Assembly (NCBI GenBank): GCA_016872055.1
Contig: VHBH01000002.1
Coordinates: 62,001 to 126,000 of the forward strand
DNA from: Nitrososphaerota archaeon
GTDB lineage: Archaea; Thermoproteota; Nitrososphaeria; Nitrososphaerales; Nitrosopumilaceae
Length of the DNA stretch: 64,000 bases
Direction of reading: 5' to 3'
Part shown: in pieces, positions 1-64,000 of the stretch
Layout of the letters: each line of letters opens with the position of its first letter
Numbering within the stretch: the stretch's first letter is position 1
Notes under the pieces: model-generated
Seen by the model: the letters and a program-made list of their open reading frames with translations, nothing else
Told to the model about the DNA's origin: nothing
Database searches by the model: none
Made by a program: the position numbers and the translations under genes

Positions 1-426
1 TCAAATCTTATGGCAGACCTAACAATTTTGGAAAATGTGTTGCTGCCAAGAAACATACAGAGATCAGATAAAAATGCATACAAAGAAGCATCAGATCTGC
101 TCAAGGCAGTGGGATTAGAATCGCAAATCAACAAGCGGGCAAACGAGGTCTCTGGCGGACAAGCCCAGAGAGCAGCAATTGCAAGGGGTCTAGTGAATCA
201 TCCAACCATAGTATTGGCTGATGAGCCGACAGGAAACTTAGACTCTGTTACTGCAGAAACCATTGTACAGCTAATGAAGTCAATGGCAAAAAAGCTAAAC
301 CAGACATTCATCATAGTAACACACGACAGAAACCAATTTGGCAAAGTGGACCGAGTTATCACTACTAAGGACGGGCGCGCATTTGAGGGAGAAGACGCGC
401 CGCCAAAAATGGAGCTGACAGTATGA
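1..426 (+). CDS. ABC transporter ATPase, 3' part (LolD/MacB type)
   Basis: Nucleotide-binding subunit of an ABC transporter, truncated by the window edge. The frame is open to base 1, so the ATG at 10 is probably internal; the Walker A half is missing. What remains holds the signature SGGQAQRAAIARG, Walker B VLADEPTGNLDS and the switch histidine in VTHDR. The wording EPTGNLDS is typical of the LolD/MacB/FtsE group, which export or release substrates across the cytoplasmic membrane. The stop overlaps the next start in an ATGA, so it is translationally coupled to an exported, membrane-anchored protein that is probably its partner. The permease should lie upstream, outside the window. Substrate unknown. 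Confidence 0.9.
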   Translation, partial: SNLMADLTILENVLLPRNIQRSDKNAYKEASDLLKAVGLESQINKRANEVSGGQAQRAAIARGLVNHPTIVLADEPTGNLDSVTAETIVQLMKSMAKKLNQTFIIVTHDRNQFGKVDRVITTKDGRAFEGEDAPPKMELTV

Positions 427-1727
427 AAACCCTAGTCTATGTCATGATATCTCTAATTGTATTATCGCCTGTGCTTGATGCCTATGCCCGACCAGGTAGT
501 CAGGAAATTAACTCACCATTTGAGCGTAATTTTGGCGATGTCAAGTTCCTAGATGCATATTTTGGCACTCTAAATAAAAAAATCGAGGTAACACCAGGCG
601 ACAAAAACGTTCCACTTACCGTGGTATTTGCAAATGTGGGCTCGCAAGATATCACTGGAATCAGAGGGCAACTCCTAATGCCAACGGGCTTTAGCTCATC
701 GGATAGCGAGGGGGCGCTAATTTTTGCGGACAGCAATTCCGAGGCAACTAAAGGAAAACACTTTTCGTTGACATTTTTTATAAATCTGGACAAGAGCATA
801 TCTGTACAACAATTCCCAGCAACTGTCAAACTTGATTATACTAGAATTCTAGAGTCCGGCACCAGAAATTCATTCTTTGACTTTAATTTCATGGTAACTG
901 GAAAAAGCATCCTAAATCTCAAGGCCGATAATCCATTTTTGACTTCTCTAAAAACAAATAGCGTCACAGTAGAGATAACAAACACAGGTACAGCACCATT
1001 ATCCAACGTCGAGGTTGTATTGCAAAATAGCCAGTTGAAGTCAAGCAGTTCCACCACCTTAACAAACATAGAAAATGTCGTCTTTGATCAAAATAAATGG
1101 AATATCGGCACAATAGACAAAAAATCATCCAAGAAATTTTCCTTTTCTGTATTTGTTCCTGAAAATATTAGAACCGAAACACTGCACATACCATTACTAG
1201 TGTCGTATTTTGACGGACATGGGAACAAGACAGAAGACACAAGGTCTGTGGACTTTTACATAACTGGTTTGATTGACGCAAGGATCTACGACATCAAGGT
1301 AATAGATTTAGGAGACCAGCAGACCATAATCGGAGATATCATAAACGAAGGCAACATCAATGCCCTTTTTGCGTTTGTGACGCTAGAACCACTGGAAGGC
1401 TCTAATCTCAAAAAGGTAACCCAATTCATTGATGAGCTAGAAACAGACTCACCAATACCGTTCAACATCCCAGTAGAGTTTGACGGCGAGCCTAAGTACG
1501 GCGACCACAAAATCAAGGTTACAGTCCGATACAAAGATGATCTGCGGCAAGAACACCTAGTATCGGAAATTGTAACTGTGACACTCAAGGACCTGACCAT
1601 AAAACCAGAGCCCTCACCAATGGACTTTGCACCAGGAATAATCAGCCTGATAATAGCTGGCATAGCAGGATATATCATATTCAAGAAAATCAAAAAGAAA
1701 AAGCAGGCTCGGGCAGAAGAAAACTAA
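423..1727 (+). CDS. Exported, C-terminally anchored partner of the ABC ATPase
   Basis: 434 residues. An N-terminal signal peptide (residues 1-22, hydrophobic, ending near DAYA) is followed by a long beta-rich extracytoplasmic part. This resembles the CARDB/COG1361 S-layer-like proteins often found next to archaeal ABC transporters (phrases such as VTVEITNTGTAPLSNVEV, twice repeated in style). A single C-terminal transmembrane helix at about 402-422 is followed by a lysine-rich cytoplasmic tail. The ATGA overlap with the ATPase gene supports a shared complex at the cell surface. Family assignment is by style of sequence only; the specific role is unknown. Confidence 0.7.
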   Translation: MKTLVYVMISLIVLSPVLDAYARPGSQEINSPFERNFGDVKFLDAYFGTLNKKIEVTPGDKNVPLTVVFANVGSQDITGIRGQLLMPTGFSSSDSEGALIFADSNSEATKGKHFSLTFFINLDKSISVQQFPATVKLDYTRILESGTRNSFFDFNFMVTGKSILNLKADNPFLTSLKTNSVTVEITNTGTAPLSNVEVVLQNSQLKSSSSTTLTNIENVVFDQNKWNIGTIDKKSSKKFSFSVFVPENIRTETLHIPLLVSYFDGHGNKTEDTRSVDFYITGLIDARIYDIKVIDLGDQQTIIGDIINEGNINALFAFVTLEPLEGSNLKKVTQFIDELETDSPIPFNIPVEFDGEPKYGDHKIKVTVRYKDDLRQEHLVSEIVTVTLKDLTIKPEPSPMDFAPGIISLIIAGIAGYIIFKKIKKKKQARAEEN

Positions 1728-1768
1728 ACCCACTAGAATTATTAATCAAATAGTGGTATTTTTGATCC

Positions 1769-2161
1769 ATGCCTTTTGATGAAATCGAAATCCCAAAAGA
1801 AATTCGACCGTTCATGCTAGAGCGGGCCCAAGAAACAAAACTTGGACACAAAAACGGTGCACAAAGGCAGTTCCGATACAAAAATCTGCACATCAGAGAA
1901 TACGAAGACAGGTACCTCGTCCACGTGGACAGGGTCAATCCACATGACGATCCTTTGGGACATCTAGTCTATGACGCCCCAGAGGTCCTAGTAGGCCTGG
2001 CAAGCGGGGCAATTGGCGGTGCAAAAATAGCATCTCACATTTACAAAAAATCCAACAAGTCAAAAAAAGACAAGCAAATTGCAGCTGCCGCAGGGATTCT
2101 ATCATCCATAGTAATTGGTTATGTTGGCTACAAGCTTGCAAAAAAGGCAAAAGGTCAGTGA
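1769..2161 (+). CDS. Small membrane-associated protein, unknown function
   Basis: 130 residues. The N-terminal 75 residues are charged and soluble. They are followed by two weakly hydrophobic Gly/Ala-rich segments (about 76-90 and 105-122) separated by a lysine-rich stretch, and a basic C-terminus. I do not recognise a family. It sits 4 bases upstream of the UbiB-like kinase gene on the same strand, so the two are probably co-transcribed. The ATG start at 1769 follows an AT-rich stretch with a TATA-like ATTATTAA at about 1738. Confidence 0.7.
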   Translation: MPFDEIEIPKEIRPFMLERAQETKLGHKNGAQRQFRYKNLHIREYEDRYLVHVDRVNPHDDPLGHLVYDAPEVLVGLASGAIGGAKIASHIYKKSNKSKKDKQIAAAAGILSSIVIGYVGYKLAKKAKGQ

Positions 2162-2165
2162 TGTT

Positions 2166-3713
2166 ATGAGCACAACTAGAACCATCCATGTTTTGATAAA
2201 ACTTATTCCATTGATTTTGGCACTAAGAAAGGACAGAAAAGCCTGGGTTCGCTCTGAGGGAAAAAACCTAGATCTGACAAGATTTCAAAAAAACGCAAGC
2301 AAGGTTCTCAATACTTTTGTCTCACTGGGTCCAGTCTACATTAAGTTGGGCCAATGGTTATCATCTCGAGCTGATATTTTGCCACAACCATACCTGGAGG
2401 AATTATCCAAGCTGCAAGACGATGTTCCAGCAGAATCATTTGAGAAAATAAAGCCAATCATAGAACAAGATCTCGGCTCTTTGGACAAGTTTTCCACAAT
2501 AAACACAAAGGTAATCTCTGGCGCATCGCTTGGCCAAGTATATCTTGCAAAAATAAAAGACCAAGACGTCATTGTCAAAGTAAAGCGACCGGGAATTGAA
2601 AAAATCATAGCACAAGATATCAAGGTTCTAAAAAAAGTCCTCCCGGTTGCAATGCAATTTGTCGATCCTAATCTGAGATTTTCTGCACAATCAATGCTGT
2701 CGCAGTTTATAGAAACCATCCATGAAGAGCTAGACTATACCATAGAATCGAAAAACCTCAAGACAATCAAGAAAAATCTAGCTAGATACGACTATGTCAA
2801 GATTCCAGAGGTGTATGACGATTATTCAACAAAAAATGTCCTTACCATGGAATACATTCCTGGAATTAAAATAACAAACATTGAAGATCTAGACAAGGCA
2901 GGAATCGACAGGCAAAAAATAGTCAATGACGTCCACAAGGTCTTCTTTACAATGTTGCTTCGCGATTCAATATTTCATGCGGATCCACACCCTGGCAATA
3001 TCTCAATAGCTAATGACGGCTCGCTTATTTTGTATGACTTTGGTATGGTTGGCAAAATCGACAACGAAACCAGAATGAGAATTGTGCGATTGTACTTGGC
3101 ACTGGTAGAAAAAGACCCACCACGAACAGTAAACGCCATGTCGGATCTTGGAATGTTGACACCCGACTTTAACCGCAGTGTAATAGAGCAAGGAATCGAC
3201 ATGTCAATTAGAACAATGTATGGCAAAAAACCAGACGAAATGGAGGTAAGGACTTTCATGGAGCTAGCAAACAAAACCATGTCCAAGTTTCCATTCATGC
3301 TACCAAAGAATCTGGCGCTATACCTAAGAATGAGCTCCATAATAGAGGGAATCTACAAGACTCACAAGGTTGACTTTAAGTTTGTAAAGGTACTAAAAAA
3401 TATCCTAGAAGAAGAACAACTAATCAAGGATGCATACATTGAGGAAATCAAGCATTCCTTTACAAGATTTGTAAAGTCCATTGATGCAACCATATCAATT
3501 GCACCGGAACTGAAAAAATTCCTAGAGGAAAACAGGACACTACAATTAAACAAAAAGCCAAAACGTGATACCCTACTTGCAGGAAGTATCTTGTCTTCGG
3601 CTGTCTTCATTGGATCTGTACTTCTGTATGCAGAAAATTCTACGGCAGCTACTGCCGGCATGATTGGCGCATTTGGCATCATGGGAATTTTTGCTATATT
3701 TAGGAAAAAGTAG
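2166..3713 (+). CDS. ABC1/UbiB/ADCK family atypical kinase
   Basis: 515 residues, from an ATG four bases after the preceding gene. The frame stays open upstream to a TTG at 2115, but that would overlap the neighbour by 47 bases. The family hallmarks are visible: the KxGQ motif (YIKLGQWLSSRAD, residues 58-70), the alanine-type nucleotide loop (GASLGQVYLAK), the lysine in VIVKVKRPG, the catalytic HADPHPGN and the metal-binding YDFGMVG. Two C-terminal transmembrane helices (about 472-510) anchor it. UbiB/ADCK proteins are ATPases/kinases that support isoprenoid quinone lipid synthesis in bacteria and mitochondria. In archaea the lipid partner is not established. Confidence 0.92.
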   Translation: MSTTRTIHVLIKLIPLILALRKDRKAWVRSEGKNLDLTRFQKNASKVLNTFVSLGPVYIKLGQWLSSRADILPQPYLEELSKLQDDVPAESFEKIKPIIEQDLGSLDKFSTINTKVISGASLGQVYLAKIKDQDVIVKVKRPGIEKIIAQDIKVLKKVLPVAMQFVDPNLRFSAQSMLSQFIETIHEELDYTIESKNLKTIKKNLARYDYVKIPEVYDDYSTKNVLTMEYIPGIKITNIEDLDKAGIDRQKIVNDVHKVFFTMLLRDSIFHADPHPGNISIANDGSLILYDFGMVGKIDNETRMRIVRLYLALVEKDPPRTVNAMSDLGMLTPDFNRSVIEQGIDMSIRTMYGKKPDEMEVRTFMELANKTMSKFPFMLPKNLALYLRMSSIIEGIYKTHKVDFKFVKVLKNILEEEQLIKDAYIEEIKHSFTRFVKSIDATISIAPELKKFLEENRTLQLNKKPKRDTLLAGSILSSAVFIGSVLLYAENSTAATAGMIGAFGIMGIFAIFRKK

Positions 3714-4088
3714 CTAATCTATTGGAATTTCCTTTTTGGAATAAGGAATTTTTACTGTCAATATTCCTTGTGAGAACTTAGCAGAAATTATGGCATCTTC
3801 CTTAATGGGTACTGGCAAGAGAATTTTTTTGTCTATAATATTTGGACGCTGTCTGTAAATTGTTCCATCTGATTTAGATTCCGGTTTTTGCGCGTTAATG
3901 GACAAGATATTTTTGTGGATTGCCAGTTTGATATCTTTTTTCTCAAATCCTGGCAGATCAATTATCAGAATAAGTGAGTCATTTTCCAAAATCATATCTA
4001 CTGGTGGCAGGACGAACTCGTAGAATTCGCGTGACTTGTTGCCAATTTCTTTGGTTATCTCTTTTGTCATGTTCTTGACTAGGTCCAT
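3714..4088 (-). CDS. Small heat shock protein, Hsp20/alpha-crystallin family
   Basis: 124 residues. ATP-independent holdase that binds unfolding proteins. The alpha-crystallin domain spans about residues 30-115: PPVDMILENDSLILIIDLPGF opens it (shown here shortened as the DLPGF strand), with KDIKLAIHKNILSINA in the middle and GILTVKIPY near the end. The C-terminal IPI-like pattern (KEIPID) matches the IxI/V tail that controls oligomer assembly. It is convergent with the kinase gene, whose stop lies immediately before this gene's stop. The ATG at 4088 is preceded on the minus strand by an AT-rich promoter-like tract. Confidence 0.92.
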   Translation of the reverse strand: MDLVKNMTKEITKEIGNKSREFYEFVLPPVDMILENDSLILIIDLPGFEKKDIKLAIHKNILSINAQKPESKSDGTIYRQRPNIIDKKILLPVPIKEDAIISAKFSQGILTVKIPYSKKEIPID

Positions 4089-4141
4089 TTTGCTGTCTTT
4101 TTTGGATTTTTAGTTATAAGTTTTGATTATGCGTTATGTGC

Positions 4142-4900
4142 CTAGTTGTGGACAAGTTTCTTTCTCAGTTTTGTGCTTGCATAATCCATGGCAAGAGTAA
4201 CAGCGAGTATCGCAAGAATGAATGGGGCAGCCTTTCCATAGTTGAGGCTCTCCAGATGATGTATTATGTAAAATCCAATTCCGCCAGCGCCAACCAGACC
4301 AAGAATCGATGACTCCCTCACGCTGTATGATAGCAAAAATAAGTATTGGTTTCCCATATGTGGAAGCGCCTCTGGAATAGTCACGAATCTAGCAATTTGC
4401 ATTCTTGTTGCCCCAATTACATGCATGGCATCATATGACGACACATTTTGTGATTCATAGATTTCATATAGGTACTTGCCGCTCAAGCCCATGATGTATA
4501 GTGATATTGCCAATATTCCCGCAGTTGGGCCCAGGCCCACTATTACTACAAGCAGAATTGCCCACAACAAGGGTGGTATCGACCATAGTATGCCCAAAAG
4601 ACCCCTAAATGCCGCACTCACATAGGAAGGGGAAATATTTCTTGCCGCAAGTAGTGCAGCCGGAATTGAGAGTACAAACCCAATACTGGAACCGATCAAA
4701 GCCATCTCTAGTGTTTCAATTAGGGACCACAACACCTTCTCGCCGACACTAAAATCAAATTCCAACAATTCCTCAACTATTACGACAGAGTTTCCAGTGT
4801 CCTTGATTATTGAAAGTGGATTAAAGCCCAAATGAATCGAGCTTCCAATTATGATTAAGACAATGGCTATCCATGTATATTGAAAACGACTAGGTTTCAT
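4142..4900 (-). CDS. phnE: Phosphonate-type ABC transporter permease PhnE
   Basis: Membrane permease of a phosphonate/phosphite/phosphate-type ABC importer. About six transmembrane helices are visible. The EAA-type loop that docks the ATPase is IPEALPHMGNQYLF. I chose the ATG at 4900 (MKPSRFQYTW), 11 bases inside phnC. A longer frame reaches 4963 but would add a lysine-rich stretch reading over phnC. It is third in phnD-phnC-phnE, transcribed leftwards. No C-P lyase or phosphonatase gene is next to it, so the actual substrate (phosphonate, phosphite or phosphate) cannot be decided from context. Confidence 0.88.
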   Translation of the reverse strand: MKPSRFQYTWIAIVLIIIGSSIHLGFNPLSIIKDTGNSVVIVEELLEFDFSVGEKVLWSLIETLEMALIGSSIGFVLSIPAALLAARNISPSYVSAAFRGLLGILWSIPPLLWAILLVVIVGLGPTAGILAISLYIMGLSGKYLYEIYESQNVSSYDAMHVIGATRMQIARFVTIPEALPHMGNQYLFLLSYSVRESSILGLVGAGGIGFYIIHHLESLNYGKAAPFILAILAVTLAMDYASTKLRKKLVHN

Positions 4901-5603
4901 AGAGATGCTCCGCCGTTTCTTTTGTGATTTCTTTTGAGGGGATATTTTTTTCAATTTTCCCATTTATCAAAATCAAAACGTTGTCGCTGTACATTTTTGC
5001 GATTTCCGGATTATGATGCGTCATTAACAGTGTAATGCCCATTTTCTCTTTGATCTCTGTAAAAATGTCCATTACTGTGACTGCTGCCTTAAAATCAAGA
5101 CTTGCAGTCATTTCGTCTGCCAGAATTATTGATGGTTTTTGTATCAATGTTCTTGCAATTGCGACTCGTTGTTTTTCGCCACCACTCAACTTTTTGACCT
5201 TGGTGTCCTTTAGGTGGGAAATCTTTAGGTCATACATGAGTGAATATGCCTCTGAAATTGTGTCCTTTGTGTATGTGCCAGTAATTGCCCGCCACCTGGG
5301 CATTCTTCGAAGTGCACCCATCATTACATTTGTAAATACATCAAGCTCGCCTACCAATCCCAAGTTTTGGGGAATATATCCAAGCAACCTTTGATTTTTG
5401 TCAAATTTTTTTCCAAATAGATGAATCTCACCCGAAGTAGGTCGTACAAGACCGGAAGCAACGCGCAATAATGTTGTCTTGCCAGCCCCATTTGGGCCCA
5501 TTATTGTAACTGCATTTCCCTGCGGAATGCTCACGGTTAGGTTGTCTAGTATTTTTTTTTCATTTATGGTCAGTCGAATCGAGCTCAGACTGATGGCGTC
5601 CAT
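4890..5603 (-). CDS. phnC: Phosphonate-type ABC transporter ATPase PhnC
   Basis: 237 residues, complete ABC ATPase. Walker A is GPNGAGKTT (about 36-44), the Q-loop is GYIPQNLG, the signature is LSGGEKQRVAIARTL, Walker B is IILADEMTASLD and the H-loop is MTHH. It energises import through PhnE with PhnD as receptor. It starts 7 bases after phnD and overlaps phnE, so the three form a compact operon. Walker B reads DEMTASLD instead of the commoner DEPTSALD, which is also the PhnC style (DEP replaced by DEM/DEI with ASLD). Confidence 0.92.
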   Translation of the reverse strand: MDAISLSSIRLTINEKKILDNLTVSIPQGNAVTIMGPNGAGKTTLLRVASGLVRPTSGEIHLFGKKFDKNQRLLGYIPQNLGLVGELDVFTNVMMGALRRMPRWRAITGTYTKDTISEAYSLMYDLKISHLKDTKVKKLSGGEKQRVAIARTLIQKPSIILADEMTASLDFKAAVTVMDIFTEIKEKMGITLLMTHHNPEIAKMYSDNVLILINGKIEKNIPSKEITKETAEHLYET

Positions 5604-5610
5604 GATTTTC

Positions 5611-6576
5611 TCACATTTTCTCTGTATATTTCAAACCTGTCATTTCTAGTGCGCTTTGTAGATTACCAAGATGCTCGTCAGAAGTGGTTTCCTCAAATTT
5701 CACAAAAATCGCAGAAACAAGCTTCCTCATGATCTGTTTAGTGATCTCATCCTCTCCAATCTCAAGCAATGCTGACTTCATCTTTGCTTTTGCTTCGGAG
5801 TCCATTTCTTTGCTGAAAACAACACCATGTGATGGTATGGGGCCCTGCTCGTGAATTACCTTTGTGCCGTCTTGTACTTCGCGGTATAGCTTTTCATTTA
5901 CATCGCCTGCGATTATGCTCACATCGACTCGATTGTTTTTGAGTGCCTCCCATGCTTGGCCGTATCCACCTGCGAAGATAACATCTGAAAAGTATGATTT
6001 TGGATCGATTTCTCTTCCTTCTTCAGCTGTTACAAGACCCATCTCAACTAATGTTTTCATTGGAGTAACATAACCTGATGTGGAGAGTGGGCTGGGAAAT
6101 GCAGCACTTTTTCCTCTCAAGTCTTCAAGTGTATTATATGGTGAATCCTTTGGTACAACCCAATAAGAATAGTAGTATGTCTCTGCTGTTAGTGTGTTAT
6201 CTATGACAACTTCTCTTACTTCGGCAAGCTCTAATGTTGCGCCTGCCTTTTGAACTGCTAGATATGATGGCCATGCGCTCATAAACGCTATGTCTGCTTT
6301 TCCAAATCGCAAAGCCTCAACGACTCCTGCGTATGATGTTGGAACGTAAATCTGTACATCATAGCCTGTCTTTTGTTCTAAGAATAATTCAAGATCTTTT
6401 GCTTGTGATTCTATATCGCTTGCTTGTGCTGTGGGTTGGATTGCAAGTGTGACAACTTTGGTTTGTGTTGGCATAGTTTCCACACTTTGAGCATTTCCTA
6501 TACTTGCAAAGACCCCATATCCAATACCTGCACCTATTGCCAAAACAATCGGAATTATGGCATAGATCTTATTCAT
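5611..6576 (-). CDS. phnD: Phosphonate-type substrate-binding protein PhnD
   Basis: 321 residues. The N-terminal signal/anchor (about 5-25, hydrophobic, GAGIGYG) places it outside the membrane. The rest fits the PhnD type-2 periplasmic binding fold: QPTAQASDIESQAKDLELFL at the N-terminus, ADIAFMSAWPSYLA in the ligand cleft, and GYGQAWEALKNNRVDVSIIAGD in the second lobe. It captures the phosphonate-like ligand for PhnCE. First gene of the operon. The ATG at 6576 is followed upstream by AT-rich DNA with TATA-like TTAAATATT at about 6597 on the minus strand. Confidence 0.9.
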   Translation of the reverse strand: MNKIYAIIPIVLAIGAGIGYGVFASIGNAQSVETMPTQTKVVTLAIQPTAQASDIESQAKDLELFLEQKTGYDVQIYVPTSYAGVVEALRFGKADIAFMSAWPSYLAVQKAGATLELAEVREVVIDNTLTAETYYYSYWVVPKDSPYNTLEDLRGKSAAFPSPLSTSGYVTPMKTLVEMGLVTAEEGREIDPKSYFSDVIFAGGYGQAWEALKNNRVDVSIIAGDVNEKLYREVQDGTKVIHEQGPIPSHGVVFSKEMDSEAKAKMKSALLEIGEDEITKQIMRKLVSAIFVKFEETTSDEHLGNLQSALEMTGLKYTEKM

Positions 6577-6726
6577 GTTAAAAATTTTCTCTAGTCAATA
6601 TTTAATCTGCTCAATCATTCTACGTTTGTATATTATGATGCGATAACATATCTAATAAAACACAAATCTGAAATCTACTTTTGTAATACTTTGTCGAATT
6701 CTTTGGTCGGTTTATTATTAAATTGA

Positions 6727-7298
6727 GTGGATTCTGATCCAATTAACAGCAAATTAACCGCAATAACTGTAATTTTTGCACTTGCAATAGCGTCAATCTT
6801 ACTGGTTGTAGGATATCGAAGATAGATAAAATCACAGTAGCTGATGCACCGAAAGGAAACGAGATGTATCCATCTGCAGAAGACTCCTACACAGTAGATA
6901 CATTCGCTTTCAATGATGCCACGATGACTCATGACTTTCAACTGTTCTTTCGAATCTCTGGATTTGGTAACAAGGAAGAGACACATTGCCAGAAATTATT
7001 TGTAAAAAGTGATTGGCGATACACAATATTTGCACAAAACATTAGAGATTACACTAGAACGAACAAACAGAGCTAATCCTGGAATTCTCAATGGGAGTTT
7101 AGTGTTATTGTGGTTCTAGTACAAGGACAATAAACTCTAATCTAAAATGTGCATGACAGATGGTTTATCACAAATTATTAAGTAACTAAAGACTTTGACA
7201 ACGCAGAAAGTTTCACTGGCAAAGATGCATTTGCAGTACTAGAACAATATACCTTCACATGCGGTGGATATGAGATAGTAAATACTTCATACGAATAA
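6727..7298 (+). pseudogene. Decayed gene for a membrane-anchored exported protein
   Basis: No intact gene fills this 816-base gap. On the plus strand a GTG at 6727 begins a basic segment plus transmembrane anchor (SKLTAITVIFALAIASILLV) that stops at 6823. The reading then continues in the next frame from 6825 (DKITVADAPKGNEMYPSAED) to a stop at 7076. After further frame changes (WEFSVIVVLVQGQ near 7095-7135) it ends with DFDNAESFTGKDAFAVLEQY and a terminal NTSYE before the stop at 7296-7298. This is the pattern of one signal-anchored protein broken by several frameshifts. The family is not recognised. Confidence 0.55.
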
Positions 7299-7392
7299 AT
7301 CATGGTAGAAAACAAAAAACCATACCAGTAAACTGGTCTTTTATTTATTTTTATGATAGATTTTTAATTACTACAACAAATCCCAATACGTT

Positions 7393-7977
7393 ATGATTAT
7401 TGCAATTGAGGGAAGCGATCAGGCAGGAAAAAAAACCCAGACGGAGCTTTTGGCCCAAGCCCTCAAAAAAAGTAAAATCAAAACAAAGACTTTTAGCTTT
7501 CCAGATTATACCACGCCACTAGGAAAAGAAATCAACGGATTTCTGCATGGGAAAAGAAAATTCCCACCCCAAGTAATCCATTGTCTTTTGGCCGCAAATA
7601 GATGGGAAAAGCTTGATCAAATCAAGACTGCCCAGTCACAAAACTCAGTTCTTATCATGAACAGATACTACCAGTCAAACCTGGTATATGGCGTGACAAA
7701 CCATATGTCGCTGTCTTGGCTAGAAGGACTAGACGAAGGCCTGCCAAAGGCAGACTTGGTGATAGTACTGGATGTATCGCAAAAAGAATCATTTTCCCGT
7801 AAGAAAGCAAATCGCGACAAGTTTGAAAAAAATGCTCAGTTTCTCAAAACAATCTCATATACATACCGAAAACTGGCAAAAAAATACCACTGGAGCATAG
7901 TTAATGCCTCACAACCAAAGAACCAAGTCCATGCTGACATCATGAAAATACTATCAAAAAAGCTAGCAAAACTATGA
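7393..7977 (+). CDS. tmk: Thymidylate kinase-like protein
   Basis: 194 residues. Phosphorylates dTMP to dTDP. The P-loop is unusual in detail but recognisable (EGSDQAGKKTQTELLAQAL, residues 5-23). The family DRY-type motif appears as NRYYQSNLVYG, and the LID region as SFSRKKANRDKFE. It is the first of three nucleotide-related genes. Its stop overlaps the start of the HD phosphohydrolase gene by 4 bases (ATGA). A TATA-like TTTTTAATTA at about 7359-7369 lies roughly 28 bases before the ATG. Confidence 0.85.
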   Translation: MIIAIEGSDQAGKKTQTELLAQALKKSKIKTKTFSFPDYTTPLGKEINGFLHGKRKFPPQVIHCLLAANRWEKLDQIKTAQSQNSVLIMNRYYQSNLVYGVTNHMSLSWLEGLDEGLPKADLVIVLDVSQKESFSRKKANRDKFEKNAQFLKTISYTYRKLAKKYHWSIVNASQPKNQVHADIMKILSKKLAKL

Positions 7978-9179
7978 AGCAATTCCTCGACATAGTAGAT
8001 CCAATTCACGATTTCATCAGAGTTTATGAGACTGAGCTCAAAATCATCGACTCACCAATATTCCAAAGGCTGCGAAGAATACGACAGCTCTCAGGTGCGC
8101 ACCTCACATACCCATCAGCACAACATTCCAGATTCGAGCACTCGCTTGGTGTAATGCACATTGCAGGCCAAGCCGCTACTGCACTCAAAGAGAAAGGATT
8201 TCTAAAATCAGATCAAATCGCAGAAATTCGTCTAGCTGCACTGCTCCATGATGTAGGCCATGGTCCATTCTCGCATCTATTTGAAGAAGTATTAGAAATA
8301 AAAAAGAAAATTTCACATGAAGAAATCGGCAAAAAAATCATCCAAGGTTCAGAAATTGGTGACATTTTATCCAAAGCAAACTATGACAAAAAGAAAATAA
8401 CTAAACTCGCATTTGGTTATCCAAAATACCGATTTGTAAATGAAATTATCTCTGGTTCACTTTCTGCAGACATGATGGATTATTTGCAGCGAGACGGATA
8501 TTTCACAGGAGCCGAGCACGCAAAAATCGATCACAAAAGAATAATCCAGTCTATGGATGTCTACAAAACCAAGCTAGCACTGGCAAAATCCGCACTGTAC
8601 TCTTTTGAGTCTATGATTTTGTCCAGATATCAAATGTTCAAGGCAGTCTATTTCCACAAAACAGTCCGCTCAGCCGAGGTAATGATGTTAGAGTCAATCA
8701 GGTTAGCCGATGAATATTGCAATTTTACCGACTTGGACTTGAACATTTACACACAGCTCACAGACGAATTCGTAATATCCAAAATTCTCTCACTTGGTGA
8801 TAACAAAGAGCAGAGGCGGGCAAAGAAATTTGCCTCGGATTACCAGAACAGAAGGTTGCTCAAGTGCGTATACGAAAAAATCATGACAAAAAAATCCCAT
8901 AACTCTGAGCAAATTAGGGTGCAAATAGCAAAAAAATCAAAGTTAGGCCTAGATGAAATCTTTGTCGATACCTCTGGCACATCCTCACTACCCCTCACTC
9001 CTGCCAAGGAAAAAACAAAATCAATAACTCTAATCACTCCCAAAAAACCAATAGAAATCCCATTTTCCAAAATCCCAGTAGTGTCGTCGATGACCGAATC
9101 TATGAATATTTTGCGGGTCTATACGTCACAATCCAACAGAAAAAAAGTTGAAATGGCAGCAAAATCGATCCTTAATTGA
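7974..9179 (+). CDS. HD-domain phosphohydrolase (COG1078, dNTPase/SAMHD1-like)
   Basis: 401 residues. The HD motifs are clear: [15 protein letters not shown] (metal-binding H, about residues 50-64), [15 protein letters not shown] (HD pair plus the next histidine), and [11 protein letters not shown] for the last metal ligand. Relatives hydrolyse deoxynucleotide triphosphates. That fits its place between a thymidylate kinase and UMP kinase, with a 4-base overlap upstream. The C-terminal 100 residues are less conserved-looking. Substrate specificity cannot be read from sequence. Confidence 0.88.
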
Positions 9180-9183
9180 TACA

Positions 9184-9861
9184 ATGAAAAAAAGAATCGT
9201 CCTAAAATTATCCGGCAGAATCTTTGGCATGGACAATAACGAAAAGCTACTCAAGGATTACGCAACGTTTCTAGTAAAAATGAGCAAAGTTTGTCAACCC
9301 ATAGTAATTGCTGGTGGAGGTAAAATTGCGCGACATTACATTTTACATGCAAGATCTTCTGGCGCAGACGAATCCACACTGGACGAGCTGGGAATTGAGG
9401 TATCAAGGCTAAACGCTAAACTGCTCATCTATGCCCTTGGTGGCAAGGCATACCCACATCCACCAACAACACTTGCGGAAACAAGACATGCAGTTGATTC
9501 AGGCTTAATTGTTGTGGCAGGCGGTCTTCATCCAGGACAAAGCACAAATGGAACTGCCGCCCTAATAGCAGAAAAAATCCAAGCATCAGAGTTTCTCAAC
9601 GCAACAGATGTTGACGGAATTTACGATTCCGATCCAAACAAAAACCCCAAGGCAAAAAAATTCAAAAAAATTGAGCTGAAATCCCTTCGTAGTCTTTTAG
9701 TAAAGGAGGACTCCATTGCAGGTGGTTATGACCTAATGGATATTGTCGCCCTCAAGGTAATAGAGCGCTCTAAAATCAAGACGCGCGTAATCAAAGCCGA
9801 AATTCCAACTATAGAAAAGGCAATCCGTGGCCAAGCAGTCGGCACAGAAATCGCACTATAG
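9184..9861 (+). CDS. pyrH: Archaeal-type UMP kinase PyrH
   Basis: About 225 residues, amino acid kinase fold. It phosphorylates UMP to UDP in pyrimidine synthesis. The N-terminal [13 protein letters not shown] carries the phosphate-binding Lys, [12 protein letters not shown] follows, and the nucleotide-binding C-terminal part shows [16 protein letters not shown] chose the ATG at 9184, four bases after the previous stop; a frame from 9148 would overlap it needlessly. It is third in the tmk-HD-pyrH run. Its stop overlaps by 6 bases the stop of the convergent gene on the minus strand. Confidence 0.92.
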
Positions 9862-10245
9862 TTCTTTTTGGACTGCGTTATACCTCTCTGTCCAAATCTC
9901 AACAGTACTTCCTGAATATTCCTCAATTCCATATTCTCGCGCCTTTTTGAAAATATTCAATGCCTCTTCTTTTTGTAATGGCTTTGACTGAGCCTTTGTG
10001 TATCCGTCTTCATCAACTAGAATTGTGACATATCCGTCGGAAGTCTGTATTATCGCAGTATAGTTCTGTTCGCCCACAGGCACAAAGACTCCATCCTGTT
10101 TCTTTGTGGTGAGTGTAAGCATCGCAAATCCTCCCAAATTAAAGAGGATCATCTGGGATTTGCTAGCGCGCTCTTTTCCAATTCTTACTGCTTGGAAATA
10201 CTGCATTGTGTATTGGTACAGCATTGAGAATTTAATTGCTAACAT
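9856..10245 (-). CDS. Conserved-looking small soluble protein, unknown function
   Basis: Up to 129 residues from an ATG at 10245; internal methionines at residues 8 and 14 are alternative starts. The body is beta-rich ([34 protein letters not shown]) followed by a helix ([19 protein letters not shown]). No signal peptide is convincing, though the N-terminal 45 residues contain a mildly hydrophobic patch. I do not recognise the family. It diverges from the membrane-anchored LEA-like gene at 10276 with only 30 bases between starts. Confidence 0.7.
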
Positions 10246-10275
10246 TTATGACAGGATTTTCTTCAAATCAAATCG

Positions 10276-10821
10276 TTGAATTCAAAAGTTTTGCTTGGAA
10301 TAATTGTTGGTGTTCTGGCAGGCGCACTAGGAATAGTTGCATTTTCCGGCTCGCAAATTTTCAATGATGTCACAAAGGGAGGCCTAGGAACACTATCTCC
10401 AGACCCGATCACCGTTCAGCCAATCCAGGTTGAGCTCGCCAAGCTAGAGGTATTGTCGGTCACAGAAGAAGAGGCACAGATCGAAGTCGACTTTATAATA
10501 ACAAATCCGAACTTCAAGTCCGTCATGCTCCAGGTAATCAAGTTTGATCTGTATGCTGGAGACAAGCGAGTAACAATTGCACAAATTGGAGATAGGCCGG
10601 AAGGCGCAATACTCGGCTCTAATTATTACACAATCCTTAATACAGCACCACAGATAATCGGAGAGACAATCATAATCAAGAACACAGGAAACGACCCTGA
10701 ATTCTGGTCTGCACTGCAAAACAACTCTGTGTCATGGAAAATAATTGGCGAGGCCAACTTTAACCTAAGCTCAATGACTTCGGGACACGAAAACGTTATT
10801 CCATTTGAGTTTGTTCCATAG
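10276..10821 (+). CDS. Membrane-anchored LEA2/WHy-like protein
   Basis: 181 residues from a TTG start. The N-terminal hydrophobic anchor (about 4-24, LLGIIVGVLAGALGIVAFSG) is followed by a proline-rich link. A beta-sandwich follows whose central text VEVDFIITNPN-like (here IEVDFIITNPNFKSVMLQVI) matches the water-stress/hypersensitive-response domain of LEA14 proteins. These probably act outside the membrane; the function is not established in archaea. The assignment rests on the xxFxxTNPN pattern and the length. Confidence 0.65.
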   Translation: MNSKVLLGIIVGVLAGALGIVAFSGSQIFNDVTKGGLGTLSPDPITVQPIQVELAKLEVLSVTEEEAQIEVDFIITNPNFKSVMLQVIKFDLYAGDKRVTIAQIGDRPEGAILGSNYYTILNTAPQIIGETIIIKNTGNDPEFWSALQNNSVSWKIIGEANFNLSSMTSGHENVIPFEFVP

Positions 10822-11025
10822 GATATTTTACTTTAGAAGAACATACCTTTAGTATGACTATGCAACAATCAAGCTAATCTAAGATCGTATTCTGTAAATA
10901 ATCCAGCACACGCTCCGGAATTTCTACTAAATTTGGCAAAAACCTTGACCGGTAAAAGGCAACACTCCAAAGCTAAGCCAAAAGATTTCCCAACCTGAAA
11001 AAATAATCATCCAACAAAAGGGAGA
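10822..11025. other. Non-coding stretch, nothing recognised
   Basis: Between the LEA-like gene and the small ORF at 11026 I see no open frame longer than about 25 codons, no hairpin with long arms and no tRNA-like fold. A T-rich run near 10826-10835 may end transcription of the upstream gene. Confidence 0.5.
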
Positions 11026-11145
11026 ATGCATGGAAGCCAAATAACAAAAACTGCTCCTGCGAGAAATGATAAACTCTTCAGCCAGGAGCTTGACGAGCTC
11101 GACTCTACCATTGCAGAACTAAAGGGAAGGCAAATAGTATCATAA
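11026..11145 (+). CDS. Possible 39-residue charged protein
   Basis: ATG-initiated frame preceded by AAGGGAGA, a plausible ribosome-binding site five bases upstream. The product is 39 residues with a polar helix (FSQELDELDSTIAELKG) that would form a short coiled coil. Nothing else is recognisable. Its stop codon lies in the left half of an inverted repeat (11138-11163), which could mean the frame is fortuitous. Moderate support only. Confidence 0.4.
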   Translation: MHGSQITKTAPARNDKLFSQELDELDSTIAELKGRQIVS

Positions 11146-11194
11146 AATTCAAAAATTATGATATTTTGCCTTTATGAAAAAATTTTTGGCAAAA
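11138..11194. promoter_or_regulatory. Two nested inverted repeats before a TATA box
   Basis: TATCATAA at 11138-11145 is mirrored by TTATGATA at 11156-11163, and TTTTGCC at 11164-11170 by GGCAAAA at 11188-11194. The second pair ends directly at the TATA sequence TTATATAAG (11195-11203) of the 36-residue gene starting at 11227. This is a likely operator/promoter region. The half-site TTATGATA also builds the 23-base palindrome upstream of amt. Confidence 0.45.
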
Positions 11195-11226
11195 TTATAT
11201 AAGATTTGAGCTCAGATTCCAAGCAA

Positions 11227-11337
11227 ATGGCAGAAGCAAGTCTAGCAGCATTTGGCTCAGTAGTAGGCGTCTTTATTGCTCTAGCAGTTGTGTTATTCGC
11301 ACTGCGCGGCAAGGGACACAAAGAGTCACTAGAATAA
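11227..11337 (+). CDS. 36-residue single-span membrane protein
   Basis: Small protein with one transmembrane helix (AAFGSVVGVFIALAVVLFAL, residues 7-26) and a short basic/acidic tail (RGKGHKESLE). Support: a strong TATA box TTATATAA centred about 28 bases before the ATG, a clean start, and a run of seven T (11350-11356) just after the stop. Small single-span proteins of this kind often join larger membrane complexes, but no partner is evident here. Function unknown. Confidence 0.65.
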   Translation: MAEASLAAFGSVVGVFIALAVVLFALRGKGHKESLE

Positions 11338-11349
11338 GATCAATAGATC

Positions 11350-11356
11350 TTTTTTT
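11350..11356 (+). terminator. Poly-T terminator after the 36-residue gene
   Basis: Seven consecutive T residues 13 bases after the stop codon, the usual archaeal intrinsic termination signal. It abuts the end of the convergent Cas4-like gene. Confidence 0.4.
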
Positions 11357-12002
11357 ACTTATTTTTAGAACCGAACAATTCAGAAATTGTTATCTGTTTT
11401 CCTTCACGCTTTTTGATGTAACAGCGCTCATAATATTGGCAGCTTGAACATTCTGTAGACGGCTCCAGAATTGGAACTTTTTTGTCAGAAATCAAATTAG
11501 AAAAGACACGGACTCGTCGAATCACTTCTTCAAACATTTTCTTTTCTCGATACAATGCAAACGAGGTCTCCATCCCATCACCAGTCATGTATACAATGAC
11601 GCCTTCAATTTTATCAAAAATCCACATGCAACCATTCAAATACAAAACATCAGATGCGCTTGGGTTTTCCGGTGACTCTTTTACTGTCTTGAATATTATG
11701 ACAATGTCATCTACTATCATATCTGCTTGTCCTTTGAGCCTAATCTCATCTATAGCAAATTCACCAAGCTTGGCGCCATAGGGAAGCTTGCGAATCAATC
11801 CTCCTAGAACTCGGTCAAACTCCTTTCCAAGTGTCTTCATTGCATCAAATCTATCAAAATAAGATCTTCTCATGCAGCGTGTAACTTCGTGTAAAAATAT
11901 CTCGTTTTTATTGGCAGGTTCTGAGATTTGCTGTATTGATTCTTTTGCTATTACATCAAGTGCTGAATTGATAGTCTGCTTGTAGTCTTTATCACCCATC
12001 AT
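11355..12002 (-). CDS. Cas4-like Fe-S PD-(D/E)XK family protein, altered active site
   Basis: 215 residues. The layout matches Cas4/RecB-type Fe-S nucleases. One cysteine lies near the N-terminus (EVTRCMRRSYFDRF) and three near the C-terminus (CSSCQYYERCYIKK) to bind a 4Fe-4S cluster. A nuclease core between them has the metal-binding Asp in LKGQADMIVDD. The expected E-x-K, however, reads I-F-K (VIIFKTVK), so the catalytic acid appears to be lost or moved. No CRISPR array or other cas gene is nearby. It may bind DNA or act in repair. Followed by a small membrane protein gene on the same strand upstream. Confidence 0.75.
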   Translation of the reverse strand: MMGDKDYKQTINSALDVIAKESIQQISEPANKNEIFLHEVTRCMRRSYFDRFDAMKTLGKEFDRVLGGLIRKLPYGAKLGEFAIDEIRLKGQADMIVDDIVIIFKTVKESPENPSASDVLYLNGCMWIFDKIEGVIVYMTGDGMETSFALYREKKMFEEVIRRVRVFSNLISDKKVPILEPSTECSSCQYYERCYIKKREGKQITISELFGSKNK

Positions 12003-12013
12003 GGTATTATCAC

Positions 12014-12274
12014 CTAACTTAGAATCCCAGTGAGTTTTTTGGATATTCTATCAGAGAATGCTAATGTAAAAAAATGCAGGCCAAACCCAACTATTGCCCC
12101 TATTGCCAAATTTCCAGTACCAAAATAAATTCCCAAAAATACCGCCAAAGCCGGAATTGTCAAAGCCAGTGCCAAAAATGTACTGACCCAAACTGTATTG
12201 ACTTGGGTTTCAATGCTAATGTCTTGCTTTTTTTTGTTCAGTCGAATCAATGGTAGGCTTGGCTCCTCTTTCAA
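12014..12274 (-). CDS. Small two-helix membrane protein
   Basis: 86 residues from a TTG start. A charged N-terminus (about 1-25) is followed by two hydrophobic helices (about 28-50, WVSTFLALALTIPALAVFLG; and 54-72, NLAIGAIVGFGLHFFTLAF). It ends in a short basic tail. It lies between atpC and the Cas4-like gene on the same strand, with gaps of 19 and 11 bases, so it probably belongs to the atpC transcript. Family not recognised; it could be an assembly or accessory factor, but that is conjecture from position. Confidence 0.65.
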   Translation of the reverse strand: MKEEPSLPLIRLNKKKQDISIETQVNTVWVSTFLALALTIPALAVFLGIYFGTGNLAIGAIVGFGLHFFTLAFSDRISKKLTGILS

Positions 12275-12293
12275 TATATGTCTTGAAAAAAGA

Positions 12294-13343
12294 CTATTTT
12301 TCCTGCTCTGTTATGAGGCGGGCCATTATTGTCTGGGCGTCTATTTTCTGCTCCACGGCAAATGCAATTGCAGCAATATTTCTAACCTCATATGCAGTCA
12401 ACTTTGTAATTCCGACAATTGTTGAAAACTTGAACATCTTTGTAAAAGATCGGTTCACTGCACGAAATATGGCCATCTCAAAGTTGTGCTCAAGTTCAGA
12501 CACTACATCCAGTTCGTTTTCGGTTTGGGGAATCAGGTTCCGGTATCTACTAGCTGCAAGCTCGTCCATTACTCCCCTGACAGAATCTGCTGAAATCATT
12601 TTTCCAATTAGATCTCTTGGCACAGATGATGTGTGTGTTACAATCAGGTCCTTGATTTGTTCTTCATCAATGTTCCAGAACTTGCCTCGAAGTATGCTCA
12701 TGACATTGTAAAAGTCAATATCCATCCCGACTAACTTTATGAGATCCTTATCTTTCGAGTTCTTAATTGCCTTGCCTAATTGTTTGTACAAAATCTTATC
12801 CAAGAACACATCAAACACCTGAATGTTCTTTTTGTCATTGTAAATTGCAACTGCCCTCGCAGTCTCCTCGCCAAACTCGATCGTTGCAAGGCTTGCTACT
12901 GCTTCTTCGAGGTCTTTGGCAACTAGGGACTTTACCACCACATCCCTTTGCTTGATCAGCTCTTCTGCATGCAAGTTCAGGTATGGCTCTATTTCCTCTT
13001 GGGTCTTACCTAACGCCTTTCCCTTGAGAATCATCTTGAGGTTGGAAATTATGAATTTCAAGTAGTATACATCTAAAATGTCCGAGTCGCCGGCAGTCTT
13101 GGCAATCGAATAATGAATGTCTGCCAGCTTGCTTCTGAGGGCAGACTCTATTTTTGCTGCTGTGTATGACTTTGTTACCTTGGATACAGAGTCTGCATAT
13201 TTTGTGTTCTTTATTCTAGTGATCAGCTCATCCAGATCTCTGGATTCTGCCAGAGTCTGCAGTTCTGCCTTTGATAGTAGCTTGCCTCTCTGGCTAAATG
13301 ACTTTACTGTGGCATAAACTCGTTTAGACTTACTAAAGCCCAT
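12294..13343 (-). CDS. atpC: A-type ATP synthase subunit C
   Basis: 349 residues, the V-type d/AC39-like subunit that links the central stalk to the membrane rotor. The N-terminal YATVKSFSQRGKLLSKAEL and the repeated helical three-part pattern (DILDVYYLKFIISNLKMILK; MDIDFYNVMSILRGKFWNI; ELEHNFEMAIFRAVNRSF) are characteristic. It is encoded away from the main atp cluster, on the opposite strand and about 5.5 kb from atpE. It is followed downstream by two co-oriented small genes. Confidence 0.9.
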   Translation of the reverse strand: MGFSKSKRVYATVKSFSQRGKLLSKAELQTLAESRDLDELITRIKNTKYADSVSKVTKSYTAAKIESALRSKLADIHYSIAKTAGDSDILDVYYLKFIISNLKMILKGKALGKTQEEIEPYLNLHAEELIKQRDVVVKSLVAKDLEEAVASLATIEFGEETARAVAIYNDKKNIQVFDVFLDKILYKQLGKAIKNSKDKDLIKLVGMDIDFYNVMSILRGKFWNIDEEQIKDLIVTHTSSVPRDLIGKMISADSVRGVMDELAASRYRNLIPQTENELDVVSELEHNFEMAIFRAVNRSFTKMFKFSTIVGITKLTAYEVRNIAAIAFAVEQKIDAQTIMARLITEQEK

Positions 13344-13406
13344 ATTTTTGCCCCCTGTGTAATGGATTTTAATGTTTGGAGCTGTTTTTTTGTAATTTTT
13401 TACCGA

Positions 13407-14069
13407 TCAGTGAATTTCTTTGAGGAATGATAGTGTTTTTTCCTTTTGCTGCTTTGGCATGTTCATAAATGACTCTAGGAACTCTTTTTGGATCAAAATT
13501 ACCTCATCAGAGACTGCCATGAATCGTACTTTCTCAAAGGGAAACAAATCCGAGAACTTGCCGTCACAAAATGCCTTGACATAGCTTCTAAACAAGGAAT
13601 AGACAAATCTTGGTGCAAATTTTGCCAGTATCTGGATTTCATCGCTGAACTCTCCATCTATTTTGGACTGGACAAAAAATTTCTCTAGGATCTTCTCACG
13701 ACCTATTATCTCATCAAGTGAAATTGCTATTAACATTCCTCGTTGCGTAAGTCGGTAAAATGGAATTCCTTTTTCCTGCAATGCCTTTGGGCCGCGCCTC
13801 AGTGGCAATCGCCCAACCTCTTCCACTATGTTTAGCGGAATCAGAATTTCATCAAGGTCGCGAAATATGCCGGAATAGATGTTCTTCCAAACTGTATTGT
13901 TTTCTTTTGCAATTCTTTGGGCTATGGCAGTTCGCGTCATTTGAGCCGGATTGTTTTCTATTGCCAATATGGCTATGATTGCTCGCTGTCTTGTTGCCTC
14001 GCCAGTAAGTTCTCCTTTTTTTGTCTTGAATGTCTCAAATATCCCTAGTTTTGGTTCCATCTTAGCCAT
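13407..14069 (-). CDS. Winged-helix-like DNA-binding protein, candidate regulator
   Basis: 220 residues. The N-terminal part (about 20-115) looks like a winged helix: TRQRAIIAILAIENNPAQMT, TRTAIAQRIAKENNTVWKNI (recognition helix) and a basic wing LPLRRGPKAL. It then reads FYRLTQRGMLIA, as in archaeal wHTH proteins. The C-terminal half is helical. The ATG at 14069 has an alternative at 14060. It diverges from amt, and a 23-base perfect palindrome lies 22 bases before its start. This suggests autoregulation and possibly control of ammonium uptake (inference). Confidence 0.65.
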   Translation of the reverse strand: MAKMEPKLGIFETFKTKKGELTGEATRQRAIIAILAIENNPAQMTRTAIAQRIAKENNTVWKNIYSGIFRDLDEILIPLNIVEEVGRLPLRRGPKALQEKGIPFYRLTQRGMLIAISLDEIIGREKILEKFFVQSKIDGEFSDEIQILAKFAPRFVYSLFRSYVKAFCDGKFSDLFPFEKVRFMAVSDEVILIQKEFLESFMNMPKQQKEKTLSFLKEIH

Positions 14070-14090
14070 ACTTTATAACATAATCCTTTG

Positions 14091-14113
14091 ATTTTATGAT
14101 ATTATCATAAAAT
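14091..14113. promoter_or_regulatory. 23-base perfect palindrome between wHTH gene and amt
   Basis: ATTTTATGATA-T-TATCATAAAAT, fully self-complementary around the central T. It lies 49 bases upstream of the amt TATA box and where the TATA box of the divergent winged-helix gene should be (about 26 bases before its start). Best read as an operator. Confidence 0.6.
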
Positions 14114-14161
14114 TAATCTATTTAACAATTTACATTTTTTGAGCCTAAAACTTCTCTACGC

Positions 14162-14169
14162 TTAAATAA
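14162..14169 (+). promoter_or_regulatory. TATA box of amt
   Basis: TTAAATAA centred 25-26 bases before the amt ATG, giving a leaderless transcript. Confidence 0.6.
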
Positions 14170-14190
14170 TTTTCACCTTTCAAACCACCA

Positions 14191-15762
14191 ATGAAGAACA
14201 GGAATCACAAGTATGCTCTATTACTTGTGATAGCAGTTGCCGCAACTTCGACAGGCGTACTGTCGACAGCTTATGCACAACAGATCGATGATGGCATGGA
14301 TGGCTATCTAGTCAGAGGTACCGGTATTGATACTGGTAACCCAGCAGAGTGCTGGTATGAAACAGAACCAGGCTCTGGAACATTTGCCCCATGCATGATC
14401 GACAACGGCGACACCGCTTGGATACTAACTGCAACATCATTGGTCTTATTCATGACCCCAGGTGTTGCATTCTTCTACGGCGGTCTGGCAAGATCAAAGA
14501 ACATGGTAAACGTACTAGGCATGACACTAGTTGTAATGGGTCTAATCTCAGTACAATGGGTGTTGTGGGGATACTCTCTAGCGTTTGGTCCAGTGAACCA
14601 AGATTCAAACCTATACATGGGTTCACTAGATTATGTTGGATTCAACAAAGTATCTCACGTTGCACCTCTGGGTTCACCAGCAGCGTGTACTGACCAAGTT
14701 TACTATACTCTGAGGTCGCCATATGTTGTAAGCTCGGATGTAAAATGTAGCGCAATTTGGCCTGGAACAATTCCGCACCAACTCTTTGCAATATTCCAAG
14801 CAACTTTCGCAATCATCACTCCAGCACTAGTCATAGGCGGTATTATTGACAGAATCAAGTTCAGCGCATTCGTTGTCTTTATCCTGCTATGGGCAACCTT
14901 TGTCTATGATCCAGTAGCACACTGGGTTTGGGGCGGAGGTTTCATCTTTGCAGGCAAGCTAGACATGAATCCTGATTTGGCGCCGGCGGTGGCACTTGAC
15001 TATGCAGGTGGTACTGTAGTTCACATTACCTCTGGATTCTCAGCTTTGGCTGGAGCCCTAGTCTTGGGAAGACGACTTGGATATGGCAAGGTTCCAATGG
15101 AACCACACAACATTCCAATGGTTGTCCTAGGAACAGGTATGCTCTGGTTTGGTTGGTTTGGATTCAACGGAGGTTCTGGACTAGCAGCAGACGGAATTGC
15201 AACATCAGCATGGGTTGTAACAAACACCGCAACAGGTATGGCAGCACTAACATGGATGTTAATGGCATGGGCCCACACGGGTAAGCCAAGTGTTGTCGGT
15301 ACAGCATCAGGTGCAGTTGCAGGACTAGTCACTATCACACCGGCAGCCGGTTTTGTTGGACCAATGGCAGCATTGATCATTGGTATTGCAGCAGGAACTG
15401 TTTGTTATGGTTGTGTTTCATTCAAGAACTCTCGCAAATGGGACGATGCACTCGACGTTTGGGGAATACACGGAATGGGTGGTTTCACAGGCGCAGTTTT
15501 GACCGGAACCCTTGCAAGCCCACACATCTGGGATACAGGTTTTGGAATTGGCGCATGGACTGGAACACCAGAAGGCTATGAGCAACAAGCTATCAACATA
15601 ATGGGCGCTCTGATATCGGCAGGCTATGCGTTTGGCGTAACTATTGTCATCCTAAAAGTAATGGATGCAGTATGGCCAGGCGGAATTCGAGTCACTCCAA
15701 AAGAGGAAGAAATCGGATTAGATCTAGCCCAGCACGGCGAAAGAGCATACGTAAACGAGTAA
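14191..15762 (+). CDS. amt: Ammonium transporter Amt
   Basis: 523 residues. A signal peptide (1-29, ending AYAQ) precedes an extended external N-terminus of about 60 residues. An eleven-helix Amt channel follows (ALTATSLVLFMTPGVAFFYGG onward in style; the segment LFMTPGVAFFYGGLARSKN is diagnostic). The signature DYAGGTVVHITSGFSALAGA contains the first pore histidine, and WGIHGMGGFTGAVLTG the second. It moves NH4+/NH3 into the cell, the substrate for ammonia oxidation and assimilation. It has its own leaderless promoter, and a T-rich region follows. Codons look well-adapted, as expected for an abundant protein. Confidence 0.96.
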   Translation: MKNRNHKYALLLVIAVAATSTGVLSTAYAQQIDDGMDGYLVRGTGIDTGNPAECWYETEPGSGTFAPCMIDNGDTAWILTATSLVLFMTPGVAFFYGGLARSKNMVNVLGMTLVVMGLISVQWVLWGYSLAFGPVNQDSNLYMGSLDYVGFNKVSHVAPLGSPAACTDQVYYTLRSPYVVSSDVKCSAIWPGTIPHQLFAIFQATFAIITPALVIGGIIDRIKFSAFVVFILLWATFVYDPVAHWVWGGGFIFAGKLDMNPDLAPAVALDYAGGTVVHITSGFSALAGALVLGRRLGYGKVPMEPHNIPMVVLGTGMLWFGWFGFNGGSGLAADGIATSAWVVTNTATGMAALTWMLMAWAHTGKPSVVGTASGAVAGLVTITPAAGFVGPMAALIIGIAAGTVCYGCVSFKNSRKWDDALDVWGIHGMGGFTGAVLTGTLASPHIWDTGFGIGAWTGTPEGYEQQAINIMGALISAGYAFGVTIVILKVMDAVWPGGIRVTPKEEEIGLDLAQHGERAYVNE

Positions 15763-15833
15763 AAAACTCAAAAACCCTCTCTTTTCCTTTTGTTTTCAAA
15801 ATAGATTTAATGGATATTGGATTTAGCTGAGCT

Positions 15834-16607
15834 GTGTTAATATCGGCTGCAGATCTGGCAAAAGAATTACAAAACCAAAATCTGATTCTAATTGATGCAC
15901 GTTCTTACAAAGAATATTCACAGGGACATATTCCCGGTGCAGTGAATCTGGACCTATTTGCGTATCACTGGTTTGACACAACACCGCAGGGAATGCATAT
16001 TTTCAACGAGCAAACAAAAAAACTTTTTTCGTTTGTTGGTGTAACCCTCTCAAAGAAAATAATATTCTATGATGATGTCTCTGGAATGCTTGCAGCACGT
16101 GGTGTTTGGATGCTGATGTATTTTTCACACCAAAATGTCTTCATGCTTGATGGTGGAATAAAAAAATGGCAAGCAGACGGATTTGAACTAGAAACAAAAA
16201 CAAATGGATTTTCTCCATCAAACTTTGATGGCAAGCCAAATCTGCAAATCATTGCAGACTATGAACATGTAATGCAAAACATTGGCCAGTCTATACTAAT
16301 TGATGCGCGCACCAAAGAAGAATTCACGGGTGATGTTATTCGTGGCGCAAGGCGTGGCCACATTCCTGGAGCAATCAATATTGATTTTTCTGCAAACATC
16401 TCTGAAGATGGCACAATAAAAAATGAAAAACAGCTGGAAGAACTATACAAAATTCCAAAAGATGAGCAAATCATCACGTATTGTCAGGGTGCATATAGAG
16501 CAGCAAATTCATTTTTGGCTCTAAAAAAACTCGGTTTTACGAAAATCAAAGTTTATCTTGGCTCTTGGGGCGAATGGTCAAACAGAACCGAATTGCCAGT
16601 AGAGTAA
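15834..16607 (+). CDS. Two-domain rhodanese (thiosulfate/mercaptopyruvate sulfurtransferase)
   Basis: 257 residues from a GTG. Two rhodanese domains are present: residues 1-125 (LIDARSYKEYSQGHIPGAVN) and 130-257 (LIDARTKEEF, RRGHIPGAINIDFS). Only the second has the catalytic cysteine, C217 in TYCQGAYRAAN. The first has YDDVSGMLAARG in its place, as usual. It transfers sulfane sulfur to acceptors such as cyanide or protein thiols. It is convergent with atpI, whose stop is 2 bases away; no operon partner is visible. Confidence 0.9.
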   Translation: MLISAADLAKELQNQNLILIDARSYKEYSQGHIPGAVNLDLFAYHWFDTTPQGMHIFNEQTKKLFSFVGVTLSKKIIFYDDVSGMLAARGVWMLMYFSHQNVFMLDGGIKKWQADGFELETKTNGFSPSNFDGKPNLQIIADYEHVMQNIGQSILIDARTKEEFTGDVIRGARRGHIPGAINIDFSANISEDGTIKNEKQLEELYKIPKDEQIITYCQGAYRAANSFLALKKLGFTKIKVYLGSWGEWSNRTELPVE

Positions 16608-16608
16608 G

Positions 16609-18708
16609 TTATTTTTTCTTCCAGATTAGCTGGTTGTAGAGTAATTCTGGCACAATTTGCTTGAATGGCTGAGCGCCTCCATCATACCACTTGGTAAAGA
16701 ATTCGTACAAGTGCAATCTCAAGGACTGGATGTACACAATTAGTCCTTCAATCATCATAATTCCCAAGTTTCCGCCAACAATTAGTGCTATTGCTCCGGG
16801 TGATGACCAACCTCCCATAGAATTGAATGAATTATTCACAGTAAGTAAAAGTGCTGCGTGCACAAGCAGCATGATTCCGATTCGTGCATAACTGATTGTG
16901 TGTGCAAGACATTCTACTGTCTTTCCAAGCAATACTTCCATGAGTACGTTAGCTGGACTTCCACCGTCTTCTGGGTGGTGTTTTGCATGCAAGATTCCGC
17001 CAACCATCATTGCCCCAATAGAGCCTATGACTACGATTGCCGCAATTCTTGTGATGATCCAAACTTGTGCCCAATCTCCTAGGAAAATTGTAACCCATGG
17101 GACAACTTCGGTGTGCGAGCGAGAATACATGTTCATGACGTCATAGTTGGCGCCTATTGCGCACATCATGATTACTACAATTCCACCGTACATTGTTAAG
17201 TTAGGAACTGCTTCCAAATATGCAGTAAGCTTGTTGCCTGACTTGTAGAGTTTTCTAATGTGCAAGATGAATGCCAGAACTAAGTGAATTATTCCAAGAA
17301 ATATCGAAACCTTGAGTATGTTGATGACTTGCTCAAAGTTCAGCTCTGCAACGCTTAGAATTCCAACCAGCCATGACACAGAATGTAGTGGTCCGCCTTC
17401 TTCTAACAGTCCCTCAAATGGACTTAGGTGATCAAGATGGAAACCAAACGCCTCTCCTGCGCCTACGCCGGCAATGGCAGACGATGCACCGGAGATTGCA
17501 ATTAGCATACCCCATCTGGAAAGGACTCCCTGCCCTTTAATCTTGAATAATAATCCCATTAACATGAGCAAAATACCATGGCCTGCGTCTGCGAACATTA
17601 TCCCGTAGAATATTGGCCACATAATCGAGATCAGCGGTGTTGGGTCTACCTCCCCTCTCTTTGGAATCCCCTGACTCTGCGTGATTACCTCGAAGGTCTT
17701 GACCCATCTTGGATTCTGAAATAGTGTCGGCGTACCTTGGATTGTCTTTGGATCCCTGATTTCCTCAATAACTGACATCCATTGTTTGGTGATTTCTTTG
17801 AATTTGCCTTCCATCGATCTTGGAATGTAGCCCTGAATTGCGGCAAACCTCTTTGTTCCTGCTGGCTTGCGCAGGGTTTCCAGAATTTCCTTTGCAATTC
17901 TTGCCTTTTCGTGCAATGAGAGCAGGTCTCTTCTACTCTTTACTTTGACTGTAGCAATTTGCTTGTCTAATGCGGAAATTTTCTTTTCCAGTTCTCTAAT
18001 CTTTGAATCTGCCAAAGAATATGCATGGCTTGGAACTTGTGGGAAAGCCGCAGGAATTGTAAATGGATTTGTGTTAAAACTTCTAAATATTCTAAAAACC
18101 TTGTCGGTGTCTTGCACTGTTGAAATGACAATGACTCCCGCCTTGTCCTTGCTTGCAAGATCATACTTGTATAGCGTTACTCCGTCAAGTGATTTTGCTA
18201 TTTCGTTATAGTCTGATGATTCTATTATGAAGAGATTTGTGTTAAAGTACTTCATTGTGCCCAGGCCTGATAAGTCCACATTTAGGTTTCTGAGAACCTC
18301 TAGCGTCTCCTTTAATGTGCTGTATTCAGTAAGAGATTTTGTGAGCTCGGCATGTTCCTCGAGGAGAGACCTCGGAGAGTCAATTACACTAGGGCTGGAC
18401 TTTTCCAAATCATTTAGGAGATTTTCGATATCATCCAGCTCGTATTCCTTCTTTTTGATCACCGTTCCCTTGAAGAGGATCTCTAAAATTCCCACAATTG
18501 GCGGAACTTGCAGCTCCTTGACAATATCATCAACTGACTGGTAAATTTTCTGCGCTCTTAGCAAAAGGTCGTCTATTTCTGGTGTCACCACATCATTTTC
18601 AGAATCTATTTTGTGAAACCACTCAAATTCGGCCAACCGCGAAACCGCTTTTGGCGACTCGGATCTAGGCAAAATTACACTTCCTAAAATTAGATCGGCT
18701 ACTACCAA
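16609..18708 (-). CDS. atpI: A-type ATP synthase subunit I (a-subunit)
   Basis: About 699 residues. The membrane stator that carries the proton half-channels. The N-terminal cytoplasmic half (about 1-330) is helical with coiled coil (ADSKIRELEKKISALDKQIA). The C-terminal half has about eight membrane helices with family text ISIMWPIFYGIMFADAGHG, AKHHPEDGG and TISYARIGIMLLVHAA (with the channel arginine). The frame is open to 18768. I prefer the TTG at 18708 (MVVADLILGSV), because TTTTAAAA at about 18733-18741 would place transcription start there. Diverges from atpE. Confidence 0.9.
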   Translation of the reverse strand: MVVADLILGSVILPRSESPKAVSRLAEFEWFHKIDSENDVVTPEIDDLLLRAQKIYQSVDDIVKELQVPPIVGILEILFKGTVIKKKEYELDDIENLLNDLEKSSPSVIDSPRSLLEEHAELTKSLTEYSTLKETLEVLRNLNVDLSGLGTMKYFNTNLFIIESSDYNEIAKSLDGVTLYKYDLASKDKAGVIVISTVQDTDKVFRIFRSFNTNPFTIPAAFPQVPSHAYSLADSKIRELEKKISALDKQIATVKVKSRRDLLSLHEKARIAKEILETLRKPAGTKRFAAIQGYIPRSMEGKFKEITKQWMSVIEEIRDPKTIQGTPTLFQNPRWVKTFEVITQSQGIPKRGEVDPTPLISIMWPIFYGIMFADAGHGILLMLMGLLFKIKGQGVLSRWGMLIAISGASSAIAGVGAGEAFGFHLDHLSPFEGLLEEGGPLHSVSWLVGILSVAELNFEQVINILKVSIFLGIIHLVLAFILHIRKLYKSGNKLTAYLEAVPNLTMYGGIVVIMMCAIGANYDVMNMYSRSHTEVVPWVTIFLGDWAQVWIITRIAAIVVIGSIGAMMVGGILHAKHHPEDGGSPANVLMEVLLGKTVECLAHTISYARIGIMLLVHAALLLTVNNSFNSMGGWSSPGAIALIVGGNLGIMMIEGLIVYIQSLRLHLYEFFTKWYDGGAQPFKQIVPELLYNQLIWKKK

Positions 18709-18732
18709 GACAATTATCTGCCCAAAAGTCGT

Positions 18733-18741
18733 TTTTAAAAT
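18733..18741 (-). promoter_or_regulatory. Likely TATA box of atpI
   Basis: GTTTTTAAAA region between the divergent atpI and atpE starts, about 27 bases before the TTG at 18708 on the minus strand. This decides the start chosen for atpI. Confidence 0.4.
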
Positions 18742-18797
18742 CTTTCCAAGGAAGCAGATCACAAACATTAAAATCCAATTTATAGAAAAATCCTACT

Positions 18798-19391
18798 ATG
18801 TCTTCTGGACAAAACTTAGACAAAACAATCGACAAAGTCCTAACCGAGGCAGAAAATGAGATCGTAAACAGCCTCAAAAAATCACTCTCAGAAGCACAGC
18901 ACACCCTAGATTCTAACCAGTCTGTCTTGGAGCAAGAATATGAAAACATCCTTGCAGAGGGCAAAAAAGAGGCGGAAAAACTGGAAAAACAAATCATCGG
19001 AAACGCAGATCTCAGTGCGAGAAACGCACAACTTGTCCTAGTCGAAGAATCCGTCCAAAAAGTATTCCATAAGGCCATTGAAAAAATCAAAGAGTCAAGC
19101 CATGGAGCATCTTATTCAAAATTAATTACAAAATTAATACAGGAATCTGTTGATGTTTTGGGAACATCAAACATTGTTGTTCAGACAAGCAAGAAAGACA
19201 GCGACGTTGTAAAATCAACACTAGCCAAATTCTCCGGCGCAACACTGTCCGAAAATACAATCGAGTGCCTCGGAGGAGTCTTGGCGAAAACAAAGGACGG
19301 TCTCACTAAATTTGATAACACGATCGATTCGAGAATCGATCGCATGAAGCCTTTAATAAGGAAAGATATTGCATCAAAATTCGGAAGGTAA
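18798..19391 (+). CDS. atpE: A-type ATP synthase subunit E
   Basis: 197 residues. The peripheral-stalk subunit. A long N-terminal alpha helix (about 1-95, [20 protein letters not shown]) precedes a compact C-terminal head ([30 protein letters not shown]), both characteristic of the family. First gene of atpE-A-B-D-small ORF-K. A TATA-like TTTATAG at 18779-18785 lies close upstream. Five bases separate its stop from atpA. Confidence 0.9.
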
Positions 19392-19396
19392 AAGGA

Positions 19397-21169
19397 ATGG
19401 TAGCAAAGGGTAGAATTGTTTGGGTTAGTGGTCCTGCAGTAAAAGCAGACGGCATGTCTGATGCAAAAATGTACGAGACAGTTTCTGTCGGCGATGCAAA
19501 ACTAATCGGCGAAGTAATTCGTCTTACAGGAGATGTAGCATTTATCCAAGTTTACGAATCAACCAGCGGCCTAAAACCGGGCGAACCAGTAGTAGGTACT
19601 GGTAATCCACTTAGCGTTTTGCTAGGTCCAGGTATCATTGGCCAAATCTACGATGGAATCCAGAGGCCGCTAAAAGATCTAGCAGAAAAATCTGGCTCTT
19701 TTATTGGCAGAGGAATTACCACCACCCCAGTTGATATGAATAAAAAATACAAGTTTACACCAAAAGTCAAAGTAGGAGACACTGTGCAGCCAGGAAGTAT
19801 AATTGGCTCTGTGCAGGAAACCGACCTAATCGAACATGGTATAATGGTTCCGCCAGACCATGCTGGAGGCAAAATTACAAAGATTGTTAGCGAAGGCACT
19901 TATGATTTAGAAACAGAACTTGCAACTACTGATAATGGCAAGACACCGATTAAGATGTATCATTACTGGCCAGTAAGAAAGCCAAGACCGTACAAATCAA
20001 GATACGATCCAACCATCCCACTACTGACTGGTCAAAGAGTAATTGATACGTTCTTTCCAATTGCAAAGGGCGGAACAGGTTCAATTCCTGGAGCATTTGG
20101 TACTGGAAAAACCGTAACACTGCACCAAATTGCAAAGTGGGCAGACTCTCAAGTTGTTGTGTATATAGGATGCGGAGAGCGAGGAAACGAAATGACCGAA
20201 GTACTTGTTGAATTTCCACACCTCAAAGACCCAAGAACCGGAAAACCACTCATGGACAGAACTGTCCTTGTCGCAAACACCAGTAACATGCCAGTGGCTG
20301 CAAGAGAGGCAAGCATCTACACCGGAGTAACAATTGCTGAATATTATCGAGACATGGGCAAGGACGTTGTCCTTGTAGCAGATTCCACATCAAGATGGGC
20401 AGAAGCGCTAAGAGAGATGAGTGGAAGACTCGAAGAAATGCCAGCAGAAGAAGGCTATCCATCATATCTAGCATCTAGATTAGCAGAATTTTACGAAAGA
20501 GCAGGACGTGTCCGAGCACAAGGAAGCCCAGACAGGGACGGCTCTGTTACTCTGATTGGTGCAGTATCTCCATCTGGTGGAGACTTTACAGAACCTGTCA
20601 CTACACATACAATGAGATTCATCAAAACTTTCTGGGCACTAGATGCAAAACTAGCATACTCGCGTCACTATCCATCAATTAACTGGATGAACAGCTATTC
20701 TGGATATTTAGCAGACATTGGAAAATGGTGGGGAGATAATGTATCAAAGGACTGGTTTGAGCTAAGACGTGAAGCATATGGAATCCTCCAAAGAGAAGAT
20801 ACACTAAAAGAAATTGTCAGACTCTTAGGTCCTGAAGCACTGCCAGACGAGGAAAAACTAATTCTCGAAGTAGCAAGAATGGCGAAGATTGGAATTCTGC
20901 AGCAAAACTCTTTTGATGATGTAGACACCTACTGCAGTCCACAAAAACAATTCAAGCTCTTAACACTAATAGTTGACTTTTACAGAAAAGGCCAAGCCGC
21001 ACTTAGGGAGGGTGCATCACTTGCAGACATTAGAGCAATGCCAGTAATTGCAACACTGCTCAAAGCAAGAATGGAAGTAAAAGAAGACGAACTTGCAAAA
21101 CTGGATGCACTGTCCAGTGCAATAGAATCTGAATTCAAGAACATTTCTGGAGTAAAGGTCTCAGCATGA
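19397..21169 (+). CDS. atpA: A-type ATP synthase catalytic subunit A
   Basis: 590 residues, the catalytic ATPase subunit. The P-loop is GAFGTGKT (about 233-240), the catalytic Glu region is [12 protein letters not shown], the arginine-containing segment is [12 protein letters not shown], and the A-type non-homologous insert ([19 protein letters not shown]) distinguishes it from F-type beta. It hydrolyses or synthesises ATP in the headpiece with subunit B. The stop overlaps the atpB start by 4 bases. Confidence 0.97.
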
Positions 21170-22551
21170 GCGCACAAGGTGGAGTCCAGTATTCAAAAAT
21201 TGCAGAGATCAAAGGACCATTAGTAATTGTTGATGGAGTGGAAAGTGTTGCTTTCGATGAGCTAGTTGAAATTCAGACTACAGACGGACAGAGAAGACTA
21301 GGAAAAGTACTCGAAGTAGGAAACAAAAAAGCAATTGTTCAAGTATTTGAGGGAACAACAGGACTTTCAGTTTCTGGAACCAGCGCAAAGTTCGCTGGCA
21401 AAGTTATGGAAATGCCAGTATCTGAACAGGTCTTGGGTAGAGTCTTTGACGGCCTAGGCAGACCAATCGACGAACTGCCAGACCCAATCGCAGAAAAATT
21501 CATTGACATCAACGGCGCACCAATGAACCCAGAACAAAGAGAATATCCTCGAGATTTCATTCAAACAGGTGTATCAGTAATTGACGGAATGTTAACACTA
21601 GTCAGAGGCCAAAAACTTCCAATCTTTTCCGGTTCTGGCATGTCACATAATATTTTGGCAGCACAAATTGCAAGACAAGCAGCAGTGGTTGGAACATCCG
21701 ATGAATTCGCAGTAGTCTTTGCAGCAATCGGCGTCCAATATTCAGAGGCAGAATATTTCAGACGAAGCCTCGAAGAATCTGGTGCACTCAAACGTAGTGT
21801 ATTATTTTTGAATCTAGCAGATGATCCTGCAATTGAGAGAATCATCACACCAAGAGTAGCACTAACAGTAGCAGAATACCTAGCATATGACCTTGGAATG
21901 CACGTACTAGTAATTCTAACAGACATGACAAACTATGCAGAAGCACTAAGAGAAATCAGTGCAGCAAGAGAAGAAGTGCCGGGAAGAAAAGGTTATCCTG
22001 GATATCTTTACACTGATCTGTCCACAATCTATGAGAGAGCTGGAAGACTGCGAGACAAAAAGGGTAGTGTAACTCAGATGCCAATTTTGACCATGCCATC
22101 AGACGATATCACTCATCCAATCCCAGACCTTACTGGCTACATCACAGAGGGACAAATTGTATTGGGCCGTGACTTGTTCCGACAAGGAGTTTATCCGCCA
22201 GTAAACATTTTGATGAGTCTGTCACGAATCATGAAGGACGGAATCGGTGAAGGCAGAACAAGAGGGGACCACCAAGAAATTTCCAATCAAAACTATGATG
22301 CTTATTCTCGTGCACAAGAAGTCCGAGCACTGGCAGGAATTGTCGGAAAAGCAGGTCTCACAGGTGTGGACCTCAAATATCTCGAAGTAGGTGACGGATT
22401 TGAAAAAGAATTTCTCACACAGGAAGTGGATGAGAATCGAACCATTGAGGAAACACTAGGACTCCAGTGGAAAGTAGTGTCATTATTACCAAAGAACGAG
22501 CTAACCAAAGTTAAAGACAAGTTTATCGACCAATATTACAAGGAACGATAG
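21166..22551 (+). CDS. atpB: A-type ATP synthase subunit B
   Basis: 461 residues, the non-catalytic headpiece subunit. The expected degenerate P-loop reads [11 protein letters not shown], confirming it is B rather than A. The segments [19 protein letters not shown]-like, [20 protein letters not shown] and [20 protein letters not shown] are typical. An ATGA overlap with atpA and a 4-base gap to atpD place it in one operon. Confidence 0.97.
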
Positions 22552-22555
22552 TTAA

Positions 22556-23188
22556 ATGTCGTTTGGCCAAAATGTTGCAGCAACAAAAATTGAGTTGCTC
22601 AAATACAAGCGTTCAAGCCAAGTCGCATCAATGGTGCAAAAAATTCTTGACGATAAAAGAAAGGTCTTGCTAAAAAACATAGAAGAAATGATTACAGAAG
22701 CTAACAAGGCTCGTGGTGGAATCTGGGAGCCACTACAAGATGTCTACAAATCAGTAAACGATGCTTATTTGTCGCTTGGCACTGCAACTGTAGATTCTGT
22801 AGCACAATCTACTCCGGCAGTAATGGAAGTGGACACCAAGGTAAAGCGAGTAGTAGATGTTACAATCCCAACATTAAACGTTACAGAAAAAGACACAAAA
22901 TCAATGCCTTATGGATTTGCAGACACTAACTCTTCAATAGACAGAGCAGCAAAGCAGATCAAGGTTTTATTGCCAAAAATCTGCAAGGCGGCTGAATATG
23001 AGAATTCCATCTTTGCTCTTGCAAAGGCGCTAGAAAAGACGCAAAAACTCCTAAATGCACTAGAAAACGTCATAATTCCGCAGTACAGGCTACGAATCAA
23101 GTTCATCTTGTCCACACTTGAAGAAAGGGAACGGGAAGAATTCGCAAGACTAAAAAAAGTCAAGGCAGCAATGGAGAAGAAGAAGTAA
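22556..23188 (+). CDS. atpD: A-type ATP synthase subunit D (central rotor)
   Basis: 210 residues. The central-stalk antiparallel coiled coil. The N-terminal helix (ATKIELLKYKRSSQVASMVQ) and C-terminal helix (VIIPQYRLRIKFILSTLEER) match the family, with the conserved NALENVIIPQ turn. It transmits rotation between the headpiece and subunit C. Followed after one base by a 43-residue frame. Confidence 0.92.
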   Translation: MSFGQNVAATKIELLKYKRSSQVASMVQKILDDKRKVLLKNIEEMITEANKARGGIWEPLQDVYKSVNDAYLSLGTATVDSVAQSTPAVMEVDTKVKRVVDVTIPTLNVTEKDTKSMPYGFADTNSSIDRAAKQIKVLLPKICKAAEYENSIFALAKALEKTQKLLNALENVIIPQYRLRIKFILSTLEEREREEFARLKKVKAAMEKKK

Positions 23189-23189
23189 A

Positions 23190-23321
23190 ATGGCAAACGA
23201 AGAAATCAAAAGACTGGTCAAGGAATCTGTAGACAAGCTGCACAAGCAATGCTCAGACGATGTCTCTTCGATCAATGAGATCTTATCCTCTTTCAAAAAG
23301 AAAACATTGTCAAAAATTTAG
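23190..23321 (+). CDS. 43-residue protein inside the ATP synthase operon
   Basis: The ATG lies one base after the atpD stop, in the tightest possible spacing, and the frame ends at 23321, 46 bases before atpK. The product is a charged amphipathic helix (EEIKRLVKESVDKLHKQCSD) plus a lysine-rich end (FKKKTLSKI) with one cysteine. It is far too short to be subunit F or H, neither of which I find in this window. Position and spacing argue that it is translated. Its role, perhaps a stalk or assembly peptide, is conjecture. Confidence 0.6.
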   Translation: MANEEIKRLVKESVDKLHKQCSDDVSSINEILSSFKKKTLSKI

Positions 23322-23367
23322 TGATAGATCGAGTGATGATTTAAATATGGAGCGAATTGCAGCGATA

Positions 23368-23688
23368 ATGAAAATGAAACCAATAGGATATGTGTTCATT
23401 GCAACATTGGCAATATCAATTTCAGGATTAACTGGAGTTGCATTTGCAGCTGAAGGCGAAAATACAACACAATCATCTGGCAACGACTTAAAGTTGTTAA
23501 GTGCAGCTATTGCATTTGCTTTTGCTGCATTTGGTGCAGGCATTGGTCTTGGCCAAGTCGGCGCGGCTGGATTAGCAGTTATCAGTGAAAATCCAGGACT
23601 TCAATCCAAAGTGTTCATCTTCGTAGGAATGGTCGAGTCAATCGCAATCTACGGAATTGTCATGATGTTCATTATCTTGGGACAATAA
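23368..23688 (+). CDS. atpK: A-type ATP synthase proteolipid subunit K
   Basis: About 106 residues. The rotor-ring subunit. After an N-terminal signal-like segment (MKMKPIGYVFIATLAISISG ending GVAFA) comes a single two-helix hairpin. Helix one is AAIAFAFAAFGAGIGLGQVG. Helix two has the ion-binding Glu in VGMVESIAIYGIVMM. I prefer the ATG at 23368 because TTTAAATA (23340-23347) sits 25 bases upstream; ATGs at 23347 or further up would overlap the promoter or the small ORF. K thus has its own promoter inside the cluster, fitting its high copy number in the complex. Confidence 0.9.
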   Translation: MKMKPIGYVFIATLAISISGLTGVAFAAEGENTTQSSGNDLKLLSAAIAFAFAAFGAGIGLGQVGAAGLAVISENPGLQSKVFIFVGMVESIAIYGIVMMFIILGQ

Positions 23689-23707
23689 ACCCAAAAAATT
23701 CTTTGTT

Positions 23708-24169
23708 TTACGTATATTTCAGCTGGTTTACGTCCAAAATTCTTGCGCAATACTTGCATTTTAGCACAAGGCCGGTCTTGTCGATTACTTCCATAACTGA
23801 TTCAATGTCTTCTTTGCTGTTTGTGATGCAGTCTGGGTTTGAGCAGCGAAATATCTTTTCAATTTTGTTTGGCAGCGTGACCCGACGCTTTTCTACCAGC
23901 TTATAGTCCTTGATTATGTTGATTGTTGCCTTGGGCGATATTACTGCAAGCTTGTTGGTATCGGAGTCTTGGAGGTATCGATTTTCTACTTTGATGATGT
24001 CTTTTTTGCTATATTTTCCGCTTGGAACATTGAGTGCTACCGTTATGACGTCGCCTTCCTGCCCAGAGATGCCCATTGCCTCTAACACCTTGAGACCCTT
24101 GCCTCCCTCAATATGATCAATAACTGTACCGTCCTTTATTCGGCGAACAATGAGATTTGATTCCTGCAT
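23708..24169 (-). CDS. pyrI: Aspartate carbamoyltransferase regulatory chain PyrI
   Basis: About 153 residues from the ATG at 24169. Allosteric subunit of ATCase. The N-terminal nucleotide-binding part has LIVRRIKDGTVIDHIEGGKG. The C-terminal zinc domain has its four cysteines as FRCSNPDC and LKCKYCARIL, which bridge to the catalytic chain. A frame to 24229 exists but would run across the shared promoter into pyrB. Unusually, it diverges from pyrB instead of following it. Confidence 0.94.
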   Translation of the reverse strand: MQESNLIVRRIKDGTVIDHIEGGKGLKVLEAMGISGQEGDVITVALNVPSGKYSKKDIIKVENRYLQDSDTNKLAVISPKATINIIKDYKLVEKRRVTLPNKIEKIFRCSNPDCITNSKEDIESVMEVIDKTGLVLKCKYCARILDVNQLKYT

Positions 24170-24181
24170 CAGAATACTTTG

Positions 24182-24197
24182 TATACTAACCAGTATA
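24182..24197. promoter_or_regulatory. Symmetrical divergent promoter of pyrI and pyrB
   Basis: TATACT-AACC-AGTATA, a perfect 6-base inverted repeat. The left half, read rightwards, lies 27 bases before the pyrB ATG (24212). The right half, extended as TATATA, read leftwards lies about 27 bases before the pyrI ATG (24169). Both transcripts would be leaderless. Confidence 0.55.
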
Positions 24198-24211
24198 TAT
24201 GATTGAAAGTA

Positions 24212-25141
24212 ATGAACGATTTTTATCACAAAGACATCATATCTGTACGGGATTTTGACAAGACAAAATTCGAGGCAGTATTTTCTGCAACTGATAAAAT
24301 CATAAAAATGGATCCAACTCAGCGCCGCGAGGTCGGCCGTGGCAAGACATTGGGATATCTCTTCTTTGAGCCAAGCACAAGAACCCGACTAAGCTTTCAG
24401 GCAGCAATGGCACTAATTGGCGGAACCTCGCTTGGAATAGCAGATGTCTCCTCTTCTTCTACAAAAAAGGGCGAAAGCCTCGCAGATACAATTAGGATGA
24501 TCTCAATTTACTCTGATGTCTTGGCACTGCGTCATCCCCTTGATGGCTCTAGTAGATTTGCATCTGAAATCTCTGACAAGCCAGTACTCAATGCGGGAAG
24601 TGGAACTGAAGAGCACCCAACCCAGGCAATCCAGGACCTCTACACAATAAAAAAGGAAAAAAACAAAATTGACGGCCTAAAAATCGGTATAGTAGGAGAC
24701 CTAAAGTACGGAAGGACTGTCTATTCACTTTTGTACGCTTTATCAAACTATGATGTGGATATTAGATTGATATCGCCAGAATCGCTGAAGATAAGATCAG
24801 ACTCTATCTATGAAATACAAAAAAAGGTCTCACTCAAGGAATCCACAAATCTGGACGAGTTCATAGACGAGCTTGACGTCATCTATGTCACCAGAATACA
24901 AAAGGAGCGATTTCCAGACGAGGAGGAATACCAAAAAGTACGTGGCAGCTACAAAATTGGCCTAGATGTTGTAAACAATATGAAAGAAAACGCAATCATT
25001 TTGCATCCACTACCGCGAGTAGATGAGATTTCCACAGATGTCGATTCCACAACAAGGGCAAAATACTTCAAGCAGGCAGAATATGGGAAATTTACGCGCG
25101 CCGCACTGCTTGGCCTGGTATTAAATGAGTCTGGATTTTAG
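24212..25141 (+). CDS. pyrB: Aspartate carbamoyltransferase catalytic chain PyrB
   Basis: 309 residues from the ATG at 24212 (a TTG at 24203 is in frame). It condenses carbamoyl phosphate with aspartate, the first committed pyrimidine step. The carbamoyl-phosphate site FFEPSTRTRLSFQAAM is intact, as are the mobile SSSTKKGESLADT loop, ALRHPLDGSSRFAS, AGSGTEEHPTQAIQDLYT and ILHPLPRVDEI. It works with PyrI encoded on the other strand. Confidence 0.96.
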   Translation: MNDFYHKDIISVRDFDKTKFEAVFSATDKIIKMDPTQRREVGRGKTLGYLFFEPSTRTRLSFQAAMALIGGTSLGIADVSSSSTKKGESLADTIRMISIYSDVLALRHPLDGSSRFASEISDKPVLNAGSGTEEHPTQAIQDLYTIKKEKNKIDGLKIGIVGDLKYGRTVYSLLYALSNYDVDIRLISPESLKIRSDSIYEIQKKVSLKESTNLDEFIDELDVIYVTRIQKERFPDEEEYQKVRGSYKIGLDVVNNMKENAIILHPLPRVDEISTDVDSTTRAKYFKQAEYGKFTRAALLGLVLNESGF

Positions 25142-25176
25142 TTACTTTTCACATATCTCGACTGCCTTACAAGACA

Positions 25177-25336
25177 TGTGATTTACGTAGCGCCAATTTT
25201 GTTTTTCAAGTCAAGATTTCGTGCAAAAATACAAAAACACTTTTGCGATGTATGTCATGAAGTATTTGGCTCTGCAGGAATTACTGTGAAAATAGCAGAT
25301 AATAATAAAATCTTGTTAAAATCGCTAAAAGTGTAG
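25177..25336 (+). pseudogene. Truncated copy of the zinc-ribbon gene at 31426
   Basis: The DNA from 25177 closely matches the middle of the gene at 31426-31920 (tgtgattta start, then the stretch encoding KSRF-AKxQKHFCDVC). A missing T in the poly-T run near 25200 shifts the frame. After it the reading continues as FKSRFRAKIQKHFCDVCHEV and diverges before a stop at 25334-25336. The 5' half and the membrane helices are absent. Confidence 0.75.
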
Positions 25337-25505
25337 TCTCCAGAATAATGCAAATTTCAAATAATATCGTATTGAACTTGTGTTTGCATTCAAAAGTTGT
25401 AAACATAAAAAATATCTTTTTAAATAAATACGGACAAAATTTCTCAGAAATAGGTTTTATGCCAAAAGCAATAACCTCAAGTACTTTGGATAGTATTCTA
25501 ATTTA
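25337..25505. other. AT-rich non-coding stretch
   Basis: One open frame crosses it (25348-25530) but its translation looks random and it overlaps the ParB start. TATA-like sequences are abundant (for example TTTTTAAATAAATA near 25418-25431). Nothing else is recognised. Confidence 0.4.
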
Positions 25506-26357
25506 TTGGATTCATTTGATTCGAGCCTAATTGAACCAATCGAAATGAGAATGATTAGACCATCCCCATTTGAGGTAAGGCAGAAGATAGACAAAAACGA
25601 TCCTGATTTTAAATCCCTGACAAAGAGCATCAATGAACACGGATTATTGCAGCCGATTCTAATTAGACCAATCCAGCACGGCTTTGAGCTTGTGGCAGGA
25701 TATCGAAGATTTGAAGCATGCAAGACGCTTCGCTGGCGATTTATCCAGTGCAAAATCAGCGATATTTCTGACAAGCAAGCATACGAAATCCAGATTTCAG
25801 AGAACATTCAGAGAAAGGCACTAAACCCAATCGAAGAAGCAGAGGCGTTTAAAAAATATGTAGAAGAATTTGGCTGGGGAGGAATTGCCGAGCTTGCCCA
25901 GAAAATCAACAAAAGTAGCGAATACATTTCGCACAGAATGCAACTACTCAGGCTGGACTCTCTAGCAAGACAACAAATAATTCACAAGAGCATTTCTGCC
26001 AGCCAAGGAATGGAATTATTGGGATTTAGCACACAAGAGCAGCCCGTACTGCTAGATAGAATGCTAAAAGAACAACTCACAGTAAAACAAATGAGAAAAA
26101 TTCGCTCAGAGAAAAAAAATCCTAAAACACTTGATAATAAAATAAAGCCGTGGAAGCTGGCAAGAAAATCGACACTTATTCTCAAAATTACACTAACTAA
26201 AATGGATTCTCTAATTGACGAGGCCAAAAAAATCCAAGATGATAAAAGCCGCAATCAGATGGTATCATATTTGATGGATGCTCGCTATAAAATCCATGAA
26301 ATGATAGACTCTTCACTCAAAGTTCAAAAAGAAAAACTGCGCTCTTCTAGATTATAG
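25506..26357 (+). CDS. ParB/Spo0J-family DNA-binding protein
   Basis: 283 residues from a TTG; the next ATG is at 25545. The N-terminal ParB/Srx domain has IRPSPFEVRQ, GLLQPILIRP and VAGYRRFEACKTLRW. The text ISENIQRKALNPIEEAEAF follows, and the HTH is IAELAQKINKSSEYISHRMQLL. The C-terminal 80 residues are basic and helical. ParB proteins bind centromere-like sites and, with ParA, segregate DNA. No parA is adjacent, and many archaeal ParB-like proteins act as regulators instead. Its stop overlaps by 6 bases the convergent Lrp-like gene. Confidence 0.88.
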   Translation: MDSFDSSLIEPIEMRMIRPSPFEVRQKIDKNDPDFKSLTKSINEHGLLQPILIRPIQHGFELVAGYRRFEACKTLRWRFIQCKISDISDKQAYEIQISENIQRKALNPIEEAEAFKKYVEEFGWGGIAELAQKINKSSEYISHRMQLLRLDSLARQQIIHKSISASQGMELLGFSTQEQPVLLDRMLKEQLTVKQMRKIRSEKKNPKTLDNKIKPWKLARKSTLILKITLTKMDSLIDEAKKIQDDKSRNQMVSYLMDARYKIHEMIDSSLKVQKEKLRSSRL

Positions 26358-26888
26358 AAAAGGTGGCATCCATTCTTTGAGAAAATTCTCGTGCTCTTTT
26401 TTTGTATATGATAATGCGTGCAGTGAAATTGATTTTGTTGGAACAAAGTCGTATACCTGATAAGTCTGAATAATATCACCAAACAAGTTTCGGTAAATGT
26501 CAGTTTCCTGATCTGCTAGCTGCTCTGAAGGAAACGCCCTGACAGTTATCCAGTCAAGACCACCCTTGGTGCTACCAGAAAAAATCACGAAAGGCGCATC
26601 ATTGAGATATTTTTTTAGACTCTCTATTCTTTTTGGCAGTGACTGGGAAATCTTGAATGTCATCAATGTGGTTCTAATTACTCTGGATGGGATCTTTTTG
26701 GGATCCACTGTGATGGTATAATTTGTAATTACCTTGTTCTGGATTAGCTTGTCAATTCTGAATTCAACCTCAAAATTAGTAATCTTATGGTTAAAGCCGC
26801 GGATAAAATCTACAATTTGTGCAGCATCCTGCCTTGCATCCGATGTCAGTGCAGATATGATAAGCTCATCAATTGCGTCTATTTCCAT
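26352..26888 (-). CDS. Lrp/AsnC-like transcriptional regulator
   Basis: About 178 residues from the ATG at 26888; a TATA-like AAATATCTAAAT lies about 26 bases upstream, which favours it over the ATG at 26930. The N-terminal HTH covers IDELIISALTSDARQDAAQI through FEVEFRIDKLIQNKVITNYT. A C-terminal ligand-sensing-like half follows (VIFSGSTKGGLDWITVRAFP). It diverges from the SSS-UspA transporter gene with about 94 bases between starts, so the transporter is a plausible target. The ligand is unknown. Confidence 0.7.
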   Translation of the reverse strand: MEIDAIDELIISALTSDARQDAAQIVDFIRGFNHKITNFEVEFRIDKLIQNKVITNYTITVDPKKIPSRVIRTTLMTFKISQSLPKRIESLKKYLNDAPFVIFSGSTKGGLDWITVRAFPSEQLADQETDIYRNLFGDIIQTYQVYDFVPTKSISLHALSYTKKEHENFLKEWMPPFL

Positions 26889-26981
26889 TACCCCGTAATT
26901 GTATTCTAAATATCTAAATTTTTTCATCATTATTAAAGAGAAAATAGAACGCTTTTTGTATAATACTCACAAATCATCCTA

Positions 26982-29276
26982 GTGTACATACTAGGTGAGC
27001 CTGCAGGATATGCTATTTTGCTAGGGATTGGTTTGCTACTTGCCCTAATTGTGCTAATTGTAGTTAGAATAGAGACGAGGTGGCTAGGAACAAAAAAGAC
27101 TTTTGAGTGGTTCTCTACTGCCGGCAGAACTATCAAGACAGGTCTGCTCATAACATCTGTAGTCTCTGCATGGACTTGGGCTGCAACCCTATTACAGTCA
27201 TCTACCGTTGCCTACCAGTACGGAATTTCTGGACCTTTCTGGTATGCAGCTGGAGCATCAATTCAAGTCATATTATTTGGAATGCTAGCAATAGAGCTAA
27301 AACGCAAAGCCCCTATGACTCATACATTTCCTGAATTAATTAATGCAAGATTTGGCAAGACCCCGCATAAGATCTTTCTTGGATTTGCATTCATGACAAA
27401 TACCATAGTTACCTCGATGCTAATTCTTGGCGGTGCTGCAGTAATTCAGGCCCTTACAGGAATTGATGTCTTTGTTGCATCGTTTCTGATTCCAGTTGGA
27501 GTCATAATCTACACTTTGTTTGGCGGACTAAAGGCGACATTTTATGCAGAATATCTCAATACGGCATTTATCTTTGGAATAATTCTCGTCTTTACTGGAA
27601 TTGTGTATTTTGGAAGCTCTGAAATTGACGGAATTACCGGAATGTATGAAAAACTGAATGCCGCATCTACACTTGCACCAATTCCGGGCAATTCCATGGG
27701 GTCGTATCTTACCATTGCATCACTGGGCGCACTGGCATTTGGAATTATCAACATCATTGGAAATTTTGGAACTGTCTTTGTGGACCAGTCATACTGGCAA
27801 AGGGCCATAGCCTCCAAGCCAAAATCCGTAGTACCGGGATTTGTAATAGGCGGACTTGCATGGTTTGCAATTCCGTTTGCACTGGCAACCACACTAGGAC
27901 TTTCTGCAGTTGCGCTGAACATAGATTTTTCACCACAACAGATTGAATCAGGCCTAGTTGCACCGATTACTGCATCAAGACTATTTGGAGACATTGGAGC
28001 CATAGTAATGGTCTCTGTTTTATTTACTGCTGTTACTGCAGCTGGTGCTGCACAGCTGACTTCGGTATCCTCACTTGCAACATATGATGTGTATCGAACT
28101 TACATCAAACCTTCATCATCTGGCAGAGAACTGATGCGTATCTCTAGAATGGCAATTCTGGGATTTGGCCTTGCCATGGGATTATTATCCTCTGTCTTGT
28201 TTGTATCTGGAATTAGTCTGCAGTATCTTTATCTTGCAATGGGAATTTTCATTGGCTCAGCAGTAGCGCCAATATCTCTGGCAATTTTATGGAAAAAGAC
28301 AAACCGTAAAGCTGCAACACTTGGTGCAACACTGGGACTAGGAATTGGAATTTTTTCATGGCTTGCCACGTCGTTTAGTGTCGGCGGACAGCTAAGCATA
28401 TCTAGCACATCTAATACTGTATCACTTCTTGTAGGAAATGCATCATCCATTCTATCCAGTCTGGCAATTGTTCTAGCCGGCAGCATTGCTAGGCCAGAGA
28501 GATTTAACTTTGAGCAGCTAAGGCACAAAATCATAGTCTATGATGAGAAAATCCGAAACAGAATAGAACAAGAGACAAATGATGCAACCCTGAGAAAATC
28601 CTCTCGCTCTGCAGTCATATATGGAATTTTAATTTCATTAATCATACTAGTTGTAATTCCCGTTCCACTTTTTTTATCAGGATATGTCTTTAGCGAGCAA
28701 TTTTTCTCTATTTGGATTTTCTCTGTGATTTGCTATGTTTTAATTGCAGCATCCCTTGTTTGGTTTGTTCCCTTGTTCCAGTCAAGGCATAGCGTTCAGG
28801 AGGTAATGCGAAGATCAACTGGTTCTCAAAAATACGAAATGGAGTCTGTTCCAAATCCCACAAATGACGAATTTGCGCAAAAAATCCTAATTGCAATTGA
28901 CGGCTCTGCGACATCCGTTAGGTGTCTGAACTATGTCAATTACACACTAAAGGACATGTCTAATGTCAAAGTCTTCATTGCCCACATAATCGAATGGGGA
29001 GATGACTCTGAGAATATTGACGAGGAAACTGTGTCTAAAATCCAGGAACAGGGCAAAATAATGATCCAAAGTATTGTAGTTCCTGCTAGGATCCGACACC
29101 ATGAGCGAATAATACGCCTAGGAGACCCGGCAAAAAAAATTGCCGAGCTTGCCAAGTTGCTGCACGTTGACACCATAGTAATTGGCAAAAAGGGACTGGG
29201 TAATGCGGAATTTATGGGCCATGTGCCGTATTCGCTGCTTGGCCTAACATCAAAACCCGTCGTTTTATTGGACTAG
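26982..29276 (+). CDS. SSS-family transporter fused to a C-terminal UspA domain (candidate urea transporter)
   Basis: 764 residues from a GTG with TATA-like TTGTATAATA about 25 bases upstream. Residues 1-600 form a sodium:solute symporter-type transporter with about 13-14 helices; diagnostic text includes SAWTWAATLLQSSTVAYQYG and GGLKATFYAEYLNTAF. Residues 625-764 form a universal stress protein domain (KILIAIDGSATSVRC, VIGKKGLGNAEFMGHVP). That domain has the G-x2-G-x9-G type nucleotide loop in near-complete form. Location beside urease and resemblance to DUR3-like symporters suggest urea as substrate (inference). The UspA domain may sense ATP or energy state. Confidence 0.85.
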   Translation: MYILGEPAGYAILLGIGLLLALIVLIVVRIETRWLGTKKTFEWFSTAGRTIKTGLLITSVVSAWTWAATLLQSSTVAYQYGISGPFWYAAGASIQVILFGMLAIELKRKAPMTHTFPELINARFGKTPHKIFLGFAFMTNTIVTSMLILGGAAVIQALTGIDVFVASFLIPVGVIIYTLFGGLKATFYAEYLNTAFIFGIILVFTGIVYFGSSEIDGITGMYEKLNAASTLAPIPGNSMGSYLTIASLGALAFGIINIIGNFGTVFVDQSYWQRAIASKPKSVVPGFVIGGLAWFAIPFALATTLGLSAVALNIDFSPQQIESGLVAPITASRLFGDIGAIVMVSVLFTAVTAAGAAQLTSVSSLATYDVYRTYIKPSSSGRELMRISRMAILGFGLAMGLLSSVLFVSGISLQYLYLAMGIFIGSAVAPISLAILWKKTNRKAATLGATLGLGIGIFSWLATSFSVGGQLSISSTSNTVSLLVGNASSILSSLAIVLAGSIARPERFNFEQLRHKIIVYDEKIRNRIEQETNDATLRKSSRSAVIYGILISLIILVVIPVPLFLSGYVFSEQFFSIWIFSVICYVLIAASLVWFVPLFQSRHSVQEVMRRSTGSQKYEMESVPNPTNDEFAQKILIAIDGSATSVRCLNYVNYTLKDMSNVKVFIAHIIEWGDDSENIDEETVSKIQEQGKIMIQSIVVPARIRHHERIIRLGDPAKKIAELAKLLHVDTIVIGKKGLGNAEFMGHVPYSLLGLTSKPVVLLD

Positions 29277-29285
29277 GATAAATTC

Positions 29286-29299
29286 TGCCGACGTCGGCA
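29286..29299. promoter_or_regulatory. 14-base GC-rich palindrome between the two SSS genes
   Basis: TGCCGACGTCGGCA is perfectly self-complementary. It lies 9 bases after the first SSS stop and 37 bases before the TATA box (TTATAT, 29336-29341) of the second. It may be an operator or a short hairpin. Confidence 0.4.
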
Positions 29300-29364
29300 A
29301 AATCGTGTTATATTGATTTTGAGTCCTTCAAAATGTTATATCTTTTGACTTTCTTGAATCTTCG

Positions 29365-31344
29365 ATGAGTGCAAAATTACTGATTGCAACATTATCTGTA
29401 GTCGCAGTAATGGTATTTTTGATTGCACCATCGGCATTTGCAGCGGGCTCTATCTCTGAGGGATTTAAAATCGGCGAGGTCTTGCCGGAATCAATTGGCT
29501 GGTTTATCGTAGTTGGACTGGGCGCAGTTTTCGCCGTTGTCATTTCTCTTGAAATCAAACTCGAAGAGAAATTCTTGGGACATACCCAAACATCAGAGTT
29601 TTTCAACACTGCTGGTAGAACTATAGGAACTGGACTGACTGCAGCTGCAATCGTTTCTGCATGGACTTGGGCTGCAACACTATTGCAGTCATCTACTGTT
29701 GCGTTCCAGTACGGAATTTCCGGACCTTTCTGGTATGCTGCTGGAGCATCAATTCAAGTTCTTCTCTTTGGAATCCTGGCAATCGAGTTAAAGCGCAAAG
29801 CGCCAAATGCTCACACTTTTCTTGAAATTATTCGCGCTAGATTTGGAGACGGGGCGCACCGAGTATTTCTTGTATTTGCACTAATGACTAACATGATAGT
29901 TACTGCAATGCTGCTCCTTGGCGGTGCTGCAGTCGTTAACGGACTGACTGGCATGAACATTTCAATTGCTGCATTTCTAATTCCAATCGGTGTGATGATT
30001 TACACCCTAGTCGGAGGACTTAAGGCAACATTTGTTGCAGATTACATGCACACTATCATAATTTTCGTAGTTATACTGACATTCGTATCTATTGTCTATT
30101 TCATCTCGCCAGTAACTGGAGGATTTGAAGGCATGTATGAAAAACTAGCCAAGGCAGCAGAGCTACGTCCAGTTGAAGGAAACGCAATGGGCGCATACCT
30201 GACCATGGCATCAATGGGCGGACTGATCTTTGGAATAATTAACATTGTAGGAAACTTTGGCACAGTCTTTGTCGACCAGGCTTACTGGCAGAGGGCTATA
30301 GCTGCAAAGCCAAGTTCGACTGTTAAGGGCTTTCTAGTCGGAGGCATGTCGTGGTTTGCAATTCCATTTACCCTTGCAACTACAATGGGACTGACTGCTG
30401 TGGCACTAGGTGTAGTACTAACACCAGAACAGGTCCAGCTTGGATTGGTAGTTCCTGCAGCTGCATCGACACTGATGGGCGAGGTAGGTGCAATAATGGT
30501 TCTAACAATGCTCTTCATGGCAGTAACATCTGCAGGCTCTGCAGAACTAATTGCAGTATCATCATTAATCACATATGATGTGTATAGGACTTATCGAAAT
30601 CCAAATGCTACTGGCAAACAACTGCTCAAAGTATCTCGCAGTGTTATTGTCGGGTTTGGGCTTGGCATGGGTGGCCTAGCTGTCATATTACTAGGACTTG
30701 GACTAAGTCTAGGATTTGTCTATCTGGCAATGGGCGTATTGATAGGCTCTGCTGTAATTCCAATTGCACTAACCATAACATGGAAAAAGACTAGCGGCAT
30801 GGCAGCAGTTATTGGATCAATTGCCGGCCTTGTAATAGCGCTTATTGCATGGTGTGGAACTGCCCTCTCGATGAGTGGCGAGTTATCACTAGCCAGTCTG
30901 GGCGGTAACTATCCAATGCTCTATGGTAATGTAGCAGGAATTATTGCCGGCGGATTAATCTGTATTGCCGGAAGCATTGGAAATAGAAAAGACTATGACT
31001 GGAATGAGATAAGACGCAAGATTACACTTGTTGACATGAAAGCTGAAAGCATTGCAACAGAAGACGAGGCTTCGCTAAGAAAGGCATTCAAGTTTAGTGT
31101 CAGAGGCGGAGGAATCATGACACTAATACTAATTGTAGCATGGCCAATGCCGCTAATTGCAGCAGGCGTTGTGTTCAATGTCCAGGCCTTTACAATATGG
31201 GCAATGACTGCAGTATGCTGGGTTAGCGGTGCAACATTCCTAATTGTCGGCTTGCCCATCATCGAGGGAAGACACGGTATTGGTCGAATAATTAGAAGAC
31301 AAGCTGTTGTCAGTGACGAGCATTCTGGCACAAAGGGTGTATAG
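29365..31344 (+). CDS. SSS-family transporter, paralogue of the preceding gene (candidate urea transporter)
   Basis: 659 residues with a leading signal-like helix (LLIATLSVVAVMVFLIAPSA) absent from its neighbour. The core repeats the neighbour almost word for word in the first helices (SAWTWAATLLQSSTVAFQYG, SGPFWYAAGASIQVLLFGIL). It ends at about residue 640 without a UspA domain. It is a sodium- or proton-coupled importer of the SSS family; urea is the likely cargo given the adjacent urease and DUR3-like style, but this is not proven. A leaderless ATG lies 26 bases after the TATA box, and eight T residues at 31394-31401 form a terminator. Confidence 0.85.
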   Translation: MSAKLLIATLSVVAVMVFLIAPSAFAAGSISEGFKIGEVLPESIGWFIVVGLGAVFAVVISLEIKLEEKFLGHTQTSEFFNTAGRTIGTGLTAAAIVSAWTWAATLLQSSTVAFQYGISGPFWYAAGASIQVLLFGILAIELKRKAPNAHTFLEIIRARFGDGAHRVFLVFALMTNMIVTAMLLLGGAAVVNGLTGMNISIAAFLIPIGVMIYTLVGGLKATFVADYMHTIIIFVVILTFVSIVYFISPVTGGFEGMYEKLAKAAELRPVEGNAMGAYLTMASMGGLIFGIINIVGNFGTVFVDQAYWQRAIAAKPSSTVKGFLVGGMSWFAIPFTLATTMGLTAVALGVVLTPEQVQLGLVVPAAASTLMGEVGAIMVLTMLFMAVTSAGSAELIAVSSLITYDVYRTYRNPNATGKQLLKVSRSVIVGFGLGMGGLAVILLGLGLSLGFVYLAMGVLIGSAVIPIALTITWKKTSGMAAVIGSIAGLVIALIAWCGTALSMSGELSLASLGGNYPMLYGNVAGIIAGGLICIAGSIGNRKDYDWNEIRRKITLVDMKAESIATEDEASLRKAFKFSVRGGGIMTLILIVAWPMPLIAAGVVFNVQAFTIWAMTAVCWVSGATFLIVGLPIIEGRHGIGRIIRRQAVVSDEHSGTKGV

Positions 31345-31393
31345 AGCCACGACTAGAGCCAGCAGTTGTGAGACCTGCCAACATGCTCGAGAA

Positions 31394-31401
31394 TTTTTTT
31401 T
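31394..31401 (+). terminator. Poly-T terminator after the second SSS gene
   Basis: Eight T residues, 50 bases after the stop and 25 bases before the next gene's start. Confidence 0.4.
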
Positions 31402-31425
31402 AACTAGTATTGAGTTGATTATATT

Positions 31426-31920
31426 ATGACCTCATGCAACGGCTGCGGCAAGACACTTGGTTTTAAAAAATACAAGTTCAAGAAAATGTGGCGAATCCCC
31501 GGATTTTACTGTCATGAATGCATGATGATAGTGGGCAAGGACTTTGATGACCATGGCAAGCTTACACTCCCTTACAAGAATTGTGATTTATGCAGCGGCC
31601 AGTTTTTGTTTCTTAAGTCAAGATTTCATGCAAAAACGCAAAAACACTTTTGCGATGTATGTGATGAGGTAATTGCATCTGGCGGAATTAAAGAGACTGA
31701 ATCAGGTGTTAAACACGGAAAGATTCCACCGTCATTATTTGTAATTGGCGGCCTAGGAATTGTAATGATGGTTCTTGGAATGATTTTCACAATGTTTAGC
31801 AGCAACGGAGAGCTTAACCTGATGAACTTGTTGTTTGGCTCTACTACTACGGCAATTGGATTTATGCTAATTAGGCGCACAATTAAGAACAAGCGCCTTC
31901 TTGTGAATCAGCTAAAATAA
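31426..31920 (+). CDS. Zinc-ribbon membrane protein, unknown function
   Basis: 164 residues. Four CxxC pairs in the first 90 residues (CNGC, CHEC, CDLC, CDVC) suggest two zinc ribbons. Two transmembrane helices follow (about 104-126, SLFVIGGLGIVMMVLGMIFT; and 132-150, LLFGSTTTAIGFMLIRR). It would present a zinc domain on the cytoplasmic face. A truncated copy lies at 25177-25336, on the far side of the SSS pair. It is convergent with ureC, 2 bases between stops. Role unknown. Confidence 0.7.
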   Translation: MTSCNGCGKTLGFKKYKFKKMWRIPGFYCHECMMIVGKDFDDHGKLTLPYKNCDLCSGQFLFLKSRFHAKTQKHFCDVCDEVIASGGIKETESGVKHGKIPPSLFVIGGLGIVMMVLGMIFTMFSSNGELNLMNLLFGSTTTAIGFMLIRRTIKNKRLLVNQLK

Positions 31921-31922
31921 TT

Positions 31923-33635
31923 CTAAAACAAATTGTACAGTCTTGCTAGAGGCAGCTCCTTTGAAGGACTGCTAGTTGCCTGCTTGCCGTCTATTTTGAC
32001 TAGATAAGTTTCCGGATCAATTTCGATTTTAGGAGTTGCGTCATTTAGTATCATGTCTTTTTTGCCGATTTTTCTGCAATTAGAAACTGGAAGGAATTTT
32101 TTTTCTGTGCTGAGCTTTTCCTCTAGTCCGTTTTCTAGCGCAAGCTTTGATGTAAAGATGAAAGAGGTCGCATTTCTTGCCCTACCCAGTGCACCAAACA
32201 TTGGCTTGTAATACACTGGCTCTGTAGTTGGAATTGATGCATTAGTATCACCCATCAGAGAATATGCAATCATTCCTCCCTTGATTATCATCTTTGGCTT
32301 GGCTCCAAAAAACTGCGGCGACCACAAAATAATATCTGCAATTTTTCCTGGTTCTAGAGTCCCCACATATGATGCAATCCCGTGAGTAATTGCTGGATTT
32401 ATTGTGATTTTTGCAAGATATCGCAGCGCCCTGAAATTATCATTTTCTGATTTTTCATCCTTGTGCCTTCCCAGAGTTTTTTTCATCTTGTCTGCACATT
32501 GCCATGTTCTTGTAGTTACCTCGCCAATTCTGCCCATTGCCTGGCTATCTGAAGACATCATGCTTAGAGCGCCAATATCATGCAAAACATCCTCTGCCGC
32601 AATTGTTTCTGCGCGAATTCTAGATTCTGCAAAAGAGACATCCTCTGGAATTGCGGAATTTAGATGGTGGCAGACCATCATCATATCGAGATGCTCCTCT
32701 AGCGTATTGACGGTAAAAGGCCTAGTTGGATTTGTAGATGAGGGTAAAATGTTAGACTCACTTGCAATTTTCATAATATCTGGGGCATGGCCACCACCTG
32801 CTCCCTCGGTGTGATAAGTATGAATTGTCCTGCCGGCAATTGCTGCAATGGTGTCATCGACATAGCCGCATTCATTTAGAGTATCTGTGTGAATTGCAAC
32901 CTGGGTATCGGTTTTATCTGCAACTCGAAGGGCACAATCTATGGTGGCAGGAGTTGTGCCCCAGTCTTCGTGCAGCTTTAATCCGCAGGCGCCCTCTTTG
33001 ATCTGATCAATTAATGCCATTTCTTGGGAATCATTTCCCTTTCCTAGGAATCCGAAATTCATTGGAAACTCGTCAACTGCCTCTATCATTTTGTGAATGT
33101 GCCATTTTCCAGGAGTGCATGTAGTGGCATTGGTTCCATCAGCAGGTCCTGTTCCACCGCCAATCATTGTGGTAGTTCCGCCGCAAATCGCATCAATCAC
33201 CTGCTGTGGTGCAATAAAGTGAATGTGGGTATCTACTGCACCAGGCGTTGCAATTAGGTGCTCACCTGAAATAATTTCTGTATTTGATGAAATCACAATA
33301 TCTACACCATCCATGATATTTGGATTGCCTGACCTGCCAATCTTTGCTATTTTGCCGTCCTTGATTCCAATGTCTGCCTTGATTATTCCAAGGACTGGGT
33401 CCATTATGATGACATTGGTTATTACAGTATCAACTGATGATTCCCTGAGAACCCCAGATGCCTGTGCCAGTCCGTCGCGAATACTTTTTCCTCCGCCAAA
33501 GACTGACTCATCTCCATAGCCTAAAAGATCTTTTTGAATTTCAATTATGATATCTGTATCTCCTAGTCTTACCTTATCTCCTGTAGTGGGACCAAACAAG
33601 TCGACGTATTTTTTGCGCGAAATTTCCAAAGTCAT
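31923..33635 (-). CDS. ureC: Urease alpha subunit UreC
   Basis: 570 residues, catalytic subunit that hydrolyses urea to ammonia and carbamate. The di-nickel site is intact: DTHIHF (two His), the carbamylated lysine in [10 protein letters not shown], the histidines in [13 protein letters not shown] and [12 protein letters not shown], and the Asp in [11 protein letters not shown]. The catalytic flap text VCHHLN is present. ATGA-type overlap with ureB. The ammonia feeds the ammonia-oxidation energy pathway and assimilation. Confidence 0.98.
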
Positions 33636-34003
33636 GCCCCCCTGAATCCCTCTTTTTTTGCCCTCTCTATTGCCTCAGATTTTTTCTCAGCTAGTGAACC
33701 ATTTACCAGCCCGCTAAACCCAAAGACAATTTTTTTCCCGCCATACTCTACTAGCTGGACTTTTTTTTCCTCACCTGGCTCAAATCGAACCGATGTTCCA
33801 GCTGCAATGTTTAGGTGAAATCCATAAGAATCAACGCGTGCAAATTCCAAGGCCTTGTTTGATTCAAAAAAGTGAGTATGCGAGCCCACCTGAATCGGCC
33901 TATCGCCAGTATTTTTGACTAGAACTGTCAGCGTTTTTCGGTTTTGGTTTGCCAGAACCGGCTTGTCAGATATGAAATATTCTCCTGGTATCATTATTCT
34001 CAC
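33632..34003 (-). CDS. ureB: Urease beta subunit UreB
   Basis: 123 residues. Structural subunit, recognisable from [18 protein letters not shown] and the long conserved [20 protein letters not shown], with [20 protein letters not shown] after it. It overlaps ureA upstream and ureC downstream by four bases each, so the three subunits are translated in step. Confidence 0.96.
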
Positions 34004-34302
34004 ACTATGGGATCATGGATTGTGACCAGCTTTGTGCCGTCATTAAATGTAGCCTCTACTTGTACAGTATGAATTAGTTCGGGAACTCCGGGAAGGACGT
34101 CGTTTTTAGTCAATACACTTCTACCTGAGCTCATCAGCTCTGATACTGACTTGCCGTCCCTTGCCCCCTCTACAATATGATCTGTTATTATTGCAACTGC
34201 CTCCGGGTGATTTAATTTCAGTCCGCGCGACTTTCTTCGCCTTGCAAGCTCGGCAGTTAAGAAAATGTGAAGCTTGTCAATTTCACGCGGAGTCAAAAAC
34301 AT
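34000..34302 (-). CDS. ureA: Urease gamma subunit UreA
   Basis: 100 residues. Family text is evident: [51 protein letters not shown], and [19 protein letters not shown]. First gene of the leftward ureABC operon. TTAAATAC on the minus strand, centred near 34327, is 25-26 bases before the ATG, giving a leaderless transcript. It diverges from ureE. Confidence 0.97.
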
Positions 34303-34390
34303 AGAAAAACTTGTCTAATCTTGTATTTAATAATTAATTCAAATCCAAATCGGCAATAAGTATATCTTGCAAACTTGGACACTAACACCG

Positions 34391-34888
34391 TTGCAAAAGG
34401 TAAGAAAAATCGCTGGAAATATTTTCCAAGACACAAATCTCTCAAAGAAATTTGAAAACGGCACTGGTAATCTAATTTACAAAACAATTCTAATGCAAAG
34501 AGCGAACCTAGAGAAAACCCGCCAAAAGATCAATTGCACCGACGGGACTAGCATTGGAATTAGTCTAGATAATGAGCGCAAAATTCACAATGGTGATGTC
34601 CTACAAGGAGACGACATTATGGTTTTAGTCAAGCAAATGCCTGAAACCGTAATGAGAATAAATCTTGCATCATTAGAGCCAAAGCACCTTGTGACTTTGG
34701 GGCACATGATTGGAAATTTGCACAAGCCAGTATCTGTCCAGGATGAATCTGTATCAATTCCGGTAAAATCAGAAATCGAAATTGACTTTATCAAGACCAT
34801 ATTTCGCGAATTCTTTGACAGGGCGGAATTTAAAATAGAGGAAAAGATCTTTGAGCCTTCAAAATTCATGGATTCCCATGAACACTGA
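34391..34888 (+). CDS. ureE: Urease accessory protein UreE
   Basis: About 165 residues. Nickel metallochaperone that delivers Ni2+ to the UreG/UreF/UreD complex. The N-terminal domain begins KVRKIAGNIFQDTNL. The C-terminal metal-binding domain has LGHMIGNLHKPVSV, with the conserved histidine, and ends SHEH instead of a long His tail. I chose the TTG at 34391 over the TTG at 34367: it gives the usual UreE N-terminus, and GTATATC at about 34359-34366 lies 26 bases upstream. Overlaps ureF by 11 bases. Confidence 0.85.
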   Translation: MQKVRKIAGNIFQDTNLSKKFENGTGNLIYKTILMQRANLEKTRQKINCTDGTSIGISLDNERKIHNGDVLQGDDIMVLVKQMPETVMRINLASLEPKHLVTLGHMIGNLHKPVSVQDESVSIPVKSEIEIDFIKTIFREFFDRAEFKIEEKIFEPSKFMDSHEH

Positions 34889-35570
34889 TATCGTAACACT
34901 GGGGCTAATGCAGCTCTCTGATTCGTTTTTTCCAACCGGCACTTATACAATGTCACACGGGCTGGAAATGCTTCATAGAAAAAAAATCATCACAACACCA
35001 GAGCAGACTCGACAGCTAATAGAGGCGCTATTATCAAACCAGGTGGGACCTGCCGACTGTGTTGCGCTAAATAATTCCTATGATTGTGCTAAAGAGGCAA
35101 ATATTTCCGGACTGGTAGAAATTGACTGGAAAATTCACAGAATGCGCCTAGTGCAGACACAACGCGAGGCATCTGCTAGGGCAGGAGGACAGCTGATCAA
35201 ATGTGTAATTGCAATGGGTAATGACTTGACTGTAAAAAAATTCCACGAGCAAATTCTAGAAAATAAAACACCTGGCACCTATCCTGTATGTCTTGCACTT
35301 GCAGGGCAATTCCTTGGAATATCAAAAAATAACACATGTCTTGCACTAATGTATGGATTTACTGTAGGAGTGCTAGGTGCTGCAATGCGGCTAGGAATCA
35401 TACAGCATACTCAGAGCCAGCAAATTCTCTCTGAAATTAGGCCAATAATATCAGAGCAAGCATCAATGCATAGCAATACCGGAATAGATCAAATGTGGCA
35501 ATTTATTCCGTATGTTGAAATTTTCCAGATGCATCATGAAAAACTTGAATCAAAAATGTTTGTGACATGA
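34878..35570 (+). CDS. ureF: Urease accessory protein UreF
   Basis: 230 residues from the ATG at 34878 (frame open to 34851). All-helical accessory factor. Conserved LQLSDSFFPTGTYTMSHGLE-like start (here LMQLSDSFFPTGTYTMSHG) and RMRLVQTQREASARAGGQLI. It bridges UreD and UreG during nickel insertion. ATGA overlap with ureG. Confidence 0.93.
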   Translation: MNTDIVTLGLMQLSDSFFPTGTYTMSHGLEMLHRKKIITTPEQTRQLIEALLSNQVGPADCVALNNSYDCAKEANISGLVEIDWKIHRMRLVQTQREASARAGGQLIKCVIAMGNDLTVKKFHEQILENKTPGTYPVCLALAGQFLGISKNNTCLALMYGFTVGVLGAAMRLGIIQHTQSQQILSEIRPIISEQASMHSNTGIDQMWQFIPYVEIFQMHHEKLESKMFVT

Positions 35571-36223
35571 CCACTATACAAAAAATCCCACGAGTTGGAA
35601 TTGGCGGGCCTGTGGGCTCTGGCAAAAGCATGCTAATCGAGAAAATAGTGCCAGTAATTGCAGCTAAAGGCTATAGAATCTGCGTAATTTCTAATGATGT
35701 TCTATCCAAAGAAGACGCGGATAGAATTCGAAAAAACCTTGCAACCACGCAGGGAATACTGCCAGAAAACATGGTAATTGGAATTGCAACGGGGGGCTGC
35801 CCTCATACTGCAATACGAGAAGACCCATCAATGAATTTGGCAGTAATTGAGGAAATAGAGCGCAACAACCCAGAACTTGACCTTATCATACTAGAAAGCG
35901 GAGGGGACAATGTAATGACTACATTTAGTCCTGCACTGGCAGACTATTTTATTTACATAATTGACGTATCTGGCGGGGACAAGTATCCGCGAAAGGGAGG
36001 CCTGGGAATTGAATCCTGTGATTTGCTTGTAATTAACAAAACCGACCTTGCACCACTAGTCCATGCAGATCTTTCTGTAATGGAAAAAGATACCATAAGA
36101 ATTCGTAAGCTAAAGCCATTTGTATTTGTCAACTGTATGGATGGAAGTGGAATAGAAAAAACGGCATCGCATATAATTGAGGATCTCTTATTTGATGAGC
36201 CACCCAGGAGTGCAAAAAATTGA
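35567..36223 (+). CDS. ureG: Urease accessory GTPase UreG
   Basis: 218 residues. SIMIBI GTPase that powers nickel insertion. P-loop GIGGPVGSGKSMLIE; the metal-binding CPH motif in GGCPHTAIREDPSMN; LESGGDNVMTTFSPALAD; guanine specificity VINKTDLAP. Overlaps by 4 bases with ureF and ureD. Confidence 0.96.
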   Translation: MTTIQKIPRVGIGGPVGSGKSMLIEKIVPVIAAKGYRICVISNDVLSKEDADRIRKNLATTQGILPENMVIGIATGGCPHTAIREDPSMNLAVIEEIERNNPELDLIILESGGDNVMTTFSPALADYFIYIIDVSGGDKYPRKGGLGIESCDLLVINKTDLAPLVHADLSVMEKDTIRIRKLKPFVFVNCMDGSGIEKTASHIIEDLLFDEPPRSAKN

Positions 36224-37110
36224 GTGTTTCTGAGAATTGGATGCCTGCAGAATTTGCTAAATTTGAGCAAAACCCACAAATTCAAAAAACCGGAATGCTG
36301 AAGCTTGTACTGCACAAAGACGAGGAAAAGAAAAAGACCATAGTTTTGCACCAGTATTCCAAGGCGCCGCTTTTGACGCAAAAGGCGCTGTACTATGACT
36401 CGGATAATCCATCAATGGCGTATTTGTTTTTAATGTCATCCTCTGGAGGCGTTCTGCAAGGGGACAGATATGAAATCAAAATTTCACTAGGCCAAAATGC
36501 AATTGCAAATATTACTACACAGGGCGCAACGCGAATCTACAAAATGGAATCAGACTATGCAAGCCAAAACATTGAGCTAGAGATAGGAGATGATGCATAT
36601 CTGGAAATGCTGCCAGACCAGATAATTCCGTATGCAAATTCTAGGTATTTCCAGCACGTCAATCTTTCAGTCGGAAAAAACTCCACTGTAGTATATTCAG
36701 AAATTATATCTCCTGGTAGGGCTGCAAGAGGCGAGTTATTTGACTATGAAATGTGTTATTTGAGATTTGTTGCAAAAAACTCGGTAGGAATGAAATTTAC
36801 TGATATATCGCGCCTAGAGCCAGGCGCTGATAAATTTGCCAATACTGCAATACTAGGAGGGAATTCTGTCTTGGGCACAATGTATGTTATAACGGAGAAA
36901 AAAAACCACACAATATCTGAGCAAATCCGTTCTATATTGGAAAATTCCGAACCACTGTGTGGATTTTCATTTTTGCCTGGGGACTCTGGAATTGTAATTA
37001 GGATTCTGGGAACTAGTCCAGAACAAATCAAGGCAATTTTTGTGCAAATAATTAAAATTATTAGAAATCAGATTCTGGGCTCTACGCTAGGTGAGTTGAG
37101 AAAAACATGA
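36220..37110 (+). CDS. ureD: Urease accessory protein UreD/UreH
   Basis: 296 residues from a TTG overlapping the ureG stop (TTGA); an ATG at 36241 is the alternative. Scaffold that holds apo-urease for nickel loading. Typical UreD text: SSSGGVLQGDRYEIKISLGQ, NITTQGATRIYKME, YLEMLPDQIIPYANSRYFQ, and EIISPGRAARGELFDY. Overlaps the next gene by 4 bases. Confidence 0.93.
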   Translation: MSVSENWMPAEFAKFEQNPQIQKTGMLKLVLHKDEEKKKTIVLHQYSKAPLLTQKALYYDSDNPSMAYLFLMSSSGGVLQGDRYEIKISLGQNAIANITTQGATRIYKMESDYASQNIELEIGDDAYLEMLPDQIIPYANSRYFQHVNLSVGKNSTVVYSEIISPGRAARGELFDYEMCYLRFVAKNSVGMKFTDISRLEPGADKFANTAILGGNSVLGTMYVITEKKNHTISEQIRSILENSEPLCGFSFLPGDSGIVIRILGTSPEQIKAIFVQIIKIIRNQILGSTLGELRKT

Positions 37111-37673
37111 CAGAGCTGGATCAAAACCAAATCAAGATTTTAGGAATAATTGATGAGCTTGCCCCAAGCATAGGGGTAATACAAAAAAGGACTAGACTGG
37201 ATGCACAAAAAATAGAACAAGACGTAGCGATGCTTGAGAAAAACGGCATGATATCTAAAATTCACTCTAGAGGATTTTTTGGTAATTCCAAGATTGTATT
37301 GCATACTAGCCAGTCAGGCAAGGACGAGCTAGCAAAACACATACAGAACCTCAAAGACCAATGGGGGCAAATAATAAAAATTGCAGCTGAAAATGGCAGG
37401 TCTGGCCTTGATGAATTTGCCCGCAAGAACCCTGGAATTGTAAATCTGATGATCTTTTTTGGAATTATTGATCTGGCAACTCTTAGTAGGCTTAATCTCA
37501 GGCACCTAATTAGTGCCAACACTCCTTGCTTTATTTGCAAAAAGGAACTGGATCTAAAGTTTATGCAAAAATTCACCGTCAAGGAAATCATAAAGTGCCA
37601 ATTTACTGTTCCTTATTCCATGACTGAATCTGATCATTTATGCGCTGACTGTTTTGATAAGCTGGGAAAATAA
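37107..37673 (+). CDS. Winged-helix plus zinc-ribbon protein coupled to the urease accessory operon
   Basis: 188 residues. The N-terminal 75 residues look like a winged helix (QIKILGIIDELAPSIGVIQK, DAQKIEQDVAMLEKNGMISK, then a wing with FFGNSKIVLHTSQSG). A middle helical part (85-130) follows. The C-terminal part has two cysteine pairs, CFICKKELDLKF and LCADC, consistent with one metal site. Its ATG overlaps the ureD stop in an ATGA, so it is made with UreEFGD. No urease accessory family matches. A nickel- or zinc-sensing regulator of urease is a reasonable hypothesis, not a demonstrated role. Confidence 0.7.
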   Translation: MTELDQNQIKILGIIDELAPSIGVIQKRTRLDAQKIEQDVAMLEKNGMISKIHSRGFFGNSKIVLHTSQSGKDELAKHIQNLKDQWGQIIKIAAENGRSGLDEFARKNPGIVNLMIFFGIIDLATLSRLNLRHLISANTPCFICKKELDLKFMQKFTVKEIIKCQFTVPYSMTESDHLCADCFDKLGK

Positions 37674-37960
37674 TTTTAGAAAAATACACGTCTTTGGCTG
37701 TATTGATCTATCAAAGAGTTTAGATTATTTTGCAATAATTCCAGTCTTGGCATTTTCGATTTGTTTTTGGCAATTTGTGGTCTGATTGCTTCCAAATATG
37801 CCATTTCATATTGGCAGGATTAGCTGAATTCCTAAAATCTGCAATATTGGATAATATATCGCACATCCTGTCTGCCTTTACCTGCCAGGTGGATTTAGCT
37901 AGCTTCATCGGACTGAAGCTAAGAATGCTGATGAACCTAGATCCAACCAACACAAAAAAG
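37674..37960. other. Intergenic region with no convincing gene
   Basis: Overlapping open frames exist on both strands (37775-37978 plus, 37720-37953 minus). Neither has a recognisable domain, promoter or spacing, and the plus frame runs into the convergent gene. Possibly the remains of a gene. Confidence 0.4.
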
Positions 37961-39259
37961 CTACTGGAAAAGCACTGATCTTCTAAACATCATAACAGCT
38001 GCAAAAGCCGAACCGAGGACCAGAATTACGAGTGGGCCGAACTCTGGGACGACCATTATGGTAAATTCGGTTCCCTGGCCTGTTCCGCGCAGATTATTAA
38101 ATTGGATTGTAGTCTGACCTTTCTGTGATTCTGTAAAGGTATAGTCTGCATAGTCCCCGCCAATCTGAGCGTTTGCAGATTTTTTGTACAATTCTTTTCC
38201 GTTTTGTAATATCACAAAGTCGTACGATGTGTTTCGGAGCAGCTCGCCTGTCTTTCCGTCCCTGAAGGTATAGATGAATTTGGTGTTCTTGCTGGGCTCT
38301 ATTGTATCTGGTTCCCAAGACATGTCCACCTGAAGTGATTCGTCCTTTGTCATTGCAATTACTGGAAAGACTATCTTATCGCCTACCTTGAGCTCAAACT
38401 TCATTCCCAGTGGATTTTCAATTCCTGCGCTTTTTTGCGCCTGCTTGAGATATCGTATGGTGTCCTGTGTTAGGACAAAGTGGACTACTCGCTCGTCTTC
38501 TATGGAATAATCGTCTATTGTTACTGACGACTTGAAGAGATCTATTCCGTTTACAGTGCCTGAATAGCTGGGTACCATAAAGTCCGCAAACTCCTTTGGA
38601 AAGTGAATCTCTTCGTGTACCACCTCAGTATGAGAAATGTTTCGCTCGCTCCACTCAAACGGCATCTCTAGCATTATGGAGTTTGTCTCAGGAGAATAAT
38701 CAAAGCCTGAAACCCCATCATAATATGACTTGACACGAAATTCTACGGGGGTTCCATCCTTACCTTGCTCATCATAGTAATGGTTTGTAATTGATGTAAT
38801 ATACGTGGAAAAAGCTTGGTTTTGCAGCTCGTTAGAATCAAGGCTCTTTATGTCTACGTCAAAGCGGTATAGTCCTCCGGAATTTAGGATTGGGCCAGAA
38901 ATCTGTATTGGGTCTGTTCCTGATATTTTTATTTCCAGGTCTTGTGTTGGGTTTACATTTATTCTTAGTATGCCGTTTTTGGTGGCAAACGATTCTCTGA
39001 AAATTTGGCCTCCCTCATGATACAGCGCAACTAGCAATATCGCATCGACGTTTTGTGTTGTAAGAGAATCTGTTACCGTCATGATTATCTGTTTTTGTGC
39101 AGACTCGGAAAATTCTGTAGGGATGATTTGTGTGGTAACGGAAATCTTTCTGTCTTCAACGTTTAGCGATATTGTCTCAAGGCCTAGTCCGTGACCATAT
39201 GTTTTGGTAATTGGGAATATGATTAAACATATGATGAAAAATGTGGTTGCTACTTTCAA
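37961..39259 (-). CDS. Exported protein with PEFG-CTERM sorting signal
   Basis: 432 residues from a TTG. Signal peptide (about 1-22, FFIICLIIFPITKTYG) then GHGLGLETISLN at the mature start. Beta-rich body. The C-terminus is a PEFG sorting signal: VVPEFGPLVILVLGSAFAA, then MMFRR, the thaumarchaeal substrate of an archaeosortase-type enzyme. The middle (VKSYYDGVSGFDY, MPFEWSERNISHTEVVHEEI) is homologous to the protein at 60681-62321. Surface-attached; function unknown. A 14-base-arm hairpin lies 39 bases before the start. Confidence 0.8.
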   Translation of the reverse strand: MKVATTFFIICLIIFPITKTYGHGLGLETISLNVEDRKISVTTQIIPTEFSESAQKQIIMTVTDSLTTQNVDAILLVALYHEGGQIFRESFATKNGILRINVNPTQDLEIKISGTDPIQISGPILNSGGLYRFDVDIKSLDSNELQNQAFSTYITSITNHYYDEQGKDGTPVEFRVKSYYDGVSGFDYSPETNSIMLEMPFEWSERNISHTEVVHEEIHFPKEFADFMVPSYSGTVNGIDLFKSSVTIDDYSIEDERVVHFVLTQDTIRYLKQAQKSAGIENPLGMKFELKVGDKIVFPVIAMTKDESLQVDMSWEPDTIEPSKNTKFIYTFRDGKTGELLRNTSYDFVILQNGKELYKKSANAQIGGDYADYTFTESQKGQTTIQFNNLRGTGQGTEFTIMVVPEFGPLVILVLGSAFAAVMMFRRSVLFQ

Positions 39260-39297
39260 ATTTTTTCCTTATTTGGTGTTATGTCATGGATATTTTA

Positions 39298-39329
39298 TCA
39301 ATTATGAATGGTGACCCATTCATAATTGA
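39298..39329. promoter_or_regulatory. Long perfect inverted repeat
   Basis: Arms of 14 bases, TCAATTATGAATGG and CCATTCATAATTGA, around a 4-base TGAC loop. It lies between the start of the PEFG protein gene (39259, minus) and the zinc-ribbon gene (39443, plus). It is either an operator or a structured leader. Confidence 0.55.
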
Positions 39330-39442
39330 CGAAGGCTTTGCACCTTACTGTGTAGTCTATACACACATACTATTATTAATAAATATTATTATTCTTAATA
39401 ATTAATATTATGTTCTTTATTATTAGTTGGTAGTGGTAAAGA

Positions 39443-39661
39443 TTGCAAGAATATATTGATACGAAAAGCAGCAAGAATTCTTCTCCAAATCTGGTTCTTA
39501 CTAGGTGTAACGGTTGTAATAGATATATTCAACCAAAGGATAAACTAGTAAAATTTCCATGTCCGGATTGTGATGATCCAAAATTAATCTGGAGATGTGA
39601 CTTTTGCAGAGAACATGGTGTATCCTACAAATGTGATACATGTGGTTTTGTTGGCCCATAG
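39443..39661 (+). CDS. Small zinc-ribbon protein (COG2888-like)
   Basis: 72 residues from a TTG. Four cysteine pairs: CNGC, CPDC, CDFC and CDTC, arranged TRCNGCNRYIQPKDK ... FPCPDCDDPKLIWRCDFC ... YKCDTCGF. This is the pattern of the archaeal double zinc-ribbon proteins proposed to act in translation or RNA binding. Relatives usually begin near VLTRCN, so the first 16 residues here are an extension or the start is internal. AT-rich palindromic sequence upstream (39372-39432). Confidence 0.75.
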   Translation: MQEYIDTKSSKNSSPNLVLTRCNGCNRYIQPKDKLVKFPCPDCDDPKLIWRCDFCREHGVSYKCDTCGFVGP

Positions 39662-39688
39662 ATTCCTAGATAATTTATGGTCAATAGA

Positions 39689-40780
39689 TTAGCATGAACA
39701 TTTATCTTTAATGCTGTCTAGGTTTTCTAAATACATGCCTTCTTTCTTATAATTCTCAATTATGGATACATCTTTACTTAATTTCATCCCAATATGGTTT
39801 GCAATAACAGCAAATCTTTGTTGAAATTTGTAAATAAAACAAAAAATCATATCGCGTTGTTGTAATAATGGTCCGGTAACATACAATCCAGGCGTCTTTG
39901 TTGATTCATCATAAGAGTTCAAAATAGCTTTTCCGTCTTTCCAATAAAATAATCCTTTGATCATTGCAAGACTACCTGTGAATCCAGTAGCAAGAATTGG
40001 TTGAGTTTTTGAATGTATTTTCTTTTTTTCCGTATATATTATAAACTCACTTTGATTTTTTTCTATCTTTATAACTCTGCCCGTATGGAATTCAATGGTA
40101 TTTTTTGAATTAATTTTTCTTAATCTATCTTTTGTATATGGGGATATTGTTCTACTGGGATCTATTTCTTCACTACTTAGAAAATTAGTCTTATCAATTA
40201 CTATAACACGTTTATTGTGTTCTGCCAAATTAATCGCACTATCCATACCGCTTTCATATCCGCCAATTACAAAAAATTCATCTCCATGAATCTTATCCCA
40301 GTTTTCAATTAAGCTATTATGAATGCAGTACTTTGCACCAGGAAATGAATTGTTATTTGGGTATTGAAATTCTCCTGCAGACCAAATCAAAAACTTACTT
40401 TGTATTTTTCCTTTGTTTGTACTAATTACAAACCCATCTTTTGTTATGGATACTGATTCAACATTAATTCCTTTTTGAATTGGTAGCTCAAAATGTTCCA
40501 CAAGCTTTTTGAGATAATCTGCATACTCCTCTCCATTTGGATGTTCTGTTTGTAGTGATAACGCAGGTGACGTGTCATATGATATTGCATTGAGATCTAT
40601 CATTCTGAATGCATTACTGAAAAACGACGGAGTAAGTAGCCTCATTTGTTTTGGCCATTTAAGAAATGAGCTACCTACTTCATGTCGCTCTAAGACAGTA
40701 AATTTGAGCCCTAGTTTTTTCAGAATTACTGAAATGCCAACTCCAGACGGTCCAGCTCCCACTACGACTACTTCGAACAT
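39689..40780 (-). CDS. FAD-dependent monooxygenase/oxidoreductase (CzcO-like)
   Basis: 363 residues. Two dinucleotide folds: FAD site VVVGAGPSGVGISVILKKLG (residues 5-24), with the ERHEVGSSFLKWPKQMRLLT region of flavin monooxygenases. NADPH site is FFVIGGYESGMDSAINLAEH (about 168-187). The late ATGF motif reads ILATGFTGS. Matches the flavin-binding monooxygenase/CzcO group (COG2072), sometimes found in metal-resistance loci. Ends with KDKCSC. The substrate is unknown. It diverges from the 57-residue gene at 40885. Confidence 0.82.
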   Translation of the reverse strand: MFEVVVVGAGPSGVGISVILKKLGLKFTVLERHEVGSSFLKWPKQMRLLTPSFFSNAFRMIDLNAISYDTSPALSLQTEHPNGEEYADYLKKLVEHFELPIQKGINVESVSITKDGFVISTNKGKIQSKFLIWSAGEFQYPNNNSFPGAKYCIHNSLIENWDKIHGDEFFVIGGYESGMDSAINLAEHNKRVIVIDKTNFLSSEEIDPSRTISPYTKDRLRKINSKNTIEFHTGRVIKIEKNQSEFIIYTEKKKIHSKTQPILATGFTGSLAMIKGLFYWKDGKAILNSYDESTKTPGLYVTGPLLQQRDMIFCFIYKFQQRFAVIANHIGMKLSKDVSIIENYKKEGMYLENLDSIKDKCSC

Positions 40781-40884
40781 TATAGCATTTTCACGCCTGA
40801 CTATATTAAAGTTTGAAATACTTTTAATAATAGTTAATAAAATTGACTAACTAACTTAATATACAAAAATATCTTGGGAAATAC

Positions 40885-41058
40885 ATGAAAGAATACGAAG
40901 CATATGACGTCAAGGCAAGAAAAAAAGTCAAAATTCTTGAACCAAAAGTAGTCCAACTCAAAAACAAACGTTGGGCAGTAAAAGGTAAAAGTTCTGCAAC
41001 AGGTATGACAGTATTTCGCATACTGGGAAAAATTGAAGCAGAAGAGATGAAAAAATAA
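40885..41058 (+). CDS. 57-residue cysteine-less relative of the DUF5679 zinc-ribbon family
   Basis: Leaderless ATG 25 bases after TTAATATA (40857-40864). The sequence lines up with DUF5679-type archaeal proteins (general form YCVKCKAK ... VTLKNGRPA ... CPxCGTKMFRI). Here the corresponding parts are YDVKARKK, VVQLKNKRWAVKG and SATGMTVFRILGK. All four zinc cysteines appear replaced by Asp, Ala, Ser and Thr. The product is very basic, so a nucleic-acid-binding role without zinc is plausible. Family assignment is from memory of the pattern and should be tested. Confidence 0.6.
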   Translation: MKEYEAYDVKARKKVKILEPKVVQLKNKRWAVKGKSSATGMTVFRILGKIEAEEMKK

Positions 41059-41123
41059 CTATTGGTCACTGAAATTTGAAAGATTAGCCAACGTTCCAAT
41101 GATTTGTTTATCACAAACCTGAT

Positions 41124-41729
41124 ATGCGTAAATCACAAAACCTTACAAAAGAAGAGGTAAAGCAATACTATTGCGTACATCTCCCAAAATATATTCAAAA
41201 TGAATGGAAGCAATTATTCACAAAGCAATTGTATTGTATTGGCAAAGATATATCATATGATAATAATCTATTACTACAATACGGTTTTACCAGACAAAGA
41301 CCTCCTAATCCAGACTTAGGAAGCAGTCAATATTCATTCGCTGATCGAACGGGTCGAATAACTTTATGGGGGTTTGGAATGATTTTCGCTACAAATAATG
41401 ATGGACTGTTTTTATGGCGTCATGCATTTGAACCAAAGTTGCTCAAAATTAATTCACTCTCACCGCATGTATGGGATCCTGATCAACTTCCAAAGTGTAC
41501 AATACCAAAAACTACAGAAGAAATATTGCTGATGTTGAAATTACTTGTAAAATCCATAAACTGGTTGAAACGTTATGAAAACTGGATACTATCGATGTGT
41601 GGGCAGTCATATCGTAATGAACAGCTACGTAGCATGTATTCATTTGATAAACCTAATTTACGTTTAGATGAAAGCTGGTCTGATCTATCTGCTAAATTTG
41701 AAAAAATTCTAAAAAAGGCGTACATATAA
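41124..41729 (+). CDS. Protein of unknown function, 201 residues
   Basis: Soluble, mixed alpha/beta, with aromatic-rich centre (RTGRITLWGFGMIFATNNDG, LFLWRHAFEPKLL) and helical C-terminal half. No signal peptide or membrane helix, and no catalytic motif recognised. Its TAA shares a base with the ATG of the next gene (TAATG), so it is co-translated with a Lrp-type effector-binding domain. That suggests a metabolic or regulatory function, but nothing more can be said. Confidence 0.65.
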   Translation: MRKSQNLTKEEVKQYYCVHLPKYIQNEWKQLFTKQLYCIGKDISYDNNLLLQYGFTRQRPPNPDLGSSQYSFADRTGRITLWGFGMIFATNNDGLFLWRHAFEPKLLKINSLSPHVWDPDQLPKCTIPKTTEEILLMLKLLVKSINWLKRYENWILSMCGQSYRNEQLRSMYSFDKPNLRLDESWSDLSAKFEKILKKAYI

Positions 41730-41974
41730 TGTCAATAGTTTACCTTCTAATCAACTGCGATGAAAAATTCACAGAATCATTAAAAACCGAGATTTCTTTA
41801 TTGACTTCAGTAAAGGATGTTCATGTGGTTTCTGGTCCATACAACATGATTGTAAAACTTGAATCATCTTCTGATGATGTTCTCAAAGAACAAATCACGT
41901 GGAAAATAAGAAAAATCGATAAAATTCGTTCTACTATGAATCTCATGGTAAGAAAGGATTTTGAGTATTGCTAA
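41729..41974 (+). CDS. Stand-alone Lrp/AsnC ligand-binding (RAM) domain
   Basis: 81 residues, only the C-terminal effector/oligomerisation domain of Lrp-type proteins, without an HTH: YLLINCDEKFTESLKTEISL, DVHVVSGPYNMIVKLESSS, and IDKIRSTMNLMV. Such proteins bind amino acids or partner Lrp regulators. Coupled to the preceding unknown gene by a one-base overlap. It is convergent with dcd. Confidence 0.85.
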   Translation: MSIVYLLINCDEKFTESLKTEISLLTSVKDVHVVSGPYNMIVKLESSSDDVLKEQITWKIRKIDKIRSTMNLMVRKDFEYC

Positions 41975-41993
41975 TTGCGCGTGATTGGATTAC

Positions 41994-42542
41994 TCAAAGC
42001 TTAGGAAGAGTAATGCCGGTTTGCGATTGGTATTTTCCCTTTTTATCATAATATGATGTCTCTGGCTGCTCTCCTTCGAAAAACAACAATTGTGCAATTC
42101 CTTCATTAGAGTAAATCTTTGCAGGTAGTGTTGTTGTATTGGATATTTCTATTGTGACGTTTCCTTCCCACTCTGGTTCAAGTGGTGTTACATTGACAAT
42201 TATCCCACATCTTGCGTACGTGGATTTGCCAAGACACACAGTCATTACATTTCGTGGCATTTTGAAATATTCAATACTTCTTGCCAAAGCAAATGAATTG
42301 GGAGGAATTATACAAACCTCTGATTTGATATCGACAAAAGCCCTACTGTCTATTGATTTTGGATCAACCAAAGAATTGTTTAGATTTGTAAACAGCTTAT
42401 ACTCATCTCCAACTCTCATATCATATCCATAAGATGATAATCCATAGGAAATACAGCTTTGTCGTATCTGAATCTCAGTGAATGGAGAAATCATGTTATT
42501 TTCCAATGCCATTTTTCTTATCCATTTATCGTTTTTGATCAT
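41994..42542 (-). CDS. dcd: dCTP deaminase
   Basis: About 182 residues from the ATG at 42542 (frame open to 42554). Converts dCTP to dUTP. Hallmarks: [52 protein letters not shown] with the catalytic Glu, and [10 protein letters not shown]. The start overlaps the stop of the siroheme gene in an ATGA, an unexpected operon pairing. Confidence 0.95.
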
Positions 42543-43198
42543 TTTGTATCCCACAAATCTAGTAGTTGTCTTATTCTTTTTTTAGCTTCGGTAAACTTAT
42601 CAACCTTCAAACACTCATTGAGATTTTTATCATCCATCAAACTATACATGAACTCTCTTCTCTCGTTTGGAGTTTTGATTTTTGTTTTTGCAAGATTTCT
42701 TGCATATTCATGAACTCTGACATGGTTTAGATATTCCTTTTTTATAATATCTTGAAATATTTTTTCAGCCTCTATCCTTATCTTTTTTGCCATAATTGGA
42801 CTTTTACCTCTTGTTGATATGGCGATTTGTATTGTATTTTCTATGTTGATTACTGACGGATGTGAAAAATCACTAATCATAGGATCATCAACAGCATATG
42901 CATAACAATTCATGCTTTTTGCCTTTTGGTAAATTTTTCTATTTAACTCCTTATCATCAGTTGTCGCCATTATCATTGTCGGTTTGTATCTGTCCAAAAA
43001 ATCTAGGTTTTTTATTTTCAATTTTTTAAATACAATCTTTTTTTGTTTTACATACTTTTCAATCTTATCGTTTGATTCTTCACTGACAAGTAAAATCTCG
43101 CAGTCTTGCGCTAACAATGATTTTATTTTTAACATACCTTCATACCCTCCGCCTACAACAATTACTAACCCGCCTTTTAGATTTAGTTCGACTATCAT
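42539..43198 (-). CDS. Siroheme synthase, precorrin-2 dehydrogenase/ferrochelatase type (Met8/CysG-N)
   Basis: 219 residues. NAD-binding start [20 protein letters not shown], then [20 protein letters not shown] and [20 protein letters not shown], as in Met8 and the CysG N-terminal domain. Oxidises precorrin-2 to sirohydrochlorin and may insert iron. The first glycine motif reads GGGYEGMLK where most have GGGxVAxRK, so the NAD site is slightly unusual. Product could supply siroheme or the heme/cobalamin branch. Overlaps dcd. Confidence 0.88.
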
Positions 43199-43220
43199 TT
43201 CCCTTCACTTTATCTGATCA

Positions 43221-43262
43221 TCGTGTATATTTAATAATCTGCATACTCGTGTATATTTAATA
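43221..43262. repeat. Direct repeat of a 16-base promoter-like element
   Basis: TCGTGTATATTTAATA occurs at 43221-43236 and again at 43247-43262, between the divergent siroheme and sufU genes. Spacing is 26 bases start to start. Each copy contains a TATA-like TATATTTAA. Confidence 0.55.
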
Positions 43263-43319
43263 TTAATAAAAATTGTTAGCTTAGGTTCAGTTTATTAATA
43301 TCATTTGACTATCTATCCT

Positions 43320-43784
43320 ATGAGCTCTGCAGATATTTATCGTGAAATTATACTTGATCATTATCGGAATCCAAGTAATTTTGGTAAAATTGAAAATCCT
43401 GACGTCAAGTACCGTGAAAGTAATGCATTATGTGGTGATGTTATAGAAATGCACATCAACATTAAAGAAAACAAGCTTGTCGATGTCAAATTCAACGGCA
43501 AGGGTTGTGCAATATGTATATCAAGCGCATCGTTATTGACAGAGAAAATTATTGGGCAAGACGTTGAAATTGTAAAAAAAATTAACAAACAGGAAATGTT
43601 ATCGGAGATTGGTTTACCTGATCTTGGCCCAACAAGAATAAAGTGTGCCTTACTCTCACTTAAGGTTCTCAAAGCAGGTGTCTATTCTTATTTAATTCAA
43701 AAAATGACTGATAAGGAATCTATTGAGAAAATGACAAATGAAGTAGACGGTATTTTCTCTACAAGTGATAGTACTGTTCACTAG
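43320..43784 (+). CDS. sufU: SufU/IscU-type iron-sulfur cluster scaffold
   Basis: 154 residues from the ATG at 43320 (a TTG at 43305 is in frame). Three conserved cysteines for cluster or zinc binding: C38 in NALCGDVIEM, C63 in GKGCAICISSAS and C109 in TRIKCALLSL. The C-terminus (about 128-154) is SufU-like. It would receive sulfur for Fe-S assembly, but no sufS/sufBCD is adjacent. Its stop overlaps that of a minus-strand remnant. Confidence 0.9.
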   Translation: MSSADIYREIILDHYRNPSNFGKIENPDVKYRESNALCGDVIEMHINIKENKLVDVKFNGKGCAICISSASLLTEKIIGQDVEIVKKINKQEMLSEIGLPDLGPTRIKCALLSLKVLKAGVYSYLIQKMTDKESIEKMTNEVDGIFSTSDSTVH

Positions 43785-43918
43785 GCCATTATTTGTGGAC
43801 GCCTAGATAGACATATTGGCAGATTCAATTGAAGAAATATCCTGTCTTTTGTTTGATTGATTATTTGATTAACCTGTTCAATTGGAACAAGTTCTCCTTG
43901 ATCCAACACAACCCACAA
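43781..43918 (-). CDS. Possible 45-residue ORF or gene remnant downstream of the WD40 gene
   Basis: From a TTG at 43918 the minus strand reads WVVLDQGELVPIEQVNQII, then a hydrophilic/helical end (LPICLSRRPQIMA). In-frame sense continues back to a TAA at about 43963 without an ATG, so it may be the 3' end of a broken gene. It lies 48 bases after the WD40 stop. Low support. Confidence 0.3.
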   Translation of the reverse strand: MWVVLDQGELVPIEQVNQIINQTKDRIFLQLNLPICLSRRPQIMA

Positions 43919-43966
43919 CGACTTTAATTCTTCTTTTGATTTTAATGCGGATGACAGTTACGTGAT

Positions 43967-45007
43967 TTATACTGTAGGTGAGTCCCAAATTCTAATCTTG
44001 CCGTCGTCAGTGCAGATAGCGAGCGATGATCCATCAGGAGACCATCGTATGTGATTGATTGGAGATCCAACATGTTTTTCGAGTCGTGTTTTTTCAGGTA
44101 CTGTCTGTCTCCAAAACAAAACAGCGCCATCTTTTGTGCCTGAGACCAAAAGGTCTCCATTATTTTGATATGACATCTGTGTTACCTTTCGCTGATCTTT
44201 TAGTATCTCTGGCTTTTGCCCTTGTGGACCTTTTCCAGAAAAATCCCAAATTACAATCCAACTACCTCCAACAGTTGCAAGATATTTGCCGTTTTTACTC
44301 CAGGAAAGCTGTGTTATCTTGGTTTCATATCCCTGTATGTCTATATCGTTTCCTTCTTTATGCGGTATCTTCCAACCATGTACTGAACCTTCTTGGGTCC
44401 CAGCAACAATCCATTTTCCACTCGTATGCCATGATAGTGATATGAGTGAGCTTGGATAAAGCAGGATTTGTTGTGGCTCAATTTTACCAATCTGAAAAAT
44501 CATGATTTTTCCATAGGATGCTGTGGCAATTTCTTTCCCAGTGGAATTCCAATGTAGTGCAGTTATGGTACTTGGATGTTCTCTGTATTCTTGAATCATC
44601 TCACCATTAGCATTCCAAACTTTCAAAATTTTTCCTGCGGCGGATGCTATGTGGTTACCGTCTGGAGACCATGTAATATGTTCAACCCATTGGGATCCGG
44701 CCTCTGATGACTTGAGTAATTTTTGCGTTGTTACATCCCATATTTTTAACTGACCATCCTGTCCAGCTGAAGCTATCTTGGAATTGTCTTGAGACCAGCT
44801 AACCTCCATCGTTCCAAATTTGTGACCATCGATAGTTTTCTGGGAGCCATCTTTGCGATTGAAAATTCTTATTGGCCCAGAAGCTAGGGCAACCGCAAAA
44901 AATAAGCTATCATTTGACCATGCTGCATGTGAGATATAATCTGAGACATCAAAAACCCAACGTTCCGACTTGTCGGCCTTTTTCTGACTTGTGTTTATAC
45001 TAGGCAT
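43967..45007 (-). CDS. WD40 beta-propeller protein coupled to CobW
   Basis: 346 residues. Seven WD repeats are visible, each ending in a WD-like pair: LKIWDVTTQ, LKVWNANGE, WIVIWDFSG, VLFWRQT, IRIWDSPTV, and so on, with internal GH/SWSQDNSKIASA-type strands. No signal peptide, so cytoplasmic. The ATG lies 13 bases inside the end of the CobW-family gene, so the two are translated together. WD40 proteins are scarce in archaea. Here it is best seen as a docking partner of the metallochaperone (inference). Confidence 0.88.
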   Translation of the reverse strand: MPSINTSQKKADKSERWVFDVSDYISHAAWSNDSLFFAVALASGPIRIFNRKDGSQKTIDGHKFGTMEVSWSQDNSKIASAGQDGQLKIWDVTTQKLLKSSEAGSQWVEHITWSPDGNHIASAAGKILKVWNANGEMIQEYREHPSTITALHWNSTGKEIATASYGKIMIFQIGKIEPQQILLYPSSLISLSWHTSGKWIVAGTQEGSVHGWKIPHKEGNDIDIQGYETKITQLSWSKNGKYLATVGGSWIVIWDFSGKGPQGQKPEILKDQRKVTQMSYQNNGDLLVSGTKDGAVLFWRQTVPEKTRLEKHVGSPINHIRWSPDGSSLAICTDDGKIRIWDSPTV

Positions 45008-46377
45008 GAACGAAATCCTTGTGTAATTTCATCTCTGTTCAGATTTCGTCCTATGAATACAAGTTGATTCGTTCTCTCTTCATTTGGTTCCCATAGTCTG
45101 TCTGATGTCACATCCAACAACATGTGGACTCCTTGGAATATGACTCGCTCAGGTCTATTCTTGATGCTAAGAATTCCCTTGGATCGGAAGAGGTTTGTAC
45201 CGTTTTCCCTCAAAAATCCCCCTAGCCAGGCATTGACCTTGTCGTAGTCGGCATTACCTGGGATGTCTAATCCTATTGAAGAGACGGTATTGTCATGTGT
45301 GTGACTGTGTGGATAAACCTTGGATTGAATTGCCTCCACATTAACTCCGTTAATAGATACAGTCATGTTAAATTCTGAAGGTAAGTGCTGCGTAAAAATG
45401 GCATATGTCTGTGATTTGGCAGAATCAATCTTGCACTTGAATTGTCCTCCTCCACTGGGGGCAAATTTAAGCATAATTGGATTTTCTGACTGAGTAAATT
45501 CAGCACCATCGGAATAAGTTCCTATTGTTTTTGCAAATACACTGACGCCTATATTTTTGATTGATTCCAAGTCGTCGGATTGGGCTACTGGAATCACAGC
45601 CACATTAATTGAGGGGTCTGGTCCTGGTTTGAAATTAATATCATAGGTTCCTTTTGAGAGATTATATGTCCCTATCCACTCAAATGGCAAATCTTCTTTG
45701 AGAAAGTCTGGCTTGAATTCAAGCTTCCCTTTTAGATCGAATGATTTTACATTTAGTATTTTATCGATTTGAATTTCAGACTTGTATGTTCGGTAGATCT
45801 TTACCGTTGAATTCATAGCATAGATCTTTTGTTCTAATTTTTCCAGATCTGCTGGTGTGACCAAATCTGTTTTGTTGAGTAAAATGATATCTGCAAATGC
45901 AATCTGTTCCTGACATTCACGACTTTCATCAATATGCTGCCAAACATGTCTTGCATCAACTACTGTGACTATAGCATCAAGATCAAAACTCTCTTTTGTG
46001 TCGTCATCGACAAAAAATGTTTGTGCTACTGGTGATGGATCTGCAAGACCTGTGGTTTCTATTAGAATGTAATCAAATTTGTCCTTTCGTTTCATTAGGT
46101 TTCCAAGAACCCTAATAAGATCTCCTCGTACCGTACAACAAATACAACCATTACTCATCTCAAAGATCTCCTCATCTGCGCCAATAACTAATTCATTGTC
46201 TATTCCAATTTCTCCAAACTCATTTTCAATTACTGCAATTCGTTTTCCGTGTTCTTTGGTCAGAATATAGTTTAACAATGTAGTTTTACCTGAGCCAAGA
46301 AAACCAGTGATCACAGTTACGGGTACGCGAAAATTACTTGGTTTGACTGTGTCTACCTGCTGACCAGAACTACCCAT
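44995..46377 (-). CDS. COG0523/CobW-family GTPase (metal chaperone)
   Basis: 460 residues. G3E GTPase: P-loop VITGFLGSGKTTLLNYIL, the metal-binding CxCC in SNGCICCTVRGDL, ETTGLADPSPVAQTFF, and guanine specificity LLNKTDLV. A His-rich segment YPHSHTHDN (about residue 357) in an inserted middle domain is followed by the CobW C-terminal domain (VIFQGVHMLLDVTSDRLW). Family members deliver Zn2+, Co2+ or other metals to target proteins under shortage. The middle region (about 225-355) seems longer than usual, with two beta-rich units. Operon order: dtxR-type regulator, this gene, WD40. Confidence 0.92.
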   Translation of the reverse strand: MGSSGQQVDTVKPSNFRVPVTVITGFLGSGKTTLLNYILTKEHGKRIAVIENEFGEIGIDNELVIGADEEIFEMSNGCICCTVRGDLIRVLGNLMKRKDKFDYILIETTGLADPSPVAQTFFVDDDTKESFDLDAIVTVVDARHVWQHIDESRECQEQIAFADIILLNKTDLVTPADLEKLEQKIYAMNSTVKIYRTYKSEIQIDKILNVKSFDLKGKLEFKPDFLKEDLPFEWIGTYNLSKGTYDINFKPGPDPSINVAVIPVAQSDDLESIKNIGVSVFAKTIGTYSDGAEFTQSENPIMLKFAPSGGGQFKCKIDSAKSQTYAIFTQHLPSEFNMTVSINGVNVEAIQSKVYPHSHTHDNTVSSIGLDIPGNADYDKVNAWLGGFLRENGTNLFRSKGILSIKNRPERVIFQGVHMLLDVTSDRLWEPNEERTNQLVFIGRNLNRDEITQGFRSCLV

Positions 46378-46463
46378 GTCGCTCTATGAATTATTAGGAA
46401 ATATAAATTTATATAATAAGAATTATTTTTTCTGCGAGATTATTTATTATTTTTTGGCTTAAT

Positions 46464-46973
46464 TTAAGATTCTTTAAGCATTCTCTCGCAACAATTTCCA
46501 CGTGGTATTTTTTCCCCACGTGGGCTTTTTTCCGGATGGCCCAGTAGTGTGCATAATGCGTCAGCAAAATAATCATCCATATGGTGCTCCATCCCACAAA
46601 CCATTTTCGCATTAATGTCCATCTTTAGCGTTTTTGTCATTAACATTTCCAAAAGTCTACTGTTTCTAATCATTTTGGCAGCAATCCTCTCACCATTTTC
46701 TGTCATAGTAACACCAGTTTTGTTGTATATTACCAGATTCTGTGCATTTAGTCTTTTTAGCATTTGGACAACACTTGGCTGCCTTACATTTAGGATCTTT
46801 GCAATTTTGTTGACTTTAATTTGTTCGCCGGTTTCTTTTAGATGCCACATGGCCTTTAGATACATCTCCACATGTTCTGACTCTGCAGTTCCTACAAAGA
46901 ATTTTTTATTTATGTGATCTTTGATTCCGATATGAGATCGTGCTTGTTCTATCTTGGTTTGTGCATTGGCCAT
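46464..46973 (-). CDS. DtxR/MntR-family metal-dependent repressor
   Basis: 169 residues. N-terminal winged helix: VEMYLKAMWHLKETGEQIKV, then KIAKILNVRQPSVVQMLKRL. The dimerisation domain carries metal-site residues in VCGMEHHMDDYFADALCTLL (Glu, His, His). The C-terminal end HPEKSPRGEKIPRGNCCERM is as in DtxR proteins but without an SH3 domain. It senses Fe, Mn or Zn and is first in an operon with the CobW and WD40 genes, its probable regulon. A 14-base palindrome lies immediately before its start. Confidence 0.9.
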   Translation of the reverse strand: MANAQTKIEQARSHIGIKDHINKKFFVGTAESEHVEMYLKAMWHLKETGEQIKVNKIAKILNVRQPSVVQMLKRLNAQNLVIYNKTGVTMTENGERIAAKMIRNSRLLEMLMTKTLKMDINAKMVCGMEHHMDDYFADALCTLLGHPEKSPRGEKIPRGNCCERMLKES

Positions 46974-46979
46974 TTGTTA

Positions 46980-46993
46980 ATATTAATTAATAT
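46980..46993. promoter_or_regulatory. AT-only palindrome before the DtxR-type gene
   Basis: ATATTAATTAATAT is self-complementary. It lies 6 bases before the DtxR-type start and 35 bases before the divergent NikR-type start. Candidate operator, with the caution that the local DNA is very AT-rich. Confidence 0.4.
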
Positions 46994-47028
46994 GGAACTT
47001 CATCTATTTTAATAGTTAGGCGAGTAAT

Positions 47029-47424
47029 TTGGGAATAATTAGTGTTTCTCTTAATAATAACGTTCTAGATGAAATGAATAAAATACAAAAAGAGATGGGA
47101 TTCTCTGGCCGATCTGAGTTGATACGCGCAGGAATTCGAATGCTTTCTAATGATAAACTGGAAAAATCAAAATTAACTGGAAATATAGGATGCGTCCTTA
47201 GTGTAACACATGATGAAAAAGATGAGAACAACGTAACAGAGTTAAAACATCAATTTTTTGATGTAATTAAAACCCACGTGCATTATAAGCTCGGGACAAA
47301 AAAATGTCTTGAGCTGTTTGTCTTGGATGGTAGTGCTGACAGAATTAGGAACGTGACGCAAAAATTCCAAAGAGACAAAAAAATGGAATCAATTAATCTT
47401 ACTATCTGTGATCTTAGAAAATAG
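47029..47424 (+). CDS. nikR: NikR-type nickel-responsive regulator, first copy
   Basis: 131 residues from a TTG. Ribbon-helix-helix N-terminus (ISVSLNNNVLDEMNKIQKEM, SGRSELIRAGIRML). C-terminal ACT-like nickel domain with the four-ligand pattern H74, H83, H85 and C93 (TELKHQFFDVIKTHVHYKLG then TKKC). In the family it represses nickel uptake when Ni is sufficient, which is relevant here to urease. It diverges from the DtxR-type gene. A second copy is at 51767. Confidence 0.88.
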   Translation: MGIISVSLNNNVLDEMNKIQKEMGFSGRSELIRAGIRMLSNDKLEKSKLTGNIGCVLSVTHDEKDENNVTELKHQFFDVIKTHVHYKLGTKKCLELFVLDGSADRIRNVTQKFQRDKKMESINLTICDLRK

Positions 47425-47694
47425 CAGACTATATCTTCGCATTAAACCAGCTGATAGTTTTATTCCATCTTTTTTGCATCTTTTCTTAGGTCACTTATCT
47501 AATTCCTTATCTCAATAATCTAATTCTCCAGATCTTTTTTTCTAAAATTCAGTGACTTAGTATTGAAACATACATAGATTGGTTAGTCCCATTTTATTCT
47601 GTATGCAGCACCGGATAATTTTATGAAATATTATCTAGTTTCTTAATAACTAATATTAGAAATGCTTATATAATTAATAACTTTAGACGCTATT
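47425..47694. other. Intergenic region with traces of a decayed coiled-coil frame
   Basis: On the minus strand (47569 to 47460) the reading RKKDLEN-stop-IIEIRN-stop-ISDLRKDAKKME ends in TAA, with two in-frame TAG. It is probably a dead small gene. Near 47640-47677 lie CTAATATTAG and the TATA box TTATATAATT of cbtB. Confidence 0.4.
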
Positions 47695-47910
47695 ATGCAG
47701 TATCACGAACAAGTAACAAGTATGGCAAGTAAACCGCCAATGCTTGCAGTTGTACTCCTTGCAGCTGTCTTTGCACTCGGATTCTTCGCAGTTGGATTCG
47801 ATCAAGGACATCTATTCAGTGTTGTACAAGGCGAGAGCGCGTATGCTGAACTATACATTCATGAGTTAACTCATGACATGAGACATGCAGCCGGATTTCC
47901 CTGCCATTAA
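47695..47910 (+). CDS. cbtB: CbtB-like cobalt transporter subunit
   Basis: 71 residues. One transmembrane helix (about 15-37, MLAVVLLAAVFALGFFAVGF). The CbtB-type C-terminal metal-binding segment follows: HELTHDMRHAAGFPCH, four histidines and a terminal Cys-His. With CbtA it is a predicted cobalt uptake system found beside cobalamin genes in other organisms. TATA box TTATATAA about 25 bases upstream. No B12 riboswitch is evident. The stop is immediately followed by the cbtA GTG. Confidence 0.85.
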   Translation: MQYHEQVTSMASKPPMLAVVLLAAVFALGFFAVGFDQGHLFSVVQGESAYAELYIHELTHDMRHAAGFPCH

Positions 47911-48651
47911 GTGAACCTCATGAAATCTCTTCTTTTTGTTATTATTGTTTTGTTAGCCGGTTGTGCTGCAGGAACTATTCATGGATTGGCAAACCTCGCT
48001 TTAGTAGAACCGTTTTTGGATACTGCAATAGGAATTGAAAATCAAAACTTGTTCCTCTCAGGCGAGGAGAAGGACACACCAGAATTCTGGACCGCATATT
48101 ATGACTACAGGTCTTGGCAGAAAGCAGGTCAAATCCTGGCAGGTGCAATTTTAGGAACATCTGTTGGTGCACTCTTTGGAATTGTTTTCGTATATTCTAG
48201 AAAATCCTTACCTGGGAATAGCATAAAAAAAGCGCTAATTCTAGCCGGTCTTATGTTTATTGCAGTTTATCTAATTCCATTTATCAAATATCCTGCAAAT
48301 CCACCTACTGTTGGTGATCCAGAAACTGTTGTGTTTAGAGGAATATTATATCTGTCATTTACTGTCATTTCTGGCTTGGCAGCAGTCGGATTTCATAAAG
48401 TCTACAAAAGAATTAACAAAAAATATTTAGCGTTTGTTGGATACGCAGGATTTATTGCAGCTGTATTTTATGCAATGCCAAATAATCCAGATCCAATAAC
48501 TGCACCAATGACTCTGGTAAATGATTTCAGAATCATGTCTGCAATTGGTGTGTCAATATTCTGGGCGTCACTAGGGCTGATCTTTGGTGTTCTATGGCAC
48601 AAGATTAGACCAGACAAAACTCAATCAGAATCAAGTTCAGTCACCGTATGA
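47911..48651 (+). CDS. cbtA: CbtA-like cobalt transporter membrane subunit
   Basis: 246 residues from a GTG that directly follows the cbtB stop; an ATG at 47920 is the alternative. Five to six transmembrane helices, with the family opening LLFVIIVLLAGCAAGTIHGL and the central ASLGLIFGVLWHKIRPDKTQ at the end. Predicted to import Co2+ with CbtB. Cobalt demand in this lineage comes mainly from its cobalamin synthesis (established knowledge of ammonia-oxidising archaea). Confidence 0.85.
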   Translation: MNLMKSLLFVIIVLLAGCAAGTIHGLANLALVEPFLDTAIGIENQNLFLSGEEKDTPEFWTAYYDYRSWQKAGQILAGAILGTSVGALFGIVFVYSRKSLPGNSIKKALILAGLMFIAVYLIPFIKYPANPPTVGDPETVVFRGILYLSFTVISGLAAVGFHKVYKRINKKYLAFVGYAGFIAAVFYAMPNNPDPITAPMTLVNDFRIMSAIGVSIFWASLGLIFGVLWHKIRPDKTQSESSSVTV

Positions 48652-48882
48652 GCTAATTATATTTGTGAAATAATGCTCAGCTAGATCTTTGGAATCATGT
48701 GTTTTCCTGAGCTTTGTAAATCCCATTTCGTTTTCTAAATATTCAATAAGATATGTGCATGGTTATGGACATTTCCAACTATGAAGTGCGTTTTGGTAGC
48801 GATATTGCGACATTATCATTGCTATTTGTACAGAAAAATAACACACATTCATCATGTGTTTTTCATATTAAAATAAAAAAAT
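48652..48882. other. Intergenic region, nothing recognised
   Basis: AT-rich, no frame above about 25 codons with plausible start. AACACACATTCATCATGTGTTTTT near 48841-48863 has a short inverted repeat (ACACA/TGTGT) that could act as a terminator for either neighbour. Confidence 0.4.
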
Positions 48883-49137
48883 TTAGTAGCAGGAGATTTT
48901 TGTTACTGAGAATGCTTCATTCATGACTAAGTATTCTTCAACTTTCATTTTCACATCATCTGGCTGTGTGTCATCCATTCCAGAAAATCCTACTTTGCAT
49001 GTGATCTTGTTTCCTGATACTCGTACATCTGAGACTTCAATATCTGCATAGACGTGTGCCATTTCATTGGCCCATTCTACTACTTCGTCCGCCTTCACTC
49101 CAGATGTCTCAATATCGACGCTAATGAGTTTGGTCAT
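48883..49137 (-). CDS. Small acidic protein, unknown function
   Basis: 84 residues, acidic, alternating beta and alpha (ISVDIETSGVKADEVVEWAN, IEVSDVRVSGNKITCKVGFS, MKVEEYLVMNEAFSVTKISC). The shape resembles a ferredoxin-like or dodecin-like fold, but I recognise no family. One cysteine in the middle and one at the penultimate position. Upstream minus-strand TATA ATTATATA at about 49161-49168 gives a leaderless start. Confidence 0.65.
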   Translation of the reverse strand: MTKLISVDIETSGVKADEVVEWANEMAHVYADIEVSDVRVSGNKITCKVGFSGMDDTQPDDVKMKVEEYLVMNEAFSVTKISCY

Positions 49138-49281
49138 TTTGTTATTCTATTGATATGTTCTATATAATTATTATTAATTAAATTTCTATTTTTCATTTTT
49201 CCTATTAATAGTTAATATCTTTATTACTAACCGTTGTATATTACAGTAGTCCAGTTGTTTTAAAACAGCTTGACTACCATC

Positions 49282-49309
49282 TTGATGGTGTGGTTATGCA
49301 CACCATCAA
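49282..49309. promoter_or_regulatory. Inverted repeat before the zinc-binding gene at 49328
   Basis: TTGATGGTGTG and CACACCATCAA (11 bases each) flank a 6-base loop GTTATG. It ends 18 bases before the ATG. It could be an operator of a metal regulator, or an RNA hairpin masking the start. Confidence 0.5.
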
Positions 49310-49327
49310 AAATTAATGTGAAACAAT

Positions 49328-49558
49328 ATGACAGAAAAATTAGGAAAAGACACAATTTATCACAGCTGTTGTATCTGTGGTTCGTTTGTGCAAGAAAGAG
49401 AAGAAGGTGGCTACAATAAAATTAAGACTTGGGTTAAAGGTGGAATTGTCCTAAAAACAATTTGTGACAAATGTCTTGAAAAATGGATAATTGGTGAAAT
49501 AAGGATACAAAACATACAAACACCTGCATATCTATCAATGCCTCTTCGATTTAACTAA
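49328..49558 (+). CDS. Small protein with a zinc-binding cysteine set
   Basis: 76 residues. Cysteines arranged CCICGSFV near the N-terminus and CDKCLEKW at about 47-50, consistent with one Zn ribbon (CxxC...CxxC). A hydrophobic/aromatic C-terminal tail follows. Function unknown. It overlaps by 8 bases the convergent FeoB-like gene, and an 11-base-arm inverted repeat precedes it. Confidence 0.65.
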   Translation: MTEKLGKDTIYHSCCICGSFVQEREEGGYNKIKTWVKGGIVLKTICDKCLEKWIIGEIRIQNIQTPAYLSMPLRFN

Positions 49559-51197
49559 GAATCTGAAAGACTGCAACAAGTTTAGCACTATGAGCTAAAA
49601 GTAATGTAAATAAAATTGCTGCAGTGGCTTGTTTTATAATCATCTTTATAGCAAATCTAAATGACATTTCACGTATTACCGTAAAAACAGTTACAATACA
49701 GGGAAGCAATATTCCTGCAAGATATACTCCTGTGAGAATCTGAACTGGCGACAATGAATTTATCAGATTTGGCTCTGCCAAAAGTAACAAGCCATCTTTT
49801 CGAATAGAGCCAAATATTACAGCAAGCACTGCATCTTCTGGCAAATTAAAAAATCCCATTACAGAACTAGATATGTCTGCAAAAAAATCAATAATACCAC
49901 TCCAACTTAAGATTGATGCAACAAATGTTATTGCAAAAAAAATCGGTAATGCCATCTTGAAGAATTGTTTGATACTGTGTTTTGATTCTCTCCAGATTGA
50001 ACTAAATCTCGGTCGTTCAAAGAATATCTGACCTTCAATTACTAGTACATTTAGCTTGGAGCGATTTTTCTTTGTGCTCACAAGTCTGGTGTAAAATACT
50101 GAAGTTCCGGCTAAATAGAGCAAAAATGGAATAACCAACCATGTCATGCCAGACGCAGAAAAAACAGCAATAGATGCGCCAAACTGATATGAACATGCAG
50201 AACCAAAACCTATTGCGGAAATTGTTGTACCTCTTGAACAACTAGAACAGGATCTGCTACTTATGACTGCAGGTACATTACAACCTAACCCCATCACTAT
50301 GCGTGTAATGTCTCTACCACTGATTCCTATTCTTTTTACTAATGGATGAATTGCTATTGAAATACGATCCAATAGGCCACTTGACTTGTAAACTCCTAAC
50401 AATAATGAGTATATTACAACTACGGGAGCTGCCCAAACGAAAAGAAATGGACCCATCGATATGAGACCATAATCTCCAACAAGAATATCCATTATCGGTG
50501 ATGGTAGCGTTGATAGAACGGTATTTGGAGTACTCAGAAGATCTGCGATCTTTGGATGAACATAGTCTGCAAAATAATTAGCTCCTATAACTGATAATAT
50601 TGCTGGAACAAATAATAATATCATTCCAATTGTAACTCCTAAGTATTTTTTTTCAAGAATTGTCGGTTTTGGTTCTACTGATATTCCAGTATGAAACAAT
50701 TTTTGTTTTAAAAATATACCAGGATTATGTAATGAAGCAAAAATTTTACTTTTTTGCGCATGGGTAAGATTACGTGCATCCACAGGTATGACGGGCATCT
50801 GGGATTCTTTTTGCAATTTCTCAACTGATTCTTGTGCTAATCTAGTGTTAATTCTGTCCCAATTTGTTATTATGATCACTCCTTTTTTGTCTTGGACCAA
50901 TGGTAAAAAATAGCCTAAATCCTGATCAATATTTGTTGCACGAATTACAACCAATACCAAGTCATGATTTTTTAATGATGAGATTGCAATCTTTGTAGTT
51001 TCACTGTCTGAATCAAACACTATTCCAGGCGTATCGATAAAAACAAGATTATCTTTTGTATAATATTCACAACTAACAGTTGAGCCCTTTAGGTTACTAC
51101 TGAGTGCGTCTTTATCAGTAAGTGATGAGATTAATTGTGATTTTCCAACTCCCTCTTTCCCTATCACAATAAAATGGTAATGATCTTGTCTAATCAT
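49551..51197 (-). CDS. FeoB-like metal transporter with degenerate G-domain
   Basis: 548 residues. N-terminal GTPase-like domain: P-loop IGKEGVGKSQLISS (residues 11-24), DTPG, but G4 reads NWDR where NKxD is expected. About eight C-terminal membrane helices carry the FeoB pore text RIVMGLGCNVPAVISSR and SACSYQFGASIAVFSA. The segment SRSCSSCSRGTT adds two cysteines beside the pore. FeoB imports Fe2+. Here, no feoA is adjacent and the gene lies between two NikR-type regulators, so Ni2+ is an alternative cargo (inference). Confidence 0.85.
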   Translation of the reverse strand: MIRQDHYHFIVIGKEGVGKSQLISSLTDKDALSSNLKGSTVSCEYYTKDNLVFIDTPGIVFDSDSETTKIAISSLKNHDLVLVVIRATNIDQDLGYFLPLVQDKKGVIIITNWDRINTRLAQESVEKLQKESQMPVIPVDARNLTHAQKSKIFASLHNPGIFLKQKLFHTGISVEPKPTILEKKYLGVTIGMILLFVPAILSVIGANYFADYVHPKIADLLSTPNTVLSTLPSPIMDILVGDYGLISMGPFLFVWAAPVVVIYSLLLGVYKSSGLLDRISIAIHPLVKRIGISGRDITRIVMGLGCNVPAVISSRSCSSCSRGTTISAIGFGSACSYQFGASIAVFSASGMTWLVIPFLLYLAGTSVFYTRLVSTKKNRSKLNVLVIEGQIFFERPRFSSIWRESKHSIKQFFKMALPIFFAITFVASILSWSGIIDFFADISSSVMGFFNLPEDAVLAVIFGSIRKDGLLLLAEPNLINSLSPVQILTGVYLAGILLPCIVTVFTVIREMSFRFAIKMIIKQATAAILFTLLLAHSAKLVAVFQILS

Positions 51198-51301
51198 TTA
51201 AAAATTTTAATTATTAAAATCTATATATATTTTATCAATAATTATTATTAATTTATAAGAAAATTAATAATGTATAAATAATTCTAACATCAAAACAGGG
51301 T

Positions 51302-51760
51302 ATGAATTTTGATAAAACAAGATACAAAAATTATCAGGCGCACAAATTTGAATCAGAAATAGATTTCTTTTACAACATACTTCATTTCTCTGGTGGAACT
51401 ACAGCCTCAATAAACCAGATTGGTAATACTGATTTTTTCTATGCTCCCTTTTATTTCTCAGATGGAACACTGACTGATGTTAACGTCTATTATGTAAAAA
51501 GTGGAAAGCTAGGAAATGCGGCAAAAGAAACCAAAGTTATACGATTCACTCCTGGAACTGGTGAATGGTTGCCAATGAAAGGTGATCTCAAGGAGACACA
51601 CGCATGGATATTCATATGTAGAATTGCTGCATCTACATCAAATGAGATCGAGGAAGTCTTTAATCTAGAGGAAAATCTTAACACTCGTTACGTGAATTAT
51701 TCCAATAAAAACTTTGATCCAAAAATAAAAACCGTTAAACCTCAGATAGAAACTAACTGA
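51302..51760 (+). CDS. Protein of unknown function, 152 residues
   Basis: Soluble, no signal peptide. Mixed composition with aromatic beta segments (GNTDFFYAPFYFSDGTLTDV, THAWIFICRIAASTSNEIEE). No motif recognised. It begins in an AT-rich promoter zone shared with the FeoB-like gene and is convergent with the second NikR gene, 6 bases apart. The neighbours suggest a link to metal homeostasis, but the sequence itself shows no metal-ligand cluster. Confidence 0.6.
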   Translation: MNFDKTRYKNYQAHKFESEIDFFYNILHFSGGTTASINQIGNTDFFYAPFYFSDGTLTDVNVYYVKSGKLGNAAKETKVIRFTPGTGEWLPMKGDLKETHAWIFICRIAASTSNEIEEVFNLEENLNTRYVNYSNKNFDPKIKTVKPQIETN

Positions 51761-51766
51761 TGATTT

Positions 51767-52150
51767 CTAAATAGCAAATAGCTTTACGGTATCCATGTTT
51801 TTATTGGTCTGAAATCCTTGGGTGATTGCCTTTACGTGCTTACCATCACCTGCTAAAATGAATAGTTCCATACATCGCTCACCGTCTATTTTACTGTGAA
51901 GATGGGTCAAAATGAGATCTTCATAATCATGTTTTATTCCTGCTACCACATTATCGTATTCATCTTCGTGTATAACCAGCAAAATTGCATTTTGTTTTCC
52001 CGTTAGGTTGGTTTTTTGTTTTTCCTCAGAAACAAATGTTCTGATTCCTGCTCTAATTACTTCTGATCTGCCAGTAAAGCCAAGAGATTTTTGTAACTTG
52101 TCTATCTCACTGAGTATGTCTGTATTCAATGAAATGGAAACAATTACCAT
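51767..52150 (-). CDS. nikR: NikR-type nickel-responsive regulator, second copy
   Basis: 127 residues. Same architecture as the copy at 47029: IVSISLNTDILSEIDKLQKS and SGRSE-like TGRSEVIRAGIRTF, then the nickel domain with H74, H83, H85 and C93 (AGIKHDYEDLILTHLHSKID then GERC). The ligands sit at identical residue numbers in both copies, though the sequences differ widely. It could control the neighbouring FeoB-like or ZnuABC system. Diverges from znuA, 142 bases between starts. Confidence 0.88.
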   Translation of the reverse strand: MVIVSISLNTDILSEIDKLQKSLGFTGRSEVIRAGIRTFVSEEKQKTNLTGKQNAILLVIHEDEYDNVVAGIKHDYEDLILTHLHSKIDGERCMELFILAGDGKHVKAITQGFQTNKNMDTVKLFAI

Positions 52151-52292
52151 GTTTGAGATATTATTAATGAATATATAACCTTACTATTAAAAGTTAATAA
52201 GATTGGCGTGTTTTAATAATCGTTTAAATGTAATTATCTCAATTATTAATATCACACAATAGATTTATTAGCATTTTTTTAAATCCCGATAC

Positions 52293-53459
52293 ATGAATAA
52301 AGCGGCATCTGTGGCAATTGGAGTTGGAATCGCAGCTGCAATAATTGTGGCAGTAATTGCTCTAGCGCAATCAAATCCGTCCGTAATAGAAAATGAGTCT
52401 CCAACACAACCTACTATGATTCCGCAACCACAGACTTCTAAAATCAAAATCGTTGCATCGTTTTATCCACTTTATGAATTTTCTAAAAATATTGCTGGTG
52501 ACAATGCTGATGTGTCAATGTTTATCCCAGTTGGAATTGAACCACATGACTGGGAACCAAGTATTGGCGATCTAGTAACACTAAAGGAATCTGATGTTTT
52601 TGTGTATAATGGTGTTGGCATGGAACCGTTTGTCGATAAGCTTATCGATTCTGGCGAATATTCTAATTTGCTTTTTGTAGAGACAACTAATGGAATTGAG
52701 CTAATAGAAACTGAAGAACACTCAGGTGAAGAAGAACACTCAGGTGAAGAAGAACACTCAGGTGAAGAAGAACACTCAGGTGAAGAAGAACACTCAGGTG
52801 AAGAAGAACACTCAGGTGAAGAAGAACACTCAGGTGAAGAAGAACACTCAGGTGAAGAAGAACACTCAGGTGAAGAAGAACACTCAGGTGAAGAAGAACA
52901 CTCAGGTGAAGAAGAACACGCACACAAATTTCCATATGATCCACACGTATGGCTTGATCCAATTCTGGCAAAAGAGCAAGTCATGATCATAAAGGATGCC
53001 CTAATCAAAGTGGATGCAGACAATGCGCAATATTATGAGGATAATGCAAATGCCTACTCTGCAAAACTGGATGAGCTTGACTCTAAAATAAGAACAGAAC
53101 TATCAAGCTGCAACAAGGACACCATAGTTCCATTTCACAATGCTTTTTCATATTTTGGAAATAGGTACGGAATAAAAACCCAGGCGTTATCTGGCCTAGC
53201 ACCAGAATCTGAAGCTACTGCACGTGACCTAAAAGAGATAATTGACTTTGTAAAAGAAAACCAAATCAAAATAATCTTTGCAGAAGAATTGGTAGATCCA
53301 AAGCTTGCCCAAGTGCTTGCTGACGAAGCCGGAGCCCAGATCTTGGTTTTGAGTCCACTCGAGGGAATAACTGTGGAAGAGCAAGAGAACGGAACGTCAT
53401 ATATTCAGAAAATGGAAGAAAATCTAAAGAACATCAAAGTGGCACTTGAATGTCAATGA
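52293..53459 (+). CDS. znuA: ZnuA-type metal-binding protein with 11 HSGEEE repeats
   Basis: 388 residues. Anchored binding protein of a Zn/Mn ABC importer (cluster A-I). N-terminal helix VAIGVGIAAAIIVAVIALAQ; then KIVASFYPLYEFSKNIAGDN and HDWEPSIGDL with the first metal His. A metal-loop region, usually His-rich, is here expanded into 11 exact copies of HSGEEE (residues about 143-208), followed by AHKFPYDPHVWLDP (metal His). Later IVPFHNAFSYFGNRYGIKT and IFAEELVDPKLAQVLADEAG complete the site. The repeats could act as a zinc-collecting arm. First gene of znuA-C-B. Confidence 0.93.
   Translation: MNKAASVAIGVGIAAAIIVAVIALAQSNPSVIENESPTQPTMIPQPQTSKIKIVASFYPLYEFSKNIAGDNADVSMFIPVGIEPHDWEPSIGDLVTLKESDVFVYNGVGMEPFVDKLIDSGEYSNLLFVETTNGIELIETEEHSGEEEHSGEEEHSGEEEHSGEEEHSGEEEHSGEEEHSGEEEHSGEEEHSGEEEHSGEEEHSGEEEHAHKFPYDPHVWLDPILAKEQVMIIKDALIKVDADNAQYYEDNANAYSAKLDELDSKIRTELSSCNKDTIVPFHNAFSYFGNRYGIKTQALSGLAPESEATARDLKEIIDFVKENQIKIIFAEELVDPKLAQVLADEAGAQILVLSPLEGITVEEQENGTSYIQKMEENLKNIKVALECQ
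52719..52916 (+). repeat. 18-base tandem repeat, 11 copies, in znuA
   Basis: The unit CACTCAGGTGAAGAAGAA is repeated 11 times without a single change. It encodes HSGEEE. Perfect identity at third codon positions implies recent expansion or homogenisation. A twelfth partial unit (CAC) continues into the sequence encoding HAHKF. Confidence 0.97.
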
Positions 53460-53500
53460 AAGCACTCCAAGTGGCACTTGAATGTCAATGAAAGCACTCC
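53437..53500 (+). repeat. 32-base tandem duplication across the znuA-znuC junction
   Basis: The 32-base unit beginning AAGTGGCACTTGAATGTCAA and ending GCACTCC occurs at 53437-53468 and identically at 53469-53500. Each copy contains the znuA stop and a znuC start. The first ATG (53450) opens a 13-codon frame that stops at 53491, 7 bases beyond the real znuC ATG at 53482. Confidence 0.97.
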
Positions 53501-54279
53501 AAGTCTCTGATGTTTCTATATCCTACAATGGGAGTCTTGCAGTAGACAAGGTAAGTTTTGATGTGGAAGAGGGTGACCTCTTGGGAATAGTCGGCCCAAA
53601 CGGCGCCGGAAAGACAACTTTCTTTCGCGCAATTTTGGGACTGCAAAACTATTCTGGTAAAATAAGACTATTCGGCCTTGAGGGAAAAAAATACCATCCA
53701 TTGTTACCCCTAATCGGATACGTCTCCCAAAAGGTAAACTTTGAGCAAAACTTTCCTGCAACAGTCTCTGAGGTGGTGGCAATGGGGCTTTTGCCAGAAA
53801 AACATCTTCACAAGAGCGCAACCATACTTCAAAACTGTGGATGTTGCTGGAATCGCGTCTACAAAAAAATTAACAAAGACAGCGACAAGGTTCTAGAAGC
53901 GCTAAGAACAGTAAACTTGGAATCATACAAGGACCGAAGAATTGGTGATCTTTCTGGAGGGGAGCTACAGCGAGTCTTTATCGCAAAAGCACTAGTCAAG
54001 GATCCAATTTTGTTGATACTGGATGAGCCGGTAACCGGTGTTGATGTAGAAACACAAAAGAAATTCTATGGCGTAATAAAAAAAATCAACGAGGAAAACA
54101 AGATAACGATAGTCTGGTCGTCGCATGACCTAGAAGCAATTGCCAAGCTTGCAAACAGAGTTGCATGCATGAATCGGCAACTCTTTTTCCACGGACAAAA
54201 GGAGGAATTCTTCTCAAATAAGGAGTTACTCAAGACTTACTCGGAATCTGCAATGCAGATGCACATGCATCACCACTGA
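53482..54279 (+). CDS. znuC: ZnuC-type metal ABC transporter ATPase
   Basis: 265 residues. Walker A GPNGAGKTTFFRAIL, Q-loop IGYVSQKVNF, signature LSGGELQRVFIAKAL, Walker B LLILDEPVTGVD, H-loop SSHD. An insertion near 113-140 carries a cysteine cluster (NCGCCWNR), found in some zinc/manganese ATPases of this group. The C-terminus is His-rich (MQMHMHHH), suggestive of metal sensing. The ATG at 53482 sits in the second copy of the duplicated junction; an ATG at 53488 is the alternative. Confidence 0.94.
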   Translation: MSMKALQVSDVSISYNGSLAVDKVSFDVEEGDLLGIVGPNGAGKTTFFRAILGLQNYSGKIRLFGLEGKKYHPLLPLIGYVSQKVNFEQNFPATVSEVVAMGLLPEKHLHKSATILQNCGCCWNRVYKKINKDSDKVLEALRTVNLESYKDRRIGDLSGGELQRVFIAKALVKDPILLILDEPVTGVDVETQKKFYGVIKKINEENKITIVWSSHDLEAIAKLANRVACMNRQLFFHGQKEEFFSNKELLKTYSESAMQMHMHHH

Positions 54280-54280
54280 T

Positions 54281-55123
54281 ATGGCATTTGAAGTCTTTGG
54301 CTATGCATTTATGCAAAAGGGCATAATTGTTGGCGCTGCAATTGCCATAATTTGCTCACTGATGGGCATATTCTTGGTTCTAAGAAGATACTCCTTGTTT
54401 GGCGATGCATTATCCCACATGGCATTTGGAGGAATATCTCTGGGGTTGTTCTCTGGAATTTATCCATTGTGGACTGCATACACTGTTTCTATTTTGGGTG
54501 CGCTAGGCATGACCAAGCTTCGAAAAAGCACAAAAATCTCTGGCGATGCGGCAATTGCTGTATTACTAGTGTCTGGGTTTGGAATCGGCGTGTTACTGAT
54601 ATCTGCAACAGGGGGATTCTCTGTGGATTTGTTTAGCTTTTTGTTTGGAAGCATACTTTTGATCAGCGATGAAGACACCATACTGATTCTTACTATTAGT
54701 GCTGGCGTGGTTGCATCTTTAGCGTTACTACGAAAAAAATTGCTCCACTTTGCATTTGATGAGGAGCAGGCAAGAGTAAGTGGACTGAACGTCGATAGGC
54801 TCAACTATGTTTTTGTAATAATTGCGGGAATTACGGTAATTACTTCAATGAGGTTGGTTGGAATATTGCTCATATCTGCTCTGATTGTTCTGCCAAATAT
54901 TACCAGCATGCTTTTGGGTAAAAGCTTCAAGCAGACAGTAATCATATCGATTTTGATTTCCATTTTCTCTGTCGTATTTGGAATAGTATTGTCGTATTAC
55001 CTTGATTTGGCTCCTTCTGGCACAGTAGTGATGATCTCCGTTGCAATTTTGGTCGTAACCCTTTGTGCAAAATATCTAGGCTTGGTTGGTAAAGCAGCGC
55101 CAATTACAAAAATCATCAAGTAA
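54281..55123 (+). CDS. znuB: ZnuB-type metal ABC transporter permease
   Basis: 280 residues, eight to nine membrane helices. Family text: MGIFLVLRRYSLFGDALSHM, DAAIAVLLVSGFGIGVLLIS, RLVGILLISALIVLPNITSM. It forms the channel for Zn2+ (or Mn2+/Fe2+) with ZnuA and ZnuC. It starts one base after the znuC stop. Ends the metal island; about 135 bases of T-rich sequence follow before the convergent copper-family gene. Confidence 0.93.
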   Translation: MAFEVFGYAFMQKGIIVGAAIAIICSLMGIFLVLRRYSLFGDALSHMAFGGISLGLFSGIYPLWTAYTVSILGALGMTKLRKSTKISGDAAIAVLLVSGFGIGVLLISATGGFSVDLFSFLFGSILLISDEDTILILTISAGVVASLALLRKKLLHFAFDEEQARVSGLNVDRLNYVFVIIAGITVITSMRLVGILLISALIVLPNITSMLLGKSFKQTVIISILISIFSVVFGIVLSYYLDLAPSGTVVMISVAILVVTLCAKYLGLVGKAAPITKIIK

Positions 55124-55258
55124 AATCGGAAAATGAATTTTTCTTGCCATTTTCTGCTCCTATGCGCTTTAGCTGAAATTTCAGATCTTCATATTCCAGC
55201 TGATTCTTTTTCTAGTTTTAGATGAGCAACTATTACCTTGAATTCCCCTTCTTTTCCT

Positions 55259-57976
55259 TTAGTCTATCAGAGAATCGATTCTCCGCTTGTCGTAGATGCT
55301 TTTTACAAAAAACAGCGAAGTGGCAATTATTCCTCCAGAGATCAGAGGCGATGCCAGCTCAAAATATCGTATCTCAAATTCTCGCTGTGGTGTGGCACTC
55401 ATTTGTGGAACTTCTGATATAGCTACATGACCAAGCTTGTTTTGGCGTTGCTCGACAAACCAAATGTCGCCGTTTTTGTCGCTTAGCAAAAATTGCGTAA
55501 ACGTTGTCTGCGACGGTATGTTAAGTTCTGCAAATTCGTCCTTCTGCTGGTCATAGATCCCAAGCCTGTCCGTTGTGTGCTGTGCAATCCAAAGATTTCC
55601 GAACTTGTCAGGAGCTACTGCAAATGGTAATGAGATTGGATCTGTCACAGTAACTACGCTACTAAATGTCTCCAGATATGGGTCGAATCTGACTATACCT
55701 AGTCCAGTGTGCTCTGATACCAATAAAGTTCCATCCATGTCAAATATCAAAAAGAACGGCTCCTTTAGTGGCAATGCTGGAGAGAATTCTCGCATTTTGC
55801 CTGTGCTTGGTTCGATTACTCCAATTTTTCCTCCCTGGGACTCTGCAAACCAGATCATTCCGTTTTGATCACGAGTCAGAGCTACTGGGCCTGAGGGGTT
55901 TGTTGGGATTTTGTATTCTGTGAACTGCTCGGATACTACATCGTATTTTAGCAGCATGTGCTGGTCTACTAGTGCAATCCATACATTTCCATCATTATCT
56001 GTCTCAAGCGATATTGGAATCGACTTCATTGGAAGTGGAATTATTGTGAATTGCTCTGATTCCGTGTCAAAGTAGCCTATTTTTCCTTCAGGTGTGTCGG
56101 TAAACCAGACTCTGTTACCATCCAGCTTCAAAAAAACGGTTGTCTTTCCATCAAATTGGTACGGCGTAAACTCTTTTTCTGATATTGAAAACTTCCAAAG
56201 CCTTGGCTTTGATGAATCGCTAAGCCAAATATTGTCTCCATCATACACGGGATAAAGTGGAGCTGCATTTTCTGTGAGGGTATATTCAGTAATGTCTGTT
56301 TTAAGCTCAGAGAGTCGCGGTTTTACTATAGCAGAAAAGCTGACACTTTCGTTTGGGTTGTTACTTCTTTGCGCATCAATTTCTACATTCCATGTTCCAG
56401 AAAAACCAAATGTCATTTCTCCCTCGTAGTTATTGTCTTTCTTTTCAAGTGGAATTGCTATTGGCGAGATGTTTTTTTGTGGGTTTGAGACCTTGGCGCC
56501 AAGCTCTGTTAGGTCATCAAGCGGTTTTCCATTGGAATCTAGCACTGTGATGGAAATTGTATTTGCGCCGCTCTTTAGCGGGGTAATATCCACTACAAAT
56601 CTGAGGCTATCAGAGAATGCAAAAGTACTAAAACCATCTGGGATTTGTGATCGTATTTCCTCACCCTGGCTTGCTGGCAGTGATGAATTTGTCAACAATG
56701 ACACAACACCAATGAGTATGATTCCCAAAACTGCCTCCATCCTCAATGATCTTGAAAGCTTTTGATGCACTGGCGATCCGAGTGACTTTTCAGCAGGCCT
56801 CTGAATTCTAAACTGGTTGTATCCACCCAGTGCAACCATTACAGAGCCAATTGCTATTTTTGCAATGATCATCCAACCGTAATATGACTGGCTAAGCAAG
56901 CTAACATCGTCTTCTAAGAGCCACAACAATGTTGGCCCAGTTATGATTACAATTCCCAATGAAATTATGATCACAGAGGAAAATCTTGGAATCACCAAAA
57001 GGCTTGCAAGCTCTTTTTTGGTATTGTCCAGCTTTCCAAGTGCCGGAATCAGAATGAATCCAAAGAATATGACCCCGCCAATCCAGACTGATGCTATCAA
57101 ATTGTGCGCATAATCAATTACTATGGCAGAAAACTGCTCGCTGGCGGCTCCGTGGCCGATGGCAGTAGTAGTGCCAATTAATGCCAGTGACAATCCAAGC
57201 ACTAGGAGCTGTTTTCTGGGAGCACCGGCTGTCTTGTTTTCCAGAAGGAACCAGACTGCAAGCAAAACAACAGTTAGGCCCATGCGTATTATCCAAATTG
57301 TACCGAATGATGTCTCTAATACATCCGATGCCGAAGTTTGAAGTCTTATTGTCTGGATGATTAGTATCATAATGTTAGATGCAAAGACAGCAAAGAGGCC
57401 GATTCCTGTTATTGTGGAGAATTTACCGTGAAAGAACTTTTGAAATTCGAGATTTTCTCTGATCCATGGCTTTTTGACTCCTCGCCAGATCAACAGTGAC
57501 GAGATTGCAGCGCCAAGAACAATCACTTGGCCTACCATTCCTGGAAATCTAGCGCCTGCCTCTGGAAAATAGATTTGTTGTTCTATTGTGATTTGCGGCG
57601 GTGGGGGTAGCTCTACGTCTCCCACCCCAAATACAAATGCGTAGGGGACTAGGTGTCCGTCCACCTTGGATAGGACCTGAGTTGTTACTGTGTATACGCC
57701 ATCTTGCAGGAGTGGTGTAGTCACAGTAAGGATTGATTCGTCATCGGGATTTTGATATCGGGTGTTTTTGTTGTCTATTTGGTTACCATTGTTGTCAAAA
57801 ACCTTGATGTAGCTAAATCCAACATCTACTGCTTCTGAGAAATCAATTGTGATTTGTGTAATTCCTGCACCGACATTTGTAGATGCTTTTGGATTGGAAT
57901 CATCAATTAGTGGATGAGCATATGCCGAGGGAACTGATAGCACAAAAAACAACAAAAACAGAGGTAGAATTTTCAA
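55259..57976 (-). CDS. CopC-CopD-beta-propeller fusion protein
   Basis: 905 residues from a TTG. Signal peptide (about 1-20), then a CopC domain starting AHPLIDDSNPKAST (mature His) and ending DGHLVPYAFVFGVGD, the two ends of the copper site. About eight CopD membrane helices follow (residues 145-440), then a beta-sandwich (450-570). A six-bladed lyase-type propeller follows (590-860: repeats such as NVWIALVDQHML, IWFAESQGGKIGVIEPSTGK, NLWIAQHTTDRLGIYDQQ). A last helix anchors the C-terminus. CopC/CopD handle copper import/export. The propeller (Vgb/SMP-30-like) outside the cell is unusual. It diverges from 58076. Confidence 0.88.
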   Translation of the reverse strand: MKILPLFLLFFVLSVPSAYAHPLIDDSNPKASTNVGAGITQITIDFSEAVDVGFSYIKVFDNNGNQIDNKNTRYQNPDDESILTVTTPLLQDGVYTVTTQVLSKVDGHLVPYAFVFGVGDVELPPPPQITIEQQIYFPEAGARFPGMVGQVIVLGAAISSLLIWRGVKKPWIRENLEFQKFFHGKFSTITGIGLFAVFASNIMILIIQTIRLQTSASDVLETSFGTIWIIRMGLTVVLLAVWFLLENKTAGAPRKQLLVLGLSLALIGTTTAIGHGAASEQFSAIVIDYAHNLIASVWIGGVIFFGFILIPALGKLDNTKKELASLLVIPRFSSVIIISLGIVIITGPTLLWLLEDDVSLLSQSYYGWMIIAKIAIGSVMVALGGYNQFRIQRPAEKSLGSPVHQKLSRSLRMEAVLGIILIGVVSLLTNSSLPASQGEEIRSQIPDGFSTFAFSDSLRFVVDITPLKSGANTISITVLDSNGKPLDDLTELGAKVSNPQKNISPIAIPLEKKDNNYEGEMTFGFSGTWNVEIDAQRSNNPNESVSFSAIVKPRLSELKTDITEYTLTENAAPLYPVYDGDNIWLSDSSKPRLWKFSISEKEFTPYQFDGKTTVFLKLDGNRVWFTDTPEGKIGYFDTESEQFTIIPLPMKSIPISLETDNDGNVWIALVDQHMLLKYDVVSEQFTEYKIPTNPSGPVALTRDQNGMIWFAESQGGKIGVIEPSTGKMREFSPALPLKEPFFLIFDMDGTLLVSEHTGLGIVRFDPYLETFSSVVTVTDPISLPFAVAPDKFGNLWIAQHTTDRLGIYDQQKDEFAELNIPSQTTFTQFLLSDKNGDIWFVEQRQNKLGHVAISEVPQMSATPQREFEIRYFELASPLISGGIIATSLFFVKSIYDKRRIDSLID

Positions 57977-58075
57977 TCATAACATGATGGCCGATTTGCT
58001 AATTTAAACAATCTATTGTTTGATCGTTCTACCAGTTTCACAAAGTAAATAACTTGATCTTCACTAAACACGGTT

Positions 58076-58696
58076 GTGAAAGCACAGTTTTTGTTGGCCC
58101 TGACAATAATTGCAATATCTGCAGTGACACCTGTATTTGCGCATAAGACTGTATTTGTAGAACAATATGAAATCGAGGTTGGCTGGAGTGATGAGCCGCC
58201 ACTAGTAAGCCAGCAAAATACAATTGTGTTTGCTTTTACCGTTAATGAGGACGAAGGGGTCAGCACTGGTGTGACAAACGCATTCCGAGACCTTACTGCA
58301 ACTATCAAGTCTGGTAGTGTATCAAAGCAACTTGACGTGTTGTCGGATTCCAAGGCAGGTCATTACTATTCAAAAATCATTCCAACCCAGACAGGCCCAC
58401 TGGCTATAGAGCTGAAGGGAACCATAAACGGAGTAGCGGTAAACGAAGTGGTGCAAATCGAGAGCGTAGAGAGCATCAATGTCATAGCATTTCCTCCAAC
58501 CGATGCAAGCGGACTGCCGGACTTGGCAAAAATAAAGAACTCATTGGCGCAGCTTCAACAAGACGTAGCACAAATCCAGCAAGGCGGGGCTTCTGTTGGA
58601 GAGTCCGGCAAATCGTACGACTATGCGATGTTTGCGATGGGCCTTGGAGCTGCAGGCATAATACTTGCAGTGATCAGTCTGATAAAAAGAAAATAA
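58076..58696 (+). CDS. Exported, C-terminally anchored protein beside the CopCD gene
   Basis: 206 residues from a GTG. Signal peptide (about 1-22, ending PVFA), mature start HKTVFVEQYEIEVGW. One Ig-like beta domain (30-140), a coiled-coil stretch (KIKNSLAQLQQDVAQIQQGG), and a C-terminal transmembrane helix (about 183-202). The mature N-terminal histidine recalls CopC-like copper ligands, and it diverges from the CopC-CopD fusion with 99 bases between starts. That makes a copper-related surface role plausible. Family not recognised. Confidence 0.7.
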   Translation: MKAQFLLALTIIAISAVTPVFAHKTVFVEQYEIEVGWSDEPPLVSQQNTIVFAFTVNEDEGVSTGVTNAFRDLTATIKSGSVSKQLDVLSDSKAGHYYSKIIPTQTGPLAIELKGTINGVAVNEVVQIESVESINVIAFPPTDASGLPDLAKIKNSLAQLQQDVAQIQQGGASVGESGKSYDYAMFAMGLGAAGIILAVISLIKRK

Positions 58697-58703
58697 GAGA
58701 ATT

Positions 58704-59585
58704 CTAAAGTCTTGGAATTACTTTAGATCGTGCTGTAACTGCAACAATGCTTACTATGGCTACTGCCAAGATTATCATTGCAAGTGGACCAAATTCTGGT
58801 ACTACTTGAGCAGATACTGTTTCGCCCATTGGACCAGTCCAGTTTGCCTCGTCATCTGGCAATCCTAATCCAAGGATTGTGACTTGAACATCTAGTGGGC
58901 TGTCAGAGCTTAGAGCTGAAGTTGTGTATTCTGTGACACCACTATGTGCATGTTGAGATGTTTCAGCTAGGACTTGGTTGTCATCCTGATTCACAGTGAT
59001 CTCAAAGTTCACGTGCTCAATTGGGTTTCCGTCTGCATCAACAAATTCAACTGATACCATAGCTTCTACACCTTCTGCTGGCTCATCAGAATCGATGTGC
59101 ACCATGACAGATCCGTCCTGTGACATTACCATTGCACCATGTTCATCATGTGCATGACCGTCTGTGGTTTCCATATCAGTGTGTTCCTCATCTGTGTGCT
59201 CTTCAGCGGCTGCCTGAACAATTACCGTTCCTTGCATCCATGGGTGTACTAGGCAAAAGTATGGGAATTCACCTTCTTCCTCAAACGTGTGTGAGAAAGT
59301 TCGTCCTGATAGGAACAAATTGCTATCAAAGTTTCCATCCGGACCATTTGCTGGAGTTCCGCTTGTTACGCTATGTGAAGCAGTGTCGTAATTTGACCAC
59401 ACTACTTCACTTCCTACATCAATTGTTACTTCGGCTGGAACGTAACATTCGTCGGTTGATTCGCAGCCAGGCATTGATGTCCCTACTGGAATGCTAACCT
59501 CGACAGTCACATGATCTGCGAATGCAGGAGTAATTGCCATAACAGCAAAAATCATCAAAATGGATCCTATTGCTATTGTCTTCAT
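58704..59585 (-). CDS. Cupredoxin (plastocyanin-like) with PEFG-CTERM
   Basis: 293 residues from the ATG at 59585 (frame open to 59648). Signal peptide 1-23, then a blue copper domain with H71 (ASHSVTSG), C111, H114 and M117 (YFCLVHPWM), a complete type-1 site. An acidic His-rich linker (HTDEEHTDMETTDGHAHDEH), a second beta domain, and the PEFG sorting signal (VVPEFGPLAMIILAVAIVSI). Such surface-attached plastocyanin-like proteins are thought to carry electrons in ammonia-oxidising archaea (established idea for the lineage). Confidence 0.93.
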   Translation of the reverse strand: MKTIAIGSILMIFAVMAITPAFADHVTVEVSIPVGTSMPGCESTDECYVPAEVTIDVGSEVVWSNYDTASHSVTSGTPANGPDGNFDSNLFLSGRTFSHTFEEEGEFPYFCLVHPWMQGTVIVQAAAEEHTDEEHTDMETTDGHAHDEHGAMVMSQDGSVMVHIDSDEPAEGVEAMVSVEFVDADGNPIEHVNFEITVNQDDNQVLAETSQHAHSGVTEYTTSALSSDSPLDVQVTILGLGLPDDEANWTGPMGETVSAQVVPEFGPLAMIILAVAIVSIVAVTARSKVIPRL

Positions 59586-59721
59586 TGGACTCACTATAAT
59601 CGTAGGCGAATAAAAATCCTTATACAAAATTACATCTGCTTCACGCACAAAACTCGACCGAATCTAAACCAACATCAGTTTGTGGTAATTGTAATCGCTT
59701 GTATGCGTTTTCATGAATTGA

Positions 59722-60534
59722 TCATTTGGTGAATTTTTTAATAAATTTTCTAGTTTTAATAATTGCAATCGCTGGTATTACAAAGTAAATTCCTGCATTG
59801 AGCAGAATCACACCAATTCCATAGCCTAGCATCTCTGATTCCGAATCAATATCTGAATAGCTTAGAATTGATAGAGTCACTAACATCGGAGTCATGGTAG
59901 CTTTTACCATTTCCCTGAAAACTGGACTCTGCCTTTCCAGATCAGCAATGTTTGGACTAAATGAATAATAAAATTCGTTGAATCCAGACATGAATGTCTT
60001 ACCTGAACCTGTCCCAAACAGGATATTGTCCCTGATTTCTCGCAACATTTGGACCTGAGGTGCAAGCTCCGTTCCATGTGCTGCAGTTGCGATAAGGCAA
60101 CCCGATTCTGGTACATCGGGTGGAGGAGGTGTTGCTTCTTGTGCGATTACATTAAAGTAAACCGTTTCTAATGGAATTGGCTGGAACAAAATTCCCTCAA
60201 CATGAATTGATATTTTGTTTTCACCGCCTTTGAATTCAATTGGTATTGTAACTGATCCTAAAGATGTATGGGTACTAGGTATTGGGCCAAAGATTGGCAT
60301 TCCATCATTTGTAACCGTTACTTTGTAGTCAATGTGCTCTTGTATTACGTTTGTCTGTGGGTTGATAAAGTCGATTTTTAGCTTTGTCTGCTCAGTTACA
60401 CTTGGCTTCTCTGGGTCTGTTGATATGTTGACTAGTAGCGTGCCCTGATCAGTTGGTAATTGCTGAAAGTCTGCAAATATTGGAATAGCAACCACTGGAT
60501 TTAGCAACAAAGACAAAAGCATGATGTAATTCAT
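59722..60534 (-). CDS. Exported membrane protein with CFI-box-type C-terminal domain
   Basis: About 270 residues from the ATG at 60534 (TATA-like CATATTTTTT about 25 bases upstream; frame open to 60579). Signal peptide, an Ig-like domain (about 25-140), a proline linker (ATPPPPDVPES), then GCLIATAAHGTELAPQVQML with FNEFYYSFSPNIADLERQSP, the CFI-box-CTERM pattern. Two C-terminal membrane helices. Function of the CFI box is not known; it occurs in surface proteins of bacteria and archaea. Confidence 0.8.
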   Translation of the reverse strand: MNYIMLLSLLLNPVVAIPIFADFQQLPTDQGTLLVNISTDPEKPSVTEQTKLKIDFINPQTNVIQEHIDYKVTVTNDGMPIFGPIPSTHTSLGSVTIPIEFKGGENKISIHVEGILFQPIPLETVYFNVIAQEATPPPPDVPESGCLIATAAHGTELAPQVQMLREIRDNILFGTGSGKTFMSGFNEFYYSFSPNIADLERQSPVFREMVKATMTPMLVTLSILSYSDIDSESEMLGYGIGVILLNAGIYFVIPAIAIIKTRKFIKKFTK

Positions 60535-60651
60535 CTTCGATGTTTGCGCAGAAAAAATATGGAAACTTCTCACGGACAATTTTTAGGAGAACTAAATTAA
60601 ATTAGTTTATTATTTTTTCATTTAATAAAAACGTCTAAATTAATCACATCA

Positions 60652-60659
60652 TTAAATAA
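60652..60659 (+). promoter_or_regulatory. TATA box of the large exported protein gene
   Basis: TTAAATAA centred 25 bases before the GTG at 60681; supports the GTG as a leaderless start. Confidence 0.5.
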
Positions 60660-60680
60660 GGTCGGAATCGCAAAAATATT

Positions 60681-62321
60681 GTGAGGCATTTAATTTTTCT
60701 AATGATAGTTGTAACTGTAGTTCCTTTTACAGGAATTGCATTCGGACACGGACTAGGTATGGATATGGCCCCACCAATAAGCTTTGAAGGAATGAAGGTC
60801 ACCGTTATGACTACTTTAGATCCCAGAGACATAACTGTGGGCAATGTGAATACTGCTAACATAGGCGTGAGATTTTACGACACACTTAGCGACAAAAATC
60901 TTGATTCAGTAACATATCGAATTGAGGTCTTTAGAAACGAAAAACTACTGGCAAGAAATCTGTTTTATGATCAGGATGGTCTATTAAACATCCAAGTAAA
61001 ACCCCAGACCAAATGTTCTGAGACTGAGTCATGGAGATGCACCAAATACTTTGGAGAGGAGGACCTAATTTCGGGAGGACTAATGGCAAGGGGCAACAGC
61101 GTACCAATAATTCAAGGGCCGATATTTGACAAAGGTGGACTGTATAACATCAACGTAGTAATTGAGGGTGCCACAAGTCCAAAGGCACTCGTAGCGGATC
61201 CATTGATATTTGAGACTTTTGTCAGTGTTGCACAAGATCAAAACTTTATCATCAAAACTGCCCAAGCAAAAGAAATTCCAGTAATTGTAAAGACGTACTA
61301 TGATGAAGTAACTGATTTCAAATTTGACTCAAACGACAGTTCAATTTCGTTTAACATGCCATTTAATTGGGATCCTACATACATCAAACTTGTACAGGTT
61401 GTTCATGAAGAAATCCGTATCCCAAAGTCATTTTTGCCATATGGAGAGGGCAAGCAGTTCAAGGGCTATGTTAATGGTGTTGAAGTAGACAATAGAGTAT
61501 TACTACTTGATCCATATTCGTATGAAGACAAAAACGTGATACACTTTCTGGTAACCGGAACCGAACTTGATAGAATCAACAACAAACTCGGCTCAAAACA
61601 AACCCCAGATCTAATGATATTCAAACTAGTTCCACAGGAAGGATCTTCCACAAACTCGATTGAACTAAAGTTTGAAAACGGTGCAACTGGAAAAATTTCA
61701 TGGGATAGTAAATATGGAGCGGGACAAGACATCCCATTCGAGTTTTCATTTTTTGATAATAACAAAAACCTGCTAAGGGATATTCACTATGGATATGAAA
61801 TACTAGATAAAAATGGAAAACAAATTGCAGTTAACACTGGATCTGATCCAAACATGGCTGGAATTTTGGCAAGCGAGGGAATAGACATACAAAAAATCAA
61901 AATCCCAACACAAGACATGTACAAATTCCGTCTGCTTTTGTTAGGCCAAGGAATGCCTGTGAATCTGAAATACTCCGGCATAATTGAAGGGGTTTTGGAA
62001 GTGGGGGCTCCAGGCAAGACAATTCCATCCGATTTGATAACTCCTTCTCTTACATACACAATTCCATCATGGATCAAAACCAACGCTAAGTTCTGGTCTG
62101 ATGGAAAAATAACAGACAAGGACTTTGTAAACGGAATTCAATATTTAATAAAACAAAAAATAATCAAGATTCCCTCAACACAAAAAGAAGGGTCTGGTTC
62201 ATCCACAATCCCTGTATGGGTCAAAAATTCCGCCAAGTTCTGGGCGGATGGTAAGACGACTGATGATGACTTTGTCAACGGCATACAATTTCTAATCAAA
62301 TCTGGAATAATCAAAGTATAA
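60681..62321 (+). CDS. Exported protein with two C-terminal WIK-type repeats
   Basis: 546 residues from a GTG. Signal peptide (about 1-24), then GHGLGMDMAPPISFEG. A body homologous to the PEFG protein at 37961-39259 (VKTYYDEVTDFKF, MPFNWDPTYIKLVQVVHEEI, RIPKSFLPYG). The C-terminus has two copies of a 40-residue repeat: IPSWIKTNAKFWSDGKITDK and IPVWVKNSAKFWADGKTTDD, each ending in DFVNGIQFLI-type text. These repeats are common on thaumarchaeal exported proteins and probably bind the cell surface. No PEFG here, so the two paralogues use different anchors. Confidence 0.82.
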   Translation: MRHLIFLMIVVTVVPFTGIAFGHGLGMDMAPPISFEGMKVTVMTTLDPRDITVGNVNTANIGVRFYDTLSDKNLDSVTYRIEVFRNEKLLARNLFYDQDGLLNIQVKPQTKCSETESWRCTKYFGEEDLISGGLMARGNSVPIIQGPIFDKGGLYNINVVIEGATSPKALVADPLIFETFVSVAQDQNFIIKTAQAKEIPVIVKTYYDEVTDFKFDSNDSSISFNMPFNWDPTYIKLVQVVHEEIRIPKSFLPYGEGKQFKGYVNGVEVDNRVLLLDPYSYEDKNVIHFLVTGTELDRINNKLGSKQTPDLMIFKLVPQEGSSTNSIELKFENGATGKISWDSKYGAGQDIPFEFSFFDNNKNLLRDIHYGYEILDKNGKQIAVNTGSDPNMAGILASEGIDIQKIKIPTQDMYKFRLLLLGQGMPVNLKYSGIIEGVLEVGAPGKTIPSDLITPSLTYTIPSWIKTNAKFWSDGKITDKDFVNGIQYLIKQKIIKIPSTQKEGSGSSTIPVWVKNSAKFWADGKTTDDDFVNGIQFLIKSGIIKV

Positions 62322-62369
62322 CCTTAAAACCAGATTTACGTTTTTATCCACTGCATCAGTTGACTAGAT

Positions 62370-63146
62370 ATGCTTCCAATTAGGGACGAAAATCCAAAAC
62401 CAGCTGGCTACAAGCCAATGATGACAATCGCCCTGATTGCGGCAAACGTGATAATTTTCTTCGTGGAAGTTGCAATAACTGGTCAGTTCTTTGAATTCAA
62501 CAATAATCGGGCAGCTGCGTTTTTCTTTGATTGGGGGGCAGTTCCTGCCTGTGTCTCTGGCGATCGAATCCTGAATTTTCAGAACGTAGAGATTGAATGT
62601 CCTCCAGAACCAATGATTACTCTGCTTACCTCCACATTTCTCCACGGCGGTGCACTACACCTTGGCGGCAACATGCTGTTTTTGTGGATCTTTGGAGATA
62701 ACATTGAGCTGAAATTCGGCCGACTAAAATTCCTTGGAATCTATCTGATGTGGGGAATTGTGGCAGGTCTAGTCCATATTGTGGGCGATCTGAACAGTCC
62801 GATTCCAGCGGTGGGAGCATCTGGCGCAATCTCTGGTGTTTTGGGAGCATATTTGGTGATGTTTCCGCGAGCAAAAATTACCACGTTTATGATGCTTGGA
62901 TTCTTTATGAGAATGACAAATGTTTCTGCCAAATTCTTTTTGCCTTTTTGGCTCATCTTCCAGAACTTACTTCCGTTGTTTGTAGGCGGATTTGGCTTTG
63001 GCTCTGGTGGTGTTGCGTACTTAGCCCACATTGGGGGATTTGTAATTGGTCTTGCTACTGGATATGCATACAAGAAAATGCGCAGCGGTGATTTCACATA
63101 TGGAACTAGTTATGGCACTCGATATGGCTGGAAGGGCGACATCTAG
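62370..63146 (+). CDS. Rhomboid-family intramembrane serine protease
   Basis: 258 residues, six or seven membrane helices. Catalytic dyad: S151 in AVGASGAISGVLGAYL and H220 in YLAHIGGFVIGLATGY. HGGALHLGGNMLFLWIFGDN marks the conserved helix-2 His/Asn region, with GWGI-type WGIVAGLVHI. It cleaves membrane proteins within the bilayer; the substrate is unknown. Stands alone, with a small tautomerase gene 30 bases downstream. Confidence 0.93.
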   Translation: MLPIRDENPKPAGYKPMMTIALIAANVIIFFVEVAITGQFFEFNNNRAAAFFFDWGAVPACVSGDRILNFQNVEIECPPEPMITLLTSTFLHGGALHLGGNMLFLWIFGDNIELKFGRLKFLGIYLMWGIVAGLVHIVGDLNSPIPAVGASGAISGVLGAYLVMFPRAKITTFMMLGFFMRMTNVSAKFFLPFWLIFQNLLPLFVGGFGFGSGGVAYLAHIGGFVIGLATGYAYKKMRSGDFTYGTSYGTRYGWKGDI

Positions 63147-63176
63147 TATAAATTCAAGAGAGAAAAAATTTCTTTT

Positions 63177-63353
63177 ATGCCAATAATTACAGTCTCAATG
63201 TATCCTGGCAGAACCACAAAACAAAAAGAAGAATTTGCAAAGGCAATCACAAAGGCTGCAGTTGAAATTCTCAAGACTAAAGAGTCTCATGTAATAGTGG
63301 TCTTTGAGGACAATCCAAAAGAAAATTGGTACCTTGCAGGAAGCCCCCTGTAA
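63177..63353 (+). CDS. Small 4-oxalocrotonate tautomerase-family protein
   Basis: 58 residues. Begins MPIITVSMYPGRTTKQKEEF; the proline after Met is the catalytic base in this family. HVIVVFEDNPKENWYLAG matches the C-terminal part. Forms a hexamer or similar of short subunits. Natural substrate unclear. Confidence 0.85.
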   Translation: MPIITVSMYPGRTTKQKEEFAKAITKAAVEILKTKESHVIVVFEDNPKENWYLAGSPL

Positions 63354-63390
63354 GGTTCTACTTTTTATCTAATGGTGTAATACCCAATCC

Positions 63391-64000
63391 ATGAAGATAG
63401 CTATAGTACAGTTCAAGGCGTCAACTGACAAGAAAAAAAATCTTTCAAAAATTCTGGATTATATTTCTACAGCTGCAAAAAAAGGTGCGCGACTCTGCGC
63501 ATTTCCTGAATTCATGATGTTCCACACCACATCAAATCAGTCTGCAATGCAACTAGTGGAGCAAGCAGAGACAATCACTGGAGATTTTATTACACAAATA
63601 GCAAGAGCTGCCAGAAAAAACAAAATAGAAGTTGTTGGGACTATATACGAAAAAAGCAAGAAAAAGGATCGTGTCTACGACACTGCGTTTGTAATTAGCA
63701 AATCAGGCAAAATATTATCGACATACAGAAAAATCCATCTGTATGATGCGCTTGGTTTTAGAGAATCTGATAAACTAGAGCCTGGCAACAAAATTGTACC
63801 TCCAACTAAGACGACGCTTGGCAAAATTGGCATGCTCATATGCTATGATCTGAGGTTTCCTGAAATGTCAAGAATTTTGGCCTCATCCGGCTCTGAAATT
63901 CTGGTTGTACCGTCTGCGTGGGTGCAAGGGCCACACAAGGAAGAGCACTGGCTTGCGCTAAACAAAACCCGCGCAATAGAGAACGGATGCTATGTCATCG
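63391..64000 (+). CDS. Nitrilase/carbon-nitrogen hydrolase, 5' part
   Basis: At least 203 residues, cut by the right edge. The catalytic triad is visible: E40 in CAFPEFMMFH, K114 in TYRKIHLYDA, C151 in GMLICYDLRFPEMS. Matches the nitrilase superfamily branch (C-N hydrolases such as omega-amidase/NIT). Hydrolyses amide or nitrile C-N bonds; specific substrate not readable from this part. Confidence 0.93.
   Translation, partial: MKIAIVQFKASTDKKKNLSKILDYISTAAKKGARLCAFPEFMMFHTTSNQSAMQLVEQAETITGDFITQIARAARKNKIEVVGTIYEKSKKKDRVYDTAFVISKSGKILSTYRKIHLYDALGFRESDKLEPGNKIVPPTKTTLGKIGMLICYDLRFPEMSRILASSGSEILVVPSAWVQGPHKEEHWLALNKTRAIENGCYVI

Follow-up and report, generated by a model that had tools for sequence, protein, structure and literature searches.

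Gene X at the end of the urease accessory operon

We asked which role is played by a gene, here called X, that closes a urease accessory operon and looks like no accessory gene itself. X is found at positions 37107-37673 (+ strand) of the window, i.e., the whole stretch of 64,000 nucleotides that was analysed, from an ammonia-oxidising archaeon, and encodes 188 aa with an ATG start; an alignment and an AlphaFold2 model describe it as a winged helix, a long helix and a four-cysteine (C4) domain. Our best reading, unproven and in our view with about an even chance of being right, is that of a fast-evolving transcription regulator, specific to its lineage, that acts on the urea cluster around it (urease and SSS-family transporters). 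The gene itself, the selection on it, its linkage to the cluster, a conserved intergenic region and the co-occurrence of X with a motif are shown here; the fold is predicted, and that X binds DNA, forms a dimer and holds zinc is inferred, as are its target and its signal.

The preceding genes on the same strand are ureE (34367-34888, with a TTG start at 34367 or 34391; Pfam UreE_N), ureF (34881-35570; PF01730), ureG (35567-36223; TIGR00101 above cut-off, Pfam cobW/UreG) and ureD (36220-37110; PF01774). The ATG of X overlaps the ureD stop codon in an ATGA (37107-37110, + strand), which is also kept in G356, a genome of the same genus. Since genes matching UreE, UreF, UreG and UreD precede X and the next downstream gene (37961-39259) is on the opposite strand, X is the terminal gene of this operon. 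Overlap and terminal position had both been claimed by an earlier note on this DNA and are confirmed, as is its view that X is unlike the urease accessory families: X stays below the cut-off of every Pfam and NCBIfam family, none of the UreD, UreE, UreF and UreG profiles matches, and a sequence search of the PDB returned nothing significant.

On the other side of ureE, ureABC (31923-34302, - strand) are open reading frames named by sequence recognition and operon context rather than by profiles; their order is conserved in relatives. The cluster further comprises an SSS-family transporter (29365-31344, + strand; Pfam SSF), whose substrate we infer to be probably urea. Positions 31426-31920 encode a conserved protein with four CxxC pairs, whose hydrophobic tail probably spans the membrane and for which no Pfam family reaches cut-off; its gene and ureC converge in clusters with X, and in Nitrosopumilus-type clusters it comes after the transporter. 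A ParB-like gene, an Lrp-like gene and a further SSS transporter with a universal stress domain fused to its C-terminus make up a unit (25506-29276) that is kept beside urease in several genera of ammonia-oxidising archaea (AOA). The Lrp/AsnC-like gene (26352-26930, - strand) is divergent from this second transporter and owes its label to sequence appearance, its product having no Lrp match in Pfam.

The X proteins of the window and G356 share 64% identity, which makes X the least conserved protein of the urea cluster, yet clearly constrained. Given a dN/dS of 0.136 for this pair, X is a real gene under purifying selection. The window's genome also carries a decayed fragment (G000:C4:67480) that resembles residues 25-88 of X and contains stop codons. 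This genome therefore probably once held a second copy of X.

Distribution and genomic setting

We searched 400 genomes of the order and found full-length X in 19 of them, namely the window's genome, G356 and 17 Nitrosopelagicus genomes (genus g9). UreD is present in 17/19 X-bearing genomes compared to 150/400 overall (Fisher 2e-6, relatedness ignored), and G291, with ureABC at a contig edge, raises the number of urease carriers to 18/19; in G397, also X-bearing, the contig ends in a transporter. Urease genes adjoin X on the same contig in 14 of the 19 genomes, and the remaining five contigs end in neighbouring transporter genes. Across all 400 genomes, full-length relatives are thus found only beside urea-use genes of AOA, and X is for this reason probably a local regulator of urea use.

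The position within the cluster differs between lineages. X directly follows ureD in the two congeneric genomes (the window's and G356), whereas in Nitrosopelagicus it occupies the far end of this urea cluster, either divergent from an SSS transporter, a neighbour in many of these genomes, or adjoining the ParB-like gene. X is therefore linked to the urea cluster and not to ureD. That is, the claim that X is locked to ureEFGD holds for the strong association with urease genes and fails for the fixed place, and homologues do not always follow ureD. Moreover, X is absent from 20/20 other AOA urease-region loci sampled, which counts against a regulator of the urea cluster; among these X-less loci are three of the window's own genus and that of G264, the only sampled Nitrosopelagicus genome that has a full urease cluster but no X.

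We rejected the idea that X arrived on a urease cluster transferred from Nitrosopelagicus, since the UreC and UreG trees group the window with its own genus. An X-like copy beside the window's ParB-like gene, i.e., at the Nitrosopelagicus position, was sought and not found. Nor do we claim a viral origin, as the sole IMG/VR match (L183, IMGVR_UViG_3300006346_000021) has a truncated X beside cellular genes: this sequence, classed as viral, joins dUTPase-like, Hsp20-like and methylmalonyl-CoA mutase-type genes with the truncated X and is either an insertion adjoining X or an assembly chimera.

Some further observations concern single loci. An X gene in a MAG labelled Pelagibacteraceae (L053, JAESSC010000129.1) most likely stems from a contaminating archaeal contig. 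Just before X of Nitrosopelagicus ends a short conserved reading frame of ~46 codons (L044:10058-10335 and equivalents), which probably encodes one membrane helix and looks frame-shifted in G365. A one-contig genome of the Nitrosopelagicus genus (L107, G096:C1:508000-527900) retains an isolated ureD-like gene; no further urease genes were detected in its vicinity.

Predicted fold and modular composition

For the AlphaFold2 model of X, a 12-sequence alignment was used as input, yielding a mean pLDDT of 81.5. The model places a winged-helix domain at residues of about 6-68 (37122-37310, + strand), with helices 6-18, 22-29 and 33-45 and a two-strand wing 49-67. It continues with a long helix 69-95 and a helical linker to residue 125 (37311-37481, + strand), and further helices reach residue 128. 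The remainder (37482-37670, + strand), delimited by conservation and as a recurrent module, holds an LSRLNLR segment and the small cysteine domain (C141, C144, C179, C182).

The top PDB structure matches from Foldseek are PadR/MarR winged-helix proteins with a marginal E of about 1e-3, among them the Listeria transcription factor 6abt. Given this E value, X belongs with PadR/HxlR/MarR regulators at the level of the fold only, i.e., it shares the winged helix followed by a long helix. It differs from them by its extra C4 domain and by an acidic, poorly conserved recognition helix, and the respective profiles do not match X above their curated cut-offs and match its relatives only weakly. Helix 33-45 of the model is the presumed recognition helix; by analogy with PadR/MarR folds, helix 69-95 with the linker is presumed to be the dimerisation part.

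Residues 5-129 of X are homologous to a winged-helix protein that most genomes of the family encode and whose gene adjoins birA in 10/12 copies checked. The copy in the window's genome (G000:C1:74922) passes the Pfam cut-offs for HxlR, HTH_34 and wHTH-PRTase_assc, HxlR being a cut-off that X itself does not pass. X and this paralog are about 26% identical over residues 5-129, in an alignment that is nearly gap-free through the FFGI segment, and the X sequences form one clade separate from the paralog. In place of the cysteine domain, the paralog has a Gly/Asp-rich tail, and it is widespread in the family with no link to urease, whereas X is bound to urea clusters. In one copy (L002:1450-2034), a hydrophobic stretch is rich in methionine and the Gly/Asp-rich tail ends in DIGF. 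The model together with the Pfam matches of the paralog bears out what the earlier note had read as an HTH-like N-terminus ahead of two C-terminal cysteine pairs, and the predicted fold is of the DNA-binding kind, where a fold of another character would have spoken against the note's proposal. Homologues away from urease loci would have done so too; here, full-length X stays with urea genes and the winged-helix half has its relative next to birA.

The C4 domain recurs in AOA as well, either as standalone proteins of 55-61 aa or fused to other regions, outside X always in the absence of a winged helix. Residues 139-184 of X fit the module CxxC...P...D-x2-C-x2-C by alignment and HMM matches. Over 16 proteins with this module, six positions are invariant (C, C, P, D, C, C) and no His is; no Pfam family reaches its cut-off for the module, and Foldseek with the C4 domain of X alone gives no significant match. 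Because the module recurs in unrelated proteins with no conserved His, the C4 domain of X is probably a structural zinc site.

Within X, conservation is highest in the C-terminal half, i.e., in LSRLNLR and the C4 domain. C141/C144 and C179/C182, two CxxC pairs standing 34 residues apart, are invariant in 12/12 aligned sequences, and residues 126-148 are 97% identical within Nitrosopelagicus. The presumed recognition helix, on the other hand, is acidic and the least conserved part, with 33% identity between the window's genome and G356 and 11% to Nitrosopelagicus. This pattern fits either co-divergence with an operator or a protein that acts mainly through its C-terminal half, and it counts against X as a regulator that reads DNA.

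The latter case would make X a protein-binding factor, e.g., a small TFE-type factor or co-regulator that acts via RNA polymerase or another regulator instead of a DNA sequence. Archaeal TFE (TFIIE-alpha) consists of a winged helix followed by a zinc-binding domain, and X shows the same gross order; the paralog even has a sub-threshold TFIIE_alpha match. In contrast, no TFIIE_alpha profile matches X or its relatives, the cysteine spacing differs from that of TFE, and a basal factor is not expected to be as sparsely distributed and confined to urea clusters as X is. We thus consider a protein-binding factor rather unlikely, albeit the best of the alternatives.

Candidate regulatory DNA

If X is a regulator of the urea cluster, the divergent intergenic region between ureA and ureE (34303-34390) is a candidate target, given its conservation in G356. 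Its core of 48 bases (34321-34368) is identical at 46/48 positions between the window and G356, compared to 52.5% identity at 965 fourfold sites of neighbouring genes. Part of this conservation is due to TATA boxes. Both genomes have extra bases between two TATA-like elements, which congeners without X lack.

A near-perfect palindrome with core CTGCCGACGTCGGCAA is located just before the SSS gene (29282-29303) and conserved in G356. Neither genome has a second sequence that closely matches it, and six other genomes of the genus have no counterpart with fewer than two mismatches. The palindrome may be an operator or a terminator hairpin, the latter because it starts a few bases past a stop codon and is followed by a T run in G356.

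In Nitrosopelagicus, a different motif, TTRGCACTAT, is found repeatedly in front of ureE, of the transporter genes and of the ParB-like gene. We count 29 occurrences in 299 kb of X-bearing Nitrosopelagicus loci versus 0 in 311 kb of X-less urease loci, where counting was done in the region of discovery, several genomes are near-identical, a single X-less locus is from Nitrosopelagicus, and taxonomy is confounded with X. Genome-wide, the motif barely exceeds its reversed control (101 vs. 90 matches in 16 X-bearing genomes), yet 28/101 matches are within the urea neighbourhood. The window contains one match in its 64 kb, outside the ureA/ureE intergenic region, and the motif is absent from the window's urea promoters, which counts against X as a regulator of the cluster. 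Recognition helix and candidate operator both differ between the window's genus and Nitrosopelagicus.

The motif also bears on whether the Lrp-like protein of 26352-26930 is the real regulator of the cluster, with X doing another job. One TTRGCACTAT site is located in the divergent promoter of the Lrp-like gene. This gene lies close to the second transporter not only in Nitrosopelagicus but also in several X-less genera, and is therefore more widespread than X. However, the motif is present in six loci that carry X but no Lrp-like gene nearby, and missing from four that carry the Lrp-like gene but not X. That is, TTRGCACTAT follows the presence of X more closely than that of a local Lrp-like gene, and we regard the Lrp-like protein as an improbable candidate, behind a protein-binding X.

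Proposed role of X

Two further roles are very unlikely, and to a similar degree. As a urease maturation factor or metallochaperone, X would work with UreD or UreG, in line with its cysteine pairs and its translational coupling to ureD in two genomes; against this, X of Nitrosopelagicus sits apart from ureD on the transporter side, other sampled urease loci lack X, and the protein combines a winged-helix fold with no conserved His. The sensing of Ni or Zn through the cysteine pairs to switch ureABC, as suggested in the earlier note, draws on four invariant cysteines, the nickel dependence of urease and the existence of metal-sensing winged helices (AdcR, ZitR and CzrA are among the weak matches), but is left unsupported, since these matches are to winged helices of a generic kind, two CxxC pairs typically form a structural zinc site and are shared here with standalone and differently fused proteins, and only the four cysteines are invariant in X, with no conserved His, i.e., a distinct set of regulatory metal ligands (His/Cys/Asp) was not found.

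For X as a regulator of the urea cluster, we propose that the long helix would pair two molecules and that the winged helix would contact promoters within the cluster. In the window these would be in the divergent region between ureA and ureE, and in Nitrosopelagicus at sites of the TTRGCACTAT type. The C4 domain would hold a structural zinc, a partner protein or ligand would dock on its conserved surface, and co-transcription with ureEFGD would provide feedback. Control of ureABC by X is plausible. More tentatively, and with clearly less than even confidence, X may represent a new regulator dedicated to the uptake and hydrolysis of urea in AOA that arose by fusion of a winged-helix core with a mobile C4 module, and in which helix and operator co-diverged between Nitrosopelagicus and the window's genus.

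Marine AOA draw on urea as an important source of nitrogen. In the literature searched, we found no description of a dedicated regulator of their urease genes. Under copper limitation, Nitrososphaera viennensis induces both the urease operon and its transporters for urea when no urea is supplied and ammonium is available (PMC7785015), and thus some control system exists in AOA. X provides a testable protein together with candidate DNA sites for the control of urea use in part of the AOA, including Nitrosopelagicus.
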